Shown here piece after piece: positions 1 to 64,000 of a DNA stretch of 64,000 bases. Positions within the stretch are counted from its first letter, which is position 1; every line of letters starts with the position of its first letter. The stretch covers positions 62,001 through 126,000 of the forward strand of contig OMVT01000006.1 in NCBI GenBank assembly GCA_900314535.1. Reading direction: 5' to 3'. Origin of the DNA: an uncultured Olsenella sp. (GTDB lineage: Bacteria; Actinomycetota; Coriobacteriia; Coriobacteriales; Atopobiaceae). The notes beneath the pieces were generated by a model. That model searched no databases. It was given only the letters and a program-made list of their open reading frames with translations, and had not been told where the DNA came from. The position numbers were made by a program, and so were the translations under genes.

Positions 1-1500
1 GATCACTTCTTCTATCTGCATGCGTGCACCCTCAGGCGGCGTCGTGAGGTTGTGGGGACGGTATCCCGTGAGGAAGCGTCCCTCGGAGAACTCTTCGGGG
101 ATAGCGACAGGGTACTCGCCTGTGAAGCAGGCGCAGCACCAGCCGCCGCGAGGACAGCTCTTTATGAGGCCTTCGACCGAAAGGAAGTGGAGCGAGTCTG
201 CGCCGATATACTTGCAGACCTCCTCCTCGCTCATGCGGGCAGAGATCAGCTGGTCCTGCGTGCCGGTATCGATGCCGTAGAAGCAGGGCCACTTGACCTC
301 GGGGGACGTGATGCGCACGTGCACTTCCTTGGCGCCGGCATCCTTGAGCATGCGGACGATCTGCTTCGACGTCGTGCCGCGGACGATGGAGTCATCGATC
401 ATCACAAGGCGCTTGCCGGCCACGTTATCGCGCAGGGCATTGAGCTTGAGCCTCACGCCGAGCTGGCGGAGCTCCTGCGTCGGCTGGATGAACGTGCGGG
501 CGATATAGCGGTTCTTGATGAGGCCCTCGCCGTAGGGAAGGCCGAGCTCGTGGGCATAGCCCTCCGCAGGCGGAAGTCCCGAGTCGGGCACGCCGAAGAC
601 CATGTCGGCGTCGACCGGTGCCTCGCGGGCAAGCTGGCGTCCCATCTCATAGCGCATGGAGTAGATGGACTGTCCATCCTCATAGGAGTCAGGACGGGAG
701 AAGTAGACGTTCTCGAAGATGCAGCGCGCCCGGGGACGGGGCTCGACGCCGCGCTCGGAGGCGAGGCCGTCATCCGAGATGCGCACAATCTCTCCCGGCT
801 CAATGTCGCGCATGTACTTTGCACCCACGATATCGAGCGCGCAGGTCTCGGAAGCCACGACATAGTCGTCGTGTCCAAGGCGTCCCAGGACGAGCGGACG
901 GATGCCATTGGGATCGCGGAAGGCATAGAGCGCATTCTCGCGCACGAGCGCCATCGCATAGCCGCCGTCAATCATCTCCATCGTATGGCGGATGCCCTCG
1001 CGCAGGTGGTGCGTCTGCATCGTGAAGTAGCCGATGAGCTTGGCGGCGACTTCGGAGTCCGTGTTGGAGCGGAAGAAGACGCCGAGGTCTATGAGCTCGC
1101 GGCGCAGCGCATCCGTATTCACGAGCGTGCCGTTATGGGCGACAGCGATGATCGTGTCATCGATTGTCGAGAGGTGGGGCTGTGCTGCCTCCCAGCTCTT
1201 GGAGCCTGCCGTGCCGTAGCGCACATGCCCCACGGCGACCTTGCCCCTGAGGGCTCCGAGGTCGGCATCCGTGAAGACCGCATCGACCAAGCCCAGATCC
1301 TTGCGGACAAGCACCGTCTTGCCGTCGCCGACGGCGATGCCCGCCGATTCCTGGCCCCTGTGCTGCAGGGCCCTGAGGCCGAAGGCTGTGAGCCTTGCCA
1401 CATCGCGGTCGGGCGCCCAGATGCCGAAGACGCCGCACTCTTCATTGAGATGGCTTGCGCAGAGGCTCTCCTCTGCCTGAGCCCTGGTATCAGAAACCAT
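1..1500 (-). CDS. purF: Amidophosphoribosyltransferase PurF (3' end cut by window edge)
   Basis: First committed step of de novo purine synthesis: PRPP plus glutamine gives 5-phosphoribosylamine, in the cytoplasm. The gene starts at ATG 1498-1500, preceded by a GAGGGGAG ribosome site, and stays open to base 1, giving 500 codons without a stop. The family is usually 480-510 residues, so only a few codons are missing. The Ntn-hydrolase cysteine lies in ECGVFG (residues 21-26), exposed after a short propeptide. The PRPP-binding loop LVMIDDSIVRGTTS sits about two thirds along. Late cysteines (CPRGGWCCACF) fit the Fe-S type of PurF. It lies 26 bp downstream of the sortase stop, so the two may share a transcript. 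The identification is not in doubt; only the last codons are unseen. Confidence 0.96.
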   Translation of the reverse strand, partial: MVSDTRAQAEESLCASHLNEECGVFGIWAPDRDVARLTAFGLRALQHRGQESAGIAVGDGKTVLVRKDLGLVDAVFTDADLGALRGKVAVGHVRYGTAGSKSWEAAQPHLSTIDDTIIAVAHNGTLVNTDALRRELIDLGVFFRSNTDSEVAAKLIGYFTMQTHHLREGIRHTMEMIDGGYAMALVRENALYAFRDPNGIRPLVLGRLGHDDYVVASETCALDIVGAKYMRDIEPGEIVRISDDGLASERGVEPRPRARCIFENVYFSRPDSYEDGQSIYSMRYEMGRQLAREAPVDADMVFGVPDSGLPPAEGYAHELGLPYGEGLIKNRYIARTFIQPTQELRQLGVRLKLNALRDNVAGKRLVMIDDSIVRGTTSKQIVRMLKDAGAKEVHVRITSPEVKWPCFYGIDTGTQDQLISARMSEEEVCKYIGADSLHFLSVEGLIKSCPRGGWCCACFTGEYPVAIPEEFSEGRFLTGYRPHNLTTPPEGARMQIEEVI

Positions 1501-1526
1501 GCTCTCCCCTCGCCTTGTGCTCCAGA

Positions 1527-2567
1527 TCAGGCAGCTGCATCAGCCGCTGCTGCCTCGCTCTTCGGCACGCAGATCAAGACCGTTCGTCCTATTCCATTGT
1601 CGTAGTTGCATGTTACGAGTGTGAGCACATGGCTCGTCTGCGCAATAATCGCGGAAGCATCAGCGCGCGAAGCCGTGGCCCTCCCCAGAAGATCCGTCAG
1701 ATAGCTGTGGAAGTCGTCTCCCGTCATGAACGAGAGCGTTCGCACATTCGTGTCATCAGCCGTCGTCTTGTAGACAAGGAGCGGCTCGAGCTCGTAGATC
1801 TGATTGTTCTCATCGACATACCAGACCGTCGGATGGCTGTCGAAGGTCGCCTGGTCAGCCATATCGGCAACCGGCTTGAACATCGAGCCATCGAGCAGAT
1901 GGTGGCCATAGATGATCGTCTGGGCATCGCGCATGCCCGGCTCCGTATTCTGGTAGTCCATGAAGACCTGGCCGCCCAGGGAATACTCGCCCGTCGCAGT
2001 ATGGCGGAGATACTCGTCGTTGTTGGCGCCCTGGTAGACCGGGTAGTTCACGACCGTATCGGGGATGTAGATCCAGCCCACGACATCCGGGTTGATGGCT
2101 TCGAGCCCCGCCCAGTCGATGACAGGCGCCCCATTCGCATTGTCTTCGGGCTCTGTCGCGTACTGCGCAAGCTCCTCGTTCACCTGCTCCTGCTGCTGGT
2201 ACTGCTGCTGCGCATGGAACCACATGTAGCCCGCAATGCCGATAAGGACGACGCCGGCAATGAGGAGAAGGGTCGAGAGCACGCGAAGCACCGGGTGCTT
2301 CTTTTTCTTCTTCTCGTCCAGGCCATAGGGATCGAGCTCGCCGTAGGCAGAGGCCTTGCCCTTGTGCTTGCGGTCCCGCGCATCTGCATGCCTGTCATGG
2401 CCGACGATGGGCGTGAACCCCTCCTGGATCGTCGTCCCTTCATCGCCTGCGCTATAGGCGCCGCCCTGTGTGACAGACGCCTCTTCATCGTCCGTCTCAG
2501 GTGCAGCAATCTCTTCCGACGGTTCCTCGTCTTCCGGGAAAACGTCCTGTTTCATATGGCGTGCCAT
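1527..2567 (-). CDS. Class B sortase-like transpeptidase
   Basis: Membrane-anchored cysteine transpeptidase expected to join surface proteins to peptidoglycan or to assemble pili. The 346-residue protein has an acidic, lysine-rich cytoplasmic N-terminus (1-90), one transmembrane segment (about 93-117) and an extracellular sortase fold. Catalytic residues are visible: His in IYGHH (222-223), Cys320 in TLVTC and Arg328 in GIGRTVLIC. TLVTC and the overall size fit class B better than class A or C. The start at 2567 follows AGGAG with 7 bases spacing; an internal ATG four codons later is possible. No surface-protein gene is adjacent, so its substrate is unknown; the only obvious candidate in the window is the protein at 51269. 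It lies between the yqeY terminator and purF. Confidence 0.88.
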   Translation of the reverse strand: MARHMKQDVFPEDEEPSEEIAAPETDDEEASVTQGGAYSAGDEGTTIQEGFTPIVGHDRHADARDRKHKGKASAYGELDPYGLDEKKKKKHPVLRVLSTLLLIAGVVLIGIAGYMWFHAQQQYQQQEQVNEELAQYATEPEDNANGAPVIDWAGLEAINPDVVGWIYIPDTVVNYPVYQGANNDEYLRHTATGEYSLGGQVFMDYQNTEPGMRDAQTIIYGHHLLDGSMFKPVADMADQATFDSHPTVWYVDENNQIYELEPLLVYKTTADDTNVRTLSFMTGDDFHSYLTDLLGRATASRADASAIIAQTSHVLTLVTCNYDNGIGRTVLICVPKSEAAAADAAA

Positions 2568-2636
2568 AGGCTAGCTCCTATATCGGCAAGACCTGCACGA
2601 GGTGCAGAGAGAGGGCAATATCGCAGTGAGCGTAAC

Positions 2637-2668
2637 AAAAAACTGCCTCCCGCGCACGCGGGAGGCAG
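2637..2668 (-). terminator. Intrinsic terminator after yqeY
   Basis: A perfect 12-bp stem (2643-2654 with 2657-2668, 2-base loop) is followed on the minus strand by six T (2637-2642). It ends the long purine/helicase transcript just after yqeY and separates it from the sortase-purF pair. Confidence 0.9.
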
Positions 2669-2677
2669 CCTTGATTC

Positions 2678-3127
2678 CTAGGACAGCTTCTTTCCCAGAT
2701 AGGATGCTGCATAGGGCTTGTCGAAGTTGCCGTTCGTGGCCTTCGTGAGGGCGCCCATGACCTTGCCCATGTCACGCTTCGTCGTGGCGCCGAGCTTTGC
2801 CATGGTCTCATCGATCAGAAGCTCGAGCTTCTCTCCTGCAACCTGCTCGGGAAGCAGGGAGTCGAGGATCTTTGCCTGCTCCTCGAGCAGCGCGATGCGC
2901 TCTGCGTGCGTGGCCTCGCCTGCCTTGTGGAGGCCGTCGAGCTCCTCTGCCGTCACCTTCTGGAGCTTCTTCACGGCTGCCGTGATGTCGGCCTCGCTCA
3001 CATCTCTGCGCTCGTCGACCTCGATCTGCTTCACGGACTGGTTCACGAGGCGCAGAATCTGCGTACGGTTCTTGTCGCGCGCCTTCATCGACTTCTTGAT
3101 CTCGTCGAGCAGTTCCTCTTTCGTCAA
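2678..3127 (-). CDS. yqeY: GatB/YqeY domain protein
   Basis: A 149-residue protein of the YqeY family, related to the tail domain of GatB, the tRNA-dependent amidotransferase subunit. The stand-alone protein is widely conserved, but its biochemical role is not settled; tRNA-linked function is an inference from the GatB relationship. The whole sequence follows the family pattern: a charged N-terminal helix (LLDEIKKSMKARDK), the ILRLVNQSVKQIEVD helix, and the C-terminal GKVMGALTKATNGNFD segment. Length is typical. It is the last gene before a strong terminator and lies about 30 bp downstream of purE. Confidence 0.9.
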   Translation of the reverse strand: MTKEELLDEIKKSMKARDKNRTQILRLVNQSVKQIEVDERRDVSEADITAAVKKLQKVTAEELDGLHKAGEATHAERIALLEEQAKILDSLLPEQVAGEKLELLIDETMAKLGATTKRDMGKVMGALTKATNGNFDKPYAASYLGKKLS

Positions 3128-3158
3128 GATTCCATTCCTTCTTCCGGAAGCCGGGCGC

Positions 3159-3620
3159 TTAAGCCTCGGCCATCTCCTTCTTCATCTGAACGATCTTCTC
3201 GCGCCATTCAGGCATCGTCGCGCCGAGGATCTGCGTGGCGTAGATGGCAGCGTTCTTTGCGCCGCCGATTGCGACACAGGCTACGGGGACGCCCGAAGGC
3301 ATCTGCACCATCGAGAGGAGCGAATCCATGCCGCCGAGGTCGGACGTCTTCATCGGCACGCCGACGATCGGAAGCGGCGTGTAGGCGGCAACGACACCGC
3401 CGAGGTGCGCTGCCTTGCCGGCAGCGGCGATGATGACCTTGAGGCCACGGTCAGCGGCCGTGGTTGCCCACTCCTGGACCTTTGCCGGATTCCTGTGGGC
3501 GGATGCAATCACGAGCTCATAGGGAACGCCGAGCTCCTCGAGCTCCTTCGTGCATGCCTCCATGGCCGGCATATCGGACTTCGAGCCCATGATGATGCCG
3601 ACAAGCGGTGTTTCTGCCAT
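3159..3620 (-). CDS. purE: N5-carboxyaminoimidazole ribonucleotide mutase PurE
   Basis: Converts N5-CAIR to CAIR in purine synthesis (class I PurE), working as an octamer with PurK in most bacteria. The 153-residue protein begins MAETPLVGIIMGSKSD; the GSKSD and SAHRNP motifs that bind the ribonucleotide phosphate and carry the catalytic histidine are intact, and AAAGKAAHLGG follows. ATG 3618-3620 is chosen because AGGAGG precedes it by 6 bases; an upstream in-frame ATG at 3638 has no such site. No purK is seen in the window. It lies between a Ser/Thr-rich membrane protein and yqeY. Confidence 0.95.
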   Translation of the reverse strand: MAETPLVGIIMGSKSDMPAMEACTKELEELGVPYELVIASAHRNPAKVQEWATTAADRGLKVIIAAAGKAAHLGGVVAAYTPLPIVGVPMKTSDLGGMDSLLSMVQMPSGVPVACVAIGGAKNAAIYATQILGATMPEWREKIVQMKKEMAEA

Positions 3621-3640
3621 GCAATGCCTCCTAGACATCC

Positions 3641-3657
3641 GGGCAGCGCTGCTGCCC
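3641..3657 (-). repeat. Short hairpin upstream of purE
   Basis: A 7-bp perfect inverted repeat (GGGCAGC / GCTGCCC, 3-base loop) lies between the stop of the gene at 3671 and the start of purE. It has no T tract on either strand, so it is more likely a pause or processing site than a terminator. Confidence 0.4.
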
Positions 3658-3670
3658 TCTTGATTGGTGG

Positions 3671-4603
3671 CTACTTCGAGCTGGACTGGGTATCGCCCGA
3701 CGTGGAAGACGTATCCGTCGACGTTGTGGTCGAAGACGAGGTGGTCGAGCTGGAGCTCGAGCTTGTACCTGAGCTCGTGGAGGTGGACGAGCTCGAATCG
3801 GTAGGCTCGGAGCTGTCGCCCGCATCGCCCAAGCCCAGAATCTCTGTCGGCGACCAGGTCGTGATCTCGCTTCTGAGCTTCGTCTGGATGTCCTCATCCA
3901 TGCCGGCAATCGTGCACGTGAAGTTCACGCGGCCATTTGCCGAGGTGGACTTCCTCCAGATGAATGTCATGAACGATTCGAGGTCGCCTGTCGGCTTCAG
4001 AAATCCGAAGAGCGAGGAGCGCTCGATCGTGCCGTCAGATGCCCTGTGCACCTGGACGTGGTAGATGACCGTATCGATGTTGGGGTTCAGGAGCGCATTG
4101 ACCGCGAAGGCCGTGGCTTGGATCTGCGAGCCTGCGAAGCACTCCATCGTGTCGCGCGAGGAGGTATCGATGACGGTGACCTCGACCCTGCCGGTATCCT
4201 CCGATGCCTCCTGGATCGTGAAGTCATCCGGGAACTGCGTGAAGCCATTGCCCCACTCGACGCCGCCTGAGAGGGCAGATGCGACCGTGCGGACATTGGC
4301 CTCGTCGGAGAGGTTTGCCGTATTGAGGCGGCGTGCAACGCCACAGGAGACCTGCGCGAGCACGAGCACCGCAAGGAAGATCAGGATGACCGTGATGGCA
4401 ACCTTCGTGATCGACTTCTCGACCGTCGAGCCGGACGGGTCATCTCCCGAAAGCGGGTCGACATCCACGCCGTGTCCGAAGAGCCGCCGGTGAGAGCGCT
4501 GGCGCTCTGCCGCATCCTTGTTGCTGTGGCCTGTCTCGTCGACCTTCTCGAAGAGCTCCTCTGCCTGCTGGGCATCAAGGGCATTTCTCTGCTTTATGGG
4601 CAT
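3671..4603 (-). CDS. Single-span membrane protein with Ser/Thr-rich C-terminal tail
   Basis: Function not recognised. Counting from ATG 4603 the protein has about 310 residues: a charged cytoplasmic N-terminus (MPIKQRN...), one transmembrane segment (ITVILIFLAVLVLAQVSC, roughly residues 69-86), an extracellular domain of about 175 residues, and a final stretch of about 50 residues almost wholly Ser, Thr, Asp and Gly. The start at 4603 follows GGGAG; a longer form from 4654 lacks a clear site. The tail resembles wall-spanning or glycosylated linkers and is similar in style to those of the phosphatase at 30723 and the kinase at 35068. Its place between the ABC exporter and purE gives no functional clue. 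A TATACT element at 4684-4689 could be its own promoter. Confidence 0.72.
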   Translation of the reverse strand: MPIKQRNALDAQQAEELFEKVDETGHSNKDAAERQRSHRRLFGHGVDVDPLSGDDPSGSTVEKSITKVAITVILIFLAVLVLAQVSCGVARRLNTANLSDEANVRTVASALSGGVEWGNGFTQFPDDFTIQEASEDTGRVEVTVIDTSSRDTMECFAGSQIQATAFAVNALLNPNIDTVIYHVQVHRASDGTIERSSLFGFLKPTGDLESFMTFIWRKSTSANGRVNFTCTIAGMDEDIQTKLRSEITTWSPTEILGLGDAGDSSEPTDSSSSTSTSSGTSSSSSSTTSSSTTTSTDTSSTSGDTQSSSK

Positions 4604-4719
4604 GCGCACTCCCATTTCCTCGCCGCTGCGCAACGCTTGCATCAGGTCCAACATGAGCCAGCCTCAGACCGGCTCATCCAATGCTAAGTATACGCAACTA
4701 TTTCGGGCACGTGTCCCTC

Positions 4720-6543
4720 TCAGAGACGGCTTCCCTCAAACTGCATGCGGTAGTAGCGGGCATAGGTGCCACCCAAGGCCAGAAGCTCCTCATGCGTGCC
4801 CCGCTCGGCGATCTGCCCCTGCTCGATGGTCGCGATCTCATCGGCGTCCTTGATCGTCGAGAGCCTGTGTGCGATCACGATCGTCGTGCGTCCCTGGGCA
4901 AGCTCGGAAAGCGCTGCCTGCACTGCCCCTTCCGACTCATTGTCGAGGGCAGATGTCGCCTCATCGAAGATGAGAAGCGGCGGGTTCTTCAGGAAGACGC
5001 GTGCAATCGCGATGCGCTGCTTCTGGCCGCCAGACAGGCGGGCACCTCTCTCCCCTACCTGGGTCTCGAAGCCGTCAGGCAGGGTCTCAATGAAGTCGGC
5101 AATGTTGGCGCGGCGTGCTGCCTCGACGATCTCTCCTGCCGTCGCATCCGGCTTTCCGTAGGCGATATTCTCTGCAATCGTCCCGTCGAAGAGATAGACA
5201 TCCTGCTGGACGAGCCCTATCTGCTCATGGAGAGACTTCTGCGTGACCTTGCGCACATCCTGTCCATCTATCCTGATGGATCCCGCATCCACATCGTAGA
5301 AGCGCGGCAGCAGGGAGCAGATGGTCGACTTGCCGCCGCCCGAAGGGCCGACGAGCGCAAGCGTCTCGCCGGGGTGCACGACAAGGTCGAGGCCACGTAT
5401 GACCTCGGCATCCGTTCCGGGGTAGGTGAAGTGCACGTCCTCGTAGACGATCTTTCCTTCTGTGATGGCAAGAGGCTTCGCATCCGGTGCATCCTCGATA
5501 TCGGGCTGTGTGTCGAGCACTTCCTGGAAGCGGGCAAAGCCGGCAACCGCTTTGAGGAACGTCTCCGTGAAGTTCAGGATGTTCGTGATCGGCGTCGTGA
5601 AGAGCGAGATATAGAGCGCATAGGTCGAAAGGTCGATCGCCTCCATACGTCCCTGGGCGCAGAGCCAGCCGCCACCGACGATGATGCAGATGTTGAGTAT
5701 TCCCATCATCACGGCAATGAGCGACTGGTAGATGCCCATCGCATGGTACATGCGCACCTTCGAGGCGAGGTAGGCATCGTTCGAGCGGCGGAACTTCTTC
5801 CTTTCCAGGTCCTCAGCAGCAAAGCTCTTGACGACACGGGCACCGGCCAAGGCATCCTCGACGCGGGAGTTCACGCCCGAGATGCGCTGGCGGTTCTCGA
5901 TGAAGACTGCCTCCATGCGGCGGTTCGCGAAGAAGTTGAAGACGACAAGGACCGCCAAGACGACCGCGAGCACCGCGGTGAGCTCTCCGTTGATGCCAGC
6001 CAGGATCGCGAAGGAGCCGATGATCTCGACTGCGCCGATGAGCAGGAACTCAGGGCCGTGGTGCGCCGTCTCGGAGATATCGAAGAGATCGCTCACGAGG
6101 CGGCTCATGAGGTCGCCCGACTTGTGGCGGTCGAAGTAGGAGAAGCTCATCCGCTCATAGGCATCGAAGAGGTCCTCGCGCATCTTCGACTCCATGCGGG
6201 CACCCATCACGTGTCCCCAGAAGATCACGAAGTAGCGGCAGGCAAAGCGCACGGCATACATCGCGACGAGGCCAAGAGCTATTGCCCAGAGGGCTGAGAG
6301 GATAGCGTCCGGGCCTTCCGTGAAGAGCCCCTTCGTGAGGACGCGCAGAATCTGAGGGAACGCAAGGTCGATGCCGGCAACCAGGAGGGCGCAGATGATG
6401 TCGCCGACGAAGAGATGCACCTGCCCCTTGTAGTAGGAAAGGAAGCTCCTCATGAGGTTCCGCTTCTTCGGCCTTGCTGCCTTAGCCTCCACCCGTTCCG
6501 CCTTTCTTTCTGCTCTCCTTATGGAAAGGGAATGCCGAAGCAC
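4720..6543 (-). CDS. ABC exporter, fused permease-ATPase
   Basis: Half-size exporter expected to work as a homodimer or with a partner; the substrate (lipid, peptide or drug) cannot be read from sequence. The 607-residue protein has six membrane helices in the first 330 residues, then the nucleotide-binding domain: Walker A GPSGGGKST, Q-loop GLVQQDVYLFDGT, signature LSGGQKQR, Walker B LLIFDEATSALD and the switch histidine in IVIAHRLST are all intact. The GTG at 6543 lies 18 bases after the Nudix stop, with an AGAAGAGGGA stretch close before it; a GTG about 17 codons in, or ATG 6453, are alternatives. It is probably cotranscribed with the Nudix gene and purD. Confidence 0.9.
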   Translation of the reverse strand: MLRHSLSIRRAERKAERVEAKAARPKKRNLMRSFLSYYKGQVHLFVGDIICALLVAGIDLAFPQILRVLTKGLFTEGPDAILSALWAIALGLVAMYAVRFACRYFVIFWGHVMGARMESKMREDLFDAYERMSFSYFDRHKSGDLMSRLVSDLFDISETAHHGPEFLLIGAVEIIGSFAILAGINGELTAVLAVVLAVLVVFNFFANRRMEAVFIENRQRISGVNSRVEDALAGARVVKSFAAEDLERKKFRRSNDAYLASKVRMYHAMGIYQSLIAVMMGILNICIIVGGGWLCAQGRMEAIDLSTYALYISLFTTPITNILNFTETFLKAVAGFARFQEVLDTQPDIEDAPDAKPLAITEGKIVYEDVHFTYPGTDAEVIRGLDLVVHPGETLALVGPSGGGKSTICSLLPRFYDVDAGSIRIDGQDVRKVTQKSLHEQIGLVQQDVYLFDGTIAENIAYGKPDATAGEIVEAARRANIADFIETLPDGFETQVGERGARLSGGQKQRIAIARVFLKNPPLLIFDEATSALDNESEGAVQAALSELAQGRTTIVIAHRLSTIKDADEIATIEQGQIAERGTHEELLALGGTYARYYRMQFEGSRL

Positions 6544-6561
6544 TCCCTCTTCTCGTCTCTG

Positions 6562-7350
6562 CTACTGCTGCTGGTCTTCCGGCACAGGGCCCGGATCGAG
6601 CCGTCTCGATACCGCATCGCAGATGAGGGCGCCGACGACGGTCTTTGCATCCTCGATGCGTCCGTCGAGCACAGCATCCACCAGCTCGCCGACGTCGACC
6701 AAATCGACGTTGATGAACTCGTCTGCATCAGGCGAGCTCTCTGCCAGCTTGAGCCCTGTCGCCATATAGATATGGATGAGCTCATCAGCAAAGCCGGCAG
6801 AGGTGGCAATCGTCGTGAGATAGGCCATCTTCTGTGCAGTGAAGCCGGTCTCCTCCTTGAGCTCGCGCTCGGCACAGGCCAGAGGATCCTCTCCCGGCGC
6901 AAGCTTGCCGGCAGGAATCTCGACCGTGACGCGTCCCAGGGCCGTGCGGTACTGGCGCACGAGGCTGATCTGCCCTTCCTCGGTGAGCGCGACGACAGCG
7001 ACAGCGCCGGGATGCCTCACGACATCGCGTATTGCCATCCTCCCGTCCGGCAGCTTCACCTGGAGCCGGTCGACGTTGAAGATGCGACCTGTCCAGGCCA
7101 CGTCCTCCGTGAGCACCTGCTCCTCGAGCTGGCGGTCTCTGGGGTCATCCTCGCCGAGGACGAGGTGCCGCGCCTCGGGTGCGCCCGAAAGATGGTCCTG
7201 GACGCTCCTGTCGCCGTCGAAGGTATAGGCACCCGCTGCATCATTGAGTGTCGCTGCTGCTTCGGTCCTGGCGGCAGCGAGGTCCTTCTTGTCCGGAAGC
7301 ACGTCGCTCGAAAGCGCCACAGCTTCCGGCCTCTCGATCTTCTTTCCCAT
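6562..7350 (-). CDS. Nudix hydrolase, ADP-ribose pyrophosphatase-like
   Basis: Likely hydrolyses a nucleoside diphosphate linked to another moiety; ADP-ribose or a sugar nucleotide is the family expectation for this NudF-like architecture. Starting at ATG 7350 (CGAGG precedes it), the protein has 262 residues. A perfect 23-residue Nudix box occupies residues 148-170, with Gly148, Glu154, Arg162, Glu163, Glu166, Glu167 and Gly169 all in register (it contains RELKEETGF). The N-terminal 80 residues are an unrecognised, acidic extension. The start codon lies one base beyond the purD stop, so translation is probably coupled. An open frame continuing to 7464 overlaps purD and is not used. Confidence 0.9.
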   Translation of the reverse strand: MGKKIERPEAVALSSDVLPDKKDLAAARTEAAATLNDAAGAYTFDGDRSVQDHLSGAPEARHLVLGEDDPRDRQLEEQVLTEDVAWTGRIFNVDRLQVKLPDGRMAIRDVVRHPGAVAVVALTEEGQISLVRQYRTALGRVTVEIPAGKLAPGEDPLACAERELKEETGFTAQKMAYLTTIATSAGFADELIHIYMATGLKLAESSPDADEFINVDLVDVGELVDAVLDGRIEDAKTVVGALICDAVSRRLDPGPVPEDQQQ

Positions 7351-7351
7351 G

Positions 7352-8653
7352 CTAGGCCTCGAGCGCGGCGCGGCCCTTGATGGCCTTGATGCCGATATCG
7401 TGGCGGTAGGTCTTGCCCTCGAACCAGATCTTGTCGCACGCCTCGTAGGCAAGGTTTCGGGCATCCTCGAAGGTATCGGCGACAGCCGTCACATCGAGGA
7501 CACGACCACCTGCGGTCACGAGGTTGCCTTCCGCGTCAAGTGCCGTGCCGGCATGGTAGACCGTGACGCCGGGCATTGCATTGGCATCCTCGACGCCGAC
7601 GATCTTCTTGCCCTTCTCATAGGAGCCAGGATAGCCAGCGCTCGTGAGGACCACAGAGACGGCCCAGTCGTCGTCCCAGGAGACCATGTCAGGAGAGAGG
7701 GTCCCTGCGTCGCAGGCAAGGAAGGCCTCAACGAGGTCGCCCTTCATGCGCGGCAGCACGACCTGGGTCTCGGGGTCGCCGAAGCGGGCGTTGAACTCGA
7801 GGACCTTGGGGCCGTCCTTCGTGAGCATGAAGCCGCCGTAGAGGCAGCCGGAGTAGGTGATGCCTTCGCGCCTCAGCTCATCCACGACCTTCTGCTCGAT
7901 CTCTACCATGCGGTCAAGCTCGCCCGGAAGAAGGATGGGGACAGGAGAGTAGACGCCCATGCCGCCCGTGTTGAGGCCACGGTCGCCGTCAAGCGCACGC
8001 TTGTGGTCCTGGCTCGTCGCAAGCGGCACGAGGGTCGTGCCGTCCGTGAGGGCGAGAAGCGAGCACTCGGGGCCCTTGAGCATCTCCTCGACGACCACGG
8101 TCTTGCCGGCATCGCCGAAGTGTCCGCTGAAGCACTCATGCACGCCTTCGAGGGCCTCCTCGGTCGTGTTCGCGACGATGACGCCCTTGCCGGCAGCAAG
8201 GCCATCTGCCTTCACGACGCAGGGGCCGGCAAGCTCCTTCACGTAGGCTGCGCACGCATCCTCATCCGTGAAGCTCTTCCAGGCTGCCGTCGGCACGCCT
8301 GCCTTTTCCATCACATGCTTCGCGAACTCCTTCGAGCCCTCCATCTGGGCCGCCTCGGCATTCGGTCCGAAGACCGGGATGCCAGCTGCACGCACAGCGT
8401 CGCCGACGCCCTTGACGAGGGGCGCCTCGGGGCCGATCACGACGAGGCCGACTCCGTGCTCTTTCGCGAATGCTGCCACCGCCTCAGGAGATTCAGGATC
8501 GAGCTCGGCCTTCTCGGCCAGATCGTACATGCCGCCATTGCCCGGCGCCACGTAGATCTTGCCGGCACGCGGAGACTGGGCAAGCTTCACGAGCAGCGCA
8601 TGCTCGCGGCCGCCTGCGCCCAGCAAAAGAATCGAGACCTTGTCTTCAGCCAT
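7352..8653 (-). CDS. purD: Phosphoribosylamine-glycine ligase PurD
   Basis: ATP-grasp enzyme of the second purine step, joining glycine to phosphoribosylamine. From ATG 8653 (AGAAGGAGG, 6 bases spacing) the protein is 433 residues, the normal length. It opens with the LLLGAGGREHAL nucleotide-fold motif, followed by the ATP-grasp loop VVKADGLAAGKGV and the metal-binding LEFNARFGDPETQ. An upstream in-frame start at 8692 would run through the hairpin separating it from purA and is not used. It sits between purA and the Nudix gene. Confidence 0.96.
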   Translation of the reverse strand: MAEDKVSILLLGAGGREHALLVKLAQSPRAGKIYVAPGNGGMYDLAEKAELDPESPEAVAAFAKEHGVGLVVIGPEAPLVKGVGDAVRAAGIPVFGPNAEAAQMEGSKEFAKHVMEKAGVPTAAWKSFTDEDACAAYVKELAGPCVVKADGLAAGKGVIVANTTEEALEGVHECFSGHFGDAGKTVVVEEMLKGPECSLLALTDGTTLVPLATSQDHKRALDGDRGLNTGGMGVYSPVPILLPGELDRMVEIEQKVVDELRREGITYSGCLYGGFMLTKDGPKVLEFNARFGDPETQVVLPRMKGDLVEAFLACDAGTLSPDMVSWDDDWAVSVVLTSAGYPGSYEKGKKIVGVEDANAMPGVTVYHAGTALDAEGNLVTAGGRVLDVTAVADTFEDARNLAYEACDKIWFEGKTYRHDIGIKAIKGRAALEA

Positions 8654-8676
8654 CGGGGGCCTCCTTCTAAAGACCG

Positions 8677-8706
8677 AAGGTGCCAGGCACAAGAACCTGG
8701 CACCTT
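8677..8706 (-). terminator. Hairpin between purA and purD
   Basis: An 11-bp perfect stem (8677-8687 with 8696-8706, 8-base loop) lies 20-50 bases beyond the purA stop and just before the purD ribosome site. There is no T run on the minus strand, so it is better read as a partial terminator, a 3'-end stabiliser or a processing site within the transcript. Confidence 0.5.
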
Positions 8707-8726
8707 CCCTGCTTGCTTAGCTGATG

Positions 8727-10007
8727 CTACTTCCAGTAGCGATCGATTGTCTGCTCGCGGTCCGGGCCCACCGTGATGATGGAGACACGGACGCCGGCAA
8801 GCTGCTCGAGGAAGTCGATGTAGTCCTTTGCCTCGCGCGGCAGCTGGTAGAAGTTGCGGACACCGGAGATGTCGCACTTCCAGCCCGGCAGCGTCTCGTA
8901 GACCGGCTTCGCGTGATAGAAGACGGACTGGTGCTCAGGCACCGTGCGGTAGGTCTTGCCGTCGCACTCATAGGCAACGCAGACCTTGATCTCATCGAGG
9001 CAGCCGAGGACATCGAGCTTCGTGATTGCGAGGTCTGTGAGGCCGTTGACGCGGGCGGCGTAGTTCACGACGACTGCGTCATACCAGCCGCAGCGGCGCT
9101 TGCGGCCAGTCGTCACGCCGTACTCGTGGCCGATCTCGCCGAGGAGGTCGCCGGTCTCGTCGAAGAGCTCCGTCGGGAACGGGCCAGAGCCGACGCGCGT
9201 GAGGTAGGCCTTTGCGACGCCGAGGACACGGTCGATCTGGGTCGGGCCGACGCCGGAGCCGGTGACAGCACCGCCGGCCGTGCAGTTCGAGCTCGTGACG
9301 AACGGGTAGGTGCCGTGGTCGATATCGAGCATCGTTGCCTGAGCGCCCTCGAAGAGGATGTTCTTGCCAGCCTCGAGCTGCTCGTTGAGGAACAGCGAGG
9401 ACTCGACGATGTAGGGACGGATGCGCTGTGCATACGGGAGGTAGGTCTCGCAGATCTGGTCGACCGTGTAGGTCGGCAGCTCATAGACCTTCTCGAGGAT
9501 CGGGTTCGTGTAGGCAAGCGCGCTCTCGAGCTTCTCGCGGAAGATGTGCTCGTCGAGCATGTCCTGGATGCGCAGGCCCGTGCGGTTCATCTTGTCCATA
9601 TAGCAGGGGCCGACGCCGCGCTTCGTCGTGCCGATGAGGTTCTTGCCGAGCTTCTTCTCATGGGCGCCGTCAAGATCCTTGTGGTAGGGCATGACAATAT
9701 GGGCGTTGCCGGAGATCTTGAGCGCGTCGCAGGAGATGCCCTGCTTCTCGAGGGTATCGATCTCGCCGAGGAGAATCTCGGGGTCGACGATGCAGCCATT
9801 GCCGATCACAGGATAGACGCCCTTGTACATGACGCCGGAGGGTACCTGGTGAAGCGCCAGCTTGTGGCCTCCTGCAACGACCGTGTGTCCTGCGTTCGCT
9901 CCGCCGGCGTAGCGGCAAACCACGTCGAAGTCGCCAGAGATGAGGTCGGTGACCTTGCCCTTGCCTTCATCGCCCCACTGCGTGCCCACAAGCACTGATG
10001 CTGGCAT
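8727..10007 (-). CDS. purA: Adenylosuccinate synthetase PurA
   Basis: GTP-dependent condensation of IMP with aspartate, the first step from IMP to AMP. The 426 residues are full length. The N-terminal P-loop GTQWGDEGKGK and the catalytic Asp13-type residue, the GGANAGHTV loop with the catalytic histidine, the IMP-binding TTKRGVGPCY, FEGAQATMLDIDHGTYPFVTS and the TTGRKRRCGWYD region are all present. The start is fixed by GAGGA 5 bases before ATG 10005-10007. It follows dnaB across a 129-bp gap that holds a perfect palindrome and a TATACT element, so it may have a promoter of its own. Confidence 0.97.
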   Translation of the reverse strand: MPASVLVGTQWGDEGKGKVTDLISGDFDVVCRYAGGANAGHTVVAGGHKLALHQVPSGVMYKGVYPVIGNGCIVDPEILLGEIDTLEKQGISCDALKISGNAHIVMPYHKDLDGAHEKKLGKNLIGTTKRGVGPCYMDKMNRTGLRIQDMLDEHIFREKLESALAYTNPILEKVYELPTYTVDQICETYLPYAQRIRPYIVESSLFLNEQLEAGKNILFEGAQATMLDIDHGTYPFVTSSNCTAGGAVTGSGVGPTQIDRVLGVAKAYLTRVGSGPFPTELFDETGDLLGEIGHEYGVTTGRKRRCGWYDAVVVNYAARVNGLTDLAITKLDVLGCLDEIKVCVAYECDGKTYRTVPEHQSVFYHAKPVYETLPGWKCDISGVRNFYQLPREAKDYIDFLEQLAGVRVSIITVGPDREQTIDRYWK

Positions 10008-10065
10008 GTGATTCCTCCTCGGTCCAAGACTGATAAGGCCCTGCGCAATAGCGCAGGACCTCCTC

Positions 10066-10071
10066 AGTATA
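10066..10071 (-). promoter_or_regulatory. Possible -10 element upstream of purA
   Basis: TATACT on the minus strand, 59 bases before the purA start. No convincing -35 lies 16-18 bases further upstream, where a palindrome begins instead. The same hexamer recurs before other minus-strand genes here (4684, 39253, 59298, 61090). Confidence 0.35.
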
Positions 10072-10091
10072 CGGCAGGCATGTGCCTGCCG
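10072..10091. repeat. Perfect palindromic hairpin between dnaB and purA
   Basis: A 9-bp perfect inverted repeat (CGGCAGGCA / TGCCTGCCG, 2-base loop) 46 bases beyond the dnaB stop. With no T tract it is a weak terminator candidate; it could also be an operator abutting the TATACT element. Confidence 0.6.
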
Positions 10092-10136
10092 ATTCTGTCA
10101 TCTCGGATTGAAGAGAGTCTCCAGAGTGGAGCCTCC

Positions 10137-11534
10137 CTACTCCTCGTGGTGCGTATCCACCTCGACGAACTTCGTCGAGCCCGGCAGGAACGTGAGCGGC
10201 ACGACGCCCAGAGGGCCGGAACGGTTCTTCGCGATGATGAAGTTCGTGACATCCTTGTCAGGACGGTCGTCGCGCGCCGCCTCCTCGTCGGTCATCGAGC
10301 GGTCGAGGAGGATGACGATATCGGCGTCCTGCTCGATAGCGCCGGATTCGCGGAGGTCGGAGAGCTGAGGGGTCTTTCCCGTACGCGATTCGACCTGACG
10401 GGAAAGCTGCGAGAGGGCAACGACCGGCACGCCCAAGTCCTTTGCCATGATCTTGATGCCACGGCTCATCTCGGAGACCTCCGTCGCACGGGAGTCGGAG
10501 CGCCTGCCGCCCGAAGGAGGAGAGACGAGCTGGAGGTAGTCGAGGATCACCAGCGCATTCTTCTCCTTCCCATGGAGCATCCTTCGCGCCTTCGCACGTA
10601 CCTCGGTCACGGTCGTGCCTGGCGTGTCGTCGATCATGATGTCGAGATGCGAGAGGTCGACCGTGGCCTGGAGGAGCTGCTGCCACTGGTTGTCGCGGAT
10701 GTTCGCAGCACGGATGTCCTGGAGGCTCACCCTGGCCTGGGCCGCAAGGAGCCTCTGCGCAATCTCGACCTTGGACATCTCGAGCGAGAAGAAGGCGACC
10801 GTCGTGCCGTTTGCCGCAGCATTCACGGCGAGGTTCAGTGCGAAGGAGGTCTTGCCGACACCAGGACGGGCGCCGACGACGATCATCTGGCCTGCACGCA
10901 GGCCCAGAAGCTGCTTGTCGATGCCGGGGAAGCCCGTCTGGACGCCCAGGAATTTCTCGTCCTGCGCCGCCATCTCGCCGAGCTCGTTGTAGAGGTCCTC
11001 CATGACAGTCTCGAGCGTCGAATAGTTGCTCTTGATGTCGGAGTCCGTCGCATTGAGGATGAGCTTCTCTGCCTGATCGACGACTTCCTTCGTATCCTCG
11101 GGAGCATCGTAGGCAAGGGCTGTGACCTTCGTCGATGCCTGGATGATCTTCCTGAGCGTCGAGTCGCGGCGCAGGATCTCTGCGTGGTGGCGCCAGCTCG
11201 CCAGGGCAAAGGAGTTGCCCGAGAGCTCGAGCAGATAGGTGCTTCCGCCGACCTTCGCAAGCTCGCCTTCCGACTTCAGGTAGTCGGCAAGAGAGATCGG
11301 GTCGACCGGCTGGCTCCTGTCGAAGAGGTCGCGCATCGCAAGGAAGATCGTGCGGTTCGACGGCACATAGAAGTCGTCCGGCGAGAGCTCGACAAGCGCA
11401 TCCTGGAGCACATCAGGCGAGAGCAGCATGGCGGAGAGGACCGATGCCTCGGCAGCCGTATCCTGCGGCATGACGGGCTCGGCCGGAAGCGAAGGCGCCT
11501 CGCCCTCGCGGCGGTATCCGGCATTGTCGGCCAT
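10137..11534 (-). CDS. dnaB: Replicative DNA helicase DnaB
   Basis: Hexameric 5'-3' helicase that drives the replication fork and binds primase. 465 residues, normal length, no intein. The N-terminal primase-interaction domain (about 20-150) begins PQDTAAEASVLSAML; the RecA-like domain carries Walker A GARPGVGKTSF, Walker B LVILDYLQL and the arginine-rich SRGIKIMAKDLGVPV and QLSRQVESR motifs. GGAGGAG precedes ATG 11534. The neighbouring order rpsF-ssb-rpsR-rplI-dnaB is conserved in many bacteria. A terminator after rplI separates it from the ribosomal genes, so it probably starts in the 450-bp gap upstream. Confidence 0.97.
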   Translation of the reverse strand: MADNAGYRREGEAPSLPAEPVMPQDTAAEASVLSAMLLSPDVLQDALVELSPDDFYVPSNRTIFLAMRDLFDRSQPVDPISLADYLKSEGELAKVGGSTYLLELSGNSFALASWRHHAEILRRDSTLRKIIQASTKVTALAYDAPEDTKEVVDQAEKLILNATDSDIKSNYSTLETVMEDLYNELGEMAAQDEKFLGVQTGFPGIDKQLLGLRAGQMIVVGARPGVGKTSFALNLAVNAAANGTTVAFFSLEMSKVEIAQRLLAAQARVSLQDIRAANIRDNQWQQLLQATVDLSHLDIMIDDTPGTTVTEVRAKARRMLHGKEKNALVILDYLQLVSPPSGGRRSDSRATEVSEMSRGIKIMAKDLGVPVVALSQLSRQVESRTGKTPQLSDLRESGAIEQDADIVILLDRSMTDEEAARDDRPDKDVTNFIIAKNRSGPLGVVPLTFLPGSTKFVEVDTHHEE

Positions 11535-11845
11535 TTGCTCCTCCTTCCCTGGCCCGGCTGCAGTGCAGGCCGTTCCCGGAGCTTTCCTTTGCCTTGCAGG
11601 CGTCTGACACAGAGCTTGCAGAAGATGGTGAAAGCCTCATGCCCTGCAACCTGTGGCTTTGCTGGTTTTCAACGTTTTCAACAATTTGTCGAAGACGTCT
11701 TCATGAGGTTTTCTACAAACAGAACACGCGTGCCTTCGTGCAGGTCAGGGCCGCATTCTGAAGAATTCCTCTCATGCCCCATAGGCATCTACGTGCAGAT
11801 TCTTTCATTTCCGCAGGTAGATTGCGTGTTTTTGAGGCGTCTAGC
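11535..11845. other. Gap upstream of dnaB, no gene seen
   Basis: About 310 bases with no supportable ORF. It is A+T-richer than its surroundings and contains a close direct repeat of TTTTCAAC (around 11663-11682, ACGTTTTCAAC spacing), which could be a regulatory or DnaA-like site but does not match a DnaA box well. The dnaB promoter must lie here; I could not fix it. Confidence 0.5.
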
Positions 11846-11887
11846 AAAAAGCGCCCTCCCCCGGGGCTGAAGTCCTGGGAAGGGCGC
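11846..11887 (-). terminator. Intrinsic terminator after rplI
   Basis: Long stem beginning GCGCCCT(C)CC at 11851 and closing AGGGCGC at 11887, followed on the minus strand by five T (11846-11850). It lies 100 bases past the rplI stop. A second stem-loop (GCCAGAC / GTCTGGC near 11907-11935) lies between. Confidence 0.85.
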
Positions 11888-11986
11888 AGTGTTCGAGGTG
11901 CTTGCCAGACCTGCCAAGAGACACGTCTGGCAGAACTTCCTGTTGAAATCCCTTGTCTATAAGGGATGGGCAGGTGAAGATATCAC

Positions 11987-12517
11987 CTACTCAGCAGGGG
12001 TCTCGGCTGCTTCCTCGGCAGGAGCCTCCTCGCCCTCGGCCTCTTCGGCCTCCGGCTCGGGCTCCGGCTCCTCGACATCGCCGACGAGAACGGTGATCTC
12101 GGCGTTGATGTCACGGTAGAAGTTGATCGTCACGGTGTGGCGGCCAACGGTCTTGATGGCAGCAGCGTGCTCGACGCGCTTGCGGTCGACCTCGACGCCG
12201 AGCTGGGCCTTGAGGGCGTCAGCGATCATGGTCGTCGTGACGGAGCCGAAGAGCTGGCCGTCGTCGCCGATCTTGGCATCGACCTTGATGGACTTCCCAT
12301 CGACCTGAGCCTTGAGCTCCTGCGCCTTCGCGATGCGCTCTGCTTCGCGCTTCTCGATGTTGCGGCGGCGCTGCTCGAGCTGCTTGATATTGCCAGGGGT
12401 AGCCGGCTGGGCGATCTTGTTGGGGAACAGGTAGTTCTCCGCGAAGCCCTGAGCGACGTCGACGATGTCGCCCTCGCCGCCCTTGCCCCTGAGCTCACCC
12501 ATAAGGATGACTTTCAT
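11987..12517 (-). CDS. rplI: 50S ribosomal protein L9 with acidic tail
   Basis: Primary 23S rRNA-binding protein of the large subunit. Residues 1-148 follow the family: MKVILMGELRGKGGEGDIV, the GFAENYLFPNKIA signature, the long connecting helix and the C-terminal domain (GRHTVTINFYRDI). About 27 further residues are almost all Glu, Pro and Ala (EEPEPEPEAEEAEGEEAPAE and beyond), an extension absent from typical L9 and likely disordered. AAGGAG precedes ATG 12517. It is the last gene of the rpsF block. Confidence 0.97.
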   Translation of the reverse strand: MKVILMGELRGKGGEGDIVDVAQGFAENYLFPNKIAQPATPGNIKQLEQRRRNIEKREAERIAKAQELKAQVDGKSIKVDAKIGDDGQLFGSVTTTMIADALKAQLGVEVDRKRVEHAAAIKTVGRHTVTINFYRDINAEITVLVGDVEEPEPEPEAEEAEGEEAPAEEAAETPAE

Positions 12518-12554
12518 TGGGACACTCCTTCGGTTGGTTGCCTTGCGGCAACTC

Positions 12555-13607
12555 CTACTTTGTTTCAGAAGCCCGGTACTGGTAGCTCCGCAGACCCTTC
12601 CGCGCGATATTGCGGAAATCCGCGAGGCCGTCGACCAGGCCCACTACGCTCATTGCCATGAATTCTGTCTCGAGCCACACGCACAGGATGCTGGCAAGCA
12701 CCTGTCCGAAGCGTCCGATCTCCTGGGTCGCCAGAAACCACACAGCGACCGCGATGCCCTGGATCGCGCATGCGACACGAAGAGCCTGAAGGAGGTTCTT
12801 CGCCCAGAACACGACCTCTGCCGGCACGGGCATGCCTTCGCGGTCCATGACCGTCAAGGCAAACGTCGCGACAAGTGCCACGAGCGCCCAGATCGGAAGA
12901 TCGAAATCGCGGAGCTTCACGGCGCACTCTGCTGCGTCAGGACCTGAATGCACGAACATCGCGCACCCGAGTCCGGCGCTCACACACCACGCAGCCGCCA
13001 TTGCGGCATAGGCAAGCGGCCAGTACTGCCGAAGAAGCGCAATCGCGCCCTCAAGGGCGCTCTGCACCTCCGAGCTTCCGGCCATCTCCCCATACTCGGC
13101 AGCAGCTGCCGTGAGCATGGCATCGATGCTCGCGCCGAGCGTCGTCCCCGCAGCATAGGAGAGGACGGCATCCGTCGCGATGAGAGCAGCGGCAAGTCCG
13201 AGCACGGCACACAGAAGCGTGCTGGCACGGAGCTTCCTCTTTGCCACCAGAAGCCCCAGGATGAAGCCCGAGATGGCAGGCAGCACAGGCTCCATCAGAG
13301 AGGAGGCCTGTGTCACCGCTCCCACAGCCACAGCCGGAACGACGGCAGCGGCAAGAGCCAGAAGGCTCTCCCTCGCGCCGCGCCCCTTCGTGGCAAGGCA
13401 GGTGCCATACGCCGTGGCAAAGCCAGAAAGCAGCGGAATGAACCCGGAGACGACAGCTCCTGCGACACACCAGACGAGTCCGGACACGAGATTGTCCGGC
13501 CCCTCCTTGCGTGCCTCGAAGGCTCCTCTCGGAGCGAGCTCTGCTCCCGACTCAGCTGGCACGTGGTGCCAGCCAGCGGAAGCGTTCCTGTCCTTCTCTT
13601 CGCTCAC
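12555..13607 (-). CDS. DUF2232-like polytopic membrane protein
   Basis: Integral membrane protein of unknown function; a YybS/DUF2232-type protein between rpsR and rplI is a common arrangement in Firmicutes and Actinobacteria, and position plus topology are the main evidence. The 350 residues have a hydrophilic N-terminus of about 38 residues and then seven or eight hydrophobic segments, including a C-terminal pair around VACAIQGIAVAVWFLATQ. It starts with GTG 13605-13607, with only a weak ribosome site. Biochemical activity is not known for the family. Confidence 0.75.
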   Translation of the reverse strand: MSEEKDRNASAGWHHVPAESGAELAPRGAFEARKEGPDNLVSGLVWCVAGAVVSGFIPLLSGFATAYGTCLATKGRGARESLLALAAAVVPAVAVGAVTQASSLMEPVLPAISGFILGLLVAKRKLRASTLLCAVLGLAAALIATDAVLSYAAGTTLGASIDAMLTAAAAEYGEMAGSSEVQSALEGAIALLRQYWPLAYAAMAAAWCVSAGLGCAMFVHSGPDAAECAVKLRDFDLPIWALVALVATFALTVMDREGMPVPAEVVFWAKNLLQALRVACAIQGIAVAVWFLATQEIGRFGQVLASILCVWLETEFMAMSVVGLVDGLADFRNIARKGLRSYQYRASETK

Positions 13608-13639
13608 TGCCTGCCGGCTCTGCTCGAGACGGGATATGG

Positions 13640-13909
13640 CTAGTCGCGGTTGCGGCCACGGCCGCCGCGGCTGGAGACCACGGAAACCGTGTACGGCAGA
13701 AGGGCCATCTCGCGAGCGCGCTTGATAGCGACTGCGAGGTCACGCTGATGCTGCGTGCATGCGCCAGTCACACGACGCGGCTTGATCTTGCCGCGGTCCG
13801 TCGTGTACTTGCGGAGGAGCTGGACATCCTTGTAATCGATGTAGTCCACGTCCTCCTTGCAGAACTGGCAATACTTGCGACGCGGCTGACGCTGAAAATC
13901 CTGAGCCAT
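13640..13909 (-). CDS. rpsR: 30S ribosomal protein S18
   Basis: Binds S6 and 16S rRNA in the platform of the small subunit. 89 residues, with the family core [20 protein letters not shown] and the TGACTQHQR region. KYCQFC near the N-terminus carries two of the cysteines seen in zinc-binding (C+) forms. AAGGCAAAT precedes ATG 13909. The C-terminus ([10 protein letters not shown]) is arginine-rich and slightly longer than usual. Confidence 0.97.
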
Positions 13910-13966
13910 GTCTAATTTGCCTTTCTTTTCAGGCAGCCGGAGCCACCTGAGTTCTTCTTGTTCCTG

Positions 13967-14440
13967 CTAGAAGGGAATGTCCTCGTCGTAGACATCCGCC
14001 GAAGGCGGCGTCTGCTGAGTCGGACGCTGAGAGGTCTGTCCGTAAGCTGCCGGAGCAGAGAAGCTCGGAGCCTGCTGCGCACGCGGCGCCTGGCTCTGGG
14101 AGCTGCCCTGGCCCTGGCGGGACGACATGAATTCCAGATCGTCCACAATGACCTCGAGCTTGCTCCTGCGCTGCCCATCGCGTTCCCATGAGCTGTAGCG
14201 AAGCTTGCCTTCCAGAGCAACCTTTGTGCCCTTCGTGAGGAAGCGTGCAAGGGCATCGGCACGGGTGCCGAACATCACGCAGTCCACGAAGTTGGGGACA
14301 TCCTCCCATTCGCCGGATGCATTGCGGCGGCGATCGTTCACGGCCACGCCGAAGGTCAGCACGGTAGTGCCGCCTGCCGTAGCACGGATCTCTCCGTCAC
14401 GCGTCAGATTGCCCGAAATAACGACCCTATTGATGCTCAC
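13967..14440 (-). CDS. ssb: Single-stranded DNA-binding protein
   Basis: Tetrameric OB-fold protein that coats single-stranded DNA at forks and repair sites. Residues 1-110 form the OB domain (INRVVISGNLTRDGE, VDCVMFGTRADALARFLTKG, LRYSSWERDGQ); a Gln/Ser/Pro-rich linker follows; the last residues DEDIPF are the acidic tip that recruits partner proteins. GTG 14440 is preferred because it gives the usual MSINRV opening; the ribosome site AGAGG is 11 bases away. A GTG three codons earlier (14449) is only 2 bases from that site. It sits between rpsF and rpsR, as is conserved. Confidence 0.95.
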   Translation of the reverse strand: MSINRVVISGNLTRDGEIRATAGGTTVLTFGVAVNDRRRNASGEWEDVPNFVDCVMFGTRADALARFLTKGTKVALEGKLRYSSWERDGQRRSKLEVIVDDLEFMSSRQGQGSSQSQAPRAQQAPSFSAPAAYGQTSQRPTQQTPPSADVYDEDIPF

Positions 14441-14488
14441 GCTGCTCACAACCTCTCATCTGCGGGCTTTGTGCCCGCGCTTCCATAG

Positions 14489-14782
14489 CTAGTCCTTGTC
14501 CGGACGGGCCACGATCATGTGGCGCTTCACTGCGTCGTTGATGCGAAGGACGCGGTCAAGCTCGGCAATGTCGGCTGCATTGGCATGGAAGTTGATGAGG
14601 GTGTAGTCACCCTCGGTGAGTCCGTCGATCTCATAGGCGAGCTTGCGCTTGCCCCAATCGTCGACGCTGTCGACCTGGCCACCGTTCTCGGTGATTGCGA
14701 CGTCAATGCGCTTCATGACACCAGCGCGGACCTCTTCGTTAGAAGCAGGATCGACAAAAAACAGCAGTTCATAGGCCTTCAT
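14489..14782 (-). CDS. rpsF: 30S ribosomal protein S6
   Basis: Partner of S18 in the 30S platform. 97 residues starting MKAYELLFFVDP, with the central DWGKRKLAYEIDG typical of the family. AGAGGAGG lies 6 bases before ATG 14782. It is the first gene of the rpsF-ssb-rpsR-DUF2232-rplI operon. A TATGGT -10-like element (14856-14861) about 75 bases upstream is a plausible promoter. Confidence 0.97.
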   Translation of the reverse strand: MKAYELLFFVDPASNEEVRAGVMKRIDVAITENGGQVDSVDDWGKRKLAYEIDGLTEGDYTLINFHANAADIAELDRVLRINDAVKRHMIVARPDKD

Positions 14783-14995
14783 GTGGTCACCTCCTCTGGG
14801 CTAGTGGCTCAGGGTCGTGAAGGTCGCGCCCCGAGCAGGAAAGGTTCGGTCTAGAACCATACCACAGGGCAGGCCCTCTTCCCCTGAACTCCATAACTTT
14901 CCTTCGCCATGTGCAGCTCATGTGCACTGTAGCAGACCCGTCTGACAGCTTGTACAGCCCCTGCTGCCATCTTATGTGCAGCTTTCTTGCAAGAG

Positions 14996-15026
14996 AAAGG
15001 CGGAAGGCTCAGAACCCTCCGCCTTC
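14996..15026 (-). terminator. Hairpin after the DUF4013-like gene
   Basis: A 10-bp stem (14997-15006 region with 15016-15025) follows the stop of the gene at 15050, with a broken T tract (TTTCTCTT) on the minus strand. It isolates the rpsF promoter region from upstream transcription. Confidence 0.7.
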
Positions 15027-15049
15027 GGGAAGCGCATCTCTCTTCTGCC

Positions 15050-16087
15050 TCAGAGCTCGTCTGGATCTTCATCCTCCGGACGGCGCATGATGAGCGTTGC
15101 CGGCTCATCTGCAGGAGCGGAGCTCTCGCCGATGGCAGGAAGGCCTCCTGCCGGGCCCTTCCTCTCGGGCTCTTCTGCAGCCTTATCCGGCTCTTCTGCA
15201 GGCGCAGGAGCCGCTTCAGGCGTGCCTTTGTCCTCAGGCGCAGGCGTCGCCTGGGGCTCTGCGGCAGCCTGGGCCGGCTCTCTCGGCGTCTCGGCGTCCT
15301 TCTTCGCAGAGTCAGGCAGCGGGTCCTCCGAGCTTCCCCAATGGGGGACATCGAACTGCTGGAACCAGAGGCCAAGCGCATTGACGGCGACCGTCTGGAG
15401 CGCTGTGGCGAAGACAGCCGCCAGATAGAGCACAAGCACCATCCAGGGCGCGAAGCGGGCAAGGAAGTGGGCCGCCAGAACCGCGATGGCGGCAGCGGAG
15501 CCTGAATAGGCAAAGAGGCCGCCCAGCTCGGCCAGAGACGGCACGACGATGATGAGGGCGCAGAGGATGCAGAAGCCCTCGATCAGGAGGCTTCCCAGGA
15601 AGAGCACGAGGGCAATCTCGGCAATGCTTCCGAAGTCGCGCTTCAGCATGTCCCAGATGCGGTCAAGCTGATATCCCGCACGTGCATGCTGGTAGATTGT
15701 CGCACGGATGGCGGCGACCCAGGCAATCGTGCTCCAGAGGATGGCGACGAAGTTCCAGAGGAGCGCAGCCAGGCCATCTGCCGAGGGGCGCACCGCTGCC
15801 AGGAGGATGAAGTAGACAGCGGCGTAGCCGAGCATCGCCAGGAATGCCTGCCAGCCGCTCTTGATGCAGGCACCGACCTTCACGCCGGACTGCTTCGGAT
15901 AGGTCTCCTTCCCCCAAGCGGAAAGCCGTGCCCACTCTGCCTGGTAGCCCCAGACACCGAGGGGGCCGGCAATCGGCACGAGCTTGGCAAGCGGCAGCAC
16001 GAGCAGCGGCTTGTACCATCCCTTGTCGTGCGTGAGCATCCTCCAGGAGCGGCCCATGTATTCCTTTGTCTCAGCGCTTTCTGCCAT
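15050..16087 (-). CDS. DUF4013-like membrane protein with Pro/Ala/Glu tail
   Basis: Polytopic membrane protein of unknown role. From ATG 16087 (GGAGG precedes it) it has 345 residues: a conserved-looking N-terminus (GRSWRMLTHDKGWYKPLL), about six hydrophobic segments to residue 240, and a cytoplasmic or disordered tail of some 100 residues rich in Pro, Ala and Glu. The pattern of an early amphipathic segment and repeated long hydrophobic pairs is like DUF4013 proteins of Actinobacteria and Firmicutes, an assignment made by resemblance only. It stands alone between tRNA-Ser genes and the ribosomal block. Confidence 0.65.
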   Translation of the reverse strand: MAESAETKEYMGRSWRMLTHDKGWYKPLLVLPLAKLVPIAGPLGVWGYQAEWARLSAWGKETYPKQSGVKVGACIKSGWQAFLAMLGYAAVYFILLAAVRPSADGLAALLWNFVAILWSTIAWVAAIRATIYQHARAGYQLDRIWDMLKRDFGSIAEIALVLFLGSLLIEGFCILCALIIVVPSLAELGGLFAYSGSAAAIAVLAAHFLARFAPWMVLVLYLAAVFATALQTVAVNALGLWFQQFDVPHWGSSEDPLPDSAKKDAETPREPAQAAAEPQATPAPEDKGTPEAAPAPAEEPDKAAEEPERKGPAGGLPAIGESSAPADEPATLIMRRPEDEDPDEL

Positions 16088-16235
16088 GCGCAGACCTCCA
16101 ACATAGTGCAGCATGCTCATGCATGCGTCTGACAGCCATCTGACACATCTGCTATATACCCTACTCGCCCGGATGCGGCACCTCGGCGCAATACCCCATG
16201 AGCATCGAGGATTCCTGAAAAGGACGATAGATATG

Positions 16236-16261
16236 AAAAGAGCCCTGAAGCATCAGGGCTC
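16236..16261 (-). terminator. Terminator after tRNA-Ser(CGA)
   Basis: Perfect 9-bp stem (GAGCCCTGA / TCAGGGCTC, 16240-16261) followed by TTTT on the minus strand, directly beyond the tRNA 3' end. Confidence 0.85.
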
Positions 16262-16270
16262 GGACTCTTC

Positions 16271-16360
16271 TGGCGGAGAGGGTGAGATTTGAACTCACGT
16301 ACCCGCGAACGGGTAAACGGTTTTCGAGACCGCCGCATTCGGCCGCTCTGCCACCTCTCC
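16271..16360 (-). tRNA. tRNA-Ser(CGA)
   Basis: 90-nt class II tRNA with encoded CCA. Acceptor stem GGAGAGG/CCTCTCC closes; the anticodon loop CTCGAAA gives anticodon CGA (reads UCG); a long variable arm and the GTTCAAATC T-loop are present. Confidence 0.95.
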
Positions 16361-16366
16361 AATTAT

Positions 16367-16395
16367 GAAAGAACGTGGCGCCCGAAGGCGCCACG
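16367..16395 (-). terminator. Hairpin between the two tRNA-Ser genes
   Basis: Perfect 9-bp stem (16374-16382 with 16387-16395) with a TTCG tetraloop on the minus strand and then TTCTTTC. It would end the tRNA-Ser(GGA) transcript before tRNA-Ser(CGA). Confidence 0.75.
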
Positions 16396-16404
16396 GAAGC
16401 TTGC

Positions 16405-16495
16405 TGGCGGAGAGTCTGGGATTTGAACCCAGGATACGCTTTAGGCGTATACACGATTTCCAATCGTGCTCCTTCGGCCACTCGGACAACTCTCC
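16405..16495 (-). tRNA. tRNA-Ser(GGA)
   Basis: 91-nt class II tRNA with encoded CCA. The acceptor stem GGAGAGT/ACTCTCC closes; the anticodon loop TTGGAAA gives GGA (reads UCC/UCU); long variable arm present. Upstream, a TACAAT/TTGTACAA palindrome (16513-16526) could serve as a -10 on both strands. Confidence 0.95.
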
Positions 16496-16630
16496 TCAAA
16501 ACAAACCGCGAAGGAAATTGTACAATACTGTCCCTGCGTTGGGAAGAGGATTTTTTCGTTTTCTTCTGAGGCCCGGTTTCCAGGCCTCGTCCACGCCTGC
16601 CAAAGCCCCGCCTGAGCGGAAAGGATGTCC

Positions 16631-17359
16631 GTGTTCGACCTGCTGTTTACTGGATCTGCGCAGGCACAGGCCGTGCCGATGCCTGCCTGGCTCGATCTTG
16701 CCGCTGTCGTCGTCGGCTCGCTCACGGGCTGCATCGTCGCCGAAGAGCGCAAGCTCGATCTTGTAGGATTTGTGGGGCTCTCAATCCTCTGCGGCCTCGG
16801 AGGCGGGCTTCTGCGCGATATGGCCATGCAGCAGGGCGGCGTCTACCTGATCGATTCCCCCTATGCCATCCCCGGCTCGGTCGCGATTGCTCTCATCTCG
16901 TTCGTGTTCCCCTCGCCCTTCTTCGGCAATCCTTCCGCACTCGAATGGTTCGATATCCTCTCGGTCTCGCTCTTCGCTGTCTCAGGCACCGACAAGGCGC
17001 TCCTGCATGGCCTTTCTGTCTGGGCCTGCGTCCTTATGGGCACGCTCACGGCCGTGGGCGGCGGCATGCTGCGCGATGTGTTCCTCGGAGATATCCCGCG
17101 CATCTTCAGGAAGTCGAACCTCTATGCCCTCTGCGCTGTCGCAGGCTCTCTTGCCTATTTCGTCTTCGGCACGATAGGTCTCAGCAAGGTCATCTGCGCC
17201 CTCATCTGCATTGCCGTCACGGTCGGGCTCAGGCGTGCCTCGCTTCGCTACCACATCATGTCCCCTGCCGATGTGGACCTCACGCCCAAGGTCGAGGCAG
17301 GCGTGAAGCGGGCAGAGCGAAAGGTCCGGGACGCACGCCAGAAGCGCAGAGAGCGCTAG
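16631..17359 (+). CDS. TRIC-type (UPF0126) membrane protein
   Basis: Seven-helix inner-membrane protein of the YadS/YicG family, proposed to be a trimeric intracellular cation channel homologue or a glycine transporter. Two tandem repeats are visible, each with the Gly-rich kink followed by Leu-Arg-Asp: GGGLLRD (about residue 60) and GGGMLRD (about 145). The basic C-terminal tail (about 40 residues, RAERKVRDARQKRRER) is cytoplasmic. GTG 16631 has AAGGA 5 bases before it; ATG 16625, two codons earlier, is too close to the same site. It diverges from tRNA-Ser(GGA) and converges on typA. Confidence 0.85.
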   Translation: MFDLLFTGSAQAQAVPMPAWLDLAAVVVGSLTGCIVAEERKLDLVGFVGLSILCGLGGGLLRDMAMQQGGVYLIDSPYAIPGSVAIALISFVFPSPFFGNPSALEWFDILSVSLFAVSGTDKALLHGLSVWACVLMGTLTAVGGGMLRDVFLGDIPRIFRKSNLYALCAVAGSLAYFVFGTIGLSKVICALICIAVTVGLRRASLRYHIMSPADVDLTPKVEAGVKRAERKVRDARQKRRER

Positions 17360-17387
17360 CAGGCTCCGAAACAGGCCTCAGATAGCA

Positions 17388-17417
17388 CAGGGCCCGCCTC
17401 CGAGGAGACGGGCCCTG
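17388..17417. terminator. Shared hairpin between TRIC gene and typA
   Basis: A 9-bp perfect stem (CAGGGCCCG / CGGGCCCTG) lies between two convergent stops (17359 and 17444). T tracts are weak on both strands. Confidence 0.65.
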
Positions 17418-17443
17418 TTCATTGCTTCCAGAGCGTCTTTTGC

Positions 17444-19282
17444 CTACTTGTTCACGAGGCCATGGCGGACACGCCACTTGCGGCGCTCGATCTCGGAGAG
17501 GATGCGCTTGCGCATGCGGATGTGCTTCGGCGTGATCTCGACGAGCTCGTCGTCCATGATGTACTGGAGGGCCTCCTCGAGCGTGAACGTGCGCGGCGGC
17601 GTCAGCTGGACGGCGATGTCTGCCGTCGAGGAACGCTGGTTGCCGAGGTTCTTCGTACGGGCAACATTCACGACCATGTCGCCTGGCTTCGAGCGCTCGC
17701 CGACGATCATGCCCTCATAGCACTCCGTGCCCGGCTCGATGAAGAGCGTGCCGCGGTCCTGGAGCGTGCCGAGTGCGTAGGCAACAGCCTTCTCCGTCGA
17801 CATCGAGATCATGGCACCATTGCTCCTGCCGCCGATCTCGCCGGCATAGGGGCCATACTCGAGGAACGTGTGGTAGAAGATGCCCTCGCCGTGGGTGACG
17901 TTCAGGATGCGGTTCTTGAGGCCCATGATGCCGCGGGTCGGAATCGAGAACTCGAGATGGCAGGAGAGGTCGGTCTGCTCCATGCTCGTCATGTTTCCGC
18001 CGTTGTTGCCGAAGACCTCGATGACCTTGCCGGAGTACTCGCCCGGGCACTCGACGACGGCCTGCTCGATCGGCTCCAAGCGGTTGCCGTTCTCATCCTT
18101 CTTGAAGAGGACCTTCGGGCGTCCTACCTGGAACTCGAAGCCCTCGCGGCGCATCTCCTCCATGAGGACGGAAAGATGCAGGATGCCGCGGCCAGCAACC
18201 TCGACGCCGGTCTTGTCGGGCAGCTCCTCGATGCGCATCGTGACGTTGTTCTCGCGCTCCTGCATGAGGCGCTCCTTGAGCTGGCGGCCGCCCACGATGT
18301 CGCCGTCACGGCCGACGAGAGGAGAGGTCGAAGGCTCGAAGATGATGGAGAGGGTCGGCGGATCGATCTCGATCGGCTCGAGCTCGACCGGGTTCTCCGG
18401 ATCGGTGTAGACATCGCCGATATCGGTGGAGTCGACACCGACGACAGCGCCGATATCGCCTGCGACGACCTCGTCGCACTCCTTGCGGCCGAGGTAGTCG
18501 AACGTGAAGAGCTGCTTCACCTGTGCCATGGCACGGGAGCCATCGTTCTTCACGACGAGGATGCGGTCGTTCTGATGGATCGTGCCGGAATAGACACGGC
18601 CGACGCCGATGCGGCCGACGTAGTCGGAGTGGTCGATCGTGACGACCTGCATGGCGAGCGGGCCATCCGGATCCACATCGGGGGCAGGCATGGCATCGAT
18701 GATCATGTCGAGCATCGGGTACATGTCCATGTTGCCGTCATCCGGGTCGAGGCGGGCAAATCCGTTCACGGCGGAAGCGTAGATCACGTGCTCCATGGTG
18801 AACTCGAGCTGCTCGTCCGTGGCGCCGAGGTCCATCATGAGGTCAAGGGAGTCGTTCATGGCCTTCTGGGGATCTGCGCCCTCGCGGTCGATCTTGTTGA
18901 TGACGAGCATGATCTGGAGCTTCGCGTCGATGGCATGGCGAAGGACGAAGCGGGTCTGGGGCATGGGGCCCTCAGCGGCATCGACGAGCAGGAGCGCTCC
19001 GTCTGCCATCTTGAGGACGCGCTCGACCTCGCCGCCGAAGTCGGCATGGCCCGGGGTGTCGATGACATTGATCTTGACGCCCTTGTACTCGATCGAGATG
19101 TTCTTGGACAGGATCGTGATGCCGCGCTCGCGCTCCTGGTCATTGGAGTCGAGGATGCGGTCCTGGACCTGCTGGTTCGCGCGGAAGGCGTCGGTGGCCT
19201 TCAGGAGCTTGTCGACGAGGGTCGTCTTGCCGTGGTCGACATGCGCGATGATTGCGATGTTTCTGATCTGCTTCTGCAGCAT
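17444..19282 (-). CDS. typA: Translational GTPase TypA/BipA
   Basis: Ribosome-associated GTPase of the EF-G class, linked to ribosome assembly and stress or cold growth. 612 residues from ATG 19282, preceded by AGAGAGG. G1 AHVDHGKTTLVD, switch II DTPGHADFGGEVER and G4 NKIDR are intact; the C-terminal domains include EYGPYAGEIGGRSNGAMISM and the family-specific basic end (HIRMRKRILSEIERRKWR). A longer frame reaching 19339 lacks support. It appears to be a single gene; a TATATT element at 19381-19386 could be its -10. Confidence 0.96.
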   Translation of the reverse strand: MLQKQIRNIAIIAHVDHGKTTLVDKLLKATDAFRANQQVQDRILDSNDQERERGITILSKNISIEYKGVKINVIDTPGHADFGGEVERVLKMADGALLLVDAAEGPMPQTRFVLRHAIDAKLQIMLVINKIDREGADPQKAMNDSLDLMMDLGATDEQLEFTMEHVIYASAVNGFARLDPDDGNMDMYPMLDMIIDAMPAPDVDPDGPLAMQVVTIDHSDYVGRIGVGRVYSGTIHQNDRILVVKNDGSRAMAQVKQLFTFDYLGRKECDEVVAGDIGAVVGVDSTDIGDVYTDPENPVELEPIEIDPPTLSIIFEPSTSPLVGRDGDIVGGRQLKERLMQERENNVTMRIEELPDKTGVEVAGRGILHLSVLMEEMRREGFEFQVGRPKVLFKKDENGNRLEPIEQAVVECPGEYSGKVIEVFGNNGGNMTSMEQTDLSCHLEFSIPTRGIMGLKNRILNVTHGEGIFYHTFLEYGPYAGEIGGRSNGAMISMSTEKAVAYALGTLQDRGTLFIEPGTECYEGMIVGERSKPGDMVVNVARTKNLGNQRSSTADIAVQLTPPRTFTLEEALQYIMDDELVEITPKHIRMRKRILSEIERRKWRVRHGLVNK

Positions 19283-19442
19283 TGATTGCCTCTCTAATCT
19301 CAGGGACAAAAGACGCGCACCCAGCTTCATTTCAGCCACTGCGCGCGGTTTTCAGGCCATTCAGAGGATTTACGCTTGCAAATATAGTTGATGAAGATGT
19401 GACGATGTGGCGAAGAGCCAGGCTCCACGTAAATTCTGCTGC

Positions 19443-19886
19443 CTAGATGAGCGGCTCGAGCTCTCCTGCAGGCGCAGGATCGGTCCAGGCAAACTTCTCA
19501 TGCTCCCCTCGCCCCTTGAAGAGCGAGTAGGCAGAATAGGCCTCGTAGCCCTCTTCGCCGAACTCGAGGAGCACGGCATCCTCGTAGGCGCCATCCTCGT
19601 CCTCGATGGCTCCCTCGTAGACGATTGCATAGCGCACCGGCGTGGCAAGGTCCGCCTTCGGATCCCCTCCGGCAGAGACAAGCTCGCCTACCTTGTCGTG
19701 TGCGCCCTCGATGCAGGCCTCTATCCCGTCATCCACGAACTCGTAGGATGCGGTATGGCCCGCCGCGTCCTGGACAGCAAGCATCGGCTCCACGTCCTTG
19801 CCTTCGGCCAGAAGGTCGAATGCCTGGCCCATGAGGTCGCAGGAGAGCTTGTCGAGCTCAGGCGTCACTCCTTGCTTTCTTGCCAC
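19443..19886 (-). CDS. Small acidic hypothetical protein
   Basis: No family recognised. 147 residues, GTG start at 19886 with AAGGG about 8 bases upstream. Strongly acidic, with no membrane segment or signal peptide. The C-terminal half (YAIVYEGAIEDEDGAYEDAV, LLEFGEEGYEAYSAYSLFKG) alternates hydrophobic and acidic residues like a small beta-rich domain. It follows the GntR pair by 76 bp on the same strand and may be part of their transcript; nothing indicates its role. Confidence 0.65.
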   Translation of the reverse strand: MARKQGVTPELDKLSCDLMGQAFDLLAEGKDVEPMLAVQDAAGHTASYEFVDDGIEACIEGAHDKVGELVSAGGDPKADLATPVRYAIVYEGAIEDEDGAYEDAVLLEFGEEGYEAYSAYSLFKGRGEHEKFAWTDPAPAGELEPLI

Positions 19887-19962
19887 AGCACCAACCCTTC
19901 TGCCGGCATATCCGGCGTATCTCTTCCGGACCCATTCTAGCAGGTCCTATGCGTCCGTCTCG

Positions 19963-20682
19963 TCAGTAGCGCACCGTATAGAAGCCAAGGTCGCCACGGC
20001 GCAGCGTCCGCGTGTGCTCTATGGCCTCGCCGTCCTGGTCATAGCTTATGCAGTCGTATGCCATGGCCGGCCCTCCCGGCTCCACACCGAGGAAGTGCGC
20101 ATCGTGGACGCTGAGCTCTGCGATATCGAGATGCTCAAAGGTCGCATCGACGACCTTGCCGTAGAAACCGAAGACCTCATAGAGGGAGAAGACCCCTAAG
20201 TCTATGCCCTCGAGCCTCGGGAACCTCACGAGCGGCACGACCGTGCGCTCGAGCGAGAGCGGACAGCCATCGACGCTGTTGAGCCTTCTTATCGCATAGA
20301 CAGGATCGTCTGCCTTTATCTTGAAGAGCTCTGCGTACCAGGGGCCTGCTGCCCTCGTCTCATGCGAGAGGATGCGGACCTGGGGCTTCTTGCCCTCTGC
20401 CCTCGTGCTCTGGCGGAAGCTCCTGCCATCGCCGATATCGAGAGTGCCAGGGCTGCCCTTCGTGACGAAGACGCCCTTGCCCTGGGCACGGCGGACGAGG
20501 CCTTCTGCCTCGAGCGCCGCGTAGGCATTGCGGACGGTCTGGCGCGTCGTATGGAAGATCTCGGAGAGCTCCTGCTCGGAGGGCAGCACCTCGCCCAGGC
20601 CGTAGTCGCCGTCCTCGATCTTCGTGCGGATGGCCTCGCGGACCTGCTGGTAGAGCGGCGTCCGCTTTTGCTCCTCACTCAT
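19963..20682 (-). CDS. GntR/HutC-family regulator (second of a pair)
   Basis: Predicted transcription factor: winged helix (about 10-75; PSEQELSEIFHTTRQTVRNA is the recognition region) followed by a UTRA ligand-binding domain (about 95-235, including YAIRRLNSVDGCPLSLERTVV). UTRA domains usually bind phosphosugars or related small molecules. ATG 20682 lies within the last codons of the upstream regulator (8-base overlap) and has GGAGAAGG 7 bases ahead, so translation is coupled. The ligand and targets are unknown; autoregulation of the operon is a reasonable guess. Confidence 0.88.
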   Translation of the reverse strand: MSEEQKRTPLYQQVREAIRTKIEDGDYGLGEVLPSEQELSEIFHTTRQTVRNAYAALEAEGLVRRAQGKGVFVTKGSPGTLDIGDGRSFRQSTRAEGKKPQVRILSHETRAAGPWYAELFKIKADDPVYAIRRLNSVDGCPLSLERTVVPLVRFPRLEGIDLGVFSLYEVFGFYGKVVDATFEHLDIAELSVHDAHFLGVEPGGPAMAYDCISYDQDGEAIEHTRTLRRGDLGFYTVRY

Positions 20683-21439
20683 CCGCAATCACCTTCTCCG
20701 GAATCTCATGCCCACGCGAGAGATGCTCCTGGCGCGCATAGAACGTATAGCGGTCGGAGCGGATGGCGGCCTTGAAGTACTCGACAGGGGTCCTCTCCTC
20801 TGTCTCGGAGACGCCGGTCTGGAAGTAGACGGGGTCTCCTTCGGCAAGCCCCAGCTCCTCTGCCTCATCTGCGTCGACACGGGTGATCGAGAGGCGCTCC
20901 TCGCCGTGCGGCAGCGTGATGCCGTACTCCTGACGAAGCGTATCGAAGAGCGAGCGCTCCTGGAAATCGTATTTTTCGATGCCAGGGCAGACCGCCACAT
21001 TGATATAGACCGTCTCGATCATGCAGGGAAGATCGTCTATGAGGCGGACACGCCTGAGCTCGAAGATCGGGTCTCCTTCCTCGAGCCTGAGCTTGTGGGC
21101 AACGTGGGCATCTGCGACCTCGCTCTTTGCCCAGAGCACCTTGGAGGAGGGAGTCTTGCCGACAGCACGCACGGTATCGCTGTAGCCGTTGTAGCCACGG
21201 CAGTTCGATTCCGGCCGCCTCATCGCGACATAGGTGCCAGAGCCTCCCCTGCTCTCGAGCACATGGCGGGCAATGAGCTCGCGCAGCGCCGCCCTGAGGG
21301 CTGTGCGCGAGATGCCCCACTCATCGGTGAGCGTCCGCTCGGCGGGCAGGCGATCGCCTTCCTTGAGGCCAGCTGCATCAAGATAGGCAAGTATGTTCTC
21401 GAATGCCGCCTCGGAAGGGGCGACCCTGCGTTCAGCCAT
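20675..21439 (-). CDS. GntR/HutC-family regulator (first of a pair)
   Basis: A second GntR/UTRA protein, 254 residues, only distantly similar to its neighbour. Helix-turn-helix at about 25-75 (LPAERTLTDEWGISRTALRAA), then a linker and UTRA domain (FELRRVRLIDDLPCMIETVY). ATG 21437-21439 overlaps the stop of the preceding gene as TGATG, with GAAGAAAG upstream. Two paralogous UTRA regulators encoded head to tail with overlaps is uncommon; they could form a heterodimer or respond to two related ligands. There is no transport or catabolic gene beside them to suggest the ligand. Confidence 0.88.
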   Translation of the reverse strand: MAERRVAPSEAAFENILAYLDAAGLKEGDRLPAERTLTDEWGISRTALRAALRELIARHVLESRGGSGTYVAMRRPESNCRGYNGYSDTVRAVGKTPSSKVLWAKSEVADAHVAHKLRLEEGDPIFELRRVRLIDDLPCMIETVYINVAVCPGIEKYDFQERSLFDTLRQEYGITLPHGEERLSITRVDADEAEELGLAEGDPVYFQTGVSETEERTPVEYFKAAIRSDRYTFYARQEHLSRGHEIPEKVIADE

Positions 21440-22134
21440 CAAGCTTTCTTTCTTCTGGTCTTGTCGAGGAGCTTCTGATATCCCGCACGGAAGCTCTCGG
21501 AAGTCTTGCCCGTTGCATCGGCTGCAGGCACGACGCCGTGCTCGTCCGAGACAAGGAAGTACTCAGCAGCATCTACGCTGCCTTCGAGATAGGCAGAAGC
21601 GAGGTCCGGCATGCGCACGACCGGCATGCCCAAGGTCTGGGCAAGGTCCTGGATGAGGGAGGTGGCACCAGCCACGCGCTCCTCGGGACCGGCGCCCAAG
21701 ATCAGGGTTCCATCCGGACGAACGGCCCAGAACGTCTCGGGGGCAATGGCGGTCTCCTCGAACTCGCGCCTCGACTTGAGCGCACGGATGGCAAGCTCGC
21801 GGGCGGCGGTCTCCTGGAGCGGCTCGTAGGGCCCTACCGTCATGGCAGCACGGCCTTCTTCGTCGACGATGATCATGAGGACGCCGAAAGGATGGGCCGC
21901 AGAGCCTTCCTCGAGCGTCCACTCGATGTGCTGCTTGGCCCATTCGAGGAGCGTGCCACGCAGAGGCGCACCCTGGATCCTTCTTGCTCCGAGCGCCCGC
22001 ATATGGCGGTTCTCGAGCGGCAGCTTCTGGTCGTAGAGCCTCCAGCGGCAGACCAGGGCAGGCTTGCCGAGCGTGAAGTCCTTCATATCAGGTTCCGGGG
22101 CAGCCTTGTTCTGGCTTTCATCCTTCGTATCCAC
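21439..22134 (-). CDS. Unrecognised protein leading the GntR pair operon
   Basis: No confident family. 231 residues, GTG start at 22134 after GGGAGCC. The body has the feel of an alpha/beta enzyme: LLEWAKQHIEWTLEEGSAAH, then FGVLMIIVDEEGRAAMTVGP, then FWAVRPDGTLILGAGPEER and a late segment YFLVSDEHGVVPAADATGK. The last resembles the end of class IV (branched-chain/D-amino acid) aminotransferases, but a PLP lysine cannot be placed, so this is only a hint. The C-terminus is basic. Its stop overlaps the next start (TGATG), tying it to the two regulators. Confidence 0.6.
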   Translation of the reverse strand: MDTKDESQNKAAPEPDMKDFTLGKPALVCRWRLYDQKLPLENRHMRALGARRIQGAPLRGTLLEWAKQHIEWTLEEGSAAHPFGVLMIIVDEEGRAAMTVGPYEPLQETAARELAIRALKSRREFEETAIAPETFWAVRPDGTLILGAGPEERVAGATSLIQDLAQTLGMPVVRMPDLASAYLEGSVDAAEYFLVSDEHGVVPAADATGKTSESFRAGYQKLLDKTRRKKA

Positions 22135-22189
22135 AGGCAGGCTCCCTTCCTTCTTCTCATATCTTCATACCAAAGCTTACAACGAACAG

Positions 22190-22217
22190 TTGCGCCTGTG
22201 CACAGAACGCGTATCGT
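22190..22217 (+). promoter_or_regulatory. Candidate promoter of gluQ
   Basis: TTGCGC (22190-22195), a 16-base spacer, then TATCGT (22212-22217), 40 bases before the gluQ start and divergent from the regulator operon. Confidence 0.45.
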
Positions 22218-22256
22218 AGGCATGCCAGATCAAGCATCTGCACAGGAAGGAGAGAC

Positions 22257-23246
22257 ATGGAGGAGAAGGTGATACGTGGGCGCTTTGCACCGACGCCTTC
22301 GGGCCGCATGCATGCTGGCAACATCATGGCTGCCCTCCTGGCCTGGCTCTCCTGCAGAAGCGAAGGCGGCACTATGGTGCTCAGGATCGAGGACCTGGAT
22401 CCCAGAGCCCAGGACCGGAAGAACGCCGAGCTCCTGATGGACGACCTCTCCTGGCTCGGTCTTGGGTGGGACGAAGGCCCCTTCTATCAGAGCGAGCGGC
22501 GCGATATCTACCGCGAGGCCATTGCAGAGCTCAGAGAGCGTGGCCTCACCTATCCCTGCTTCTGCACGCGCGCAGAGCTCCATGCTGCAGCCGCTCCCCA
22601 TGCATCGGATGGCACCTATATCTATCAGGGCACCTGCCGCCATCTCACGAAGGAGGAGGTGGCCAGGAAGTCTGCCGAAAGGCGTCCGGCAACCCGCCTC
22701 ATCGTGCCTGATGCAGATGATCCCAGAGGAACGATTTCATTCACGGATGCTGTCTATGGACCGCAGTCAGAGGTCCTTGCCCGCGACTGCGGCGATTTCC
22801 TGATCGAGCGCTCGGACGGCGTCCCTGCCTACCAGCTTGCAGTCGTCGTAGACGATGCCCTGATGGGCGTCACGGAAGTCGTGCGCGGCCATGACCTGCT
22901 AGGGTCGTGTGCACGCCAGATCTACCTGCAGCGCCTCTTCGGCTACCCCGAGCCTGCCTACGCCCATGTGCCGCTCCTCATTGCCCCTTCTGGCAGGAGG
23001 CTCTCGAAGCGCGACCATGACCTGGACCTCGGCGTCATGCGCGAGCGGGCAGGACGTCCTGGCCCCATCATCGGCGCTCTGGCAGCAGCGGTCGGTCTCG
23101 CAGAACCCGGCGAAGAGGTTCTGCCAGAGAACCTCATGTCCCGCTTCTCCTGGGAGAAGGTCCGTGCGCATCGCGCAGATATTGTGGCGAATGCCCAATT
23201 TCTTGCAGGCCCTCCCCTTGTAGGCAACCACGCAAGTGGGGTATGA
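22257..23246 (+). CDS. gluQ: Glutamyl-Q tRNA(Asp) synthetase
   Basis: Truncated paralogue of glutamyl-tRNA synthetase that attaches glutamate to queuosine in tRNA-Asp. 329 residues, the expected size without an anticodon-binding domain. The HIGH-like motif is in GRFAPTPSGRMHAGN (8-22), the zinc-binding region includes YPCFCTRAEL and CRHL, and the KMSKS-like motif is RLSKRDHDLDLG. AGGAGAGAC precedes ATG 22257. A short GluRS-like enzyme not linked to a queuosine gene could in principle have another tRNA target; no queuosine genes are in the window. Confidence 0.9.
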   Translation: MEEKVIRGRFAPTPSGRMHAGNIMAALLAWLSCRSEGGTMVLRIEDLDPRAQDRKNAELLMDDLSWLGLGWDEGPFYQSERRDIYREAIAELRERGLTYPCFCTRAELHAAAAPHASDGTYIYQGTCRHLTKEEVARKSAERRPATRLIVPDADDPRGTISFTDAVYGPQSEVLARDCGDFLIERSDGVPAYQLAVVVDDALMGVTEVVRGHDLLGSCARQIYLQRLFGYPEPAYAHVPLLIAPSGRRLSKRDHDLDLGVMRERAGRPGPIIGALAAAVGLAEPGEEVLPENLMSRFSWEKVRAHRADIVANAQFLAGPPLVGNHASGV

Positions 23247-23247
23247 T
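23218..23247 (+). promoter_or_regulatory. Promoter of tRNA-Ser(GCT), inside gluQ 3' end
   Basis: TTGTAG (23218-23223), an 18-base spacer and TATGAT (23242-23247), 15 bases before the mature tRNA. Confidence 0.55.
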
Positions 23248-23262
23248 GCTTGAGCACCTATT

Positions 23263-23353
23263 GGAGAGCTGACCGAGTGGCCGAAGGTGCTCGCCTGCTA
23301 AGCGAGTATAGGACACAATCCTATCTGGGGTTCGAATCCCCAGCTCTCCGCCA
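23263..23353 (+). tRNA. tRNA-Ser(GCT)
   Basis: 91-nt class II tRNA with encoded CCA. GGAGAGC/GCTCTCC acceptor stem, anticodon loop CTGCTAA giving GCT (reads AGC/AGU), long variable arm, GTTCGAATC T-loop. Confidence 0.96.
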
Positions 23354-23361
23354 GCATATGA

Positions 23362-23394
23362 CAGGGACTGCGCGAAAGCGTGGTCCCTTTTTCT
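23362..23394 (+). terminator. Terminator after tRNA-Ser(GCT)
   Basis: AGGGAC/GTCCCT stem with an inner GCGC-GAAA-GCG hairpin, followed by TTTTTCTTT. Confidence 0.85.
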
Positions 23395-23465
23395 TTGGCC
23401 TGAACCCAGCCACATGCAGTCTTTTGCCTCATAGCATGCCCATCAGAATCCAGCGCACATGAAGA

Positions 23466-23501
23466 TGCCTCCCCTCTCCTGCATCCAGGAAAGGGGAGGC
23501 A
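23466..23501 (-). terminator. Hairpin after the formate/nitrite transporter
   Basis: A long stem (TGCCTCCCCT... with ...AGGGGAGGCA, 16 bp with one mismatch, 4-base loop) 33 bases beyond the stop; only a weak T tract follows (TCTTC). Confidence 0.7.
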
Positions 23502-23533
23502 GCGTCCAGCAATCGGAGATCTTGCCCTCGAGG

Positions 23534-24295
23534 CTAGTCCATCTTCTGGCCCAGGAAGTAGGGCACCGCCACGAAGCAGATGCCGCCGACCATGTTGCCC
23601 AAGGTCACGGTGATCAGGTTGTAGAAGTAGCCAACAAGAGACACCGCCTGGCCGGCAGGATCGAGGAGCGCCACCGTGAGCTGCGTCATGTTGGCAACAG
23701 AGTGCTCGAAGCCGCAGGTGATGAAGGCAAAGAGGCACCAGAATACCATGATGAGCTTCGCGGCATCGTTCGTGGTCCTGAAGGAGCACCACACTGCCAG
23801 GCAGACGAGGATATTGCAGAGGATGCCACGTATGAAGAGCGGGACGAAGGCGGCACTCATCTTGCCAGCAGCGGCCGTCGAGAGGAAGGTGGAGGTCGCC
23901 TCGCCGTTGAGCCCCGAGAAGTGGAAGAGAAGCGCCAGGACCGCCGCTCCCGCGAGGTTTCCAAGCCAGCAGACGATCCAGACCTTCGCGGCATCTGCCA
24001 GCGTGACCGTCTTCTTCATGATGCCGAGGCTCATGACCATGGTGTTGCCGGTGAAGAGCTCGGAGCCGGCGATAACGACCAGGGAGAGGGCAATGCCGAA
24101 GGAGACGCCCATGACGGTCTTGGTGGCAGGAGAGCCGGCAAGCTGTCCGCCAATCACGTTGATGAGGATATTGCCGAATCCGATGTAGGCACCTGCCAGC
24201 ATCGAGAGGACGAAATAGCCAATCGGGTTCTTCGAGAGCATCGCTCTCTTTCCTGCTGCCGCCTTGGAAGCGGCGGTCACCTCTGCTGCGTACAT
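23534..24295 (-). CDS. Formate/nitrite transporter family channel
   Basis: Pentameric aquaporin-like channel for formate, nitrite or another small monovalent anion. From ATG 24295 (AGGAGCC precedes it) the protein has 253 residues with six hydrophobic helices. Family signatures are present: LAGAYIGFGNILINVIGG in helix 1, GSELFTGNTMVM (the second family signature region), the conserved mid-protein histidine in GFEHSVANM, and GGICFVAVPYFLG near the end. In an anaerobic fermenter, formate export is a likely job, but no pyruvate-formate lyase is nearby. It is transcribed alone. Confidence 0.92.
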   Translation of the reverse strand: MYAAEVTAASKAAAGKRAMLSKNPIGYFVLSMLAGAYIGFGNILINVIGGQLAGSPATKTVMGVSFGIALSLVVIAGSELFTGNTMVMSLGIMKKTVTLADAAKVWIVCWLGNLAGAAVLALLFHFSGLNGEATSTFLSTAAAGKMSAAFVPLFIRGILCNILVCLAVWCSFRTTNDAAKLIMVFWCLFAFITCGFEHSVANMTQLTVALLDPAGQAVSLVGYFYNLITVTLGNMVGGICFVAVPYFLGQKMD

Positions 24296-24299
24296 GCGC

Positions 24300-24635
24300 G
24301 GCTCCTGTCTGATCGTCTTTTTTGAGACACGGTACGAACAATCTATCATGAGATGCGTTGCCCTGATGTCACAAAGCCCGCAGATGCTTGGAGCCTTATA
24401 TCGCTTTGGAGCCCAGGACGGCAGCAGATGCCTATATCCAGGGCCGACAGGAGACCATCAGGCAGGCAGCAAACCCCTGTCACAGAATGTGCACATATCG
24501 GATCTGCCAGAATCCGTACATGCAGCAGCCTCATGAAATCCCAGAAATATGCCCTTCAACAGGCATGATACAACTGCTGCCCCTGCAGAGGCTTTGCCTT
24601 CATCGGGTGCAGACGAACTTTTTTCCTCATCGCCC
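24300..24635. other. Gap between transporter and tRNA-Arg, no gene seen
   Basis: About 335 bases with no supportable ORF in any frame. It must include the transporter's promoter (minus strand). A pair of TTGGAGCC direct repeats lies at about 24390-24415. No strong hairpin or known operator was recognised. Confidence 0.5.
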
Positions 24636-24664
24636 TTGACTCAGGAGGGCTTCCGGGGCATTAT
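24636..24664 (+). promoter_or_regulatory. Promoter of tRNA-Arg(ACG)
   Basis: TTGACT (24636-24641), a 17-base spacer and CATTAT (24659-24664), 13 bases before the mature tRNA. This is the best sigma-70-type match in the window. Confidence 0.7.
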
Positions 24665-24677
24665 ATCTACTTGCTTC

Positions 24678-24754
24678 GCGGCGTTACCTCAGCTGGATAG
24701 AGGAACTGACTACGAATCAGTCTGTCATAGGTTCGAATCCTATACGCCGCACCA
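24678..24754 (+). tRNA. tRNA-Arg(ACG)
   Basis: 77 nt with encoded CCA. GCGGCGT/ACGCCGC acceptor stem; anticodon loop CTACGAA gives ACG, normally edited to ICG to read CGU/CGC/CGA; GTTCGAATC T-loop. Confidence 0.96.
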
Positions 24755-24764
24755 GCGAATGTTC

Positions 24765-24791
24765 AGAGCCTCTCTTGAGGGGCTCTTTTCA
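24765..24791 (+). terminator. Terminator after tRNA-Arg(ACG)
   Basis: AGAGCCTCT / AGGGGCTCT stem with CTTG loop and a TTTT tract. Confidence 0.85.
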
Positions 24792-24794
24792 TAT

Positions 24795-25187
24795 CTACGC
24801 ACGCCTATAGGCGTCTTCCCCGTCCGAGATCCTGAAGACAGCGCATGCTGGCCCGAATGCCCTGAAGTCGTAGGCGATATCATTCCTGTCGAGATAGTCC
24901 ATGAGGTCCGCAAGCACACGGTAGGGCGCAATCTCGAAGAAGCGTTCCACGGCAGAAGGCAGCCCTTCCCCATCCGTGCCGAAGGCATCTGCTGCTGCCT
25001 CGATGAAGAGGGGCTTTATGAGCATCTGCTGCACATGGTAGGGCTCGCCGAAGACGGAGCGCGTGAGCGCCCCTGCCGTCCTCTCCTGGATCCAGAGTCC
25101 ATCTGCATCTCTCCAGAGGCCCACCTCGCGATGCTCGCCATCTGTCTCCCGTACGAACAGGGTCTGTGCCTTCATCTCGTCTGTCAT
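24795..25187 (-). CDS. Small hypothetical protein
   Basis: No family recognised. 130 residues from ATG 25187, which has a strong GGAGGAGG site; longer frames are not supported. Soluble and acidic with no signal peptide. A short central region (RVLADLMDYLDRNDIAYDFR) looks helical, and the rest alternates like a beta-rich fold. The gene is convergent with tRNA-Arg(ACG) and downstream of serS on the same strand, but a strong terminator separates it from serS. Confidence 0.7.
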   Translation of the reverse strand: MTDEMKAQTLFVRETDGEHREVGLWRDADGLWIQERTAGALTRSVFGEPYHVQQMLIKPLFIEAAADAFGTDGEGLPSAVERFFEIAPYRVLADLMDYLDRNDIAYDFRAFGPACAVFRISDGEDAYRRA

Positions 25188-25273
25188 CGAAACCTCCTCC
25201 ACGCGTTTTCTTTCCAGATCTCATGATACGCCTAACAGGAGGATGAATAGAACAGATGTTCTAAGATTTTCCG

Positions 25274-25303
25274 AAAAGAGAGGGAGCCGTGAGGCTCCCT
25301 CTC
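25274..25303 (-). terminator. Terminator after serS
   Basis: Perfect 11-bp stem (25278-25288 with 25293-25303, 4-base loop) followed by TTTTCGG on the minus strand. Confidence 0.88.
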
Positions 25304-25331
25304 TCCCAGCTCATATGTATCTGATGCACCC

Positions 25332-26618
25332 TTATGCGAGAGGCTTGATGACCTCCATGTCGCGCATGTAGGGGCGGAGCACCTCAGGCACCGTGATGGA
25401 GCCGTCGGCGTTCTGGTAGTTCTCCATGATGGCTGCCATCGTGCGGCCCACAGCGAGGCCGGAGCCATTGAGCGTATGGACAAGACGCGTGCCCTTGAAC
25501 TCGGACGGGTCGCGATACTTGATGTTGGCGCGGCGTGCCTGGAAGTCCCAGCAGTTCGAGCAGGAGGAGATCTCCTTGTAGTTGTTGTAGCTCGGCAGCC
25601 ACACCTCGAGGTCGTAGCACTTCGTGGCAGAGAAGCCGATGTCGCCCGTGCAGAGCGTGACCACATGGTACGGAAGGCCGAGGAGCTGCAGGCACCTCTC
25701 TGCCTCAGCAACCATGCTCTCGAGCTGGTTCATGGAATCCTCAGGCTTAGCGAACTTCACCATCTCGACCTTGTCGAACTCGTGGACACGGATGATGCCA
25801 CGCGTATCGCGGCCGGCAGAGCCTGCCTCCTCACGGAAGCACGGCGTGAATGCCGTATACCACAGCGGCAGGTCGGCACCGTCGAGCACCTCGTCGCGGT
25901 GGATGTTCGTGAGCATGACCTCAGCGGTCGGAATCAGGTACATGCCACCGCTCACGTGGTAGAGGTCCTCGTCGAACTTCGGGAGCTGGCCCGTGCCGAA
26001 GAGCGAATCATAGTTCGTGATGACAGGCGGCCACCACTCCTTGAAGCCGGCCTTCACGTGGGTATCGATGAAGAAGTTGATGAGGGCGCGCTCCATGAGG
26101 GCACCGGCGCCACCAAGAAGGTAGAAGCGCGTGCCTGCGAGCTTGATGCCACGGTCGAAGTCGATCATGCCCGTGGACGGGCCAAGATCCCAGTGGGCCT
26201 TCGGCTCGAAGTCGAACTTCGTCGGCTCGCCCCAGCGGCGCACCTCAGGGTTGTCGGAGTCGTCAACACCGTACGGCACGGACTCGTGCGGGATGTTCGG
26301 GATGGCAGCAACGAGGTCGAAGAGATCCTTCTCGACCTGGGTCCTGCGGTCGTTGAGGTCAGCGATGCGCTGCTTGTTGGCAGCGACCTCGGCCTTTGCA
26401 GCCTCAGCCTCGTCACGCTTGCCCTCGCGCATGAGCTCGCCGATCTTCTTCGAGACGGCATTGCGGTCTGCCTGCAGCTTCTCGACTTCGGCAATGACGG
26501 AACGGCGCTCCTCATCGAGCTCGAAGAAGCGCTCACGGTCCCAGTGGGCGTTCTGGCGCGACGCGCAGGACTTGTCCACCACATCTGGATTCTCTCTGAC
26601 GAACTTGATGTCAAGCAT
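25332..26618 (-). CDS. serS: Seryl-tRNA synthetase
   Basis: Charges all tRNA-Ser isoacceptors; homodimeric class II synthetase. 428 residues, normal length. The N-terminal long coiled-coil arm that contacts the tRNA variable arm spans about 30-105 (EEAEAAKAEVAANKQ-like pattern). Class II motif 2 (CFREEAGSAGRDTRGIIRVHEFDKVE) and motif 3 (NGSGLAVGRTMAAIMENYQ) are intact. AAGGAGAG precedes ATG 26618. Three tRNA-Ser genes lie within 10 kb. A perfect 18-bp palindrome 74 bases upstream is a candidate control site. Confidence 0.97.
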   Translation of the reverse strand: MLDIKFVRENPDVVDKSCASRQNAHWDRERFFELDEERRSVIAEVEKLQADRNAVSKKIGELMREGKRDEAEAAKAEVAANKQRIADLNDRRTQVEKDLFDLVAAIPNIPHESVPYGVDDSDNPEVRRWGEPTKFDFEPKAHWDLGPSTGMIDFDRGIKLAGTRFYLLGGAGALMERALINFFIDTHVKAGFKEWWPPVITNYDSLFGTGQLPKFDEDLYHVSGGMYLIPTAEVMLTNIHRDEVLDGADLPLWYTAFTPCFREEAGSAGRDTRGIIRVHEFDKVEMVKFAKPEDSMNQLESMVAEAERCLQLLGLPYHVVTLCTGDIGFSATKCYDLEVWLPSYNNYKEISSCSNCWDFQARRANIKYRDPSEFKGTRLVHTLNGSGLAVGRTMAAIMENYQNADGSITVPEVLRPYMRDMEVIKPLA

Positions 26619-26691
26619 CGACTGCTCTCCTTATCTCGGCCGGCCCTGGATTCATCTGGGCCCATCCGAGCTCGGCATGACCAACAATGGC

Positions 26692-26709
26692 CTCAAGTAT
26701 ATACTTGAG
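26692..26709. promoter_or_regulatory. Perfect 18-bp palindrome between serS and a small divergent gene
   Basis: CTCAAGTATATACTTGAG reads the same on both strands. TATACT within it, present on both strands by symmetry, could be the -10 of either divergent gene. No good -35 was found on either side, so it may instead be an operator overlapping start sites. Confidence 0.65.
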
Positions 26710-26746
26710 TGAGACTGCCGCGCATCCTGCTAAGAAAGGCGCAACA

Positions 26747-26935
26747 ATGATAGTGGATTTCTTCATGTGGCTCTTCACGACACGCACGGGCGTGCTGTGC
26801 CTCGTCGTAGGCGGAATACTCCTGTTCCTTCTCATCGCATTCATCCTCGAGCGCAAGACGAGGAAGCAGTACTACAACCACAAGAAGTCGGACGATGACT
26901 GGGATCTGTTCGACGACGAGGATGAAGACAAGTAG
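26747..26935 (+). CDS. Small single-span membrane protein
   Basis: 62 residues from ATG 26747 (AAAGG upstream). One transmembrane helix (about residues 14-33, LCLVVGGILLFLLIAFIL) followed by a basic stretch (ERKTRKQYYNHKK) and a highly acidic end (DDDWDLFDDEDEDK). The positive-inside rule puts the C-terminus in the cytoplasm. No family recognised. It is divergent from serS across the palindrome and has its own terminator, which supports it as a real gene. Confidence 0.65.
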   Translation: MIVDFFMWLFTTRTGVLCLVVGGILLFLLIAFILERKTRKQYYNHKKSDDDWDLFDDEDEDK

Positions 26936-26974
26936 ACAAGTAGGATTTCTGTCTTCTGCATGGACCGAGAGTGC

Positions 26975-27000
26975 AAGGGCTGCTCTGCAGCCCTTTTTTC
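26975..27000 (+). terminator. Terminator after the small membrane gene
   Basis: AAGGGCTG / CAGCCCTT stem with 5-base loop followed by TTTTTT. Confidence 0.88.
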
Positions 27001-27061
27001 TTTCTTCAGGAACGTTCGTCCCGGATCTGTACCGGCGAAATCCTCGCCGAGACAAGAAGAA

Positions 27062-27093
27062 AGCGTCCCTGCAGCCTCTGCCACAGGGACGCT
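27062..27093 (-). terminator. Hairpin after tRNA-Leu(CAG)
   Basis: A 10-bp perfect stem (AGCGTCCCTG / CAGGGACGCT) followed by TTCTTCTT on the minus strand. Confidence 0.7.
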
Positions 27094-27105
27094 CTTTCGA
27101 TTCGA

Positions 27106-27192
27106 TGGTGCGGGCGAAAGGACTTGAACCTTCATGAGGGAACCCTCATACGGACCTGAACCGTACGCGTCTGCCAATTCCGCCACGCCCGC
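27106..27192 (-). tRNA. tRNA-Leu(CAG)
   Basis: 87-nt class II tRNA with encoded CCA. GCGGGCG/CGCCCGC acceptor stem; anticodon loop TTCAGGT gives CAG (reads CUG); variable arm TGAGGGTTCCCTCA. Confidence 0.95.
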
Positions 27193-27202
27193 GTGCTGTG
27201 CA

Positions 27203-27232
27203 ATAATACATCCAAGCAGGCAGACGATGCAA
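27203..27232 (-). promoter_or_regulatory. Promoter of tRNA-Leu(CAG)
   Basis: On the minus strand, TTGCAT (27227-27232), an 18-base spacer and TATTAT (27203-27208), 11 bases before the tRNA. Confidence 0.6.
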
Positions 27233-27351
27233 GACGGAAGTTCATCTGTTTTTTATGGAGGGGAGCGTCTGCACCCCTTTCCGCGCTGGGGCTTCCGCTC
27301 TATATTCGCCTCCACACGGTATCAATGCACTCGAAACGAAAAGGTAGAGCC

Positions 27352-29127
27352 GTGCCGCTGACAGATCAGACACCCGAGCCCCCTGAGGGGACTTCTGCAT
27401 ACGCCCAGCCAAAGCCTGAGCCAGCGCTGCTTCTGGGCCGCTACCGCATTGTCGAGCAGTGCGGCACGGGCGGCTTCGGCCGCGTGCTTGTCTGCTGGGA
27501 TACGCGCCTGCAGCGCCGCGTTGCCATCAAGGTCATCCCCTTGCGCATGGGAGTCGACGAGGCAAGCGCCGAGACGACGATGAAGGAAGCGCTTGCCGAG
27601 GCACGCACTTCGAGCCTGCTTGCACATCCGAACATCGTGACCGTCTATGACTTCGAAAGCGACGACCACTACGCCTATCTTGTCATGGAATACGTCGACG
27701 GCCTCAATCTCGCACAGCTCCTGAAGCGTGTCGAGGGAGGGACCCTCACCTACGAGGAGTGCGCACATCTCCTCCAGTCCGTTGCCTCGGCTCTCGAGTT
27801 TGCCCACGAAAACGGGGTCCTGCACCTCGATATCAAGCCTTCGAACATCATGATCGACAGAAGAGGCCAAGTGAAGCTTGCAGACTTCGGCATGTCCACG
27901 CTTGCCTCTGCTGCAGGCTGGGGAGGCGCCCGTGGCGGCACCGTCGGCTTCATGCCGCCCGAGCAGATCCAGGGCATGCTCGTGGACGAGAGGACCGATA
28001 TCTTCTCTCTCGGTGTCGTCATCTGGCTTGCGCTCTGCGGCGAGAACCCGTTTCAGGCAGCCACCCCCGAAGAGTCGCTCAAGAAGATCTTCCGCGGAGC
28101 TGCCCCGTCGCTCACCGAGAACCATCTCGAGCTCGACCAGAACATAGAGCTTGTGCTTGAACGCACGCTCGAGCCCGACCCCACAAACCGCCTTGCCTCG
28201 GCAGAGCTCCTCTCGAAGAGGCTCGTGCCGCTCCTCGGCAGCCCGAAGGAAGGGCAGGAGTCTCTTGCCGCCCTGGTCCAGCAGGCAGAGGACGGCACCG
28301 AAGACGAAGAGACCTGGACCGAGCGCTACGTCGAGAAGACGCCCGCACGCGAGCGCTTCCCCTGGCTCGAAGGAGCGCTTGTGCGCACAGTGACAGCCCT
28401 CCTCGCAGGAGCGGTCCTCTGGCGCATCCTCCCCTGGGTCGTGCCCGCAGATACCGGCACGCTCGTGCTGCTGGCGCTGGCCGGGGCAGGAGCTGGAGCC
28501 GTGTGGCCGCCTTTAGGGAGCCTCGCTGTGCTTGGCGCCTTCGTCCTGGCGCTTGCAGAGACTGGCACAGGCGGGCTTTCCATGCTGGTGGCGCTTGGCA
28601 CTGCTGCCATCGGCTTTGCGTGGTGGTGGGCAGCAGGCAGGAAGCAGAAGCTCGCAGGCGCCTCGCTCCTTCTGGCTCCCGCCTTGGGGATCGGCTTCGG
28701 CTCTTCGGCCCTTGCAGGCTTTGCGCTGTCGCCTGGTGCAGCAGCCATAACAGCAGCGCTTGCAGGCCTCTTCGAGCGCTTCCTTCTTGCCGCCATTGCC
28801 ACAGGCTTTGCGCCGGAGGCGCTGCTTTCCCGTGCTGGCGCCTGGCTGTCGCTCCCCTCGTCCTGGATCCTTGTCTTCAGCTGGGGCGCAGCCGCTTCAG
28901 CCGCGAGCCTTTGTGCAAAGAGCGGAAGGCGGGGCCTTGAGATCTTCGGGCAGTGCCTCTGTGCTGGGCTTCTCGTTTTCTTTCAGGCTCTCTCTGCGCG
29001 GGTGGAGAATAGCGGCATATGGGCTGCTCCGGATATGACTGCCATCCTCATTGCGATATTCTTGAGTGTTGTTATGTGCATAATTTCGGTCCTCATGGGG
29101 CCTGAATCATATGGACCAGAAGGGTAG
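27352..29127 (+). CDS. Ser/Thr protein kinase with multi-span membrane tail
   Basis: Hanks-type kinase at the head of the wall-growth block. GTG 27352 is chosen (AAAGG, 7 bases); it gives 591 residues. The kinase domain is at 30-300: Gly-rich loop GTGGFGRV (38-45), Lys60, catalytic HLDIKPSN (158-165, Leu replacing the usual Arg of HRD) and DFG (178-180). Loss of that Arg suggests it may not need activation-loop phosphorylation. After a charged linker, residues from about 340 to the end form about eight hydrophobic segments rather than a single helix plus sensor. It may therefore respond to a membrane signal. It occupies the place of pknA in the fhaAB-pstP-rodA-pbpA-pknB cluster. Confidence 0.88.
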   Translation: MPLTDQTPEPPEGTSAYAQPKPEPALLLGRYRIVEQCGTGGFGRVLVCWDTRLQRRVAIKVIPLRMGVDEASAETTMKEALAEARTSSLLAHPNIVTVYDFESDDHYAYLVMEYVDGLNLAQLLKRVEGGTLTYEECAHLLQSVASALEFAHENGVLHLDIKPSNIMIDRRGQVKLADFGMSTLASAAGWGGARGGTVGFMPPEQIQGMLVDERTDIFSLGVVIWLALCGENPFQAATPEESLKKIFRGAAPSLTENHLELDQNIELVLERTLEPDPTNRLASAELLSKRLVPLLGSPKEGQESLAALVQQAEDGTEDEETWTERYVEKTPARERFPWLEGALVRTVTALLAGAVLWRILPWVVPADTGTLVLLALAGAGAGAVWPPLGSLAVLGAFVLALAETGTGGLSMLVALGTAAIGFAWWWAAGRKQKLAGASLLLAPALGIGFGSSALAGFALSPGAAAITAALAGLFERFLLAAIATGFAPEALLSRAGAWLSLPSSWILVFSWGAAASAASLCAKSGRRGLEIFGQCLCAGLLVFFQALSARVENSGIWAAPDMTAILIAIFLSVVMCIISVLMGPESYGPEG

Positions 29128-29136
29128 TAGCAAGCC

Positions 29137-30312
29137 ATGAACTTCCTGAACATCTTTGAAGAGCGTGTGAGCGCGATTTTCGATGCCACTCCTCAGGGCT
29201 ATACGGCCCCCTTCTCCTTCAAGAAGCTCGCGAAGCATGCAGCCCGCGAGATGGAAGACGAGACGTTCCTCATCAATGGCGCGAACACCGCTCCTGCCCT
29301 CTATACGATCCTTGTATCCTCCGATGATGACGCGGTCATGCGTCCGCTCTATGCGAACCTGACCGAGGAGATCTCCCAGTTCATCGAGGGCCAGGCTAAC
29401 AAGAAGGGCTATGTCTTCGTCGGCAAGCCCCTTGTCCGCTTCATGGTCGACCCCTCCCTCAAGAGCGGCAAGTTCTCCGTCTTCGCCGAGAACGTCGATG
29501 CCCGCACGCTCATGCGCCTGCGCGAGGAGGAGTCTGCCTTCATCGGCGGCATCGCACGCGTCGGCGGCGCCCATCCTGCCCCCATCGCAGAGGCGCCTCA
29601 GGCATCGGTTGCCCAGGGCGCTTCCCAGGCAGACCGCAGGAAGGCCGTGAAGAGCAGGCCACGCATGGCAACACCGCTTGCAACGCCGGCATCTGCCATC
29701 TCCCCTGACGATTCCTCGATGCAGGGCCTCGACGTGATGCCCGTCTCCTCCGATCTCGACCTTTCCGCCTCTGCCGCTCCTGTCCCCATCATGCAGGAGC
29801 CGTTCCCCGAGGCAAGGCGCATTCCGCCCCAGATGCCCGCATCTGCCGCACACGTCGCTGCTCCCGCACCGCGCAGGGCAGCATCTGCTGCAGCGGCAAG
29901 CGCTGCAGCCGCAGCCCCTGCTGTGGATGAGCCGAAGACGATGCTCCGTCCGCAGGTCGCCGCAACGCCGCTCGTGAATGCCCGCGCCGCAGCTCCTGTC
30001 ACGGTGCAGCCGCCTGCGCCGACGCAGCCGAGCTGCACCCTCATCGACACCCAGAGCGGCAGGACCTATACCGCCTATGCACCTGAGTGCCCGATCGGCC
30101 GCGAGCGCAACTCCGGCGGCATCGTGCTCAGGGATCCGAATGTCTCCCGCCACCACGCCCGCCTCACGTATGACGGAACGCAGTGGCACATCACCGATCT
30201 CAACTCGACAAACGGCACGCTCGTGAACGATATGGATATCCAGACGTGCGCGCTCCATACCGGCGATGTCATAACCATCGGCCTTGTGAATCTCACGTTC
30301 AGGGAGGGCTAG
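29137..30312 (+). CDS. FHA-domain protein with N-terminal DUF3662 (FhaA-like)
   Basis: Phosphothreonine-binding adaptor. Residues 1-125 match the DUF3662 domain of actinobacterial FhaA (FEERVSAIFD start). A disordered Ala/Pro-rich linker follows (about 130-300), then a C-terminal FHA domain (about 305-391) with GRERNSGG, the core VSRHHARLTYDG and NSTNGTLVND. In mycobacteria FhaA binds phosphorylated MviN-type proteins and peptidoglycan regulators; the same role here is inference. The next gene starts at the base after its stop. Confidence 0.92.
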   Translation: MNFLNIFEERVSAIFDATPQGYTAPFSFKKLAKHAAREMEDETFLINGANTAPALYTILVSSDDDAVMRPLYANLTEEISQFIEGQANKKGYVFVGKPLVRFMVDPSLKSGKFSVFAENVDARTLMRLREEESAFIGGIARVGGAHPAPIAEAPQASVAQGASQADRRKAVKSRPRMATPLATPASAISPDDSSMQGLDVMPVSSDLDLSASAAPVPIMQEPFPEARRIPPQMPASAAHVAAPAPRRAASAAAASAAAAAPAVDEPKTMLRPQVAATPLVNARAAAPVTVQPPAPTQPSCTLIDTQSGRTYTAYAPECPIGRERNSGGIVLRDPNVSRHHARLTYDGTQWHITDLNSTNGTLVNDMDIQTCALHTGDVITIGLVNLTFREG

Positions 30313-30726
30313 ATGATCGACCTCATCCTGTTCTTCGGGCGCATCCTGCTGGTGGTGCTTCTGTACCTGTTCCTGTTCGCAGCCATGCGCTCGGGCATCG
30401 GCCTCGTACGCGGCCAGCGCACCGACGCAGCCATCTGGAGCGTCGACGTGGAGAAGGGCGCCAAGAGCCTGCGCGGCCTTTCCGTCGATATCCTGGGACC
30501 GGTCGTCGTCGGCCGCTCTCCTTCCTCCGATATCGTGATCGACGAGCCCTTCGTCTCCTCCACGCATGCCCGTTTCTCCCTCCAGGGACCGGCACTCGTG
30601 CTCGAGGACCTTGGCTCGACGAACGGCACCCTCGTCAATGGCAAGCTCATAGACCAGCCGGTCACCCTGCGCGACGGGGATGAGGTGCAGATCGGCGATA
30701 CGATCCTCAAGGTCGGACGTCGATGA
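30313..30726 (+). CDS. Membrane-anchored FHA-domain protein (FhaB-like)
   Basis: 137 residues: one N-terminal transmembrane helix (about 3-24, LILFFGRILLVVLLYLFLF) and a cytoplasmic FHA domain with VVVGRSPSSDIVIDE, SSTHARFSL and GSTNGTLVNG. Docks phosphorylated kinases or phosphatase at the membrane; in mycobacteria the homologue FhaB/FipA supports division. GGGAGGG precedes the ATG. Its stop overlaps the phosphatase start as ATGA. Confidence 0.93.
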   Translation: MIDLILFFGRILLVVLLYLFLFAAMRSGIGLVRGQRTDAAIWSVDVEKGAKSLRGLSVDILGPVVVGRSPSSDIVIDEPFVSSTHARFSLQGPALVLEDLGSTNGTLVNGKLIDQPVTLRDGDEVQIGDTILKVGRR

Positions 30727-32051
30727 GGCTTCCTTTCTCGAAAAAGCAGCAGGCAGACACCAGCGAGGAGCGCAGGCCCGAGCCAGCTCCTGCACCAGGA
30801 CATGAGTCTTTGCCTGTCAAGGACAGGATGGATGCCGATGTGGTCACAGGCCACAGCGCTCGTCTCTCCTGGGGCTCCCGCTCCGATGTGGGCCTTGTCC
30901 GCGGCCACAACGAGGATTCCTTCCTCGTGCAGGACCCGGTCTTTGCCGTCTGCGACGGCGTCGGCGGCCATGCCGCAGGCGAGGTCGCCTCGGCCATAGC
31001 AGTCCGCACGATCTCGCAGCTTGCCCCCGATACCGCAGACGATGCACGTCTCGGTGCTGCCGTCGAGGAGGCAAACTCTGCCATCATCTCTGCTGCCCAG
31101 TCGGGACAGGGCAGGGACGGCATGGGCTGCACGGCTTCCGCTGTCGTGATCGACGGCAGCCGCATGGCCGTGGCGCATGTCGGCGACTCCCGTGTCTATC
31201 TCCTGAGCGGCGGCGTCCTTGTGCGCATCACGCACGACCACAGCTATGTGGAGGAGCTTGTCGATGCCGGAGAGATCACGGCAGACGAGGCAAGAGTCCA
31301 TCCTTCCCGCTCCATCATCACGCGTGCCCTCGGCTCGGACCCCGACATGTATGCAGACCACTTCACGCTCGATGTCCATGCGGGAGACCGCATCATCATC
31401 TGCTCCGATGGCCTCTCATCCATGGTGCCCGATGCCAAGATCGAATCTGTTGCCATCTCCTGCGCAACGCCGCAGGCAGCAGCCGACACCCTTGTCTCTG
31501 CAGCCCTCGAAGGCGGTGGCCACGACAACGTCACGGTCATCGTTGTCGACGTGGAGGACGACGGGACAGCGGCACGCCATGCCAAGATCAGGAAGCGCCA
31601 GGCGCTCGTCTGGGTCATCGTGCTTGCCATCCTCTTCGGCCTTGGCGCCTTCATCGGCGTGAACATCGTCGACTCTTCGTGGTATCTCGGCAACAACGGC
31701 GGGACTGTCGGCATCTACCAGGGCATCGATGCCCAGATACTGAACGTGCCGCTGTCGCATCTCGTCGAGACGACCTCGGTCGAGGTCGATGACCTCCCCC
31801 AGGCTGTCCAGTCCCAGCTTGCCCAGGGCGGCATTCGCATGGAGTCCGAGGAGCAGGCCCTCTCTGCCGTGAATTCCTACCACGAGCAGATTGACGCAGA
31901 GAAGACAAGCGCTGCAGCCGTCGCCTCCGACGTGAAGTCCTCGACGACCGGCACGGCGCAGGAGAGCACGTCTGCTGACACGAACGCATCCCAGGACACA
32001 TCCACGACAGACACGGCACAGAGCAGCACACAGGAAGGGCAGGGTGAGTAG
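30723..32051 (+). CDS. PP2C-family Ser/Thr phosphatase (PstP-like) with Ser/Thr-rich outer tail
   Basis: Metal-dependent phosphatase that reverses phosphorylation by the two kinases of the block. 442 residues. Catalytic domain at 45-275 with [44 protein letters not shown] and [14 protein letters not shown] transmembrane helix follows (about 288-308, [19 protein letters not shown]), then an extracellular segment of about 80 residues and a final 45 residues dominated by Ser, Thr, Asp and Ala. In mycobacterial PstP the outer part is shorter. An extra hydrophilic N-terminal 45 residues precede the domain. Confidence 0.93.
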
Positions 32052-32053
32052 CC

Positions 32054-34921
32054 ATGGCATACCAGAGGAGCAAACAGGGCGGCAGCCGCCGCACGACCGA
32101 GCTGCTTCTTCTCATCGCAGCTGCGATACCGGTCACCCTCATCTATGCGATGTATGTCATGAACACGGGAACCGAGCTTACGGCAAGCTCGCTCTCCATC
32201 CCCATCGGCCTCTTCGCTGCCTTTGCCGTCGCTCATATCGCTGTGAGGAAGCTCGCTCCAGGCGCAGACCCGGTGATTCTGCCGATCGTCTTCCTGCTTT
32301 CGGGCATAGGCATAACGTTCGTGCAGCGCTTGGCGCCTGATGCAGCGACAGGACAGGTCGTCTGGCTCTTTCTCTCCGTCATCGCCATGATCTTGGTCCT
32401 CTTCTTCGTGAAGGGCATCGACGATCTGGCTCAATACAAGTTCACCTTCGGCATCGCAGGCGTCGTCCTGCTGCTCCTGCCCATGGTCATCGGCACGGAA
32501 CACTATGGATCCAAGCTCTGGATCGAATTCGGCGGCTTCTCGTTCCAGCCGGGCGAAATCGCAAAGGTCCTGCTTGTCATCTTCCTTGCCTGCTACCTGG
32601 CAGAGAACAGGGAGCTTCTCTCCGCCTCCACGCGCAAGCTCGGACCTCTGGCCCTCCCCCAGCCAAGGATGCTTGCCCCGGTCTTTGCGATGTGGGGGCT
32701 CAGCCTTCTTGTCGTCATCTTCGAGCGCGACCTCGGCAGCGCCCTTCTCTTCTTCGTGATCTTTGTCGTCATGCTCTATGTGGCGACAGGACGCCTCTCC
32801 TTCGTCCTCATCTCGTTCGTGCTGCTCGCAATCGGCGCGGTCTTCTGCTACCACTTCTTCGACCATGTCCAGGTCCGTGTCGTCATCTGGCTCGACCCCT
32901 GGTCGGATGCGCAGGGCACGGGCTACCAGATCGTGCAGTCGCTCTACTCGCTTGCTGACGGCGGCCTGGTGGGCACCGGCATCGGCCGCGGTCTTGCCGA
33001 CTACGTGCCTATCGTCGAATCTGACTTCATCTTCTCTGCTATCGGCGAGGAGATGGGCCTGCTTGGCGCTTCCGCCATCCTCATCTCCTTCATGCTCCTT
33101 GCAGTCCGCGGCTATGCCACGGCAGCACGTGCAAAGTCCGATGTCGCAGGATTCATGGCAGTCGGCCTTACGACGGCCATCTCGTTCCAGGCATTCCTGA
33201 TCGTCGCAGGCGTCACGAAGTTCCTGCCCATGACGGGCGTGACGCTGCCGTTCATGAGCCAGGGCGGCTCTTCCCTCCTCTCCAGCTTCATCGCTGTCGG
33301 CCTTCTTCTCAAGTGCGGCGACGAGGCGACAGGACGCGAGCAGGAGATGACATCGCTCACGACGTCCCAGACGCCTGTCGTCGACGGCAATGCGGCACAT
33401 GCCTCTGCCGTCGTGCAGGGCAGCCATGCCCGTGGCCGCTTCAAGCTCCAGACGGCTGAGTCGGGCGTCCTCGGACGTGTTGCCCTCGGCAAGCGCCTCA
33501 CAGCGCTCATCACGGTCTTCACGCTCCTCTTTGCCGCGCTCATCGGCAACCTCACCTATATCCAGGTCGTCAAGGCAGAGACCATCCAGTCGATGCCTTC
33601 GAACAACCACACGATCGCAAAGAGCTCGCATGTGCAGCGCGGAGCGATCATGACAAGCGACGGCGTGACCTTGGCCGAAAGCATCCAGCAGTCCGACGGC
33701 ACCTATGTCCGTACCTATCCGAACGGCAACCTCGCAATCCACACGGTCGGCTACCTCTCGACGCAGTATGGCTCGACCGGCATCGAATCCTCGATGAACG
33801 AGACGCTCACAGGCCACAAGGACTACTCGACCTGGCAGTCTGCCCTCTACTCCCTGGCAGGCGTCTCGCAGGCAGGGTCCTCGGTCGTCCTTACCATCAA
33901 CTCGCAGATGCAGGAGATCTGCGAGGAGGCGCTTGACGGCTGGACCGGCGCAGTCGTGCTCCTCGATCCTTCGACCGGCAAGGTCCTGGCATCGGCCTCC
34001 TCCCCGACCTATACCTACGACGAGGTCGGCGACCAGCTGAGCTCTGGCGGAAGCGCCCTCGTGAACCGCGCGACGAACTCGCTCTATGCACCAGGCTCGA
34101 CCTTCAAGGTCGTCACACTCTCGGCTGCGCTCGATACGGGCGCCTATTCGCTCACCGACATGATCGATGCTGAGTCCTCGATCGATATCGGCGGCGCGGC
34201 GGTCACGAACTTCAACAACAACAATTACGGCACGATCACGCTGAAGCGCGCTCTGTCGATGTCTTCGAACGTTGCCTTCGGCCAGGTCGGCGCCAAGGTC
34301 GGCTCTGCGAATCTCGTGAGCTATGCGAACGCCTTCGGCTACGGCACGCAGATCGGCCAGGACTTCTATACCGTCGCCTCCCTCATGCCCGATCCGAAAG
34401 AGATGACGGAATGGGAGACGGCATGGGCAGCCTGCGGCCAGCCTGTCGGCGAGCACGCAAGCCCGGCAGGACCCCAGACCACGGTCATGCAGAACGCTGT
34501 CGTCGCAGCCACCATCGCCAACGGCGGCGTCGCGATGAACCCCTACATCGTCGATCACATCCTCTCTCCTGAGGGCGTCACCACGACGACGACCCAGCCG
34601 CGCTCGCTCGGCCAGCCCATCTCCTCTGCGACGGCATCCGAAGTCGCAGAAGCGATGCTCGGCGTCGTGGATGACGGCTACACCGCAGCAGGTGCCCGCG
34701 TCTCCGGCGTCAAGGTTGCCGGCAAGACCGGCACGGCCGAGGTCGGCGGCAATGTCTACAATTCGCTCTTCATCGGCTTTGCTCCCTACGACTCTCCGAC
34801 GCTGGCGATCTCCATCTGCCTCGAAGGAGACGGCTCGAACATCGAGGGCTCTGCAGCCAAGATGGCAGGTTCCATCATCAGGCAGTGCCTCCAGGTCCAG
34901 GCAGAAGGGAGCGCATCATGA
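32054..34921 (+). CDS. SEDS glycosyltransferase fused to class B penicillin-binding protein
   Basis: One 955-residue protein combining peptidoglycan polymerase and transpeptidase. Residues 15-430 form a RodA/FtsW-type domain of about ten membrane helices with the family motifs [50 protein letters not shown] and [18 protein letters not shown]. After a linker (430-475), another helix (about 480-500) leads into a PBP: Ser682 in STFK, SSN at 737-739 and KTG at 891-893. In most actinobacteria these are two neighbouring genes, rodA and pbpA; the frame is continuous with no frameshift, so the fusion is genuine. It starts 3 bp after the phosphatase. Confidence 0.95.
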
Positions 34922-35067
34922 GGAAGCTGGCCTGTGCCTTCCCCCGATGCTTCCGGGGCCGAGGCACGATAACCGGGAGCCTTTCCCGATCCGGTCCGCA
35001 GGAAGAGGCACATCTTCCTGCATCCGGCACTGACAGAATCACCGCTCGAAGCATTTAGGGGTCATAT

Positions 35068-36996
35068 ATGGCAAACAGAGTTCTCGGTGGCCGCTATGCG
35101 GTCCAAGACAAGATCGGCACAGGCGGAATGGCGACAGTGTACCGCGGCCTTGACCAGGTCCTCGGCCGTACTGTCGCTATCAAGACCATGCTGCCCCAGT
35201 ACGCAGCAGACCCGTCGTTTGCTGCCCGCTTCAAGCAGGAGGCACAGGCAGCGGCAGCGCTCCAGAGCCCCTATATCGTCTCGGTCTATGACTGGGGCAA
35301 GGACGGGGACACCTATTACATCATCATGGAGTACCTGCGCGGCACGGACCTGAAGAACGGCATCAGGAAGCACGGGGCGCTGGACTGCCGCAAGGTCGCA
35401 CAGATCGGCTCCCAGATTGCCCAGGCGCTCTCCGTCGCCCATAAGCACGACATCATCCACCGCGACATCAAGCCGCAGAACATCATGGTCCAGCCTGATG
35501 GCAACATCAAGGTCATGGACTTCGGCATCGCCCGCGCCAAGAACAGCCATCTCACGACCGACAACTCGGTTCTGGGAACGGCCCACTATGTCTCTCCCGA
35601 GCAGACGCAGGGCAAGGAGCTCGGGCCTACCTCCGACCTCTATTCCCTCGGCATCGTCATGTACGAGGCAGCAACAGGACGTGTCCCCTTCGACGGCGAT
35701 GACGCAATCTCTGTCGCTATCAAGCAGGTGAAGGAGCAGCCGATTCCGCCCAGCCAGATCAATCCGAACGTCGATCCTGCCCTTGAGGCCATCATCCTGA
35801 AGTGCATGCAGAAGGATCCGAAGGACCGTTTCCAGACGGCTGACGAGCTCTTCCACACGCTCAGGGACTACCTCGCAGGCAGGCTTGGCGCTGTCTCCGA
35901 GGCAACCTCTGTCATCGGCGGCACCCAGACGAGGAACATGGGCAGGAACAACGCCGGCAGGACCCAGCAGATGGGCCGTGCCGTCGCTCCGATCTCTGCT
36001 GTCCCTGGCGGCACGACCCGCTTCCGCCAGCAGTCTGCAAAGGCCGAAGCCGCAGAGCAGGAGAAGAAGCGCTCGAAGCACAAGCGCAATGTCGCTATCG
36101 GCATCATTGTCGCAATCCTCGCTGTGGCAATCGCTGCCTATGCGGCCGTCACCTATCTCGGCAGCCAGACCGTGCAGACGAAGGATGTCCCGAACCTTGT
36201 CGGACTCACGGAAAGCGAAGCCCGTTCCTCCATCGACAAGTACGACGGCTTCTTCACGATATCTGTCACCTATGACTACTCCGACTCCGTCGAAGAGGGC
36301 AAGGTCATCGACCAGGATCCCGATGCAGGAAGGAGCGCCTCTGAAGGCACGACCATCACGGTCCATGTCTCGAAGGGCTCGGAGCCTGCAGCAACTGTCG
36401 AGGTGCCCGACCTCTCGAACTGCACACCGAAGGAAGCAAGCGCCAAATGCTCTGCTCTGGGTCTTGTAGCCCAGACAGGCGACTCTGTCTACTCGAGCTC
36501 TGTCGATGTGGGCCATGTCGCATCCCAGGACCAGGCAGCCGGCTCCACGGCAAAGGCAGGAGACACGATCATCTACCACCTGTCCCTCGGTCCCCAGACC
36601 ATCCCCGTCCCGAATGTTGTCGGCATGACCGAATCCGATGCCGTGCAGGAGATCGAATCGGCAGGGTTCACGGTCGTGCGCACGACGTCCGAGTACTCGA
36701 GCACGGTCGCAGCCGGTTCCGTCATCCGCCAGTACCCGACCTCCGGTTCTCTCGAAAAGGGTTCGAGCATCCAGATCACGCTCTCCCTTGGCCCGAAGCC
36801 GGCGCCGGCGGAGAGCTCCACGACCTCCAATTCCTCGAACTCCTCCAACAGCTCTTCGAACAGCTCGAGCAGCAACAACAGCTCGAACAGCTCTTCGAAC
36901 TCGAGCAACTCCGGATCGAATTCCACGAACTCCGACACGAGCTCGAACAGCTCCCATACGAGCGATTCCACGCACAGCAGCGGAACGGACGAATAG
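35068..36996 (+). CDS. PASTA-domain Ser/Thr kinase (PknB-like)
   Basis: Transmembrane kinase thought to sense muropeptides or lipid II and regulate growth. 642 residues. Kinase domain 10-275: GTGGMATV, Lys39, HRDIKPQN (131-138), DFG, VSPEQ. A basic juxtamembrane stretch and one helix (about 350-368) follow, then three PASTA repeats (about 375-440, 442-508, 510-575; each opens V-P-N/D-L and ends in a TI-HVS/HLS/TLS strand). The final 60 residues are nearly pure Ser and Asn with Thr, probably a wall-spanning or glycosylated tail. AGGGG precedes the ATG. It is the last gene of the block. Confidence 0.96.
   Translation: MANRVLGGRYAVQDKIGTGGMATVYRGLDQVLGRTVAIKTMLPQYAADPSFAARFKQEAQAAAALQSPYIVSVYDWGKDGDTYYIIMEYLRGTDLKNGIRKHGALDCRKVAQIGSQIAQALSVAHKHDIIHRDIKPQNIMVQPDGNIKVMDFGIARAKNSHLTTDNSVLGTAHYVSPEQTQGKELGPTSDLYSLGIVMYEAATGRVPFDGDDAISVAIKQVKEQPIPPSQINPNVDPALEAIILKCMQKDPKDRFQTADELFHTLRDYLAGRLGAVSEATSVIGGTQTRNMGRNNAGRTQQMGRAVAPISAVPGGTTRFRQQSAKAEAAEQEKKRSKHKRNVAIGIIVAILAVAIAAYAAVTYLGSQTVQTKDVPNLVGLTESEARSSIDKYDGFFTISVTYDYSDSVEEGKVIDQDPDAGRSASEGTTITVHVSKGSEPAATVEVPDLSNCTPKEASAKCSALGLVAQTGDSVYSSSVDVGHVASQDQAAGSTAKAGDTIIYHLSLGPQTIPVPNVVGMTESDAVQEIESAGFTVVRTTSEYSSTVAAGSVIRQYPTSGSLEKGSSIQITLSLGPKPAPAESSTTSNSSNSSNSSSNSSSSNNSSNSSSNSSNSGSNSTNSDTSSNSSHTSDSTHSSGTDE
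36820..36985 (+). repeat. Ser/Asn codon repeats at the 3' end of the PASTA kinase
   Basis: Imperfect tandem repeats of AACAGCTC-type units encode the Ser/Asn tail. Such tracts can vary in length by slippage; unit changes in threes would lengthen or shorten the tail without breaking the frame. Confidence 0.7.
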
Positions 36997-37017
36997 CTCA
37001 GCTCACATGCTTGCTGC

Positions 37018-37052
37018 AGAGGCGGGTTCCTCAGGGAGCCCGCCTCTTTCTT
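37018..37052 (+). terminator. Terminator after the wall-growth block
   Basis: Perfect 9-bp stem (AGAGGCGGG / CCCGCCTCT, 37018-37026 with 37039-37047) followed by TTCTT. Confidence 0.82.
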
Positions 37053-37477
37053 GCGCCGAGATGGGACTCCTCGCAAGTGCTTTTGGCTGAGCGCCATCGC
37101 CGGTATCCTGGGCGTGAGATGCTCCGTCTTCTCTCCCCTGCTGGAGCAGATTCATAGAATAGGTTTCCTGAACCCGGTGACGCAGGTTCAGATCCGACAT
37201 GAGCCTCCTGTCTCGGGATTGCGAGAAGTTCCAGAAAGCCTCTGAAGCTGCAGGCCGCCGAGTCATTCTCTTGGGATGGACACACGAATACCATGGCTGC
37301 CACTTCGTACGCCAGTCTCTTCGGCAGTCTTGAGATGCGCTGCCCTGGCAAGGCAATGCAAGGATCATTCCCATTGAGGCACTGATTCAGCGTCAGATCC
37401 GATGGAAGCTCTGATGGCCCCAGCGATAGCGGCTTGCTGGCATCCCCCTGGCATCGCTGCGCTCCATCTTTCGGCAT
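37053..37477. other. Gap with no supportable gene
   Basis: About 425 bases between the kinase terminator and the tRNA-Arg(CCT) terminator. Several overlapping short frames exist on both strands, none with ribosome sites or recognisable content. It holds the tRNA-like relic at 37145-37200 and otherwise looks like decayed or filler DNA. Confidence 0.55.
37145..37200 (+). pseudogene. Degenerate tRNA-Arg(CCT)-like fragment
   Basis: On the plus strand, bases from about 37155 follow the anticodon arm, variable loop and T arm of the intact tRNA-Arg(CCT) at 37525-37600: GGTTTCCT-AACC, GGTG-CG-AGGTTC and ATCC-AC blocks are shared in order. The loop still reads TTCCTGA (CCT), but the T stem has two mismatched pairs, the anticodon stem one, and no acceptor stem can be drawn. 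It is therefore a relic, not a working tRNA. Confidence 0.6.
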
Positions 37478-37514
37478 AAAAAAGAACCCGTACCTGCGTT
37501 TGTGCAGATACGGG
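37478..37514 (-). terminator. Terminator after tRNA-Arg(CCT)
   Basis: CCCGTATCTGC / GCAGGTACGGG stem (37487-37514) followed on the minus strand by TTCTTTTTT. Confidence 0.88.
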
Positions 37515-37524
37515 CTTTATTTGC

Positions 37525-37600
37525 TGGTGCCCCCAGTAGGATTCGAACCTACGCCACCAGGTTTAGGAAACCTGTGCTCTATCCCCTGAGCTATGAGGGC
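37525..37600 (-). tRNA. tRNA-Arg(CCT)
   Basis: 76 nt with encoded CCA. GCCCTCA/TGGGGGC acceptor stem (one G-T pair); anticodon loop TTCCTAA gives CCT (reads AGG); GTTCGAATC T-loop. It lies 54 bp beyond the gene at 37654 on the same strand with no terminator between, so read-through from purC is possible. Confidence 0.95.
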
Positions 37601-37653
37601 CTATCGCAGATAGCTATTCTATACCAAACAGCCGCTGCTGTGTGGCGAGAGCC

Positions 37654-38334
37654 TTACTTCTCTTCCTTCTTCTTGCGGAAGCGGTCGAAGAAGGATGGCT
37701 TGTCGGCAACCTCCTGATAGCTCTGCTCGATGATTGCGTTGAGCTGCTTCTCCTTGAGGCTGCGCACACGGTCGTTGTACATGTTGCGCACCTTGTGGAG
37801 GCGAGCCCAGTCCATAATGAAGCCGCCGATGACGCCGATGTAGGCGACGACGAGCATCACGATTGCCGTGACGCCCCAGAACGACGTGAGGTCCGTCTGG
37901 GAGTCAGGGACGGCAAAGGCGATGACCCAGGAGAGGGCAGTGCAGATAAGGCCTGCCACGATCATGCCCATCGAGATGCCATGCCACTTCTGGTAAGCCG
38001 GGTCCTTCTTGAGGAGGGCCTGTGCTGCCATGGTGCGCCTGTCCTCGGCGTCGCGCTCCTTCTGGCGCTGGGCACGCTTCTCTTCCTTTGTCATTTCGGA
38101 TCTGGGCTTGGACGTACCCGAAGCCTTCTTGACCTTGCCGGAAGACGTGACGACACGCACGCCTGCCGCTGCCTCGCGGGCAGGCTTGGCCCTCGTCACA
38201 GACTTCTTCTCGAAGCCCGTGGACTTGGGCTCCTCCTGGGCATCCTGCTCTATGGTCTCTTCGCTCTTCTTGTACGCATCGCGGTTCTCGTTCAGCTCTT
38301 CGCGGGCGCCGTTCAGGGTATCACGGAATGACAT
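37654..38334 (-). CDS. Hypothetical membrane protein downstream of purC
   Basis: No family recognised. 226 residues: a long hydrophilic, highly charged N-terminus (1-115), two transmembrane helices (about 118-140 and 150-172) with a short loop, and a charged C-terminal helix ending in FRKKKEEK. The topology puts both ends in the cytoplasm. Its ATG shares one base with the purC stop (TAATG), indicating translational coupling, yet nothing in it suggests purine metabolism. Confidence 0.75.
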   Translation of the reverse strand: MSFRDTLNGAREELNENRDAYKKSEETIEQDAQEEPKSTGFEKKSVTRAKPAREAAAGVRVVTSSGKVKKASGTSKPRSEMTKEEKRAQRQKERDAEDRRTMAAQALLKKDPAYQKWHGISMGMIVAGLICTALSWVIAFAVPDSQTDLTSFWGVTAIVMLVVAYIGVIGGFIMDWARLHKVRNMYNDRVRSLKEKQLNAIIEQSYQEVADKPSFFDRFRKKKEEK

Positions 38335-39218
38335 TAGGCTTCCTTCATGGGAACAAATGGCTTGCCACAGATGAGTTCGAAGGCTTCCTGGTAGCGCTTC
38401 GAGGTGCCCTCGATGACCTCAGCGGGAAGCTCGGGCGGCTCGCCCTGCATATCCCAGTTGGCGCGCAGCCAGTCGCGGGCATACTGCTTGTCGTAGCTCG
38501 GCTGGACGTGGCCCTCGGAGTAGCCTTCTGCAGGCCAGAAGCGGCTGGAATCCGGCGTCAGGCACTCGTCGATGAGGGTGAGCTTGCCGTCGATGAAGCC
38601 GAACTCGAACTTCGTATCGGCAATGATGATGCCACGGGTCAGGGCATACTCTGCTGCTGCCTTGTAGATGGAAAGGGAGGCATCGCGGAGCTGCGTTGCC
38701 ACATCCTCGCCGACAATCTCTGCGCAGCGCTCGAACGAGATGTTCTCGTCGTGGTCGCCGAGAGCCGCCTTCGTGGACGGCGTGAAGATCGGCTCAGGGA
38801 GCTTCGATGCCTCGACAAGGCCCTCCGGAAGCTTGATGCCGCAGACCGTGCGGTCCTGGTCATACGTCTTCTTGCCGGAGCCGGTGAGATAGCCGCGGAC
38901 GATGCACTCGATGGGGATGGTCTTGGCCTTCTTCACAAGCATGGAGCGGCCCGCAAGATAGTCCTTGTAGGGTGCGAACTGCTCAGGCAGATCTGCAGGA
39001 TCCGTCGAGATCATGTGGTTCGGCATGAGGTCCTTGAAGCGGTTGAACCAGAATGCCGAGATGCGGGTCAGGATCTCGCCCTTGTAGGGAATCTCGTTCG
39101 GCAAGATGAAGTCGAAGCAGCTGATACGGTCGCTTGCCACCATAAGGAGCGTATCGCCACAGTCGTAGATGTCACGTACCTTGCCATGCGAATCAGGACG
39201 CAGTTGAATCTCTGCCAT
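38334..39218 (-). CDS. purC: SAICAR synthetase PurC
   Basis: ATP-dependent joining of aspartate to CAIR in purine synthesis. 294 residues from ATG 39218 (GAGGCAGG precedes it; a longer frame to 39290 is not supported), the size of the longer bacterial/eukaryotic-type enzyme. Signatures present: GKVRDIYD, LLMVASDRISCFDFIL, IPIECIVRGYLTGSGKKTY, DTKFEFGF and the DECLTPDSSRFW motif. A TATACT element at 39253-39258 is a possible -10. The upstream sensor kinase gene is on the same strand, 96 bp away. Confidence 0.96.
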   Translation of the reverse strand: MAEIQLRPDSHGKVRDIYDCGDTLLMVASDRISCFDFILPNEIPYKGEILTRISAFWFNRFKDLMPNHMISTDPADLPEQFAPYKDYLAGRSMLVKKAKTIPIECIVRGYLTGSGKKTYDQDRTVCGIKLPEGLVEASKLPEPIFTPSTKAALGDHDENISFERCAEIVGEDVATQLRDASLSIYKAAAEYALTRGIIIADTKFEFGFIDGKLTLIDECLTPDSSRFWPAEGYSEGHVQPSYDKQYARDWLRANWDMQGEPPELPAEVIEGTSKRYQEAFELICGKPFVPMKEA

Positions 39219-39314
39219 TGCCTGCCTCATTTCATCGGATTGCTGACAGATTGAGTATAGCCAACGAAGCGCACCGGCTGCATTGCGCAAAGCTCATTCC
39301 TTAGAGCGTGCGCA

Positions 39315-40790
39315 TTACTGCTTCTGCTCCCCCTTCTGTGCCTTGGGAAGCGAGCGGGTGCGATGGAGCGGAATCCTCAGCGTGAATGTCGTGCCCTTGC
39401 CGAGCTCGGACTCCACGGTAATCGTGCCGTTATGGCGATCGATGATCTCCTTCGTGACAGCGAGGCCGACACCCAGACCGCCTGACTCCATCTCGCGGCT
39501 CGCATCGGAGCGCCAGAAGCGGCTGAAAGTACGGGGAAGGTCTTCCTTTGCGATGCCGATGCCGGTATCGGAGACGGAGATCAAGGCATCTGCGTGGTCC
39601 TGCGTGATTGCGACAAGCACCCAGCCGCCGGAGGGCGTATAGCGCATCGCGTTCGACATGAGGTTCACGACTGCCTGGCGGATGAGGTCGGGGTCCACAT
39701 CTGCGATGAGGGTCTGGCTCGGGGTCTCGTCTGCAAAGCGCAGCTGCAGCCCCTTGTCCTCGAAGAGCTGCTCCTGGGACGTCACGAGGCTCTTCACGAG
39801 CCAGACAAGATCGGTCTCCTCCGGTCTGAACGGGGTCTTGCCGTTCTCGAGCCTCGAAAGCTGGAGCATGGCGCCAACGAGGCGCGAAAGGCGCCTGACC
39901 TCTGCTGCCACGACCTCGAGGTGCTCCGCGTCCGTCGGATAGACGCCGTCCTGCATGGCCTCGACCGTCGCCTGCATTGCCATGAGCGGCGTCCTCAGCT
40001 CATGGGCCACATCGCTCGTAAGCCTGCGTTCGTGCTTGATATCCTTCTCAAGCGAGGTGGCCATATCGTCGAAGGTCTCGCCGAGCTGTCCCAGCTCATC
40101 CGAGCCCTTGAGGCCGGTCCGGGCAGAGAGGTCGCCGTTCCTGATCTGGCGTGCGGTCGCTGTGATCGTGCCGATCGGCGCTGCCAGCTTCCTCGAGATG
40201 ATGAAGCCGATGATCGATGCCAGGATGACGGCGATGATGGCGGCAGCAAGAATGGCCATGTACGAGTTCGTGCGGAATGTTGCATCGGCCTGCGTAAGGA
40301 GGGCATCCGATCCGAAGGCCCAGAGGCGCACCGTGCCCACGATCTCCCCATCGGTGAGGGTGATGTCGGAGGAGACGATCGAGTCGGTGCCGGAAGGCAC
40401 GTTCTTTCCCGCATCGATATCCTTGCCATGGACCCACGTATCGTCGTAGATCGTCGTGCCCTGGGCATTCTGGACCTGGACCGCAATATCGGACGAGGTG
40501 TTCGATGCCATCCCTGCATAGTCAAGGACCTCAGGCGTCCAGCCGCCCGCTTCCTCATACTTCGAGGCAAGCGTCGAGGCAGTGGCCTGTGCAAGGCTCT
40601 GCATGTTCTGACGCGTGTAGGTATTGAACTGGTCTTCCCAGACAACTGCCAGCACGAGCAGGAACACGACTGCTGTCATGACCGAGGTCGCCGCAAAGGC
40701 GATAGTCATCTTCTTTGTATAGCTGGCCTTCTGCTTCTCGTGCGGGCGGATCGTGTTCCAGGAAGCCTTGCTTTCATTAGCAGAAGACAC
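39315..40790 (-). CDS. Two-component sensor histidine kinase
   Basis: Membrane sensor, partner of the regulator at 40861. GTG 40790 (AGGAGG, 6 bases) gives 491 residues: helix 1 (about 30-50), an extracellular sensor of about 120 residues, helix 2 (about 175-198), HAMP (about 200-250), and the HisKA domain with the phospho-accepting His in SDVAHELRTPL. The ATPase domain has N box AVVNLMSNAMRYT, DTGIGIAKEDLP and GGLGVGLAV. The periplasmic part is not one I can assign to a ligand. The stop/start spacing to the regulator implies one transcript. Confidence 0.93.
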   Translation of the reverse strand: MSSANESKASWNTIRPHEKQKASYTKKMTIAFAATSVMTAVVFLLVLAVVWEDQFNTYTRQNMQSLAQATASTLASKYEEAGGWTPEVLDYAGMASNTSSDIAVQVQNAQGTTIYDDTWVHGKDIDAGKNVPSGTDSIVSSDITLTDGEIVGTVRLWAFGSDALLTQADATFRTNSYMAILAAAIIAVILASIIGFIISRKLAAPIGTITATARQIRNGDLSARTGLKGSDELGQLGETFDDMATSLEKDIKHERRLTSDVAHELRTPLMAMQATVEAMQDGVYPTDAEHLEVVAAEVRRLSRLVGAMLQLSRLENGKTPFRPEETDLVWLVKSLVTSQEQLFEDKGLQLRFADETPSQTLIADVDPDLIRQAVVNLMSNAMRYTPSGGWVLVAITQDHADALISVSDTGIGIAKEDLPRTFSRFWRSDASREMESGGLGVGLAVTKEIIDRHNGTITVESELGKGTTFTLRIPLHRTRSLPKAQKGEQKQ

Positions 40791-40860
40791 GCCCCCCTCC
40801 TGGGAGGCGTGCCTGTCAGATCTGCCTATCTCGAATCTTGCTCGTGGCACCTATGCGCTC

Positions 40861-41583
40861 CTATGCCTTCTTCTCTTCCTTGTTCATGGCAGGCGCTTCG
40901 AAGCGGTAGCCGACACCGTGGACGGTGTAGAGCCAGCGCGGGTTGCGCGGATCGTCGCCGAGCTTTGCACGGAGGTTCTTCACATGGGAGTCAATCGTGC
41001 GTTCATAGCCCTCGAAGTCATAGCCGAGGACCTTCTCGACGAGCTCCATGCGCGTATAGACACGTCCCGGATAGCGGGCAAGCGTCGTCAGGAGCTTGAA
41101 CTCGGAAGCCGTGAGATCGACTTCCTTGCCCTCGACGAGCACCTTGTGGCCGGAGATATCGATAACAAGGTCGCCGAAGTCGAGCACCTCAAGCTGGCTC
41201 TCCACCTCGGTGTGGGCACGGCGCAGAAGCGCGCGGACGCGGGCAACGAGCTCTCGCGGAGAGAACGGCTTGATCAGGTAATCGTCGGCACCGAGCTCGA
41301 GGCCGATGATGCGGTCCTCGACCTCGCCCTTTGCGGTCAGCATGATGATGGGGACATTCGAGGTCTCACGTATTGCGCGACAGACGCGCTCGCCCGAAAG
41401 CTTCGGAAGCATGAGGTCCAGGATGATGAGATCGAAGGAATGCTTCTCGAACTCCTCGACTGCGCTCTGGCCATCGCCGACACCACGCACGATATAATTC
41501 TCGCGCTCAAGATATGCAGCCACTGCATCGCGGATTGCCTTGTCGTCCTCGACCAGCAGAATCTTCTTCTCGTCTGAAGCCAT
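40861..41583 (-). CDS. OmpR/PhoB-family response regulator
   Basis: 240 residues from ATG 41583 (AGGGGGG precedes it). Receiver domain 1-120 with acidic pocket VEDD, phospho-acceptor Asp in IILDLMLPKLSG, and conserved Thr (MLTAKG) and Lys (YLIKPFSP). Winged-helix output domain 135-232 with LTASEFKLLTTLARYPGRVYTR, the recognition helix around RTIDSHVKNLRAKLGDD, and YTVHGVGYRF. Targets unknown. It precedes its kinase by 70 bp. Confidence 0.95.
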   Translation of the reverse strand: MASDEKKILLVEDDKAIRDAVAAYLERENYIVRGVGDGQSAVEEFEKHSFDLIILDLMLPKLSGERVCRAIRETSNVPIIMLTAKGEVEDRIIGLELGADDYLIKPFSPRELVARVRALLRRAHTEVESQLEVLDFGDLVIDISGHKVLVEGKEVDLTASEFKLLTTLARYPGRVYTRMELVEKVLGYDFEGYERTIDSHVKNLRAKLGDDPRNPRWLYTVHGVGYRFEAPAMNKEEKKA

Positions 41584-41665
41584 ATCGGCCCCCCTATAAG
41601 ACATGAGAGCAAACTTTCATACACTCTACATTCTACCCCACCGTGCAGAGATTGTGCGTCAAGCC

Positions 41666-42877
41666 TTACAAATTGAAGGTCCTGACGGTCACAGCTGAGG
41701 GGTAGCCGGTCGATGCATCCTTCACGGTGGCGAAGGTCACGAAGGTGTCACAGGCGCCCATGCGTGCCGGATATTCGCCGTAGTCAAGCGAGCGGTCGAC
41801 CGCAGAGATCACGCGGTAGGACTCGTTTGCTGTATCGATCACATAGTAGGAGGCGCGGACCTTCACGATGTAGGTGCCATCCTTGCCGGAAGAGACGCAG
41901 AAGGGCTCGCGTCCGACAGACAGGAACGGTCCATCCCCGTGTCCTACATAGGTGCCCATGGAGGCAAGAAGGCCGCCTGTGCTGTAGTTGGCCTCGATCG
42001 AGAAGACGAACTCGTCTCCGATGCGGGTGGCGCACATCGGCTTTACCGACTGGGGCAGCACAAGCTGGTCTGTGACCGTGCCCATATCATCGGACAGGGA
42101 GTAGGCAGTGATGCCGTAATAGGTGCCAGAAGAGGCATTGACGCGCGGCGCGAGGATCGCGTTGCCGTCAGATATGGAGATGTCGCAGCCGAAGCGGCCG
42201 GATGACTCGATGACCGTCTTTGCGCTCGAATCTCCGGTCTTCCAGAGATAGCAGTGCGAGCTTTCCTTCGTGCTCGAGCCTGAGGTGGAAGGCTGAACCT
42301 GCCAGATGACCTTGGAGCCAGACACTGCCAAGGCAGGCGGATCCCAGTTTGAGTCTGCCTCCCACAGAAGCGACGCAGTGCCTGTCACGGCACCATCCGA
42401 GAAGGCCTGGCCATAGAGCTTCCAGGACCTGTTGAGGATATTGATCTCGACCCACGCATAGGCAGAGTCAGAGCAGCGTGCGTCATAGATCTCCATGTTG
42501 GAGTCAGAGCTTATGGGCTGCGCGATGACAGTCTTGAGCGTGCCGGAGGATGTATCGAGTGCAGAGCCGGTGATCAGAGGAGATGCCTTGGCACCTGCTG
42601 CCGTGACAGGGATCCAGGTGCCCTCTGCCGGATGCAGCACGCAGCCCAAAGGCAGCGACCAGGTCGAGGCGGCGTCGACCGTGCTTTCATCGTAGGTGTA
42701 CTCCTCGAGCACATCGGTGCCCGAGGAATCATCCACGACGACAGAAGAGGACGCCGCATCGGTCGAGTTCGAGCTCTTGCAGCCATAGAGCATGTCGACG
42801 GCTACCGCCGTGGCAGCCGTTGCTGCCGTGCCCTTGAGAAGGGCACGGCGCGAGAAGATGTGGTGGGTGCGGGCCAT
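41666..42877 (-). CDS. Tat-exported lipoprotein, probable beta-propeller
   Basis: Function unknown. 403 residues. The N-terminus has a twin-arginine signal (FSRRALLKG, residues 8-16), an Ala-rich h-region and a lipobox ending at Cys33 (MLYGC), followed by a Ser-rich tether. The body repeats 40-50-residue units with Trp, Gly and Ser-rich turns (for example ALAVSGSKVIWQVQ, DISISDGNAILAPR, VKPMCATRIGDEFVFS), suggesting a beta-propeller on the outer face of the membrane. It starts 2 bp after the TSCPD gene stop and lies ahead of the two-component genes, so it may be an accessory sensor or an unrelated passenger of the purB operon. Confidence 0.8.
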   Translation of the reverse strand: MARTHHIFSRRALLKGTAATAATAVAVDMLYGCKSSNSTDAASSSVVVDDSSGTDVLEEYTYDESTVDAASTWSLPLGCVLHPAEGTWIPVTAAGAKASPLITGSALDTSSGTLKTVIAQPISSDSNMEIYDARCSDSAYAWVEINILNRSWKLYGQAFSDGAVTGTASLLWEADSNWDPPALAVSGSKVIWQVQPSTSGSSTKESSHCYLWKTGDSSAKTVIESSGRFGCDISISDGNAILAPRVNASSGTYYGITAYSLSDDMGTVTDQLVLPQSVKPMCATRIGDEFVFSIEANYSTGGLLASMGTYVGHGDGPFLSVGREPFCVSSGKDGTYIVKVRASYYVIDTANESYRVISAVDRSLDYGEYPARMGACDTFVTFATVKDASTGYPSAVTVRTFNL

Positions 42878-42879
42878 CC

Positions 42880-43152
42880 TTACGCTTCCTGCTGTGCTGC
42901 AGCTTCCGCCTGCTTCAGGGCCTTCGAGAGCTGGTCTGCGCAGGATGTCAGGCGGGGTCCGCAGGTATTGCCAGCGAGGACCTCTGCAATCTCGTCTGCA
43001 GACTTGCCCTGTACCAGGCGGCCGATAGCCTTGAGGTTGCCATTGCAGCCACCCTCGAAGCTGACGCTCTCGATCGTCTTTCCGTCGTCAGCAAGATCGA
43101 TATGGATGGCACGGGAGCAGACGCCCCGGGGCCTGAAATCATAGTGGAACAT
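42880..43152 (-). CDS. TSCPD-domain protein
   Basis: 90 residues, ATG 43152 with AAGGAG upstream. The TSCPD domain is known from the end of some ribonucleotide reductases; small stand-alone versions are widespread and uncharacterised. Here the cysteine pattern is complete: GVCSRAIHIDL, FEGGCNGNLKAIGRL, GNTCGPRLTSCADQL, with a C-terminal helix. The four-cysteine arrangement suggests metal binding. A longer frame to 43503 overlaps purB and is not used. It lies 8 bp after purB. Confidence 0.88.
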   Translation of the reverse strand: MFHYDFRPRGVCSRAIHIDLADDGKTIESVSFEGGCNGNLKAIGRLVQGKSADEIAEVLAGNTCGPRLTSCADQLSKALKQAEAAAQQEA

Positions 43153-43160
43153 GAAACTCC

Positions 43161-44507
43161 TTATTCGAACTCGAGCTTCTCGAGGCGGTCGAAGACATAG
43201 TCGATCCTGCCGAGGAAGGACCAGGGATCGAAGATGCGGTCGAGCTCCTCCTTGGAAAGCGTGCAGGCAGGATCGGCCAGGAGCTTCTCCTCGAAGGTCG
43301 TCCCCTGCTCGCACTGCTGCACCTCGTGCCAGGTAGCCATAGCGTTCGTCTGGACGATCTTGTAGGCATCCTCGCGGGTGATGCCGGTATCGACGAGGGC
43401 CAGGAGCACCTTCGAGGAGTAGATGAGGCCACGGGTCTTGTTGAGGTTTGCCATCATCTGCTTCGGATAGAGGATGAGGCCGTCGACAATCCTGATGAGG
43501 CACTGGAACATGTGGTCAAGGGCGATGAAGGAGTCTGCCTGGGCGACACGCTCGGCAGAGGAGTGCGAGATGTCGCGCTCGTGCCAGAGGGCGACATTGT
43601 CGAAGGCGACCTGGGCATTGGCCTTCACGACACGGGAAAGGCCGCAGACCTTCTCCACCGTGATCGGATTCCTCTTGTGCGGCATGGCAGAAGAGCCCTT
43701 CTGGCCCTTGCGGAACGGCTCCTCGGCCTCGAGGGTATCCGTGCGCTGGAGGTTCCTGATCTCCGTTGCGATGCGCTCGCAGGTAGCTGCGGTCGTGGCG
43801 AGCACGCCTGCAAGATAGGCGTGGTGGTCGCGGCTGATGACCTGCGTGGAGAGCGGGTCGGCGTTGAGGCCCAGGTGCTCGCAGACATACTGCTCGACCC
43901 TCGGGTCGATGGAGCTGTAGGTGCCCACAGCGCCGGAGATGGCACCGAAGGAGACATTCTTCTTTGCGTCCTTCAGGCGCTCATAGTCGCGGTAGAGCTC
44001 CCAGGCCCAGCTGCCGAACTTCATGCCGAAGGTCATGGGCTCGGCGTGGATGCCGTGGGTACGGCCGACGCAGAGCGTCTCCTTCTCCTCGAAGGCACGC
44101 CTCTTGCAGATCTCGCCAAGCTTCTTGCAGTCATCAAGCAGGATGTCGGTTGCCTGCACGAGCTGATAGCAGAGCGCCGTATCGCCGAGGTCGGAGCTTG
44201 TCATGCCGTAATGGACCCATCTCGACGGCTTCGGCTCCCCTTCCGGCACATCCTTGTCGATGTAGGAGCCCATGTTCGTCAGGAAGGCGATGACATCGTG
44301 GTTCGTGACAGCCTCGATTGCATCGACCTCTTCCTTGTTGAAGTCAGCATGGTCGCGGATCCACTTGGCCTCTTCCTTCGTTATGCCGGACTCTCCGATC
44401 TCGGCATGCGCCTCGCAGGCCAGGACTTCGATCTCCTGCCAGATGGCATACTTGTTCTCGAGGGAGAAGATATGTCCCATCTCGGGGCGGGTATAGCGGT
44501 CAATCAT
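43161..44507 (-). CDS. purB: Adenylosuccinate lyase PurB
   Basis: Releases fumarate from SAICAR and from adenylosuccinate, so it acts twice in purine synthesis. 448 residues, normal. Family signature GSSAMPHKRNP with the catalytic-loop serine is intact, as are RTHGIHAEPMTFG (general-acid histidine region) and HYGMTSSDLGDTA. AGAAAGGA precedes ATG 44507. It heads the purB-TSCPD-lipoprotein group and follows argH by a hairpin-containing gap. Confidence 0.96.
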   Translation of the reverse strand: MIDRYTRPEMGHIFSLENKYAIWQEIEVLACEAHAEIGESGITKEEAKWIRDHADFNKEEVDAIEAVTNHDVIAFLTNMGSYIDKDVPEGEPKPSRWVHYGMTSSDLGDTALCYQLVQATDILLDDCKKLGEICKRRAFEEKETLCVGRTHGIHAEPMTFGMKFGSWAWELYRDYERLKDAKKNVSFGAISGAVGTYSSIDPRVEQYVCEHLGLNADPLSTQVISRDHHAYLAGVLATTAATCERIATEIRNLQRTDTLEAEEPFRKGQKGSSAMPHKRNPITVEKVCGLSRVVKANAQVAFDNVALWHERDISHSSAERVAQADSFIALDHMFQCLIRIVDGLILYPKQMMANLNKTRGLIYSSKVLLALVDTGITREDAYKIVQTNAMATWHEVQQCEQGTTFEEKLLADPACTLSKEELDRIFDPWSFLGRIDYVFDRLEKLEFE

Positions 44508-44565
44508 GGGAATCCTTTCTGTGAACCAGAGCAGGCAAGCCCTGCATTCTCGCTTTCCTCATGAT

Positions 44566-44606
44566 AGCGCCTGCGCATCCCCTCTCAGAAGGAAGACGCA
44601 GGCGCT
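44566..44606 (-). terminator. Hairpin after argH
   Basis: A 10-bp perfect stem (AGCGCCTGCG / CGCAGGCGCT) with a long loop, about 25 bases beyond the argH stop. No T tract, so termination is uncertain. Confidence 0.5.
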
Positions 44607-44630
44607 ACAAGAACGACTCATGGAATATGG

Positions 44631-46034
44631 CTACCTGGCCTCTTGCGGCAGCTTCTCCTTGTCGGCAGCAAGGCGTGCCGCTGCCTCCTCAAGCTGTGCG
44701 GCCACGGCCTTCTTGCCAGTGCCGCCGTAGGTGTTCCTTGCATAGGCAATGGCCGCAGGGTCGAGGTCGCGTGCGATATCGTCCTCGAAAAGCGGGCTTG
44801 CTGCCTTGAATTCTGCAGCCGTGAGGTCTTCCAGGCCCTTGCCGTGCTGCTCGCAATAGAGCACGAGCTCGCCCACGATGCGGTGCGCCTCGCGGAACGG
44901 CACGCCCTTCTTTGCGAGGTAGTCGGCCACATCGGTAGCGGCAGTGAAGCCCTTGCCTGCCTCGTCGAGCATCCTGTCCTTGTTCACCTGCATGGTCTCG
45001 AGCATGCCGGAAGCGATCTGCATGCAGTCAGAGAGCGTCTTTGCGGCATCGAGCGGACCTTCCTTGCACTCCTGGAGGTCCTTGTTGTAGGCAAGCGGGA
45101 GTCCCTTCATCGTCGTGAGAAGGGCCATGAGGTCGCCGTAGACGCGGCCGCACTTGCCACGGGTAAGCTCGGCGAAGTCGGGATTCTTCTTCTGCGGCAT
45201 GATCGAGGAGCCCGTGGAGTAGGAATCGGAGAGCGTGATGAAGCCGAACTCAGTCGAGCTCCAGAGCACGATCTCTTCGCAGAGACGGGAGAGATGCATC
45301 ATCGAGACGGAGCAGGCGTACTCGAGATCGAGCAGATAGTCCCTGTCAGAGACTGCATCGAGCGAGTTCGGAATCGTCGTGGCAAAGCCCAGGAGCTCCG
45401 AGGTATAGGCACGGTCGAGGGGATACGTCGTGCCAGCAAGGGCGGCAGCACCGAGCGGATTGGCATCCGCTCCGTCATAGGCAGCCTCAAGGCGCACATA
45501 GTCGCGGCCAAACATCCAGAAGTAGGCCAGAAGATGGTGAGAGAGCTGGACGGGCTGTGCATGCTGGAGATGCGTGTATCCCGGAAGCACGATGCCCTCA
45601 TACTTCTTTGCAAGGTCCAGAAGCACGCCCCTGAGCTCGAGGTTTCCCTGCATGAGATCGCGGGAGAGGTCCTTCGCAAGAAGGCGGATATCGACAGCCA
45701 CCTGGTCGTTCCTCGAGCGCCCGGTATGGAGACGCGCCCCCGGGGCTCCCACCATCTTCGTGAGCTTCGACTCGACCGCCATGTGGATGTCCTCGTCGTT
45801 CACATCCCACTCGAAGGTGCCGTCCTTGATTTCGCCTGCAATCTTCTCGAGGCCGGCATCGATTGCCTTCTGGTCCTCATCCGAGATGATGCCCTGGCGG
45901 GCAAGCATCTTCGCATGGGCACGCGATGCCCTGATATCCTGCTGCGCCATCGCCTTGTCCACCTCGAGCGATGCACCGAATTCCTGTGTGAAGGCATCGA
46001 CGCCCTTCTCGAACCTGCCACCCCAGAGAGCCAT
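44631..46034 (-). CDS. argH: Argininosuccinate lyase
   Basis: Last step of arginine synthesis: argininosuccinate gives arginine and fumarate. 467 residues, normal. Signatures: MALWGGRFEKG at the start, TGRSRNDQVA, GYTHLQHAQPVQLSHHL, and GSSIMPQKKNPD with the catalytic serine loop. GAGGGAGGAG precedes ATG 46034. It follows argG, but a strong terminator sits between, so it needs its own promoter; a CATACT element about 35 bases upstream is a candidate. Confidence 0.97.
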   Translation of the reverse strand: MALWGGRFEKGVDAFTQEFGASLEVDKAMAQQDIRASRAHAKMLARQGIISDEDQKAIDAGLEKIAGEIKDGTFEWDVNDEDIHMAVESKLTKMVGAPGARLHTGRSRNDQVAVDIRLLAKDLSRDLMQGNLELRGVLLDLAKKYEGIVLPGYTHLQHAQPVQLSHHLLAYFWMFGRDYVRLEAAYDGADANPLGAAALAGTTYPLDRAYTSELLGFATTIPNSLDAVSDRDYLLDLEYACSVSMMHLSRLCEEIVLWSSTEFGFITLSDSYSTGSSIMPQKKNPDFAELTRGKCGRVYGDLMALLTTMKGLPLAYNKDLQECKEGPLDAAKTLSDCMQIASGMLETMQVNKDRMLDEAGKGFTAATDVADYLAKKGVPFREAHRIVGELVLYCEQHGKGLEDLTAAEFKAASPLFEDDIARDLDPAAIAYARNTYGGTGKKAVAAQLEEAAARLAADKEKLPQEAR

Positions 46035-46193
46035 GGATGAGCTCCTCCCTCTTCTTCTGTCGACACTTCAAGTATGCCACGGAGCTGCCTTGCAGCGGAC
46101 CTTCTGCACCACTTATGAGAAGGCTGGCAACATGCCGGAAGCACAAATGGCCGTGCGCATCTCGCGCAATCGAGCCTGCGGCTCGCCGAGACG

Positions 46194-46228
46194 AAAATGC
46201 CGCTGCCGGGCATGCCCTGGCAGCGGCA
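46194..46228 (-). terminator. Terminator after argG
   Basis: A 14-15-bp stem (TGCCGCTGCC... / ...GGCAGCGGCA, 46198-46228) followed by TTTT on the minus strand. Confidence 0.85.
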
Positions 46229-46260
46229 CCGAGTCGCGCTATGAGACGAGCGCCAGAAAG

Positions 46261-47490
46261 CTACTCGCCGTCCTGGAGGCCAGAGCCCGGGCCCTGGACA
46301 CGGGACCAGGTCTTCGACTGCAGGCCGTGGATGATGATGAAGCCCTTGGATGCGGTGTGATCGAAGGTGTCGCCCTCGTCGTAGGTAGCCAGGTTGTAGT
46401 CATAGAGGCTGTACGGCGAACGCAGGCCGTCGACGAAGAGGCCGCCCTTGCAGAGCTTGATGCGGACCTCGCCCGTCACATACTGCTGCGTGTAGGCGTT
46501 GTAGGCATCGATTGCCTTGCGGTTCTGGGAGTACCAGAGGCCACGATAGACCGTGGAGGCCCACTCGACATCGAGCTTTGCCTTCTGCTTCAGCGTCTCG
46601 GCGTCGAGGCAGAGGGTCTCGAGGGACTGGTGTGCCTGGATGAGGAGAAGCGCTGCCGGGCACTCATAGCACTCACGGCTCTTGATGCCGACAACACGGT
46701 CCTCGATCATATCGATGCGGCCAAAGCCGTTGCGGCCGGCAATCTCGTTTGCCTTGATGATGCAGTCGAGAAGAGACATCTTCTCGCCATTGATCGAGAC
46801 GGGCACACCCTTCTCGAAGCCGATGACGACGGTCTCAGGATCTGCAGGGCAGTCCTCCGGGTTCTTTGTCATCGTCCAGATGTCCGCAGGCGGCTGGTTC
46901 CAGGTGTCCTCGAGGACGCCGCACTCGATAGCGCGGCCCCAGAGGTTGTCGTCGATGGAGTACGGCTTCTTGTGGGTCGTAGGCACGGGCACGCCGTGGG
47001 CAGCTGCCCACTCCATCTCGGAGTCACGGGTCGTGAGGTCCCACTCACGGACAGGAGCGATGATCTCGAGCGTCGGGTCGAGGGCACGGATGCTCGTCTC
47101 GAAACGGACCTGGTCATTGCCCTTGCCGGTGCAGCCGTGGGCGATGTACTTTGCGCCGTACTTGTGGGCAATCTCGACGAGATGCTTGGAGATGATGGGG
47201 CGGGAGAGTGCGGAAAGCAGCGGATAGATGCCCTCGTACTTGCCGTTTGCCCAGATGGCTTTCGACAGGATCGTCTCTGCGTACTCCTCGCGCATATCGA
47301 TGGCCTCAGAGGCGATGGCGCCCATATCGAGTGCCTTCTGCTTGATCCAGGAAAGGTCCTTCTCGTCCTGGCCGACGTTGCCGCAGATTGCGATGACGTC
47401 CATGTTCTTCTCTACCTGCAGCCACTTGACGATGACGGAAGTATCGAGTCCGCCCGAGTATGCAAGTACGACCTTCTCTTTTTCTGCCAT
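46261..47490 (-). CDS. argG: Argininosuccinate synthase
   Basis: ATP-dependent joining of citrulline and aspartate. 409 residues, normal. The N-terminal PP-loop AYSGGLDTSVIVKW, the citrulline/aspartate region HGCTGKGNDQVRFE and NLWGRAIECG are intact. GAGGAG lies 9 bases before ATG 47490. The 250-bp leader upstream carries an arginine-rich short ORF and an intrinsic terminator, suggesting transcription attenuation by arginine supply. argH follows after a terminator. No argC, argJ, argB, argD or argF is in the window, so citrulline may come from elsewhere, such as a deiminase pathway or distant genes. Confidence 0.97.
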   Translation of the reverse strand: MAEKEKVVLAYSGGLDTSVIVKWLQVEKNMDVIAICGNVGQDEKDLSWIKQKALDMGAIASEAIDMREEYAETILSKAIWANGKYEGIYPLLSALSRPIISKHLVEIAHKYGAKYIAHGCTGKGNDQVRFETSIRALDPTLEIIAPVREWDLTTRDSEMEWAAAHGVPVPTTHKKPYSIDDNLWGRAIECGVLEDTWNQPPADIWTMTKNPEDCPADPETVVIGFEKGVPVSINGEKMSLLDCIIKANEIAGRNGFGRIDMIEDRVVGIKSRECYECPAALLLIQAHQSLETLCLDAETLKQKAKLDVEWASTVYRGLWYSQNRKAIDAYNAYTQQYVTGEVRIKLCKGGLFVDGLRSPYSLYDYNLATYDEGDTFDHTASKGFIIIHGLQSKTWSRVQGPGSGLQDGE

Positions 47491-47583
47491 GATTTCCAGC
47501 TCCTCAATTCAATTGAATGGCAAACAGAACGGTTCTGGCACATAGCCAGGGCGCTTGTATATCTCATCAGGCATTTTCGCGCC

Positions 47584-47606
47584 AAAAATGCCCGGCGATG
47601 CCGGGC
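47584..47606 (-). terminator. Intrinsic terminator in the argG leader (attenuator)
   Basis: A 7-bp GC-only stem (GCCCGGC / GCCGGGC, 47600-47606 with 47590-47596, 3-base loop) followed on the minus strand by a T tract (47584-47588). It lies 94 bases before the argG start and 53 bases after the leader ORF stop, in the position of an attenuator. Confidence 0.8.
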
Positions 47607-47616
47607 GAAGTCAGGT

Positions 47617-47639
47617 TTAAGCTTTGGAAAATCGCTTAA
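47617..47639 (-). repeat. Inverted repeat between leader ORF and attenuator
   Basis: TTAAGC (47617-47622) and GCTTAA (47634-47639) can pair with an 11-base loop in the argG leader RNA. It is one of three mutually neighbouring structures, and its longer arms partly compete with the pairing of GGGAC (47680-47684) with GTCCC (47642-47646). Confidence 0.6.
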
Positions 47640-47658
47640 GCGGGACTGCCACCACGTG

Positions 47659-47745
47659 TCATCGCAGCGTGATTCGTCGTCCCTGACGTCGGCAGGCCAC
47701 CTCGTTCGCATCGAACATGTTCCTATGTGCGAACGTACGCTTCAT
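47659..47745 (-). CDS. Arginine-rich leader peptide of argG
   Basis: 28-codon ORF, ATG 47743-47745 to TGA 47659-47661, with AGGAGG 8 bases before the start. Seven codons are Arg (positions 3, 8, 19, 20, 23, 24, 28), five of them in the last ten sense codons; the late cluster reads CGA CGT, then CGA CGA, then CGA just before the stop. This is the layout of his, trp and leu attenuator peptides, with arginine as the expected regulatory amino acid and argG, an arginine gene, downstream. Too short for a routine gene call. Expected to act in cis through ribosome stalling rather than as a stable product. Inference from sequence only. Confidence 0.75.
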   Translation of the reverse strand: MKRTFAHRNMFDANEVACRRQGRRITLR

Positions 47746-47771
47746 TGCGTGGCCTCCTCATAAGCGAGTGG

Positions 47772-47790
47772 CGCAGGCACCATGCCTGCG
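47772..47790. repeat. Hairpin upstream of the argG leader ORF
   Basis: CGCAGGCA / TGCCTGCG perfect 8-bp inverted repeat with a 3-base loop, just ahead of the leader ORF ribosome site. Its core resembles the palindrome at 10072-10091. Confidence 0.6.
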
Positions 47791-47828
47791 GCTGCAGCTT
47801 GCACACCCTCTGTGTGCTGTTGAGCTGA

Positions 47829-47834
47829 ACTATA
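47829..47834 (-). promoter_or_regulatory. Possible -10 of the argG leader transcript
   Basis: TATAGT on the minus strand, about 85 bases before the leader ORF; the matching -35 is weak. A hairpin closing the upstream gene (47840-47870) overlaps the expected spacer. Confidence 0.35.
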
Positions 47835-47839
47835 GGACA

Positions 47840-47870
47840 ATGCACCCCGCGGAAGTCCCACGAGGTGCAT
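47840..47870 (-). terminator. Hairpin after the DUF4012-like gene
   Basis: ATGCACC / GGTGCAT-ended stem with some mismatches, about 25 bases beyond the stop at 47896. No T tract. Confidence 0.45.
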
Positions 47871-47895
47871 TTGCCATCAGATTGAAACACAATGA

Positions 47896-48786
47896 TTACG
47901 AAAGGCCCGCCGCTGAGAGGGCAGATGCCAGGAGCGAAGCGGCGTCGGATGCCGCAGATACCGCACTGTTGAGCGTCTGCAGATTCGAGTCGACCGCAGA
48001 AAGGCTGCTCTCGAGCTTCGTCTGCAGGTCGCGCAAGGCATCGATATGCGAGGAAGGAGCAGAGGCAATCTCGCTTCTCCCCTCCTCGAGGATCGTCTGC
48101 GCGCTCTCGAGGCTTGCAGCAAGGTCGGACGCTGCCTGGATGCGGTCCTCAGCTGTTGCATCGGTGGCTGTTGCCTTGTCGTATTCTGCCAGGACCGGCT
48201 GGAGGGCCTGCGCATTGACCTTCTCCATCGCGCTCACCATGGTCTTGGCCGAGGTGACGTCGGTCCCGATATAGGGAACCTTCTCGACAAGCGACCAGAT
48301 CCATTCGTCGGACTCGGACGAGAGCTCGTCCATATCGGAGGCAAGGCTCGAAAGGGCGCTTCTTGCACCCGTGAGGTCTCCTGCAGAGGCAGCCGTCTCG
48401 AGCTGCGTCGCCGAAGCCTCGGCAGATCCCACTGTCTTCGAGATCCTTATCATGCTCTCTGCCGCAAAGCCTGCAAGGACCAGCACGGCGACAAGGATCA
48501 GAAGGAAGATGCTGCGGATTGGATGGTGCTTCTTTCGGCGGCTGTCGGGGACGTTCACCTGGCGCGGCTCATAGGGAGAGATCGGCTTGTAGCCGACGGC
48601 GTGGTTCAGAGGCTCTGCCACAGGGGCATGCGGTGCGGTCGTGCCGGGAGCCGTGCCCTGAGAAGCTGCGCTTCTGGCAGCCTTCCCTGCCGGTGCCACC
48701 TGGGTCTTGCCTGTGTCGTCTTCTGCTGCATCCTCTTTGGCTGCAGCCTTCTTCATGTGCTTCGATACGTGCTGCGTTTCTGCCAC
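47896..48786 (-). CDS. Membrane protein resembling the N-terminal half of DUF4012
   Basis: Function unknown. GTG 48786 (GAGGAGG precedes it) gives 296 residues: a charged, disordered cytoplasmic region (1-90), one transmembrane helix (about 92-113) and an outer helical region. The segment VEKVPYIGTDVTSAKTMVSA is like the opening of DUF4012 proteins, which are often near exopolysaccharide genes and run to about 600 residues; here the protein ends in a long Ser/Ala-rich helix instead. It could be a naturally short member or a truncated copy. It is followed by the argG leader and preceded by tRNA-Lys. Confidence 0.68.
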   Translation of the reverse strand: MAETQHVSKHMKKAAAKEDAAEDDTGKTQVAPAGKAARSAASQGTAPGTTAPHAPVAEPLNHAVGYKPISPYEPRQVNVPDSRRKKHHPIRSIFLLILVAVLVLAGFAAESMIRISKTVGSAEASATQLETAASAGDLTGARSALSSLASDMDELSSESDEWIWSLVEKVPYIGTDVTSAKTMVSAMEKVNAQALQPVLAEYDKATATDATAEDRIQAASDLAASLESAQTILEEGRSEIASAPSSHIDALRDLQTKLESSLSAVDSNLQTLNSAVSAASDAASLLASALSAAGLS

Positions 48787-48806
48787 GGTGGTCCTCCTCG
48801 GATACC

Positions 48807-48841
48807 AAAAAAGGCAGGTGGAGGCATTGCCTCTACCTGCC
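48807..48841 (-). terminator. Terminator after tRNA-Lys
   Basis: 14-bp stem with one mismatch (GGCAGGT.GAGGCA / TGCCTC.ACCTGCC) followed on the minus strand by TTTTTT (48807-48812). Confidence 0.9.
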
Positions 48842-48852
48842 TGCATTTCAAG

Positions 48853-48928
48853 TGGTGCACCGTGAGGGTCTCGAACCCTCGACCTTGGGATTAAAAGTCC
48901 CCTGCTCTACCAGCTGAGCTAACGGTGC
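48853..48928 (-). tRNA. tRNA-Lys(TTT)
   Basis: 76 nt with encoded CCA. GCACCGT/ACGGTGC acceptor stem; anticodon loop CTTTTAA gives TTT; GTTCGAGAC T-loop. A TACAAT element lies about 28 bases upstream. Confidence 0.96.
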
Positions 48929-49045
48929 AGGCTTTTGTGGCATCTGAGAGCTCCATTGTACCGGCATGAGGCTTGCCACCGGCACCCAATTCGGCAATTG
49001 GGCTGCTTCCAGATGCGTCGTCTTATCCTATCACCAAAGAGGCTG

Positions 49046-50323
49046 CTACTCCCAGGCCCATTGACCATTCACAAAGATGGGAACCTCTTCGCCCGATGCC
49101 GTGATGCCGGTGATATCCATATCTTCCGTGCCGATCATGAAATCGACGTGGGTGTGGCTCTGGTTCACGCCGGCATCGAGGAGCTCCTGCTCGGACATCG
49201 AGAAGCCGCCTTCGTAGCACTCCGGGAAGCCGATGCCGAGCGCCAGATGGCAGGAGGCATTCTCGTCGTAGAGCGTGTCATAGAAGAGGATGCCCGACTC
49301 CCTGATCGGCGTGTTCTTGCTGATGAGGGCGCACTCTCCGAGCCGGCAGGCATTCTCGTCTGTCTCGAGGATATGCTTCAGCACATCCTTTCCCTGCGCT
49401 GCGTCATACTCCACGACCTTGCCGCCCTCGAAGCGGAACCAGAAGTCGCGGACGACCGATCCAGCATGCACCAGCGGCAGCGCCGAATGCACGATGCCGT
49501 CAACCCTCATGCGGTCAGGCGAGGTGAAGACCTCTTCGGTCGGGATGTTCGGGAAATAGGGCAGGCCCTTGACCGTACGGGCTGCACCGCCCTCCCAGAT
49601 ATGGCGGGGAGTCATGCCGACCGTGAGGTCGGTGCCATTCTGCGAGCGGTAGTGCAGGCGGTCGAAATGATGCTCGTTCAGGAAGCGCTTGTTCTTCTCG
49701 AAGGCAGCATTGTGCGTCTCCCAGGCTTCGCGCGGGTCTTCGCCCGAAGCGCGGCTCACCTGGAGGATTGCCTCCCAGAGACGATAGGTTGCCTCGTTCT
49801 CGCTGAGGTCGGGGAAGACCTTGTGCGCCCAGGATGCGATCGGGGCACCAGCGATGCACCAGGTGTTCCTGCCGAAGTCCATCCCGTCATGGAATGCCTT
49901 GAGCTCGATATGGGCGGCACGCGATGCGGCGGCAGGCTTTGCCGGATCGATGCCCTTGAAGGCTTCGGAATCCTGGCCTTCGATGAAGAGGAAGGCAGCC
50001 CCTGCCTCGGCAAGCGAGTTCAGCTGCTCCTTCTTCCAGGAAGGGACATGCTCGAACCAGTCGAGCCCGACATGCTCGTATTCGAGACGCTTCGTCTCAT
50101 CGTCTGCCCAGAGGACTGTCACATGGGAAGCGCCGCACTCATAGGCTGTAGCCACAAGCTGCCGGCAGAAGTCGGCACGCTCGATCGGGCACTCGACCAC
50201 GAGCTCCTGGCCTTTCTGGAGGTTCACGCCCTGCTGTACGAGCAGCTTGGCATAGCGGGCAATCTGGGGCTGGAGGCGGCGCATGCCAGCGACGCACTCC
50301 TCATCCGTCATAGGTAGCGGCAT
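49046..50323 (-). CDS. M29-family metallo-aminopeptidase
   Basis: Cytoplasmic aminopeptidase of the AmpS/PepS/AmpT type, releasing N-terminal residues from peptides with two metal ions. 425 residues, normal for the family. Features: N-terminal domain LQPQIARYAKLLVQQGVNLQKGQ; catalytic region NIPTEEVFTSPDRMRVDG, GKDVLKHILETDENACRLGE, and SHTHVDFMIGTEDMDITGI close to the C-terminus with the metal-binding His and Asp. AAAGG precedes ATG 50323. Substrate preference cannot be read. It is a single gene between tRNA-Lys and a hypothetical. Confidence 0.92.
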   Translation of the reverse strand: MPLPMTDEECVAGMRRLQPQIARYAKLLVQQGVNLQKGQELVVECPIERADFCRQLVATAYECGASHVTVLWADDETKRLEYEHVGLDWFEHVPSWKKEQLNSLAEAGAAFLFIEGQDSEAFKGIDPAKPAAASRAAHIELKAFHDGMDFGRNTWCIAGAPIASWAHKVFPDLSENEATYRLWEAILQVSRASGEDPREAWETHNAAFEKNKRFLNEHHFDRLHYRSQNGTDLTVGMTPRHIWEGGAARTVKGLPYFPNIPTEEVFTSPDRMRVDGIVHSALPLVHAGSVVRDFWFRFEGGKVVEYDAAQGKDVLKHILETDENACRLGECALISKNTPIRESGILFYDTLYDENASCHLALGIGFPECYEGGFSMSEQELLDAGVNQSHTHVDFMIGTEDMDITGITASGEEVPIFVNGQWAWE

Positions 50324-50368
50324 AGAAGCACCTTTTCTGTTGAAGCTTTTATATTGTGTCTCCAGGTC

Positions 50369-50872
50369 CTAGATGGAGAAGAGCCTGGAGTCTCTCTCAC
50401 CGTCTTCTTTACCCATGCAGAACGTCACCGCGACACACAAATCGCGGGCCAGAAGATTCGCATCATCCATATCGGACTTCGGGAAGACGATGACCTTGCG
50501 CCAGAAGGTCCTGTTCCTCGCCATGAGTGCCGAGCTCTTCCAGAACTGGTCATAGCTCGAGCGCAGGACGCCGCGCTTCTGATACCAGTCTGCAACGTCG
50601 CGGGCATCATACTCCTTGAGAAATGCCTTGACCTCGGAGTTGCTGGCAAGCGGGTAGTCAGGGATAACAAAGCCCTCGTGGCGGGCAACCTCCCAGACGA
50701 GCATCTCGGCCGACTCGAAGTAGTCGAGGTCGTCTCGGCAGATCTCCTGCGCAAGCTTGAGGAGCGCTTCTGGCTTTATCTGCTGCGGCAGGTCGAGCTT
50801 GCCGGAGTCGTCGATCCATGACTCGACAGCCTCGACGAAGTCCTTGCCCAGATTCACCAACATCCTCGCCAC
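50369..50872 (-). CDS. Hypothetical soluble protein
   Basis: No family recognised. GTG 50872 is chosen because GGAGG lies 7 bases before it; this gives 167 residues (ATG 50863, three codons later, is the alternative). A longer frame to 51157 would run through tRNA-Gly and its terminator and is rejected. Mostly helical and acidic, with several Trp (EMLVWEVARHEGF, DVADWYQKRGVL, RTFWRKVIVFP). It ends 45 bases before the aminopeptidase start on the same strand. Confidence 0.7.
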   Translation of the reverse strand: MARMLVNLGKDFVEAVESWIDDSGKLDLPQQIKPEALLKLAQEICRDDLDYFESAEMLVWEVARHEGFVIPDYPLASNSEVKAFLKEYDARDVADWYQKRGVLRSSYDQFWKSSALMARNRTFWRKVIVFPKSDMDDANLLARDLCVAVTFCMGKEDGERDSRLFSI

Positions 50873-50890
50873 GAGATTGCCTCCGTCTAC

Positions 50891-50912
50891 AAAAAAGGCC
50901 CTCGAAAGGGCC
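50891..50912 (-). terminator. Terminator after tRNA-Gly
   Basis: GGCCCT-TTCG-AGGGCC hairpin followed on the minus strand by TTTTTT. It sits just upstream of the hypothetical gene's start. Confidence 0.9.
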
Positions 50913-50924
50913 CGTCTGCTGCTC

Positions 50925-50999
50925 TGGAGCGGGCAACGGGATTCGAACCCGCGGATGACGGCTTGGGAAGCCGTTGCCTTACCACTTGGCGATGCCCGC
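50925..50999 (-). tRNA. tRNA-Gly(CCC)
   Basis: 75 nt with encoded CCA. GCGGGCA/TGCCCGC acceptor stem with discriminator T; anticodon loop TTCCCAA gives CCC (reads GGG); GTTCGAATC T-loop. Confidence 0.96.
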
Positions 51000-51268
51000 A
51001 TGTGCTGGATGAATGATAGCACAGCCACCTCAGGCCGGCCACCCCGAAAAGCGGACGCAAGACAGCCAGAAAGCTCCTCGGAGGAGATTGGATGGAGGGC
51101 GCACCTGGGCAGGAGAAAGGCATCCTTCCTTGTCAGACGCCCTGCCTGCGAGCTCATCTGCTCCCGTCAGAGACCTGCGACATCCCTGCCTTATCAGGCA
51201 TGCATTCCTGCAAGATGTGCCTGCTACGCTTTCCGCTCCCCGGAACAGCCGAGCGGAAGGAGATAGCT
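51000..51268. other. Upstream region of the surface-protein gene
   Basis: About 270 bases between tRNA-Gly and the chosen GTG at 51269. The surface-protein frame is open back to 51092 but without ribosome site or signal-peptide logic, so this part is treated as untranslated. A short TGCCT-TATC-AGGCA hairpin lies near 51190-51203. No clear promoter was fixed. Confidence 0.5.
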
Positions 51269-54200
51269 GTGCACAGGAACAGACAAAGGCCCCATCCGGA
51301 AGTGCCAGAAACGCAGAACAGAGAGAGGGTGCGGCTTCGCAGATACAGGACACGTGCAAGAGGGATCGGACATGCAGGAAGGCGGCAGCTTGTACGCACT
51401 GCCATGCTCGCGGCCTGCCTTGCTATGGCAGCCCTCGTGATCGGGCTCATGAATCCGAAGGCAGCCAAGGCCTATTCCGGAAGCGTCACCTGGAACTATG
51501 ACCCGACGAACCTGATCAGCGATTTCTATGGATCGGACGGCAGCCGCGGCTACTGTGCGCAGGCCGAGAAGGCAGGGCCTAAAGGTACCTATACGGAATG
51601 GCATTGGGTAAGCGAGATGGACTCGGGGACGCTCCGAGGAGATCCGCATGGCCTCTCCTGGCTCATTGCCCACTGCTACCCTCTGAACAGCACCTTCAGC
51701 GGCCAGACGCTCGATGCGAAGGGCGCAGCCACGGTCTCGCAGGCAGCGATCTGGATGTATCAGGGCGACCTCACGAAGGACCGTTACGAGGAAAGACGTG
51801 GCCTTACTGTCAACAGCTGCACACAGGAGCAGGCAGACCTCGCCTGGGCGCTTGCGCAGGAAGCGCATACACATGACGGGGAAGCAGGCAGCTGGGACCA
51901 TGTCGCGAAGTTCTGGGTCTCGCCCAATGACAGAAAGCAGAACATCATCGCAATCCCGCCCTATGGATCGCTTGCTGTCACGAAGCAGAGTGCAGAGACG
52001 CTCGTCTCGGTCTCCGGCACCGGCTATTCGCTCGAAGGAGCGGAGTTCGGCCTCTATCTCGACCAGGCCTGCACGCAGGAGGTCGAGAGCTTCACGACCG
52101 ACGCCGAAGGCAATGGCAAGACCGGCCTTGTCGCCGAAGGCACGTACTACCTGAAGGAGAAGAAGGCACCGAAGGGCTTCCTCGTGAGCCAGGATGTCCT
52201 CGAGATCGCAATGGCAGAAGGCCAGGAGATCCATACCGAGGTTCCTGAGCAGCCCCGCTACAGCGTGCCCGACATCCTGATAAAGAAGCAGGATGCAGAG
52301 ACGGGAGGCGAGGCTGAAGGCGACGCCACCTTCGAAGGCGCCGAGTTCACGGCGAAGTTCTATCCGGAAGGGACCGATACCTCAGGCACACCGGAGCGGA
52401 CCTGGACCATCCGCTGCGATGCAGACGGCACAGCAAGGCTCGATGATGCCCACAAGGTTTCAGGCGATGACTGGTACAGGAAGCAGGATGGCACCATCGT
52501 CCTTCCTCTCGGCACGCTCGTCGTCGAGGAGACGAAGGCACCTTCAGGCTACCGTCTTCCCGGAAACAGCCGCCAGGAGTTCAGGATTGCAGCAGACGAT
52601 TCTGCTCCGACAGGCGCCACCGTCCTCCAGCCAGCTACCGTCGAGGAAGAGGTCATGCGCGGCGGCATTGCTGTCCAGAAGGTCGATGCTGAATCGAAGA
52701 ACGCCTCTCCCAAGGGCAAGGCGGTGCTTTCTGGCGCTGTCTTCGAGATCGTGAATGCAAGCAGGCATGCGGTCGTCGTCGGAGGCACGAGCTATGCGCC
52801 GGGCGAGGCGGTCGCCACGATCGAGACCGACAGCACGGGACGCGCTGCCACGGCAGCGGATGCCCTCCCCTTCGGCACCTATACCGTGCATGAGACAAAG
52901 GCACCTGAGGGCTATCTTCTCAACAGCGACTGGGAGAAGACCGTCTCCATCACCGAGAACGGCAAGATCTTGGAGCTTCAGGGAGACGACGCCTGCGCAG
53001 ACCAGGTCAAGCGAGGCGACCTCTCGTTCGTGAAGGAGGATGGCACGACCTCAGCGAGGATGGCCGATATCCCCTTCAAGATCACGTCCAAGACGACAGG
53101 AGAATGGCATATCGCCGTGACCGATGCCAATGGCATCCTCGATACCGCGGCTGCCCAGTACCCGCATACCCAGAGCACGAATGCCAACGATGCGGCCGTG
53201 AAGGATGACGGAACATTCGACGATACGAAGATCGTGCGCGATGCCGGCATCTGGTTCGCTGGCACGAAGGATGGATCCTCCGATCCTGATGACAGCAAGG
53301 GGGCACTCCCCTACGACGTCTATACGATCGAAGAGCTCTCCTCTCCTGCCAACGCAGGCAAGAAGCTCGTGAGCTTCGAGGCAACAATCACGCGCGATGC
53401 CTTCGGCGTGCATCTTGGCACCGTCACGAACGAAGAGGGTCCGCATATCGAGACGACACTCACAGATGAGGAGGGCGAGCACATCGTGCCAGCAACGGAC
53501 GAGACCTTCACGCTCGTCGATACGGTCGCCTATGCGAACCTCGAGCCCGGCAAGACCTATGAGCTCACCGGCACCCTCATGGACCACGACACCGGAGAGG
53601 CGCTGCCCTATGCAGAGCCTGTCACGACGAGCTTCACGCCAGCCTCCGAGAGCGGCACGACGGAGGTCACCTTCACCATCACAGGCCTTCCCTCGAGCGT
53701 GAAGCGCATTGTCGCCTTCGAAAGCCTCAAGGAAGAAGGCAAGGAGATTGCCGTGCACGCTGACATAGAGGACGAGGGGCAGAGCGTGCGCTTCTCCGAG
53801 CTCCACACGACGGCAACCGAAAGCGGATCCGGCAGCCATACGCTCAAGGCAGCCGATGCCGCAGAGCTCACCGATACCGTCTCCTACACGGGACTCATCC
53901 CGAACGAGACCTACACGCTCACCGCAACGCTCCACGTCGTCGACAGCAAGGGGAATGACGGAGGGGCGCTTGTGAACTCCGCCGGCGAGACCATCACGTT
54001 CACGAAGGACTTCGTGCCCGAATCCGAAGATGGTACGGTCGATGTGCCGATAGAGTTCAATGCACAGAACCTCGCAGGCACAAAGATTGTCGTCTTCGAG
54101 GAGCTCACGCACAAGGGGCATGTCGTCGGAAAGCATGAAGACATCCACGACGAGGGCCAGACGGTCGTCTTCGAGGAAACGGGCGTGCCTGACACGAGCG

Positions 54201-54286
54201 ACACTTCCTCTGTTGCCTGGGGAGCCTTTGCCCTGGCAGGCATCGCAGCGCTTGTCGGAGGCATCTGGGTCCGCTCGAGGCACTAG
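51269..54286 (+). CDS. Thioester/Cna-B/VaFE-repeat cell-surface protein
   Basis: Predicted wall-anchored adhesin or pilin. GTG 51269 follows AAGGAG and gives 1005 residues: basic N-terminus, signal peptide ending near KAAKA (about 65-70), then a thioester (TQXA-type) domain with Cys96 in RGYCAQ and Gln158 in SQAAIW, able to bond covalently to host proteins. Next come three SpaA/Cna-B-like domains (about 235-310, 330-440, 470-570), each ending in E-KAP-GY/GF isopeptide signatures, an atypical domain (about 575-730), and two VaFE repeats (about 735-850, 855-965) with VAFE/VVFEE and D-EGQ-V. It ends GVPDTSD, a hydrophobic helix and RSRH, a sorting signal without a standard LPXTG. It stands alone. 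Confidence 0.9.
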   Translation: MHRNRQRPHPEVPETQNRERVRLRRYRTRARGIGHAGRRQLVRTAMLAACLAMAALVIGLMNPKAAKAYSGSVTWNYDPTNLISDFYGSDGSRGYCAQAEKAGPKGTYTEWHWVSEMDSGTLRGDPHGLSWLIAHCYPLNSTFSGQTLDAKGAATVSQAAIWMYQGDLTKDRYEERRGLTVNSCTQEQADLAWALAQEAHTHDGEAGSWDHVAKFWVSPNDRKQNIIAIPPYGSLAVTKQSAETLVSVSGTGYSLEGAEFGLYLDQACTQEVESFTTDAEGNGKTGLVAEGTYYLKEKKAPKGFLVSQDVLEIAMAEGQEIHTEVPEQPRYSVPDILIKKQDAETGGEAEGDATFEGAEFTAKFYPEGTDTSGTPERTWTIRCDADGTARLDDAHKVSGDDWYRKQDGTIVLPLGTLVVEETKAPSGYRLPGNSRQEFRIAADDSAPTGATVLQPATVEEEVMRGGIAVQKVDAESKNASPKGKAVLSGAVFEIVNASRHAVVVGGTSYAPGEAVATIETDSTGRAATAADALPFGTYTVHETKAPEGYLLNSDWEKTVSITENGKILELQGDDACADQVKRGDLSFVKEDGTTSARMADIPFKITSKTTGEWHIAVTDANGILDTAAAQYPHTQSTNANDAAVKDDGTFDDTKIVRDAGIWFAGTKDGSSDPDDSKGALPYDVYTIEELSSPANAGKKLVSFEATITRDAFGVHLGTVTNEEGPHIETTLTDEEGEHIVPATDETFTLVDTVAYANLEPGKTYELTGTLMDHDTGEALPYAEPVTTSFTPASESGTTEVTFTITGLPSSVKRIVAFESLKEEGKEIAVHADIEDEGQSVRFSELHTTATESGSGSHTLKAADAAELTDTVSYTGLIPNETYTLTATLHVVDSKGNDGGALVNSAGETITFTKDFVPESEDGTVDVPIEFNAQNLAGTKIVVFEELTHKGHVVGKHEDIHDEGQTVVFEETGVPDTSDTSSVAWGAFALAGIAALVGGIWVRSRH

Positions 54287-54311
54287 CAGCCAAAAGACAT
54301 GCGTCATGAGA

Positions 54312-54341
54312 GAAGGCGGCCAGGAAATCCTGGCCGCCTTC
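54312..54341. terminator. Shared terminator between surface protein and peptidase genes
   Basis: Perfect 13-bp stem (54312-54324 with 54329-54341, AAAT loop) between two convergent genes; TTCTTCG on the plus strand. Confidence 0.82.
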
Positions 54342-54364
54342 TTCGTGTCTCTTCAGTGCATGCA

Positions 54365-57300
54365 TCAGGACTGGCGGATGAGCTCTGTCACCATCTCGAC
54401 GATATCTGCCACCTGGTCACCGTTCACGTTCTCCGGAACATCGTCGAGCGTGTGGGAGAAGGCCGGCAGGCCATTCTCATCCATGCCCATGATCGTGACG
54501 GAGCGGATATGGCGACGGAGCGCGGTGGTCGCATCGGTCTCGCCGATGCTGTAGCGGGCCCTGCCAAGCGGGAGGCCGAAGTCCTGTGCGATGTTCTGGA
54601 ACATGCGCACGAGACGGCGGTCGGCGCGCTTCGGATTGTCATGGCCCTCTTCCACAAGCACGGTCGGGTCTCCTGCACCGACGCAGTCAAGATCGATCAG
54701 GAAGGCGCCGCGGATATCCTGCTTGTGGGCATCGAGGAAGGCCTTGATGCCGGCATGGTCGAGCTCGGAGGCACCTGTTGCGACGAACCAGATGTCGTGG
54801 CTGATGAGGTCCTCGTCGTTCATGGAAAGGACCGCGTCACGGAGCTCCTCTTCGGAGACCTGCTGGCTCCGTGCTGCTGCTTCCCGCTCAGCAGCCTGAG
54901 CCTTGGCCTCTGCTTCGGCCTGGGCCTGGGCAGCTGCATCCGCTGCTGCCTGCGCACGCACGGCTTCTGCCCTTTCAGGATCGAGCTCATAGCCATGGGA
55001 CTCCGGACCATCATCCGCAAGATCGAGCTGCGGGAGACGCAGCTCATCCTTCGGCGTAGCGCCGCCCTTCCAGCCATGGTTCGAGCCATGGTGAGGACGG
55101 GCAACGGTGCTGCTGTGGATGCCGGTCTCATGGTCTTCGCGGATAGGAGCCTCGGTGAAGTGGCGACCCTTCCCGCCATGGCGGCCGAAGTGATGATGCT
55201 TCTTCTCCTGATGCGACTCTTTCGCGATGCGGTCGAGTGACTCCGGCGTGATCACATCGAATGTCCCCTGTTCTGGCTTCTTCGGCATGGATTGCTGTCC
55301 TTCGGGTATCTGCATGGGCTGGCTGGCGATGCTTCCGGATCCGAACGGATCGATCGAGTGCTGCGAGGGATCGGGAAGGTCGTTCAGGATGACGCGGCGG
55401 GCCATCTGGGAGATGGCAGGCTTGAAGCTTGTCTTGCCCCACTCGGGATCGTCCGGCATCTGAGGCTTCTTGCGGGGTGCCGGCTCAGGCTCCTCCATAT
55501 CCTCAGCTTCCGTGACGACACCGGAGAGATCCTTCGGTGCGATATCGGGATCTTCGGGTGTCACATCGTCCATATCGAGCTGGAAGTTCTGGGGCAGCAC
55601 AGGAGCATCCGTCTCCTCCGCCTCAGAGGTCTCTTCTGCAGGAGCAGCTGCCTCTTCGGCAGGCTCAGAAGCGGGCTCTTCGGATTCAGCCGCAGCGGCA
55701 TCTTCCTCTGCAGGCTCCTCTGCAACCGGAGCTGCAGGCACTGGCTCTTCTTCGCTCATCTCAGGTTCAGGCACAGAAACGGGCATGGCAGCGGTGTCGC
55801 CCGCTGCGTCTTCCGGCTCTGCAGCTTCTTCCTCGATCGGAGCAGGCGCAGCCTCTGCTTCCGGCTCTGCCTCCTGGACAGGTGCGGGCTCTTCTGCAGG
55901 GAGCACAGGCTCAGGCTCCGGCTCTGCTTCGGAAGCCTCTTCTGCTTCAGGCTGAGGTGCCTCTGCAGGCTCCGCCTCCGGTTCGGAAACGGCTGCCGGC
56001 TCAGATTCTGGCTCTGGCTCGTATGTCTCCTCAGGCCCCTCTTCAGAGACTGCTTCTGACTCCGGCTCCGGTGCGGATTCAGATTCCGCTTCGGCTTCGG
56101 GGACTGGCTCTGTGGCGGCAGCCTCCTCAGGCTGTTCGGCCTCTTCAGGTTCCGGTTCCTCGACAGGCTCTGGCTCCTCTTCGATGACCTCTATCGCCTC
56201 GGCGTCCATGACGGAAGGATAGAGGGGTCGGGGCGCCTTGGGCAGATAATCCATCTCATCGGGTGCAGAGGGATCTTCCTCTGCATCTTCCTGCTGCTCA
56301 GCCGCGGGCTCTTCCTTATGAGTCTCTGCTTCGGGTTCGCTCTCTTCGGCAGCAGCCTCCTCCGGATAGCCTTCGGGCTCTTCGTTCACGATCGGAGCGG
56401 CATCGGATGCATCGGACTGCGACGCTGCATCTTCAGGAGCAGCTTCCTCATCATCTTCAGGAACAGAAGCCTCAGGCTCTGCCGGCATCTCTTCTGCCTC
56501 AGCAGGTTCAGGCTCGAATGCCGGTGCAGATGGCTCGGGCTCAGATTCCAGTGCCGCAGGCTCATCCTCTTCCGGCTGGGCAGGCACTTCTTCAGGAGCG
56601 GCTGCCTGAGGCTCTTCGGCCTCTTCCTCGGTATCGGCCTCGGACGTCTCAGCCGTCTCCTCTTCAGGAGCGTAGTCAGAAAGCGCCTCTTCTTCTGCCT
56701 CCTCTTCTATCTCTTCGAAGACAGCATCGACAGGCGTTGACTTGGATATATGTGCGAAGGGATCCTCTTCCCACGAAGCGTGGACGGGCTCTTCGCTCTC
56801 AGGCTCAGACACGCTCTCCTCTGCCACAGGCTCGGCCGGCTCGGGAGCCTCAGAATCGTCCTCTTCAGGAGATGAGACGTCCTCTATGTCGGCGAGATCG
56901 ACAGCCGGCGTGATGTCTGCAAGGTGCTTGCCGAGATTGCGCGGAGCAGGAGCTTCGGACTCTGGTGCAGCTGCCTCTTCGGCGGCAGGTGCATAGTCCT
57001 TCGCCTGAGGCATGGTGTCGAGAGAGGCAAGCGCTGCCATGACAGCAGAATCATCGGGGCCAGGCTTTGCCGGTGCGGGCTCTGGCTCCTGTGCAGCAGG
57101 AGCAGCGGGCGCTTCCGAAGGGGCCGGTGCATGATCTGTGCCCAGGCCCTGTGCTGCCTGTATCTCTTCGGCGAAGATGGAATCGACATAGGATGCTATG
57201 TCTTCGGAGCGGTGTGCCAGATACTCGGCTTCATCCGCATGTGCCGGAGCCGGAGCAGGCTCTGCAGCAGCTGGTGCCTCAGGTTCTGCCGGGACAGCCG

Positions 57301-59245
57301 CCTCTGGTTCGGGCTCGACAGGAGCCGGAGCCTCAGCCATCTCCTGCACAGGCGTGGCAGGCTCGGGTTCGGAAGGCTCGCCTTCGATTTTCGGTTCGCT
57401 CAGGGCAGCGGGAGCCGCAACCGCTTCCTCTTCGGCAGGAGCAGCCGTCTCATCGTCTGCCTCTTCAGGAGCGGGCTCTTCTGCAGCAGCAGGCTCCTCC
57501 GCCGGGGCTGGTGCTTCCGGCTCAGGTGCCTCTATATTCTCTTCCTCAGGGATGTCGCCCGTCTCGGGCTCCGCAAGCGGAACGTCGCCGTCTCCGCTCT
57601 CCCCTTCCTCATCCTTCTTCTCGCCCGCATCGGAAGCTTCGCTTCTCGGCCTTGGCTCGCCGACAGACGTTGCTGCCGAGGGCGGTTCGTCCGGTGCCAT
57701 GCCGGCAGGCGTCACCGTATCGATCGGCTCCCACTCGGCATCCATGACCTTCGGCCAGAGGCGCTTCTGGCGGTCTGCGAAGGTCTGCCCCTGATAGGGG
57801 CTCTCTTCGGACTCGGCAGGCTTGTAGACGCTCTCGGTCTCGATTGGCGCCTGGACAGGCGTCTCGCCGAGATCTTCCGGCAGCCTCTCGAAGGTCGTCG
57901 TTGCCTCGTCGTCTTCCGGCTCTTCGGAAGCAGGTGCCTCTTCGGCAGCAGGAGCTTCCTCTTCCTTCGGACGGACAAGTGTCTTGTCTGCAGCATCTTC
58001 ATCGGCAGGTTCAGGCTTCGGCTCTTCGTCGTCGTAGCCCTTATCGCTCTCGAGCGAATGGCGGACACGGCTGAAGAGGCTTCCGATCGAAGGCTTCTTC
58101 AGCGTCTTGTCGGCAGGCTTCTCCTCTTCGGCAGGAGCCTCTGCCTTCTCAGGCTCGGCCTCGGCGGCCTCTGGTGCCGGAGCGGCTGCTGCCTCTTCGG
58201 GCACCGCCTCATTGCTTTCAGGCTCTGTGGAAGCAGGTGTCTCGGCGGTCTCTTCCTTCTGTTCCTTCGGCTCGAGCTCAACATGAGGATCCTCGTAGAC
58301 AATCGGGCAGCCTGCAGGAAGCATGCCCAGCGCCTCGATGGTCTCCTTGCCATGCCTCTTGTAGCGGGCAAGGCGCTCCGCTTCGGCCTTGGCCTTCGCC
58401 TCTGCCTCGGCGGCAGCTGCTGCTGCCTCCTCCTCTTCGCGGGCTCGGCGTGCTGCCTCGCGCGCACGCTCCTCTTCCTCCTGCTGCAGGCGCACAGCCT
58501 CTGCGTCGAGTGCGACATCTGCGCCAGGACGGACATTGTTGAGGATGGAGAGGAGAGCTGCGACAGCAGCCTTGTTGTCATTCGCGCCATCCGTGCAGTC
58601 GCCGAAGCGGGTTGCGATATCGGAGATAGCAAGAAGGGCAGGAACCAGTGCGGCAAGGATGCCGAGGAACCAGAAGACCCTTCTCACGACAGGCGGAAGG
58701 AAGCCGAGAAGCTGCACGAAGGAGGCAATCGCAACGCCGTAGAGGCAATAGACGCGGATAGCATAGGCACGGGCATAGAAGCGTGCCATCCCCTTGTTCG
58801 CAACCATCGGGTTGACACGCGGCGTGTCATAGTGGGCGACAATGATGATGGGACGGTTGCCCTTCATGACCTTGGAGCCGGTCTGGGCATGGAAGGCGAC
58901 GACATTCTGGCTCTGGACGACAGGGCCCATCTTCGCAAACGGCGTGCGCCCTGCATGGATCATGAGGAGCAGGACAGCGCAGGCGATTGCGACAACGACA
59001 CCGACAAAGCCGATGATGCCGCCGAAGCCTGCGAAGATGAGGCCGAGGAGCATGGCAAGAGTGACGACCGACTTTGCGGTCTGGGCTCCTGTCGGCGTGC
59101 TGAATTCCTCGATCTCAGGGTTCACCCCATGGTCTGCCATGACCTCAGAGATGGTCTGGGCAGCCTGCAGCTCCTCCTGGCTGTTAGCCGGCGCGATGCC
59201 TATCTGCTCATCCAGGTAGTTCAGATATTCGTGCGTCTTGGACAT
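54365..59245 (-). CDS. M28-like metallopeptidase split by a giant acidic disordered insert
   Basis: 1626 residues with peptidase segments at both ends. N-terminal part (1-245): VAHYDTP (metal His138, Asp140), Asp223 in DGANDNKAAVAAL, plus two hydrophobic blocks (about 60-98 and 158-210), so it is membrane-bound. C-terminal part (about 1465-1626): FVATGASELDHAG (Glu1494), FLIDLDCVG (Asp1518) and FSHTLDDVPE (His1598), the remaining ligands of a two-metal site. Between lie some 1200 residues made mostly of Glu, Pro and Ala, with one coiled, charged stretch at 245-300 and His/Gly/Lys-rich patches near 1370-1440. Ordinary M28 enzymes have 30-60 residues there. GGAG precedes ATG 59245. Substrate unknown. 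Confidence 0.82.
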   Translation of the reverse strand: MSKTHEYLNYLDEQIGIAPANSQEELQAAQTISEVMADHGVNPEIEEFSTPTGAQTAKSVVTLAMLLGLIFAGFGGIIGFVGVVVAIACAVLLLMIHAGRTPFAKMGPVVQSQNVVAFHAQTGSKVMKGNRPIIIVAHYDTPRVNPMVANKGMARFYARAYAIRVYCLYGVAIASFVQLLGFLPPVVRRVFWFLGILAALVPALLAISDIATRFGDCTDGANDNKAAVAALLSILNNVRPGADVALDAEAVRLQQEEEERAREAARRAREEEEAAAAAAEAEAKAKAEAERLARYKRHGKETIEALGMLPAGCPIVYEDPHVELEPKEQKEETAETPASTEPESNEAVPEEAAAAPAPEAAEAEPEKAEAPAEEEKPADKTLKKPSIGSLFSRVRHSLESDKGYDDEEPKPEPADEDAADKTLVRPKEEEAPAAEEAPASEEPEDDEATTTFERLPEDLGETPVQAPIETESVYKPAESEESPYQGQTFADRQKRLWPKVMDAEWEPIDTVTPAGMAPDEPPSAATSVGEPRPRSEASDAGEKKDEEGESGDGDVPLAEPETGDIPEEENIEAPEPEAPAPAEEPAAAEEPAPEEADDETAAPAEEEAVAAPAALSEPKIEGEPSEPEPATPVQEMAEAPAPVEPEPEAAVPAEPEAPAAAEPAPAPAHADEAEYLAHRSEDIASYVDSIFAEEIQAAQGLGTDHAPAPSEAPAAPAAQEPEPAPAKPGPDDSAVMAALASLDTMPQAKDYAPAAEEAAAPESEAPAPRNLGKHLADITPAVDLADIEDVSSPEEDDSEAPEPAEPVAEESVSEPESEEPVHASWEEDPFAHISKSTPVDAVFEEIEEEAEEEALSDYAPEEETAETSEADTEEEAEEPQAAAPEEVPAQPEEDEPAALESEPEPSAPAFEPEPAEAEEMPAEPEASVPEDDEEAAPEDAASQSDASDAAPIVNEEPEGYPEEAAAEESEPEAETHKEEPAAEQQEDAEEDPSAPDEMDYLPKAPRPLYPSVMDAEAIEVIEEEPEPVEEPEPEEAEQPEEAAATEPVPEAEAESESAPEPESEAVSEEGPEETYEPEPESEPAAVSEPEAEPAEAPQPEAEEASEAEPEPEPVLPAEEPAPVQEAEPEAEAAPAPIEEEAAEPEDAAGDTAAMPVSVPEPEMSEEEPVPAAPVAEEPAEEDAAAAESEEPASEPAEEAAAPAEETSEAEETDAPVLPQNFQLDMDDVTPEDPDIAPKDLSGVVTEAEDMEEPEPAPRKKPQMPDDPEWGKTSFKPAISQMARRVILNDLPDPSQHSIDPFGSGSIASQPMQIPEGQQSMPKKPEQGTFDVITPESLDRIAKESHQEKKHHHFGRHGGKGRHFTEAPIREDHETGIHSSTVARPHHGSNHGWKGGATPKDELRLPQLDLADDGPESHGYELDPERAEAVRAQAAADAAAQAQAEAEAKAQAAEREAAARSQQVSEEELRDAVLSMNDEDLISHDIWFVATGASELDHAGIKAFLDAHKQDIRGAFLIDLDCVGAGDPTVLVEEGHDNPKRADRRLVRMFQNIAQDFGLPLGRARYSIGETDATTALRRHIRSVTIMGMDENGLPAFSHTLDDVPENVNGDQVADIVEMVTELIRQS

Positions 59246-59297
59246 ATGTATGCTCCACCTGCCATGCGGGTCATATCAAAACGAAACAGTCAGATTG

Positions 59298-59303
59298 AGT
59301 ATA
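59298..59303 (-). promoter_or_regulatory. Possible -10 of the M28-like gene
   Basis: TATACT on the minus strand, 52 bases before the start codon; no clear -35. Confidence 0.35.
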
Positions 59304-59420
59304 CGTCTAGCATTCCCGCTTTTCCCGACGCAGCACCGTACAAGAGAAAAACGGTATCGCTGCATGTACCCCAAAGACCATGAAAGCAGGGCTCATCCGT
59401 ACCAAGAGAGGGCCTTTGCC

Positions 59421-59660
59421 TTGACACTCCCCACGGATAAATCCGGGAGATTCTCGCTTCGTCGCAGATAGCCTTCCTTCCCCTTGCGGGGGAGGCGGGT
59501 CTTACGCCTGCTCCACGAGCGTTCCGGTCGCATCCGCGCCCGAGGTTCCCGCAAGCCCTGCGGTACCTTCCGATAGCATCCTCGCACCTTCTGCCGCGAT
59601 GTTGGCCGCCGCGTTCACGTCGCGGTCGTGGCGCGTCCCGCACGCCGGGCACTCCCACGA
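59421..59660 (-). ncRNA. Predicted omega (right-end) RNA of TnpB
   Basis: TnpB nucleases use an RNA from the 3' end of their own gene and the right end of the element, whose last part comes from flanking DNA. By analogy such an RNA would cover the tnpB 3' end and the right-end hairpin, with its guide reading from 59420 downward. The 5' limit is a guess; no promoter or processing site was identified. Confidence 0.45.
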
Positions 59661-60677
59661 GCGAATCGAGAGCGGCAGCTCCCCGAGCACATACCCGCAC
59701 GCCGAGCAGGTCTTGCTCGACGGGTACCAGCGCGACACCTTGACAAATGTCCGCCCGTGCCAGGCGCACTTGTACCCGAGCTGCCTGATCATCTCCGACA
59801 TCGAGGCGTCGGCCACCGCCTTCGCGAGGTGGCGGTTTCGCTCCATGCCCCGCACGCCCAGGTCCTCCACGGCGACCGCTTGGCTCTCGCGGACTATCCT
59901 CGTGGCGGCCTTGTGCAGGGCGTCCTTGCGCTGGTCGGCTATCCTCTCGTGCACGCGGGCGACCTTGATGCGCTGCTTGGCGCGCCTCTTGGATCCCTTT
60001 CTCTTGCGGGAGAGGCGGCGCTGCTCGCGGGCGAGCTTGGCCTCCGATCTAGCGAGCGCCTTCGGGTTGGCGACCTTCTCGCCCGTGCTGAGCGCGGCGA
60101 GGCTGGCAACGCCCGCGTCTACGCCCATCACGGGCACCGCTCCCTCCGGCATCGGGGCCACGGGCGCGTCAGCGACCGAGAGCACGCAGAAGTACTTGCC
60201 GGACGGGACGCGCTTCACGGTGGCTGACAGGATGCGGCCCTCGACGGGCCTGCTCACCCGTGCCTTCACCAGCCCGAGCTTCGGGAGCTTCACATGGCGG
60301 GCATCCGGAACTGCGACGTTGCCGCCGACGCGCTTCGAGCGGTAACTCTGCCGCACATCCCGCTTCGATTTGAACCGCGGATATCCGGGCGCGCCGCCCG
60401 TCTTGCAACGACGGAAGAAGTTGTCGTAGGCGCGCGACAGGTCTTGCACCGCGCTTTGCAGAGCCGTCGAATCGGCTTCCTTGAGCCATGGGAACTCGGC
60501 CTTCCAGCCGGGCAGCATCTTGTCGAGCCGCCACCTTGTCGGCGACTTGCCCGTCTCCCCGTAGGCGTCCCTGCACGTCTCGAGGCACTTGTTGTAGACC
60601 CACCGCACAGCTCCGAACGTGCGCTCTATCTGCGCGCGCTGGGAAGCGCTGGGGTAGATCCTGACCTCGTATGCCAT
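59502..60677 (-). CDS. tnpB: TnpB RNA-guided nuclease of the IS605-type element
   Basis: Ancestor-type relative of Cas12: an RNA-guided DNA nuclease that helps the element persist. 391 residues from ATG 60677. N-terminal WED/REC-like part (1-175) with the family opening YPSASQRAQIERTFGAVRWVYN; RuvC Asp187 in GVDAGV, Glu271 in VEDLGV and Asp353 in HDRDVNAAANI; zinc finger CSACG (324-328) and CPACG (343-347). All three catalytic residues are present and the length is normal, so it is probably functional. The start is 14 bases after the tnpA stop; TTG 60689 is an alternative. The ribosome site is weak. Confidence 0.92.
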   Translation of the reverse strand: MAYEVRIYPSASQRAQIERTFGAVRWVYNKCLETCRDAYGETGKSPTRWRLDKMLPGWKAEFPWLKEADSTALQSAVQDLSRAYDNFFRRCKTGGAPGYPRFKSKRDVRQSYRSKRVGGNVAVPDARHVKLPKLGLVKARVSRPVEGRILSATVKRVPSGKYFCVLSVADAPVAPMPEGAVPVMGVDAGVASLAALSTGEKVANPKALARSEAKLAREQRRLSRKRKGSKRRAKQRIKVARVHERIADQRKDALHKAATRIVRESQAVAVEDLGVRGMERNRHLAKAVADASMSEMIRQLGYKCAWHGRTFVKVSRWYPSSKTCSACGYVLGELPLSIRSWECPACGTRHDRDVNAAANIAAEGARMLSEGTAGLAGTSGADATGTLVEQA

Positions 60678-60690
60678 CGAGACGCCCAAG

Positions 60691-61083
60691 CTAGACCCTC
60701 TTCTGGCTTTCGATGTACTGCTTCACGATGGAAAGCGGCGCGCCGCCGACGGTGGAGACGAAATAGCTGTTCGTCCACAGCGACGGTATGCGCTTCTTGA
60801 GCCAAGGGAACTCCTCGCGAAGGTCGTGGCTCGTCCTGCCCTTGATGCGCTTGACGGCCTTGTGGATCCCCAGCTGCGGGTCGACCTCCAGGAGCATGTG
60901 CACGTGGTCGGGCATGACCTCCATCTCGATTATCTCGAAGCGCATCTCGTCGGCAACCTGCCGGGCGATCTCCTTGAAGCGCTCGTCCACGCCGTCCACG
61001 AGCACGCGCCTGCGGTACTTCGGGCAGAAGACCACGTGGTACTTGCAGCTGTAGACGACGTTTCTGTTGCTCTTGTACTCCAT
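60691..61083 (-). CDS. tnpA: TnpA Y1 transposase of the IS605-type element
   Basis: HUH-family single-strand transposase acting as a dimer on the hairpin ends of the element. 130 residues from ATG 61083, exactly the family size. HUH motif His60-Val-His62 in MPDHVHMLLEV, nucleophile Tyr123 in IVKQYIESQ, and the conserved YHVVFCPKYRR near the start. There is no Shine-Dalgarno, and a TATACT -10 (61090-61095) ends only 6 bases before the ATG, so the mRNA may be leaderless. A longer frame to 61116 exists but is not supported. Confidence 0.94.
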   Translation of the reverse strand: MEYKSNRNVVYSCKYHVVFCPKYRRRVLVDGVDERFKEIARQVADEMRFEIIEMEVMPDHVHMLLEVDPQLGIHKAVKRIKGRTSHDLREEFPWLKKRIPSLWTNSYFVSTVGGAPLSIVKQYIESQKRV

Positions 61084-61089
61084 GAGCAG

Positions 61090-61095
61090 AGTATA
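61090..61095 (-). promoter_or_regulatory. -10 element directly upstream of tnpA
   Basis: TATACT on the minus strand, 6 bases from the tnpA ATG. TTGTTA lies 15 bases further upstream, a short spacer. Confidence 0.5.
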
Positions 61096-61226
61096 CCACG
61101 TGCAGCTGTCTAACAATCCGGCTTCGCCGGACGCGCCTTATATCCCCACGGTTCAAACCAGGGGCTTTACGACGTGATTTGGTAAGCTAATGTGAGAAAT
61201 CTGCAAGAGACAAGCGAGGGAAAGCC

Positions 61227-62213
61227 ATGGACGATACGCCAGATACCGAGGATGAGGTGCGCCTGAACACGAAGGATGAGGCAGCCAGGCGCGTCGCGTC
61301 GCTCGCGCTCGAGCTCATCAATGCCCGACGTCCCCTCGAGGCTGCCTATATCAATGCACATATATATCCAGACCTTGACCGGAACTCCTTCTTCAGGGCC
61401 TTGGGGCGTGACTGCGAGAGGCTCGCTGCCTGCGGCATGCATGTCGTGAAATCCACGCAGAATGACGAGCAGCTCTACCAGATCGACGAGAAGAACTCCT
61501 TCATAGGAGATGCGAAGCTCACCCAGCAGGAGGCACTCGAGCTCCAGGTGCTGCTCTCCCCGCAGGTCGCAAACCCCGCCTTTCCGCTTGCAGACGAGCT
61601 CGGGATGGCGCTCCTGAAGATTGACCGTTCCTTCGCAGAGCAGCCGCTCGTGAGCACAAGGCGTCCCAAGAAGGGTCCTGACCGCACGCTCCAGACGCTC
61701 CGCGATGCCTATGGGCAGCACCTGCTTGTCGAGGTAGGCTACTGCGATGCGGCAGGGGTGAAGAGCACGAAGATTCTCGCTCCCTATGGCTTCTACAGCT
61801 TCCGCGATACGCTCTACTGCGTCTGTGCAGAAGAGAAAGGCAGCAAGCTCGAGGAACCCAGGACCTACCGGATCGACCGCATGGAAAAGCCGAAGATCCT
61901 CTCCGGCAGAAGCTATACGGTGCCGGACAGCTTCGAGATCGATGACTACCGGGCGCTCCCCTTCCAGATGGGACCAACGGTCGGAACGGCAGTCTTTGCT
62001 GCTCAGCATCCACAGCCAGACCTCGTCTCCCTCATGAAGGCGCATGGCACGCTCGAGGAAGAGGAGGATGGGAGCTCCATCTGGCAGGTCCCCGCCAGCT
62101 CCTGGGAAGCAGCAGCATCCTGGGGCATAGCGCAGGGACTCATCCCCCAGAAGCCAGAAGAGCTGATCTCTGCTGCGAAAGCCTGCCTTGAAGGAGCGAT
62201 TGCCCATGCCTAG
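61227..62213 (+). CDS. WYL-domain transcription regulator (PafB-like)
   Basis: DNA-binding regulator with a ligand-sensing WYL domain. 328 residues. N-terminal winged-helix region (about 18-85; residues RNSFFRALGRDCERLAACG); WYL domain from about 160-235 with VEVGYCD, KILAPYGFYSFRDTLYCVC and TYRIDRMEK, in which the W-Y-L core is partly replaced by F-Y-L. GAGGGAAAG precedes the ATG. It pairs with the next gene in the manner of actinobacterial pafB-pafC, which activates a DNA-damage response; there is no proteasome gene in the window. The transposon ends 46 bp upstream. Confidence 0.85.
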   Translation: MDDTPDTEDEVRLNTKDEAARRVASLALELINARRPLEAAYINAHIYPDLDRNSFFRALGRDCERLAACGMHVVKSTQNDEQLYQIDEKNSFIGDAKLTQQEALELQVLLSPQVANPAFPLADELGMALLKIDRSFAEQPLVSTRRPKKGPDRTLQTLRDAYGQHLLVEVGYCDAAGVKSTKILAPYGFYSFRDTLYCVCAEEKGSKLEEPRTYRIDRMEKPKILSGRSYTVPDSFEIDDYRALPFQMGPTVGTAVFAAQHPQPDLVSLMKAHGTLEEEEDGSSIWQVPASSWEAAASWGIAQGLIPQKPEELISAAKACLEGAIAHA

Positions 62214-63132
62214 CGGACGTACAAGCAACATCCAGGAGATACGCGAGCTCGTCGCACTTGCAGGAGCCCTCACCCAGGCAGGCGACACGATCACCGCCGA
62301 TGCGATAGCGGCGCGCATGGGCATATCGCACGCAGAGGCCGAGCATTACCTCAAGCTGCTGCTCACGGCAGGAGATGCAGAAGGAACCTATCTCTCCCTC
62401 TGCATTCCGGATGATGAAAGCGAAGTCACGCTCGCCTTCGATGGCGGCATCAAGGGAAGGCCGCTCCGCCTCACGCTTGCAGAGACCCATGCAGTGCTTG
62501 CAGCGCTCAATGCCTGCGGCGTGCCGGAAGACGATGAGCTGCGCCAGAAGATTGCCACAGGCTTCGGCCGTGCCAATGTCACGCCTGCCACGATCGAGCG
62601 CCAGCTCGAGCCCCTTGCCTCGCCGGAGGAGCACGACGTCCTCACCTCCATCTCGGAGGCCATGATCCAAGGCAAGGCGCTCTCCTTCCTCTATCAGGGG
62701 ACGAAGGATGATGCACCAAGACACCGTCATGCCCTTCCCCAGGAGCTCTCCCAGAAGGATGACGCCTGGTATCTCGACGCCTTCGATCTCGACAGGCAGG
62801 AAGAGCGCTGCTTCAAGATCGAGCGCATGGATGAAGCGGAGCCTGAAGAGGTGCCCGAGAATCTTGTCAGCGCCCCTGCCAAGACAGAGGCAGAGCCAGC
62901 ACGCATGGTGAAGCTCACCTTCCTGGATGAGCGCTACCTTTCGCTTTTCGCCTGGCCAGGGCTCAAGATCTCGAAGAATGCCAAGCCTGTGCAGGGACGC
63001 ATCCCCTACTTCGGCACCATGTGGCTTCCGCGCCAGCTTGCAGGATGCGCCGGCAAGGTCGTCTGCCAGGACGAAGATGTCGCAGAGAAGATGCACAGCT
63101 ATGCAGAAGGGCTCCTTCACCAGCTTTCCTAG
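62206..63132 (+). CDS. WYL-domain transcription regulator (PafC-like)
   Basis: 308 residues from ATG 62206, overlapping the previous stop by 8 bases; AAGGAG sits 9 bases upstream. N-terminal helix-turn-helix (about 10-70, TADAIAARMGISHAEAEHYL), middle domain, then a WYL-like domain (about 150-225, ALSFLYQGTKDD, WYLDAFDLDRQEERCFKIERM). The WYL tripeptide is intact in DAWYLDAF. It probably forms a heteromer with its upstream neighbour, as PafB and PafC do. The end of the gene overlaps a large hairpin. Confidence 0.83.
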   Translation: MPSGRTSNIQEIRELVALAGALTQAGDTITADAIAARMGISHAEAEHYLKLLLTAGDAEGTYLSLCIPDDESEVTLAFDGGIKGRPLRLTLAETHAVLAALNACGVPEDDELRQKIATGFGRANVTPATIERQLEPLASPEEHDVLTSISEAMIQGKALSFLYQGTKDDAPRHRHALPQELSQKDDAWYLDAFDLDRQEERCFKIERMDEAEPEEVPENLVSAPAKTEAEPARMVKLTFLDERYLSLFAWPGLKISKNAKPVQGRIPYFGTMWLPRQLAGCAGKVVCQDEDVAEKMHSYAEGLLHQLS

Positions 63133-63150
63133 CTGGGGAAGAGCCCTTCT
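63105..63150 (+). terminator. Hairpin overlapping the end of the WYL pair
   Basis: Long stem (AGAAGGGCTC-CTTC-CCAGC with GCTGG-GAAGAGCCCTTCT) that includes the stop codon of the second regulator, followed by TTCTTCTT. It also lies downstream of the convergent helicase gene. Confidence 0.7.
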
Positions 63151-63175
63151 GGCTTCTTCTTATATATATGTAGGG

Positions 63176-64000
63176 CTACTGCTTCTCGTGCGAGGAGCGC
63201 CACATTTCGAGATAGCGGCCGATATGTTCGCACTCGAGCTGCGTCCGTGTCTTCGAAGGCATGGAGTTAATGAAGTCGCGGCCATAGCGCTTCTGCACGA
63301 GACGCGAGTCGCAGAGCACAAGCACGCCCGTATCTGTCGAGGTACGGATCAGGCGTCCTGCTGCCTGCTTCACGGCAAGCACGGCCTCGGGCAGCTGGTA
63401 GCGCCACCAGGCACGCTGCTCGCGCACCTCCCGCTCCTGGACCAGCGGATCCTGCGGGCTTGCAAACGGCAGCTTCGGCACGACAACGCAGCGCAGCGTA
63501 TCGCCTGCAGCATCGAAGCCTTCCCAGAAGCTCTTGAGCGCAAAGAGCGAGAGCGACTTCTCGCTGATGAAGCGCTCACGGAGCTGGCGGGGAGATGACC
63601 TCTTCTCCTGGCACACAAGATCGAGCCCGATCTCCGCAAGACGGGGCTGGAGGCCTTCGAAGACCTTCTCCATCTCGCGGCGGTTCGTGAAGAGCGTCAA
63701 GACCGAGCCGTCCATCGCCTTGTGGATATCGAAGAGCACATCCTCGAGCGCCGGGAGATAGCCTGGATTGGACGGCTGCGGCAGGTCCTTTGCCACGACG
63801 ACTGCCATATTGCTGTCGTAGTCGAAGCTCGACGAGAGCTGCACATCGCGGTAGGCAGACTCAGGAAGCCGGTCGAAGCCGACAGCATGGTTGAAGTGGG
63901 CAAAGCTCTTCCCCACTGCAATCGTCGCCGACGTGAAGACGGCGCTCATCGTATCCGGCAGCCAGTTTTTGGAGAGGTCCTGGCCGATATCGATCTTCTC
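63176..64000 (-). CDS. DinG-like ATP-dependent helicase, C-terminal part (5' end outside window)
   Basis: XPD/DinG-family superfamily 2 helicase acting on DNA repair intermediates. 274 C-terminal residues are visible; the frame remains open through base 64000. Motifs: FTSATI (motif III-like), LTLFTNRREME (start of helicase domain 2), LFALKSFWEGFDAAGD (motif V region) and QAAGRLIRTSTDTGVLVLCDSR (motif VI with the arginine finger). The N-terminal Walker boxes and any Fe-S cysteines lie beyond the window, so DinG and related helicases cannot be fully separated. It converges with the PafBC-like pair, which fits a DNA-damage theme. Confidence 0.9.
   Translation of the reverse strand, partial: EKIDIGQDLSKNWLPDTMSAVFTSATIAVGKSFAHFNHAVGFDRLPESAYRDVQLSSSFDYDSNMAVVVAKDLPQPSNPGYLPALEDVLFDIHKAMDGSVLTLFTNRREMEKVFEGLQPRLAEIGLDLVCQEKRSSPRQLRERFISEKSLSLFALKSFWEGFDAAGDTLRCVVVPKLPFASPQDPLVQEREVREQRAWWRYQLPEAVLAVKQAAGRLIRTSTDTGVLVLCDSRLVQKRYGRDFINSMPSKTRTQLECEHIGRYLEMWRSSHEKQ

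What the first reader, a model, noticed from the sequence alone, without database searches (positions are those of the whole stretch)
47584..47757. Candidate arginine attenuator upstream of argG with a leader peptide
Seen: a 28-codon ORF (47745-47659) with AGGAGG in front, 7 Arg codons (five in the last ten), then within 55 bases an intrinsic terminator with a GC-only stem and a T tract, then argG. Alternative pairings exist. CGACGTCAGG (codons 19-22) can pair with CCTGACTTCG (47606-47615), which touches the terminator foot. GGGAC (47680-47684) can pair with GTCCC (47642-47646). TTAAGC/GCTTAA forms a further hairpin. Known: ribosome-mediated attenuation works this way for his, trp and leu. Inferred: low charged tRNA-Arg stalls the ribosome at the CGA/CGT cluster and prevents the terminator. 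Arginine genes are usually under ArgR or T-box control, so a leader-peptide attenuator on argG would be notable.
Basis: partly seen in the sequence, partly recalled or inferred. Interest (0 to 1): 0.85.

Follow-up and report, generated by a model that had tools for sequence, protein, structure and literature searches.

The report
Arginine attenuator upstream of argG
In a family of gut and rumen bacteria, the arginine-synthesis gene argG is preceded by a tiny gene full of hard-to-read arginine codons and by an RNA switch, which together very likely let the cell make ArgG only when arginine runs short, a control well known for tryptophan or histidine genes but not found in the literature searched here for arginine synthesis.

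Summary
A 28-codon ORF with AGGAGG, seven Arg codons and a GC-only terminator lie upstream of argG. It is no chance ORF. In 396 Coriobacteriia genomes a covariance model finds the element in 71. All but two weak hits that were checked lie upstream of argG. The frame is open from a Shine-Dalgarno/start in 22 of 24 divergent representatives, against 1 and 0 in the other two frames. The peptide N-terminus varies; the core RRQxRR is fixed. Collinsella relatives end in RRQRAISRRR*. Core codons are almost only CGA, CGC and CGT, all read by one tRNA (ACG anticodon). CGA is the rarest Arg codon in the window's genes (2.8%) but 62% of core codons. The RNA carries a codon/post-stop helix, a terminator, and an antiterminator pairing the ORF end and post-stop strand with the terminator. 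Covariation and partner-swap tests support the antiterminator. Modelled ribosomes stalled at the conserved Arg codons favour antitermination; at the stop codon they favour termination. Leader loci lack ArgR-like boxes. Best reading: a ribosome-mediated transcription attenuator for argG that senses charged tRNA-Arg(ICG). No experiment exists. The kind is classical; arginine-biosynthetic specificity appears new (held literature only).

The parts
47829..47834 (-). predicted -10 hexamer TATAGT of the leader transcript
   Evidence: TATAGT or TAAAGT recurs upstream of the leader ORF in most relatives; inferred promoter, start site not mapped; the consensus scan found no sigma-70 site
47884..47889 (-). 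TGTTTC box 55 nt upstream of the -10, probable protein-binding site of the same promoter
   Evidence: present upstream of argG in 60 of 71 leader loci against 3.9 expected, and at a fixed distance of 45 or 55/56 nt from the -10
47753..47758 (-). Shine-Dalgarno AGGAGG
   Evidence: sequence; SD plus start in frame in 22 of 24 representatives
47659..47745 (-). leader peptide ORF MKRTFAHRNMFDANEVACRRQGRRITLR*
47674..47691 (-). control codons CGA CGT CAG GGA CGA CGA (RRQGRR)
   Evidence: conserved core, almost only codons read by tRNA-Arg(ACG)
47679..47683 (-). segment 1: GGGAC inside the control codons
   Evidence: pairs with segment 2; double-sided changes in relatives
47660..47665 (-). antiterminator strand GCGATG at the ORF end
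   Evidence: pairs with CATCGC of the terminator, or GCGACG with CGTCGC in relatives
47642..47646 (-). segment 2: GTCCC, partner of segment 1
47604..47653 (-). lower antiterminator hairpin (GGTGG/TCGCC, AGTC/GACT, TTAAGC/GCTTAA)
   Evidence: fold; covariation of the equivalent helices in relatives
47590..47606 (-). intrinsic terminator stem-loop GCCCGGCATCGCCGGGC
47584..47589 (-). terminator T tract (ATTTTT)
46261..47490 (-). argG, argininosuccinate synthase, the regulated gene
   Evidence: close relatives in 80 loci
44631..46034 (-). argH, argininosuccinate lyase, downstream, probably cotranscribed
   Evidence: identified by eye from the sequence

Best explanation
A ribosome-mediated transcription attenuator for argG (probably argGH). 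The leader ORF is translated while RNA polymerase moves on. When charged tRNA-Arg(ICG) is scarce, the ribosome slows at the conserved CGA/CGY codons (RRxxRR). There it covers segment 1 but leaves the ORF end free. The ORF end and post-stop strand then pair with the terminator's 5' arm and loop (antiterminator), and polymerase reads into argG. When arginine is plentiful the ribosome reaches the stop codon, covers the antiterminator strand, the terminator forms and transcription stops before argG. Shown by computation: conserved ORF, codon choice, terminator, competing helices, link to argG. Inferred: translation, stalling, arginine response, promoter.
For: Link to argG: the strict pattern hits 56 of 398 Coriobacteriia genomes once each; every hit fetched but one (L090) lies upstream of argG; the model R1 hits 71 of 396, all newly found hits that were fetched but two weak ones upstream of argG. 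Frame: 22/24 open with SD and start against 1/24 and 0/24. Codons: 279 of 282 core Arg codons are CGA/CGC/CGT, after removing two false positives, against 628 of 975 in the window's genes; CGA is 2.8% in genes with no CGA-CGA pair in 15582. The genome has tRNA-Arg ACG, CCG, CCT and TCT only, so CGA needs the ACG tRNA. In Salmonella his leaders CGA pairs cause the strongest de-attenuation for most Arg partners (PMC4046918). Antiterminator: 77.7% of cells paired against 29-50% in slid controls, 28 double-changed cells, 1 of 500 shuffles as high; own partners beat swapped ones, z -5.0, upstream control z -0.3. Ribosome occlusion: mean terminator probability 0.33-0.46 at Arg 1, 2 and 5, 0.94 at the stop; stop higher in 16 of 21, lower in none. 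No ArgR-like box (12 or more of 14) in 71 leader loci, 11 of 46 without leader.
Against: No RNA or reporter data. In the window itself the modelled switch is weak except at Arg 5 (terminator probability 0.45 there, 0.93 at Arg 1 and 2, 0.98 at Arg 6, 1.0 at stop). Five of 21 representatives show no modelled switch. The invariant Gln (CAG) codon is not explained by arginine sensing. ArgR is present in most of these genomes, including this one. The fold model is an equilibrium one with an assumed ribosome footprint.
Confidence: 0.82

Rival explanations
1. Nascent-peptide sensor: the peptide RRQxRR arrests the ribosome when free arginine (or ornithine or citrulline) binds, as with SpeFL or the fungal arginine attenuator peptide, and the arrest sets the RNA switch.
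For: The core RRQxRR is invariant over divergent genera, Gln nearly so (His in the L009 group), and Gln is not needed for codon-based sensing. The Salmonella speF leader has a conserved Arg-Arg core (PMC6386406).
Against: Synonymous sites are constrained: third bases of Arg codons 1 and 5 are invariantly A and lie outside both paired states. CGG, AGA and AGG are nearly absent. The residue after RR varies (I, T, V, S, N, F). Collinsella has a different C-terminus with the same codons. Arrest by abundant arginine would switch argG on, the wrong sign for a biosynthetic gene.
Confidence: 0.1
2. A riboswitch or protein-binding RNA without need for translation, whose conserved bases happen to read as Arg codons.
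For: Conserved unpaired bases flank variable, covarying helices. Conservation continues past the stop codon in some species.
Against: SD, start and frame are kept while the peptide N-terminus diverges. Post-stop conservation is explained by the antiterminator strand. No Rfam family matches. The Collinsella variant keeps the codons in another RNA context.
Confidence: 0.05
3. The terminator is a constitutive brake or end of an upstream transcript; argG is controlled at its promoter, for example through the TGTTTC box.
For: A TGTTTC box at fixed spacing from the -10 exists in 60 of 71 leader loci.
Against: It does not explain the ORF, the codon choice or the covarying antiterminator. Both layers can coexist.
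Confidence: 0.03

Closest known systems
trp/his/leu/thr leader-peptide attenuators (ribosome-mediated transcription attenuation)
   Same: Short ORF with control codons, codon strand pairing with segment 2, mutually exclusive antiterminator and intrinsic terminator, biosynthetic gene downstream.
   Different: Arginine specificity; nearly all control codons belong to a single isoacceptor and favour the rarest codon CGA; the antiterminator strand is the ORF end and post-stop region pairing with the terminator arm and loop.
Salmonella speF leader orf34 (arginine codons; PMC6386406)
   Same: Leader ORF with consecutive Arg codons that senses arginine and sets alternative mRNA folds.
   Different: Controls ornithine decarboxylase, acts through Rho, RNase G and the RBS, with a conserved HIRR core; here an intrinsic terminator, argG and RRQxRR.
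Fungal arginine attenuator peptide (arg-2/CPA1; own knowledge)
   Same: A small upstream peptide regulates an arginine-pathway gene.
   Different: Eukaryotic, nascent-chain arrest by arginine, translational control.
Actinobacterial trp, cys and leu leader elements (PMC1262725)
   Same: Leader peptides in the same phylum.
   Different: That survey reports no conserved RNA regulatory structures upstream of arginine operons; Coriobacteria do not appear in the part of its genome list seen here.

Membership tests
Ribosome-mediated transcription attenuator | translatable leader ORF with SD | tested here: met
   22/24 representatives in frame; translation itself not shown
Ribosome-mediated transcription attenuator | cluster of codons for the pathway's amino acid | tested here: met
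   RRxxRR core in divergent genera
Ribosome-mediated transcription attenuator | intrinsic terminator between ORF and gene | tested here: met
   conserved stem-loop plus T tract 80-105 nt after the core in most relatives; weak or not detected in a few
Ribosome-mediated transcription attenuator | antiterminator mutually exclusive with the terminator | tested here: met
   covariation and swap tests
Ribosome-mediated transcription attenuator | control codons in the strand whose masking favours the antiterminator | tested here: met
   occlusion model: 16 of 21 switch, 0 reversed; weaker in the window itself
Ribosome-mediated transcription attenuator | read-through rises when the amino acid is scarce | not testable with these tools
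   needs RNA or reporter assay
T-box | T-box consensus structure | tested here: not met
   no Rfam match
Known riboswitch or leader RNA in Rfam 15 | match to a curated family | tested here: not met
   only a sub-threshold SorX match at the terminator
SpeFL/orf34 leader | conserved HIRR core | tested here: not met
   core is RRQxRR in nearly all leaders read, none has HIRR
ArgR-controlled promoter | ARG box near argG | tested here: not met
   no box scoring 12 or more of 14 in 71 leader loci, window included

The most novel reading that the evidence does not exclude
RRQxRR is not only a set of slow codons but an arrest peptide that senses arginine or a related metabolite, so that codon and nascent-chain sensing act in one leader.
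Probability: 0.12. Interest if true: 0.8.

Novelty: new variant of a known kind. Interest (0 to 1): 0.64.

Why it matters
Bacterial arginine synthesis is described as controlled by ArgR or T-boxes. This would add arginine to the amino acids sensed by classical leader-peptide attenuation, in gut and rumen Coriobacteriales. Its natural control codons are almost confined to one tRNA and favour CGA, which makes the selective-charging idea (PMC1183508) and the slow reading of CGA by inosine directly testable. Leader loci lack ArgR-like boxes, which suggests an evolutionary exchange of a repressor for an attenuator at one gene.

Tried and rejected
ArgR absence as the explanation: ArgR is found in 44 of 51 genomes including this one, so the leader does not simply replace a lost repressor. 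Same element at other genes: own-genome pattern hits with one mismatch are near background; model hits outside argG are two weak ones. Element elsewhere in the phylum: five strict hits outside the class, none near argG. G181 hit L090 lies in another reading context, chance. Rfam search gave nothing. The first antiterminator swap test used overlapping segments and was redone without overlap. No structure prediction was made, as a 28-residue leader peptide would gain nothing.

Full report
Observation. All main elements are at the stated places. On the minus strand a 28-codon ORF (47745-47659) follows AGGAGG (47758-47753); seven codons are Arg and five fall in the last ten. A seven-pair GC stem with a T tract lies at 47606-47584, and argG starts at 47490, followed by argH and purB by eye. 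GGGAC is one base from the stated place. At the window's Arg frequency the Arg count alone has a chance of about 0.001.

Conservation. 80 argG loci from Coriobacteriia were fetched and their upstream regions read. About half carry a leader ORF at the same place, with a variable N-terminus and a fixed core encoded CGA CGY CAG NNN CGA CGA/T NNC. A strict DNA pattern in 398 genomes of the class hit 56, once each; of those fetched, all but one lie upstream of argG. A covariance model hit 71 of 396; the newly found hits were fetched and all but two weak ones are upstream of argG. Hits are in the window's own family (Atopobiaceae by its nearest named relatives) and one genus of a second family. Collinsella-type genomes have a related leader ending RRQRAISRRR*, or PRRR* in L061/L062. 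In most other families read, argG has an upstream argR-like ORF or no leader. Outside the class the pattern occurs only by chance.

The ORF is real. In 24 representatives less than 70% identical upstream, the frame of the core is open from a Shine-Dalgarno plus start in 22; the other two frames give 1 and 0. The two exceptions (L070, L109) have an open ORF with a start outside the SD rule used.

Codon choice. Core Arg codons in about 55 distinct ORFs are 174 CGA, 80 CGC, 25 CGT, 1 CGG and 2 AGG (after removing two evident false positives, L059 and L076). The window's genes use CGA for 2.8% of Arg and never CGA-CGA. All 50 tRNA genes found in this genome were read: Arg anticodons are ACG, CCG, CCT and TCT, so CGA depends on the ACG tRNA, read through inosine as in other bacteria (established knowledge). 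Salmonella data show that CGA-containing Arg pairs de-attenuate a his leader strongly (PMC4046918), and selective charging theory explains why leaders prefer one isoacceptor (PMC1183508).

RNA switch. An alignment of 23 leaders shows segment 1, in the NNN codon and next C, pairing with segment 2 after the stop (79% of cells; double-sided changes at two pairs). The ORF end GCGAYG pairs with CRTCGC in the terminator, the following GTGYTGYY with RRCRGCAC just before it, and segment 2 with segment 3: together the antiterminator (77.7% paired; slid controls 29-50%; 28 double-changed cells, 1 of 500 shuffles as high). Shuffles do not remove relatedness, so these numbers are not probabilities. A partner-swap test on 21 representatives gives z -5.0 for the antiterminator and -0.3 for a control strand, and z -2.7 for segment 1:2. 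L104 and L105 differ by compensating changes in this pairing (read by eye).

Modelled behaviour. With the ribosome A site at Arg 1, 2, 5 or 6 the mean terminator probability is 0.35, 0.33, 0.46 and 0.57; at the stop it is 0.94. None of 21 goes the wrong way. In the window the switch shows clearly only at Arg 5 (0.45 against 1.0). With no ribosome the window's RNA favours the terminator, as in trp; in the Thermophilibacter group it favours the antiterminator.

Relation to ArgR. ArgR occurs in 44 of 51 genomes, this one included, in this genome at a place without other arg genes. argCJBD exist on another contig. ARG-box-like palindromes are absent from 71 leader loci and present in 11 of 46 others (not corrected for kinship); the best match upstream of this genome's argC scores 12 of 14. 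So argG alone seems to have exchanged ArgR for attenuation.

Literature. No bacterial arginine-biosynthesis leader-peptide attenuator was found in the held library; a 2005 actinobacterial survey found none for arginine (PMC1262725); the closest is the speF leader (PMC6386406). Subscription papers are not covered, so novelty is provisional.

What remains inferred: transcription start, translation, stalling at CGA, response to arginine, and the role of the invariant Gln codon, for which there is no explanation.

Noticed in passing
window 47884-47889 (-), and the same place in 60 of 71 leader loci: TGTTTC box, consensus about TGTTTCNAnnnGRAnTC, lies exactly 45 or 55/56 nt upstream of the -10 hexamer, spacings one helical turn apart; it suggests an unidentified activator of argG. 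4 of 46 loci without leader have it, near chance.
   Followed up: partly
window about 47790-47770 (-): A stem GCAGGCA/TGCCTGC between the predicted start and the Shine-Dalgarno recurs as a stem with changed bases in several genera; role unknown.
   Followed up: no
L057, L058, L181-L188 and similar: In Collinsella-type leaders the terminal CCCGACG of the Arg codons can pair with a downstream CGTCGGG followed by T's, so the codons themselves may form a terminator arm; logic may differ from Atopobiaceae.
   Followed up: partly
window 24678-24754 (+): The only tRNA found in the genome that can read CGA, tRNA-Arg(ACG), is encoded in this same window.
   Followed up: yes
genomes of L010, L015, L024, L040, L043, L070, L072: No ArgR found in these seven; six of them carry the argG leader. 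Draft incompleteness could explain it.
   Followed up: no
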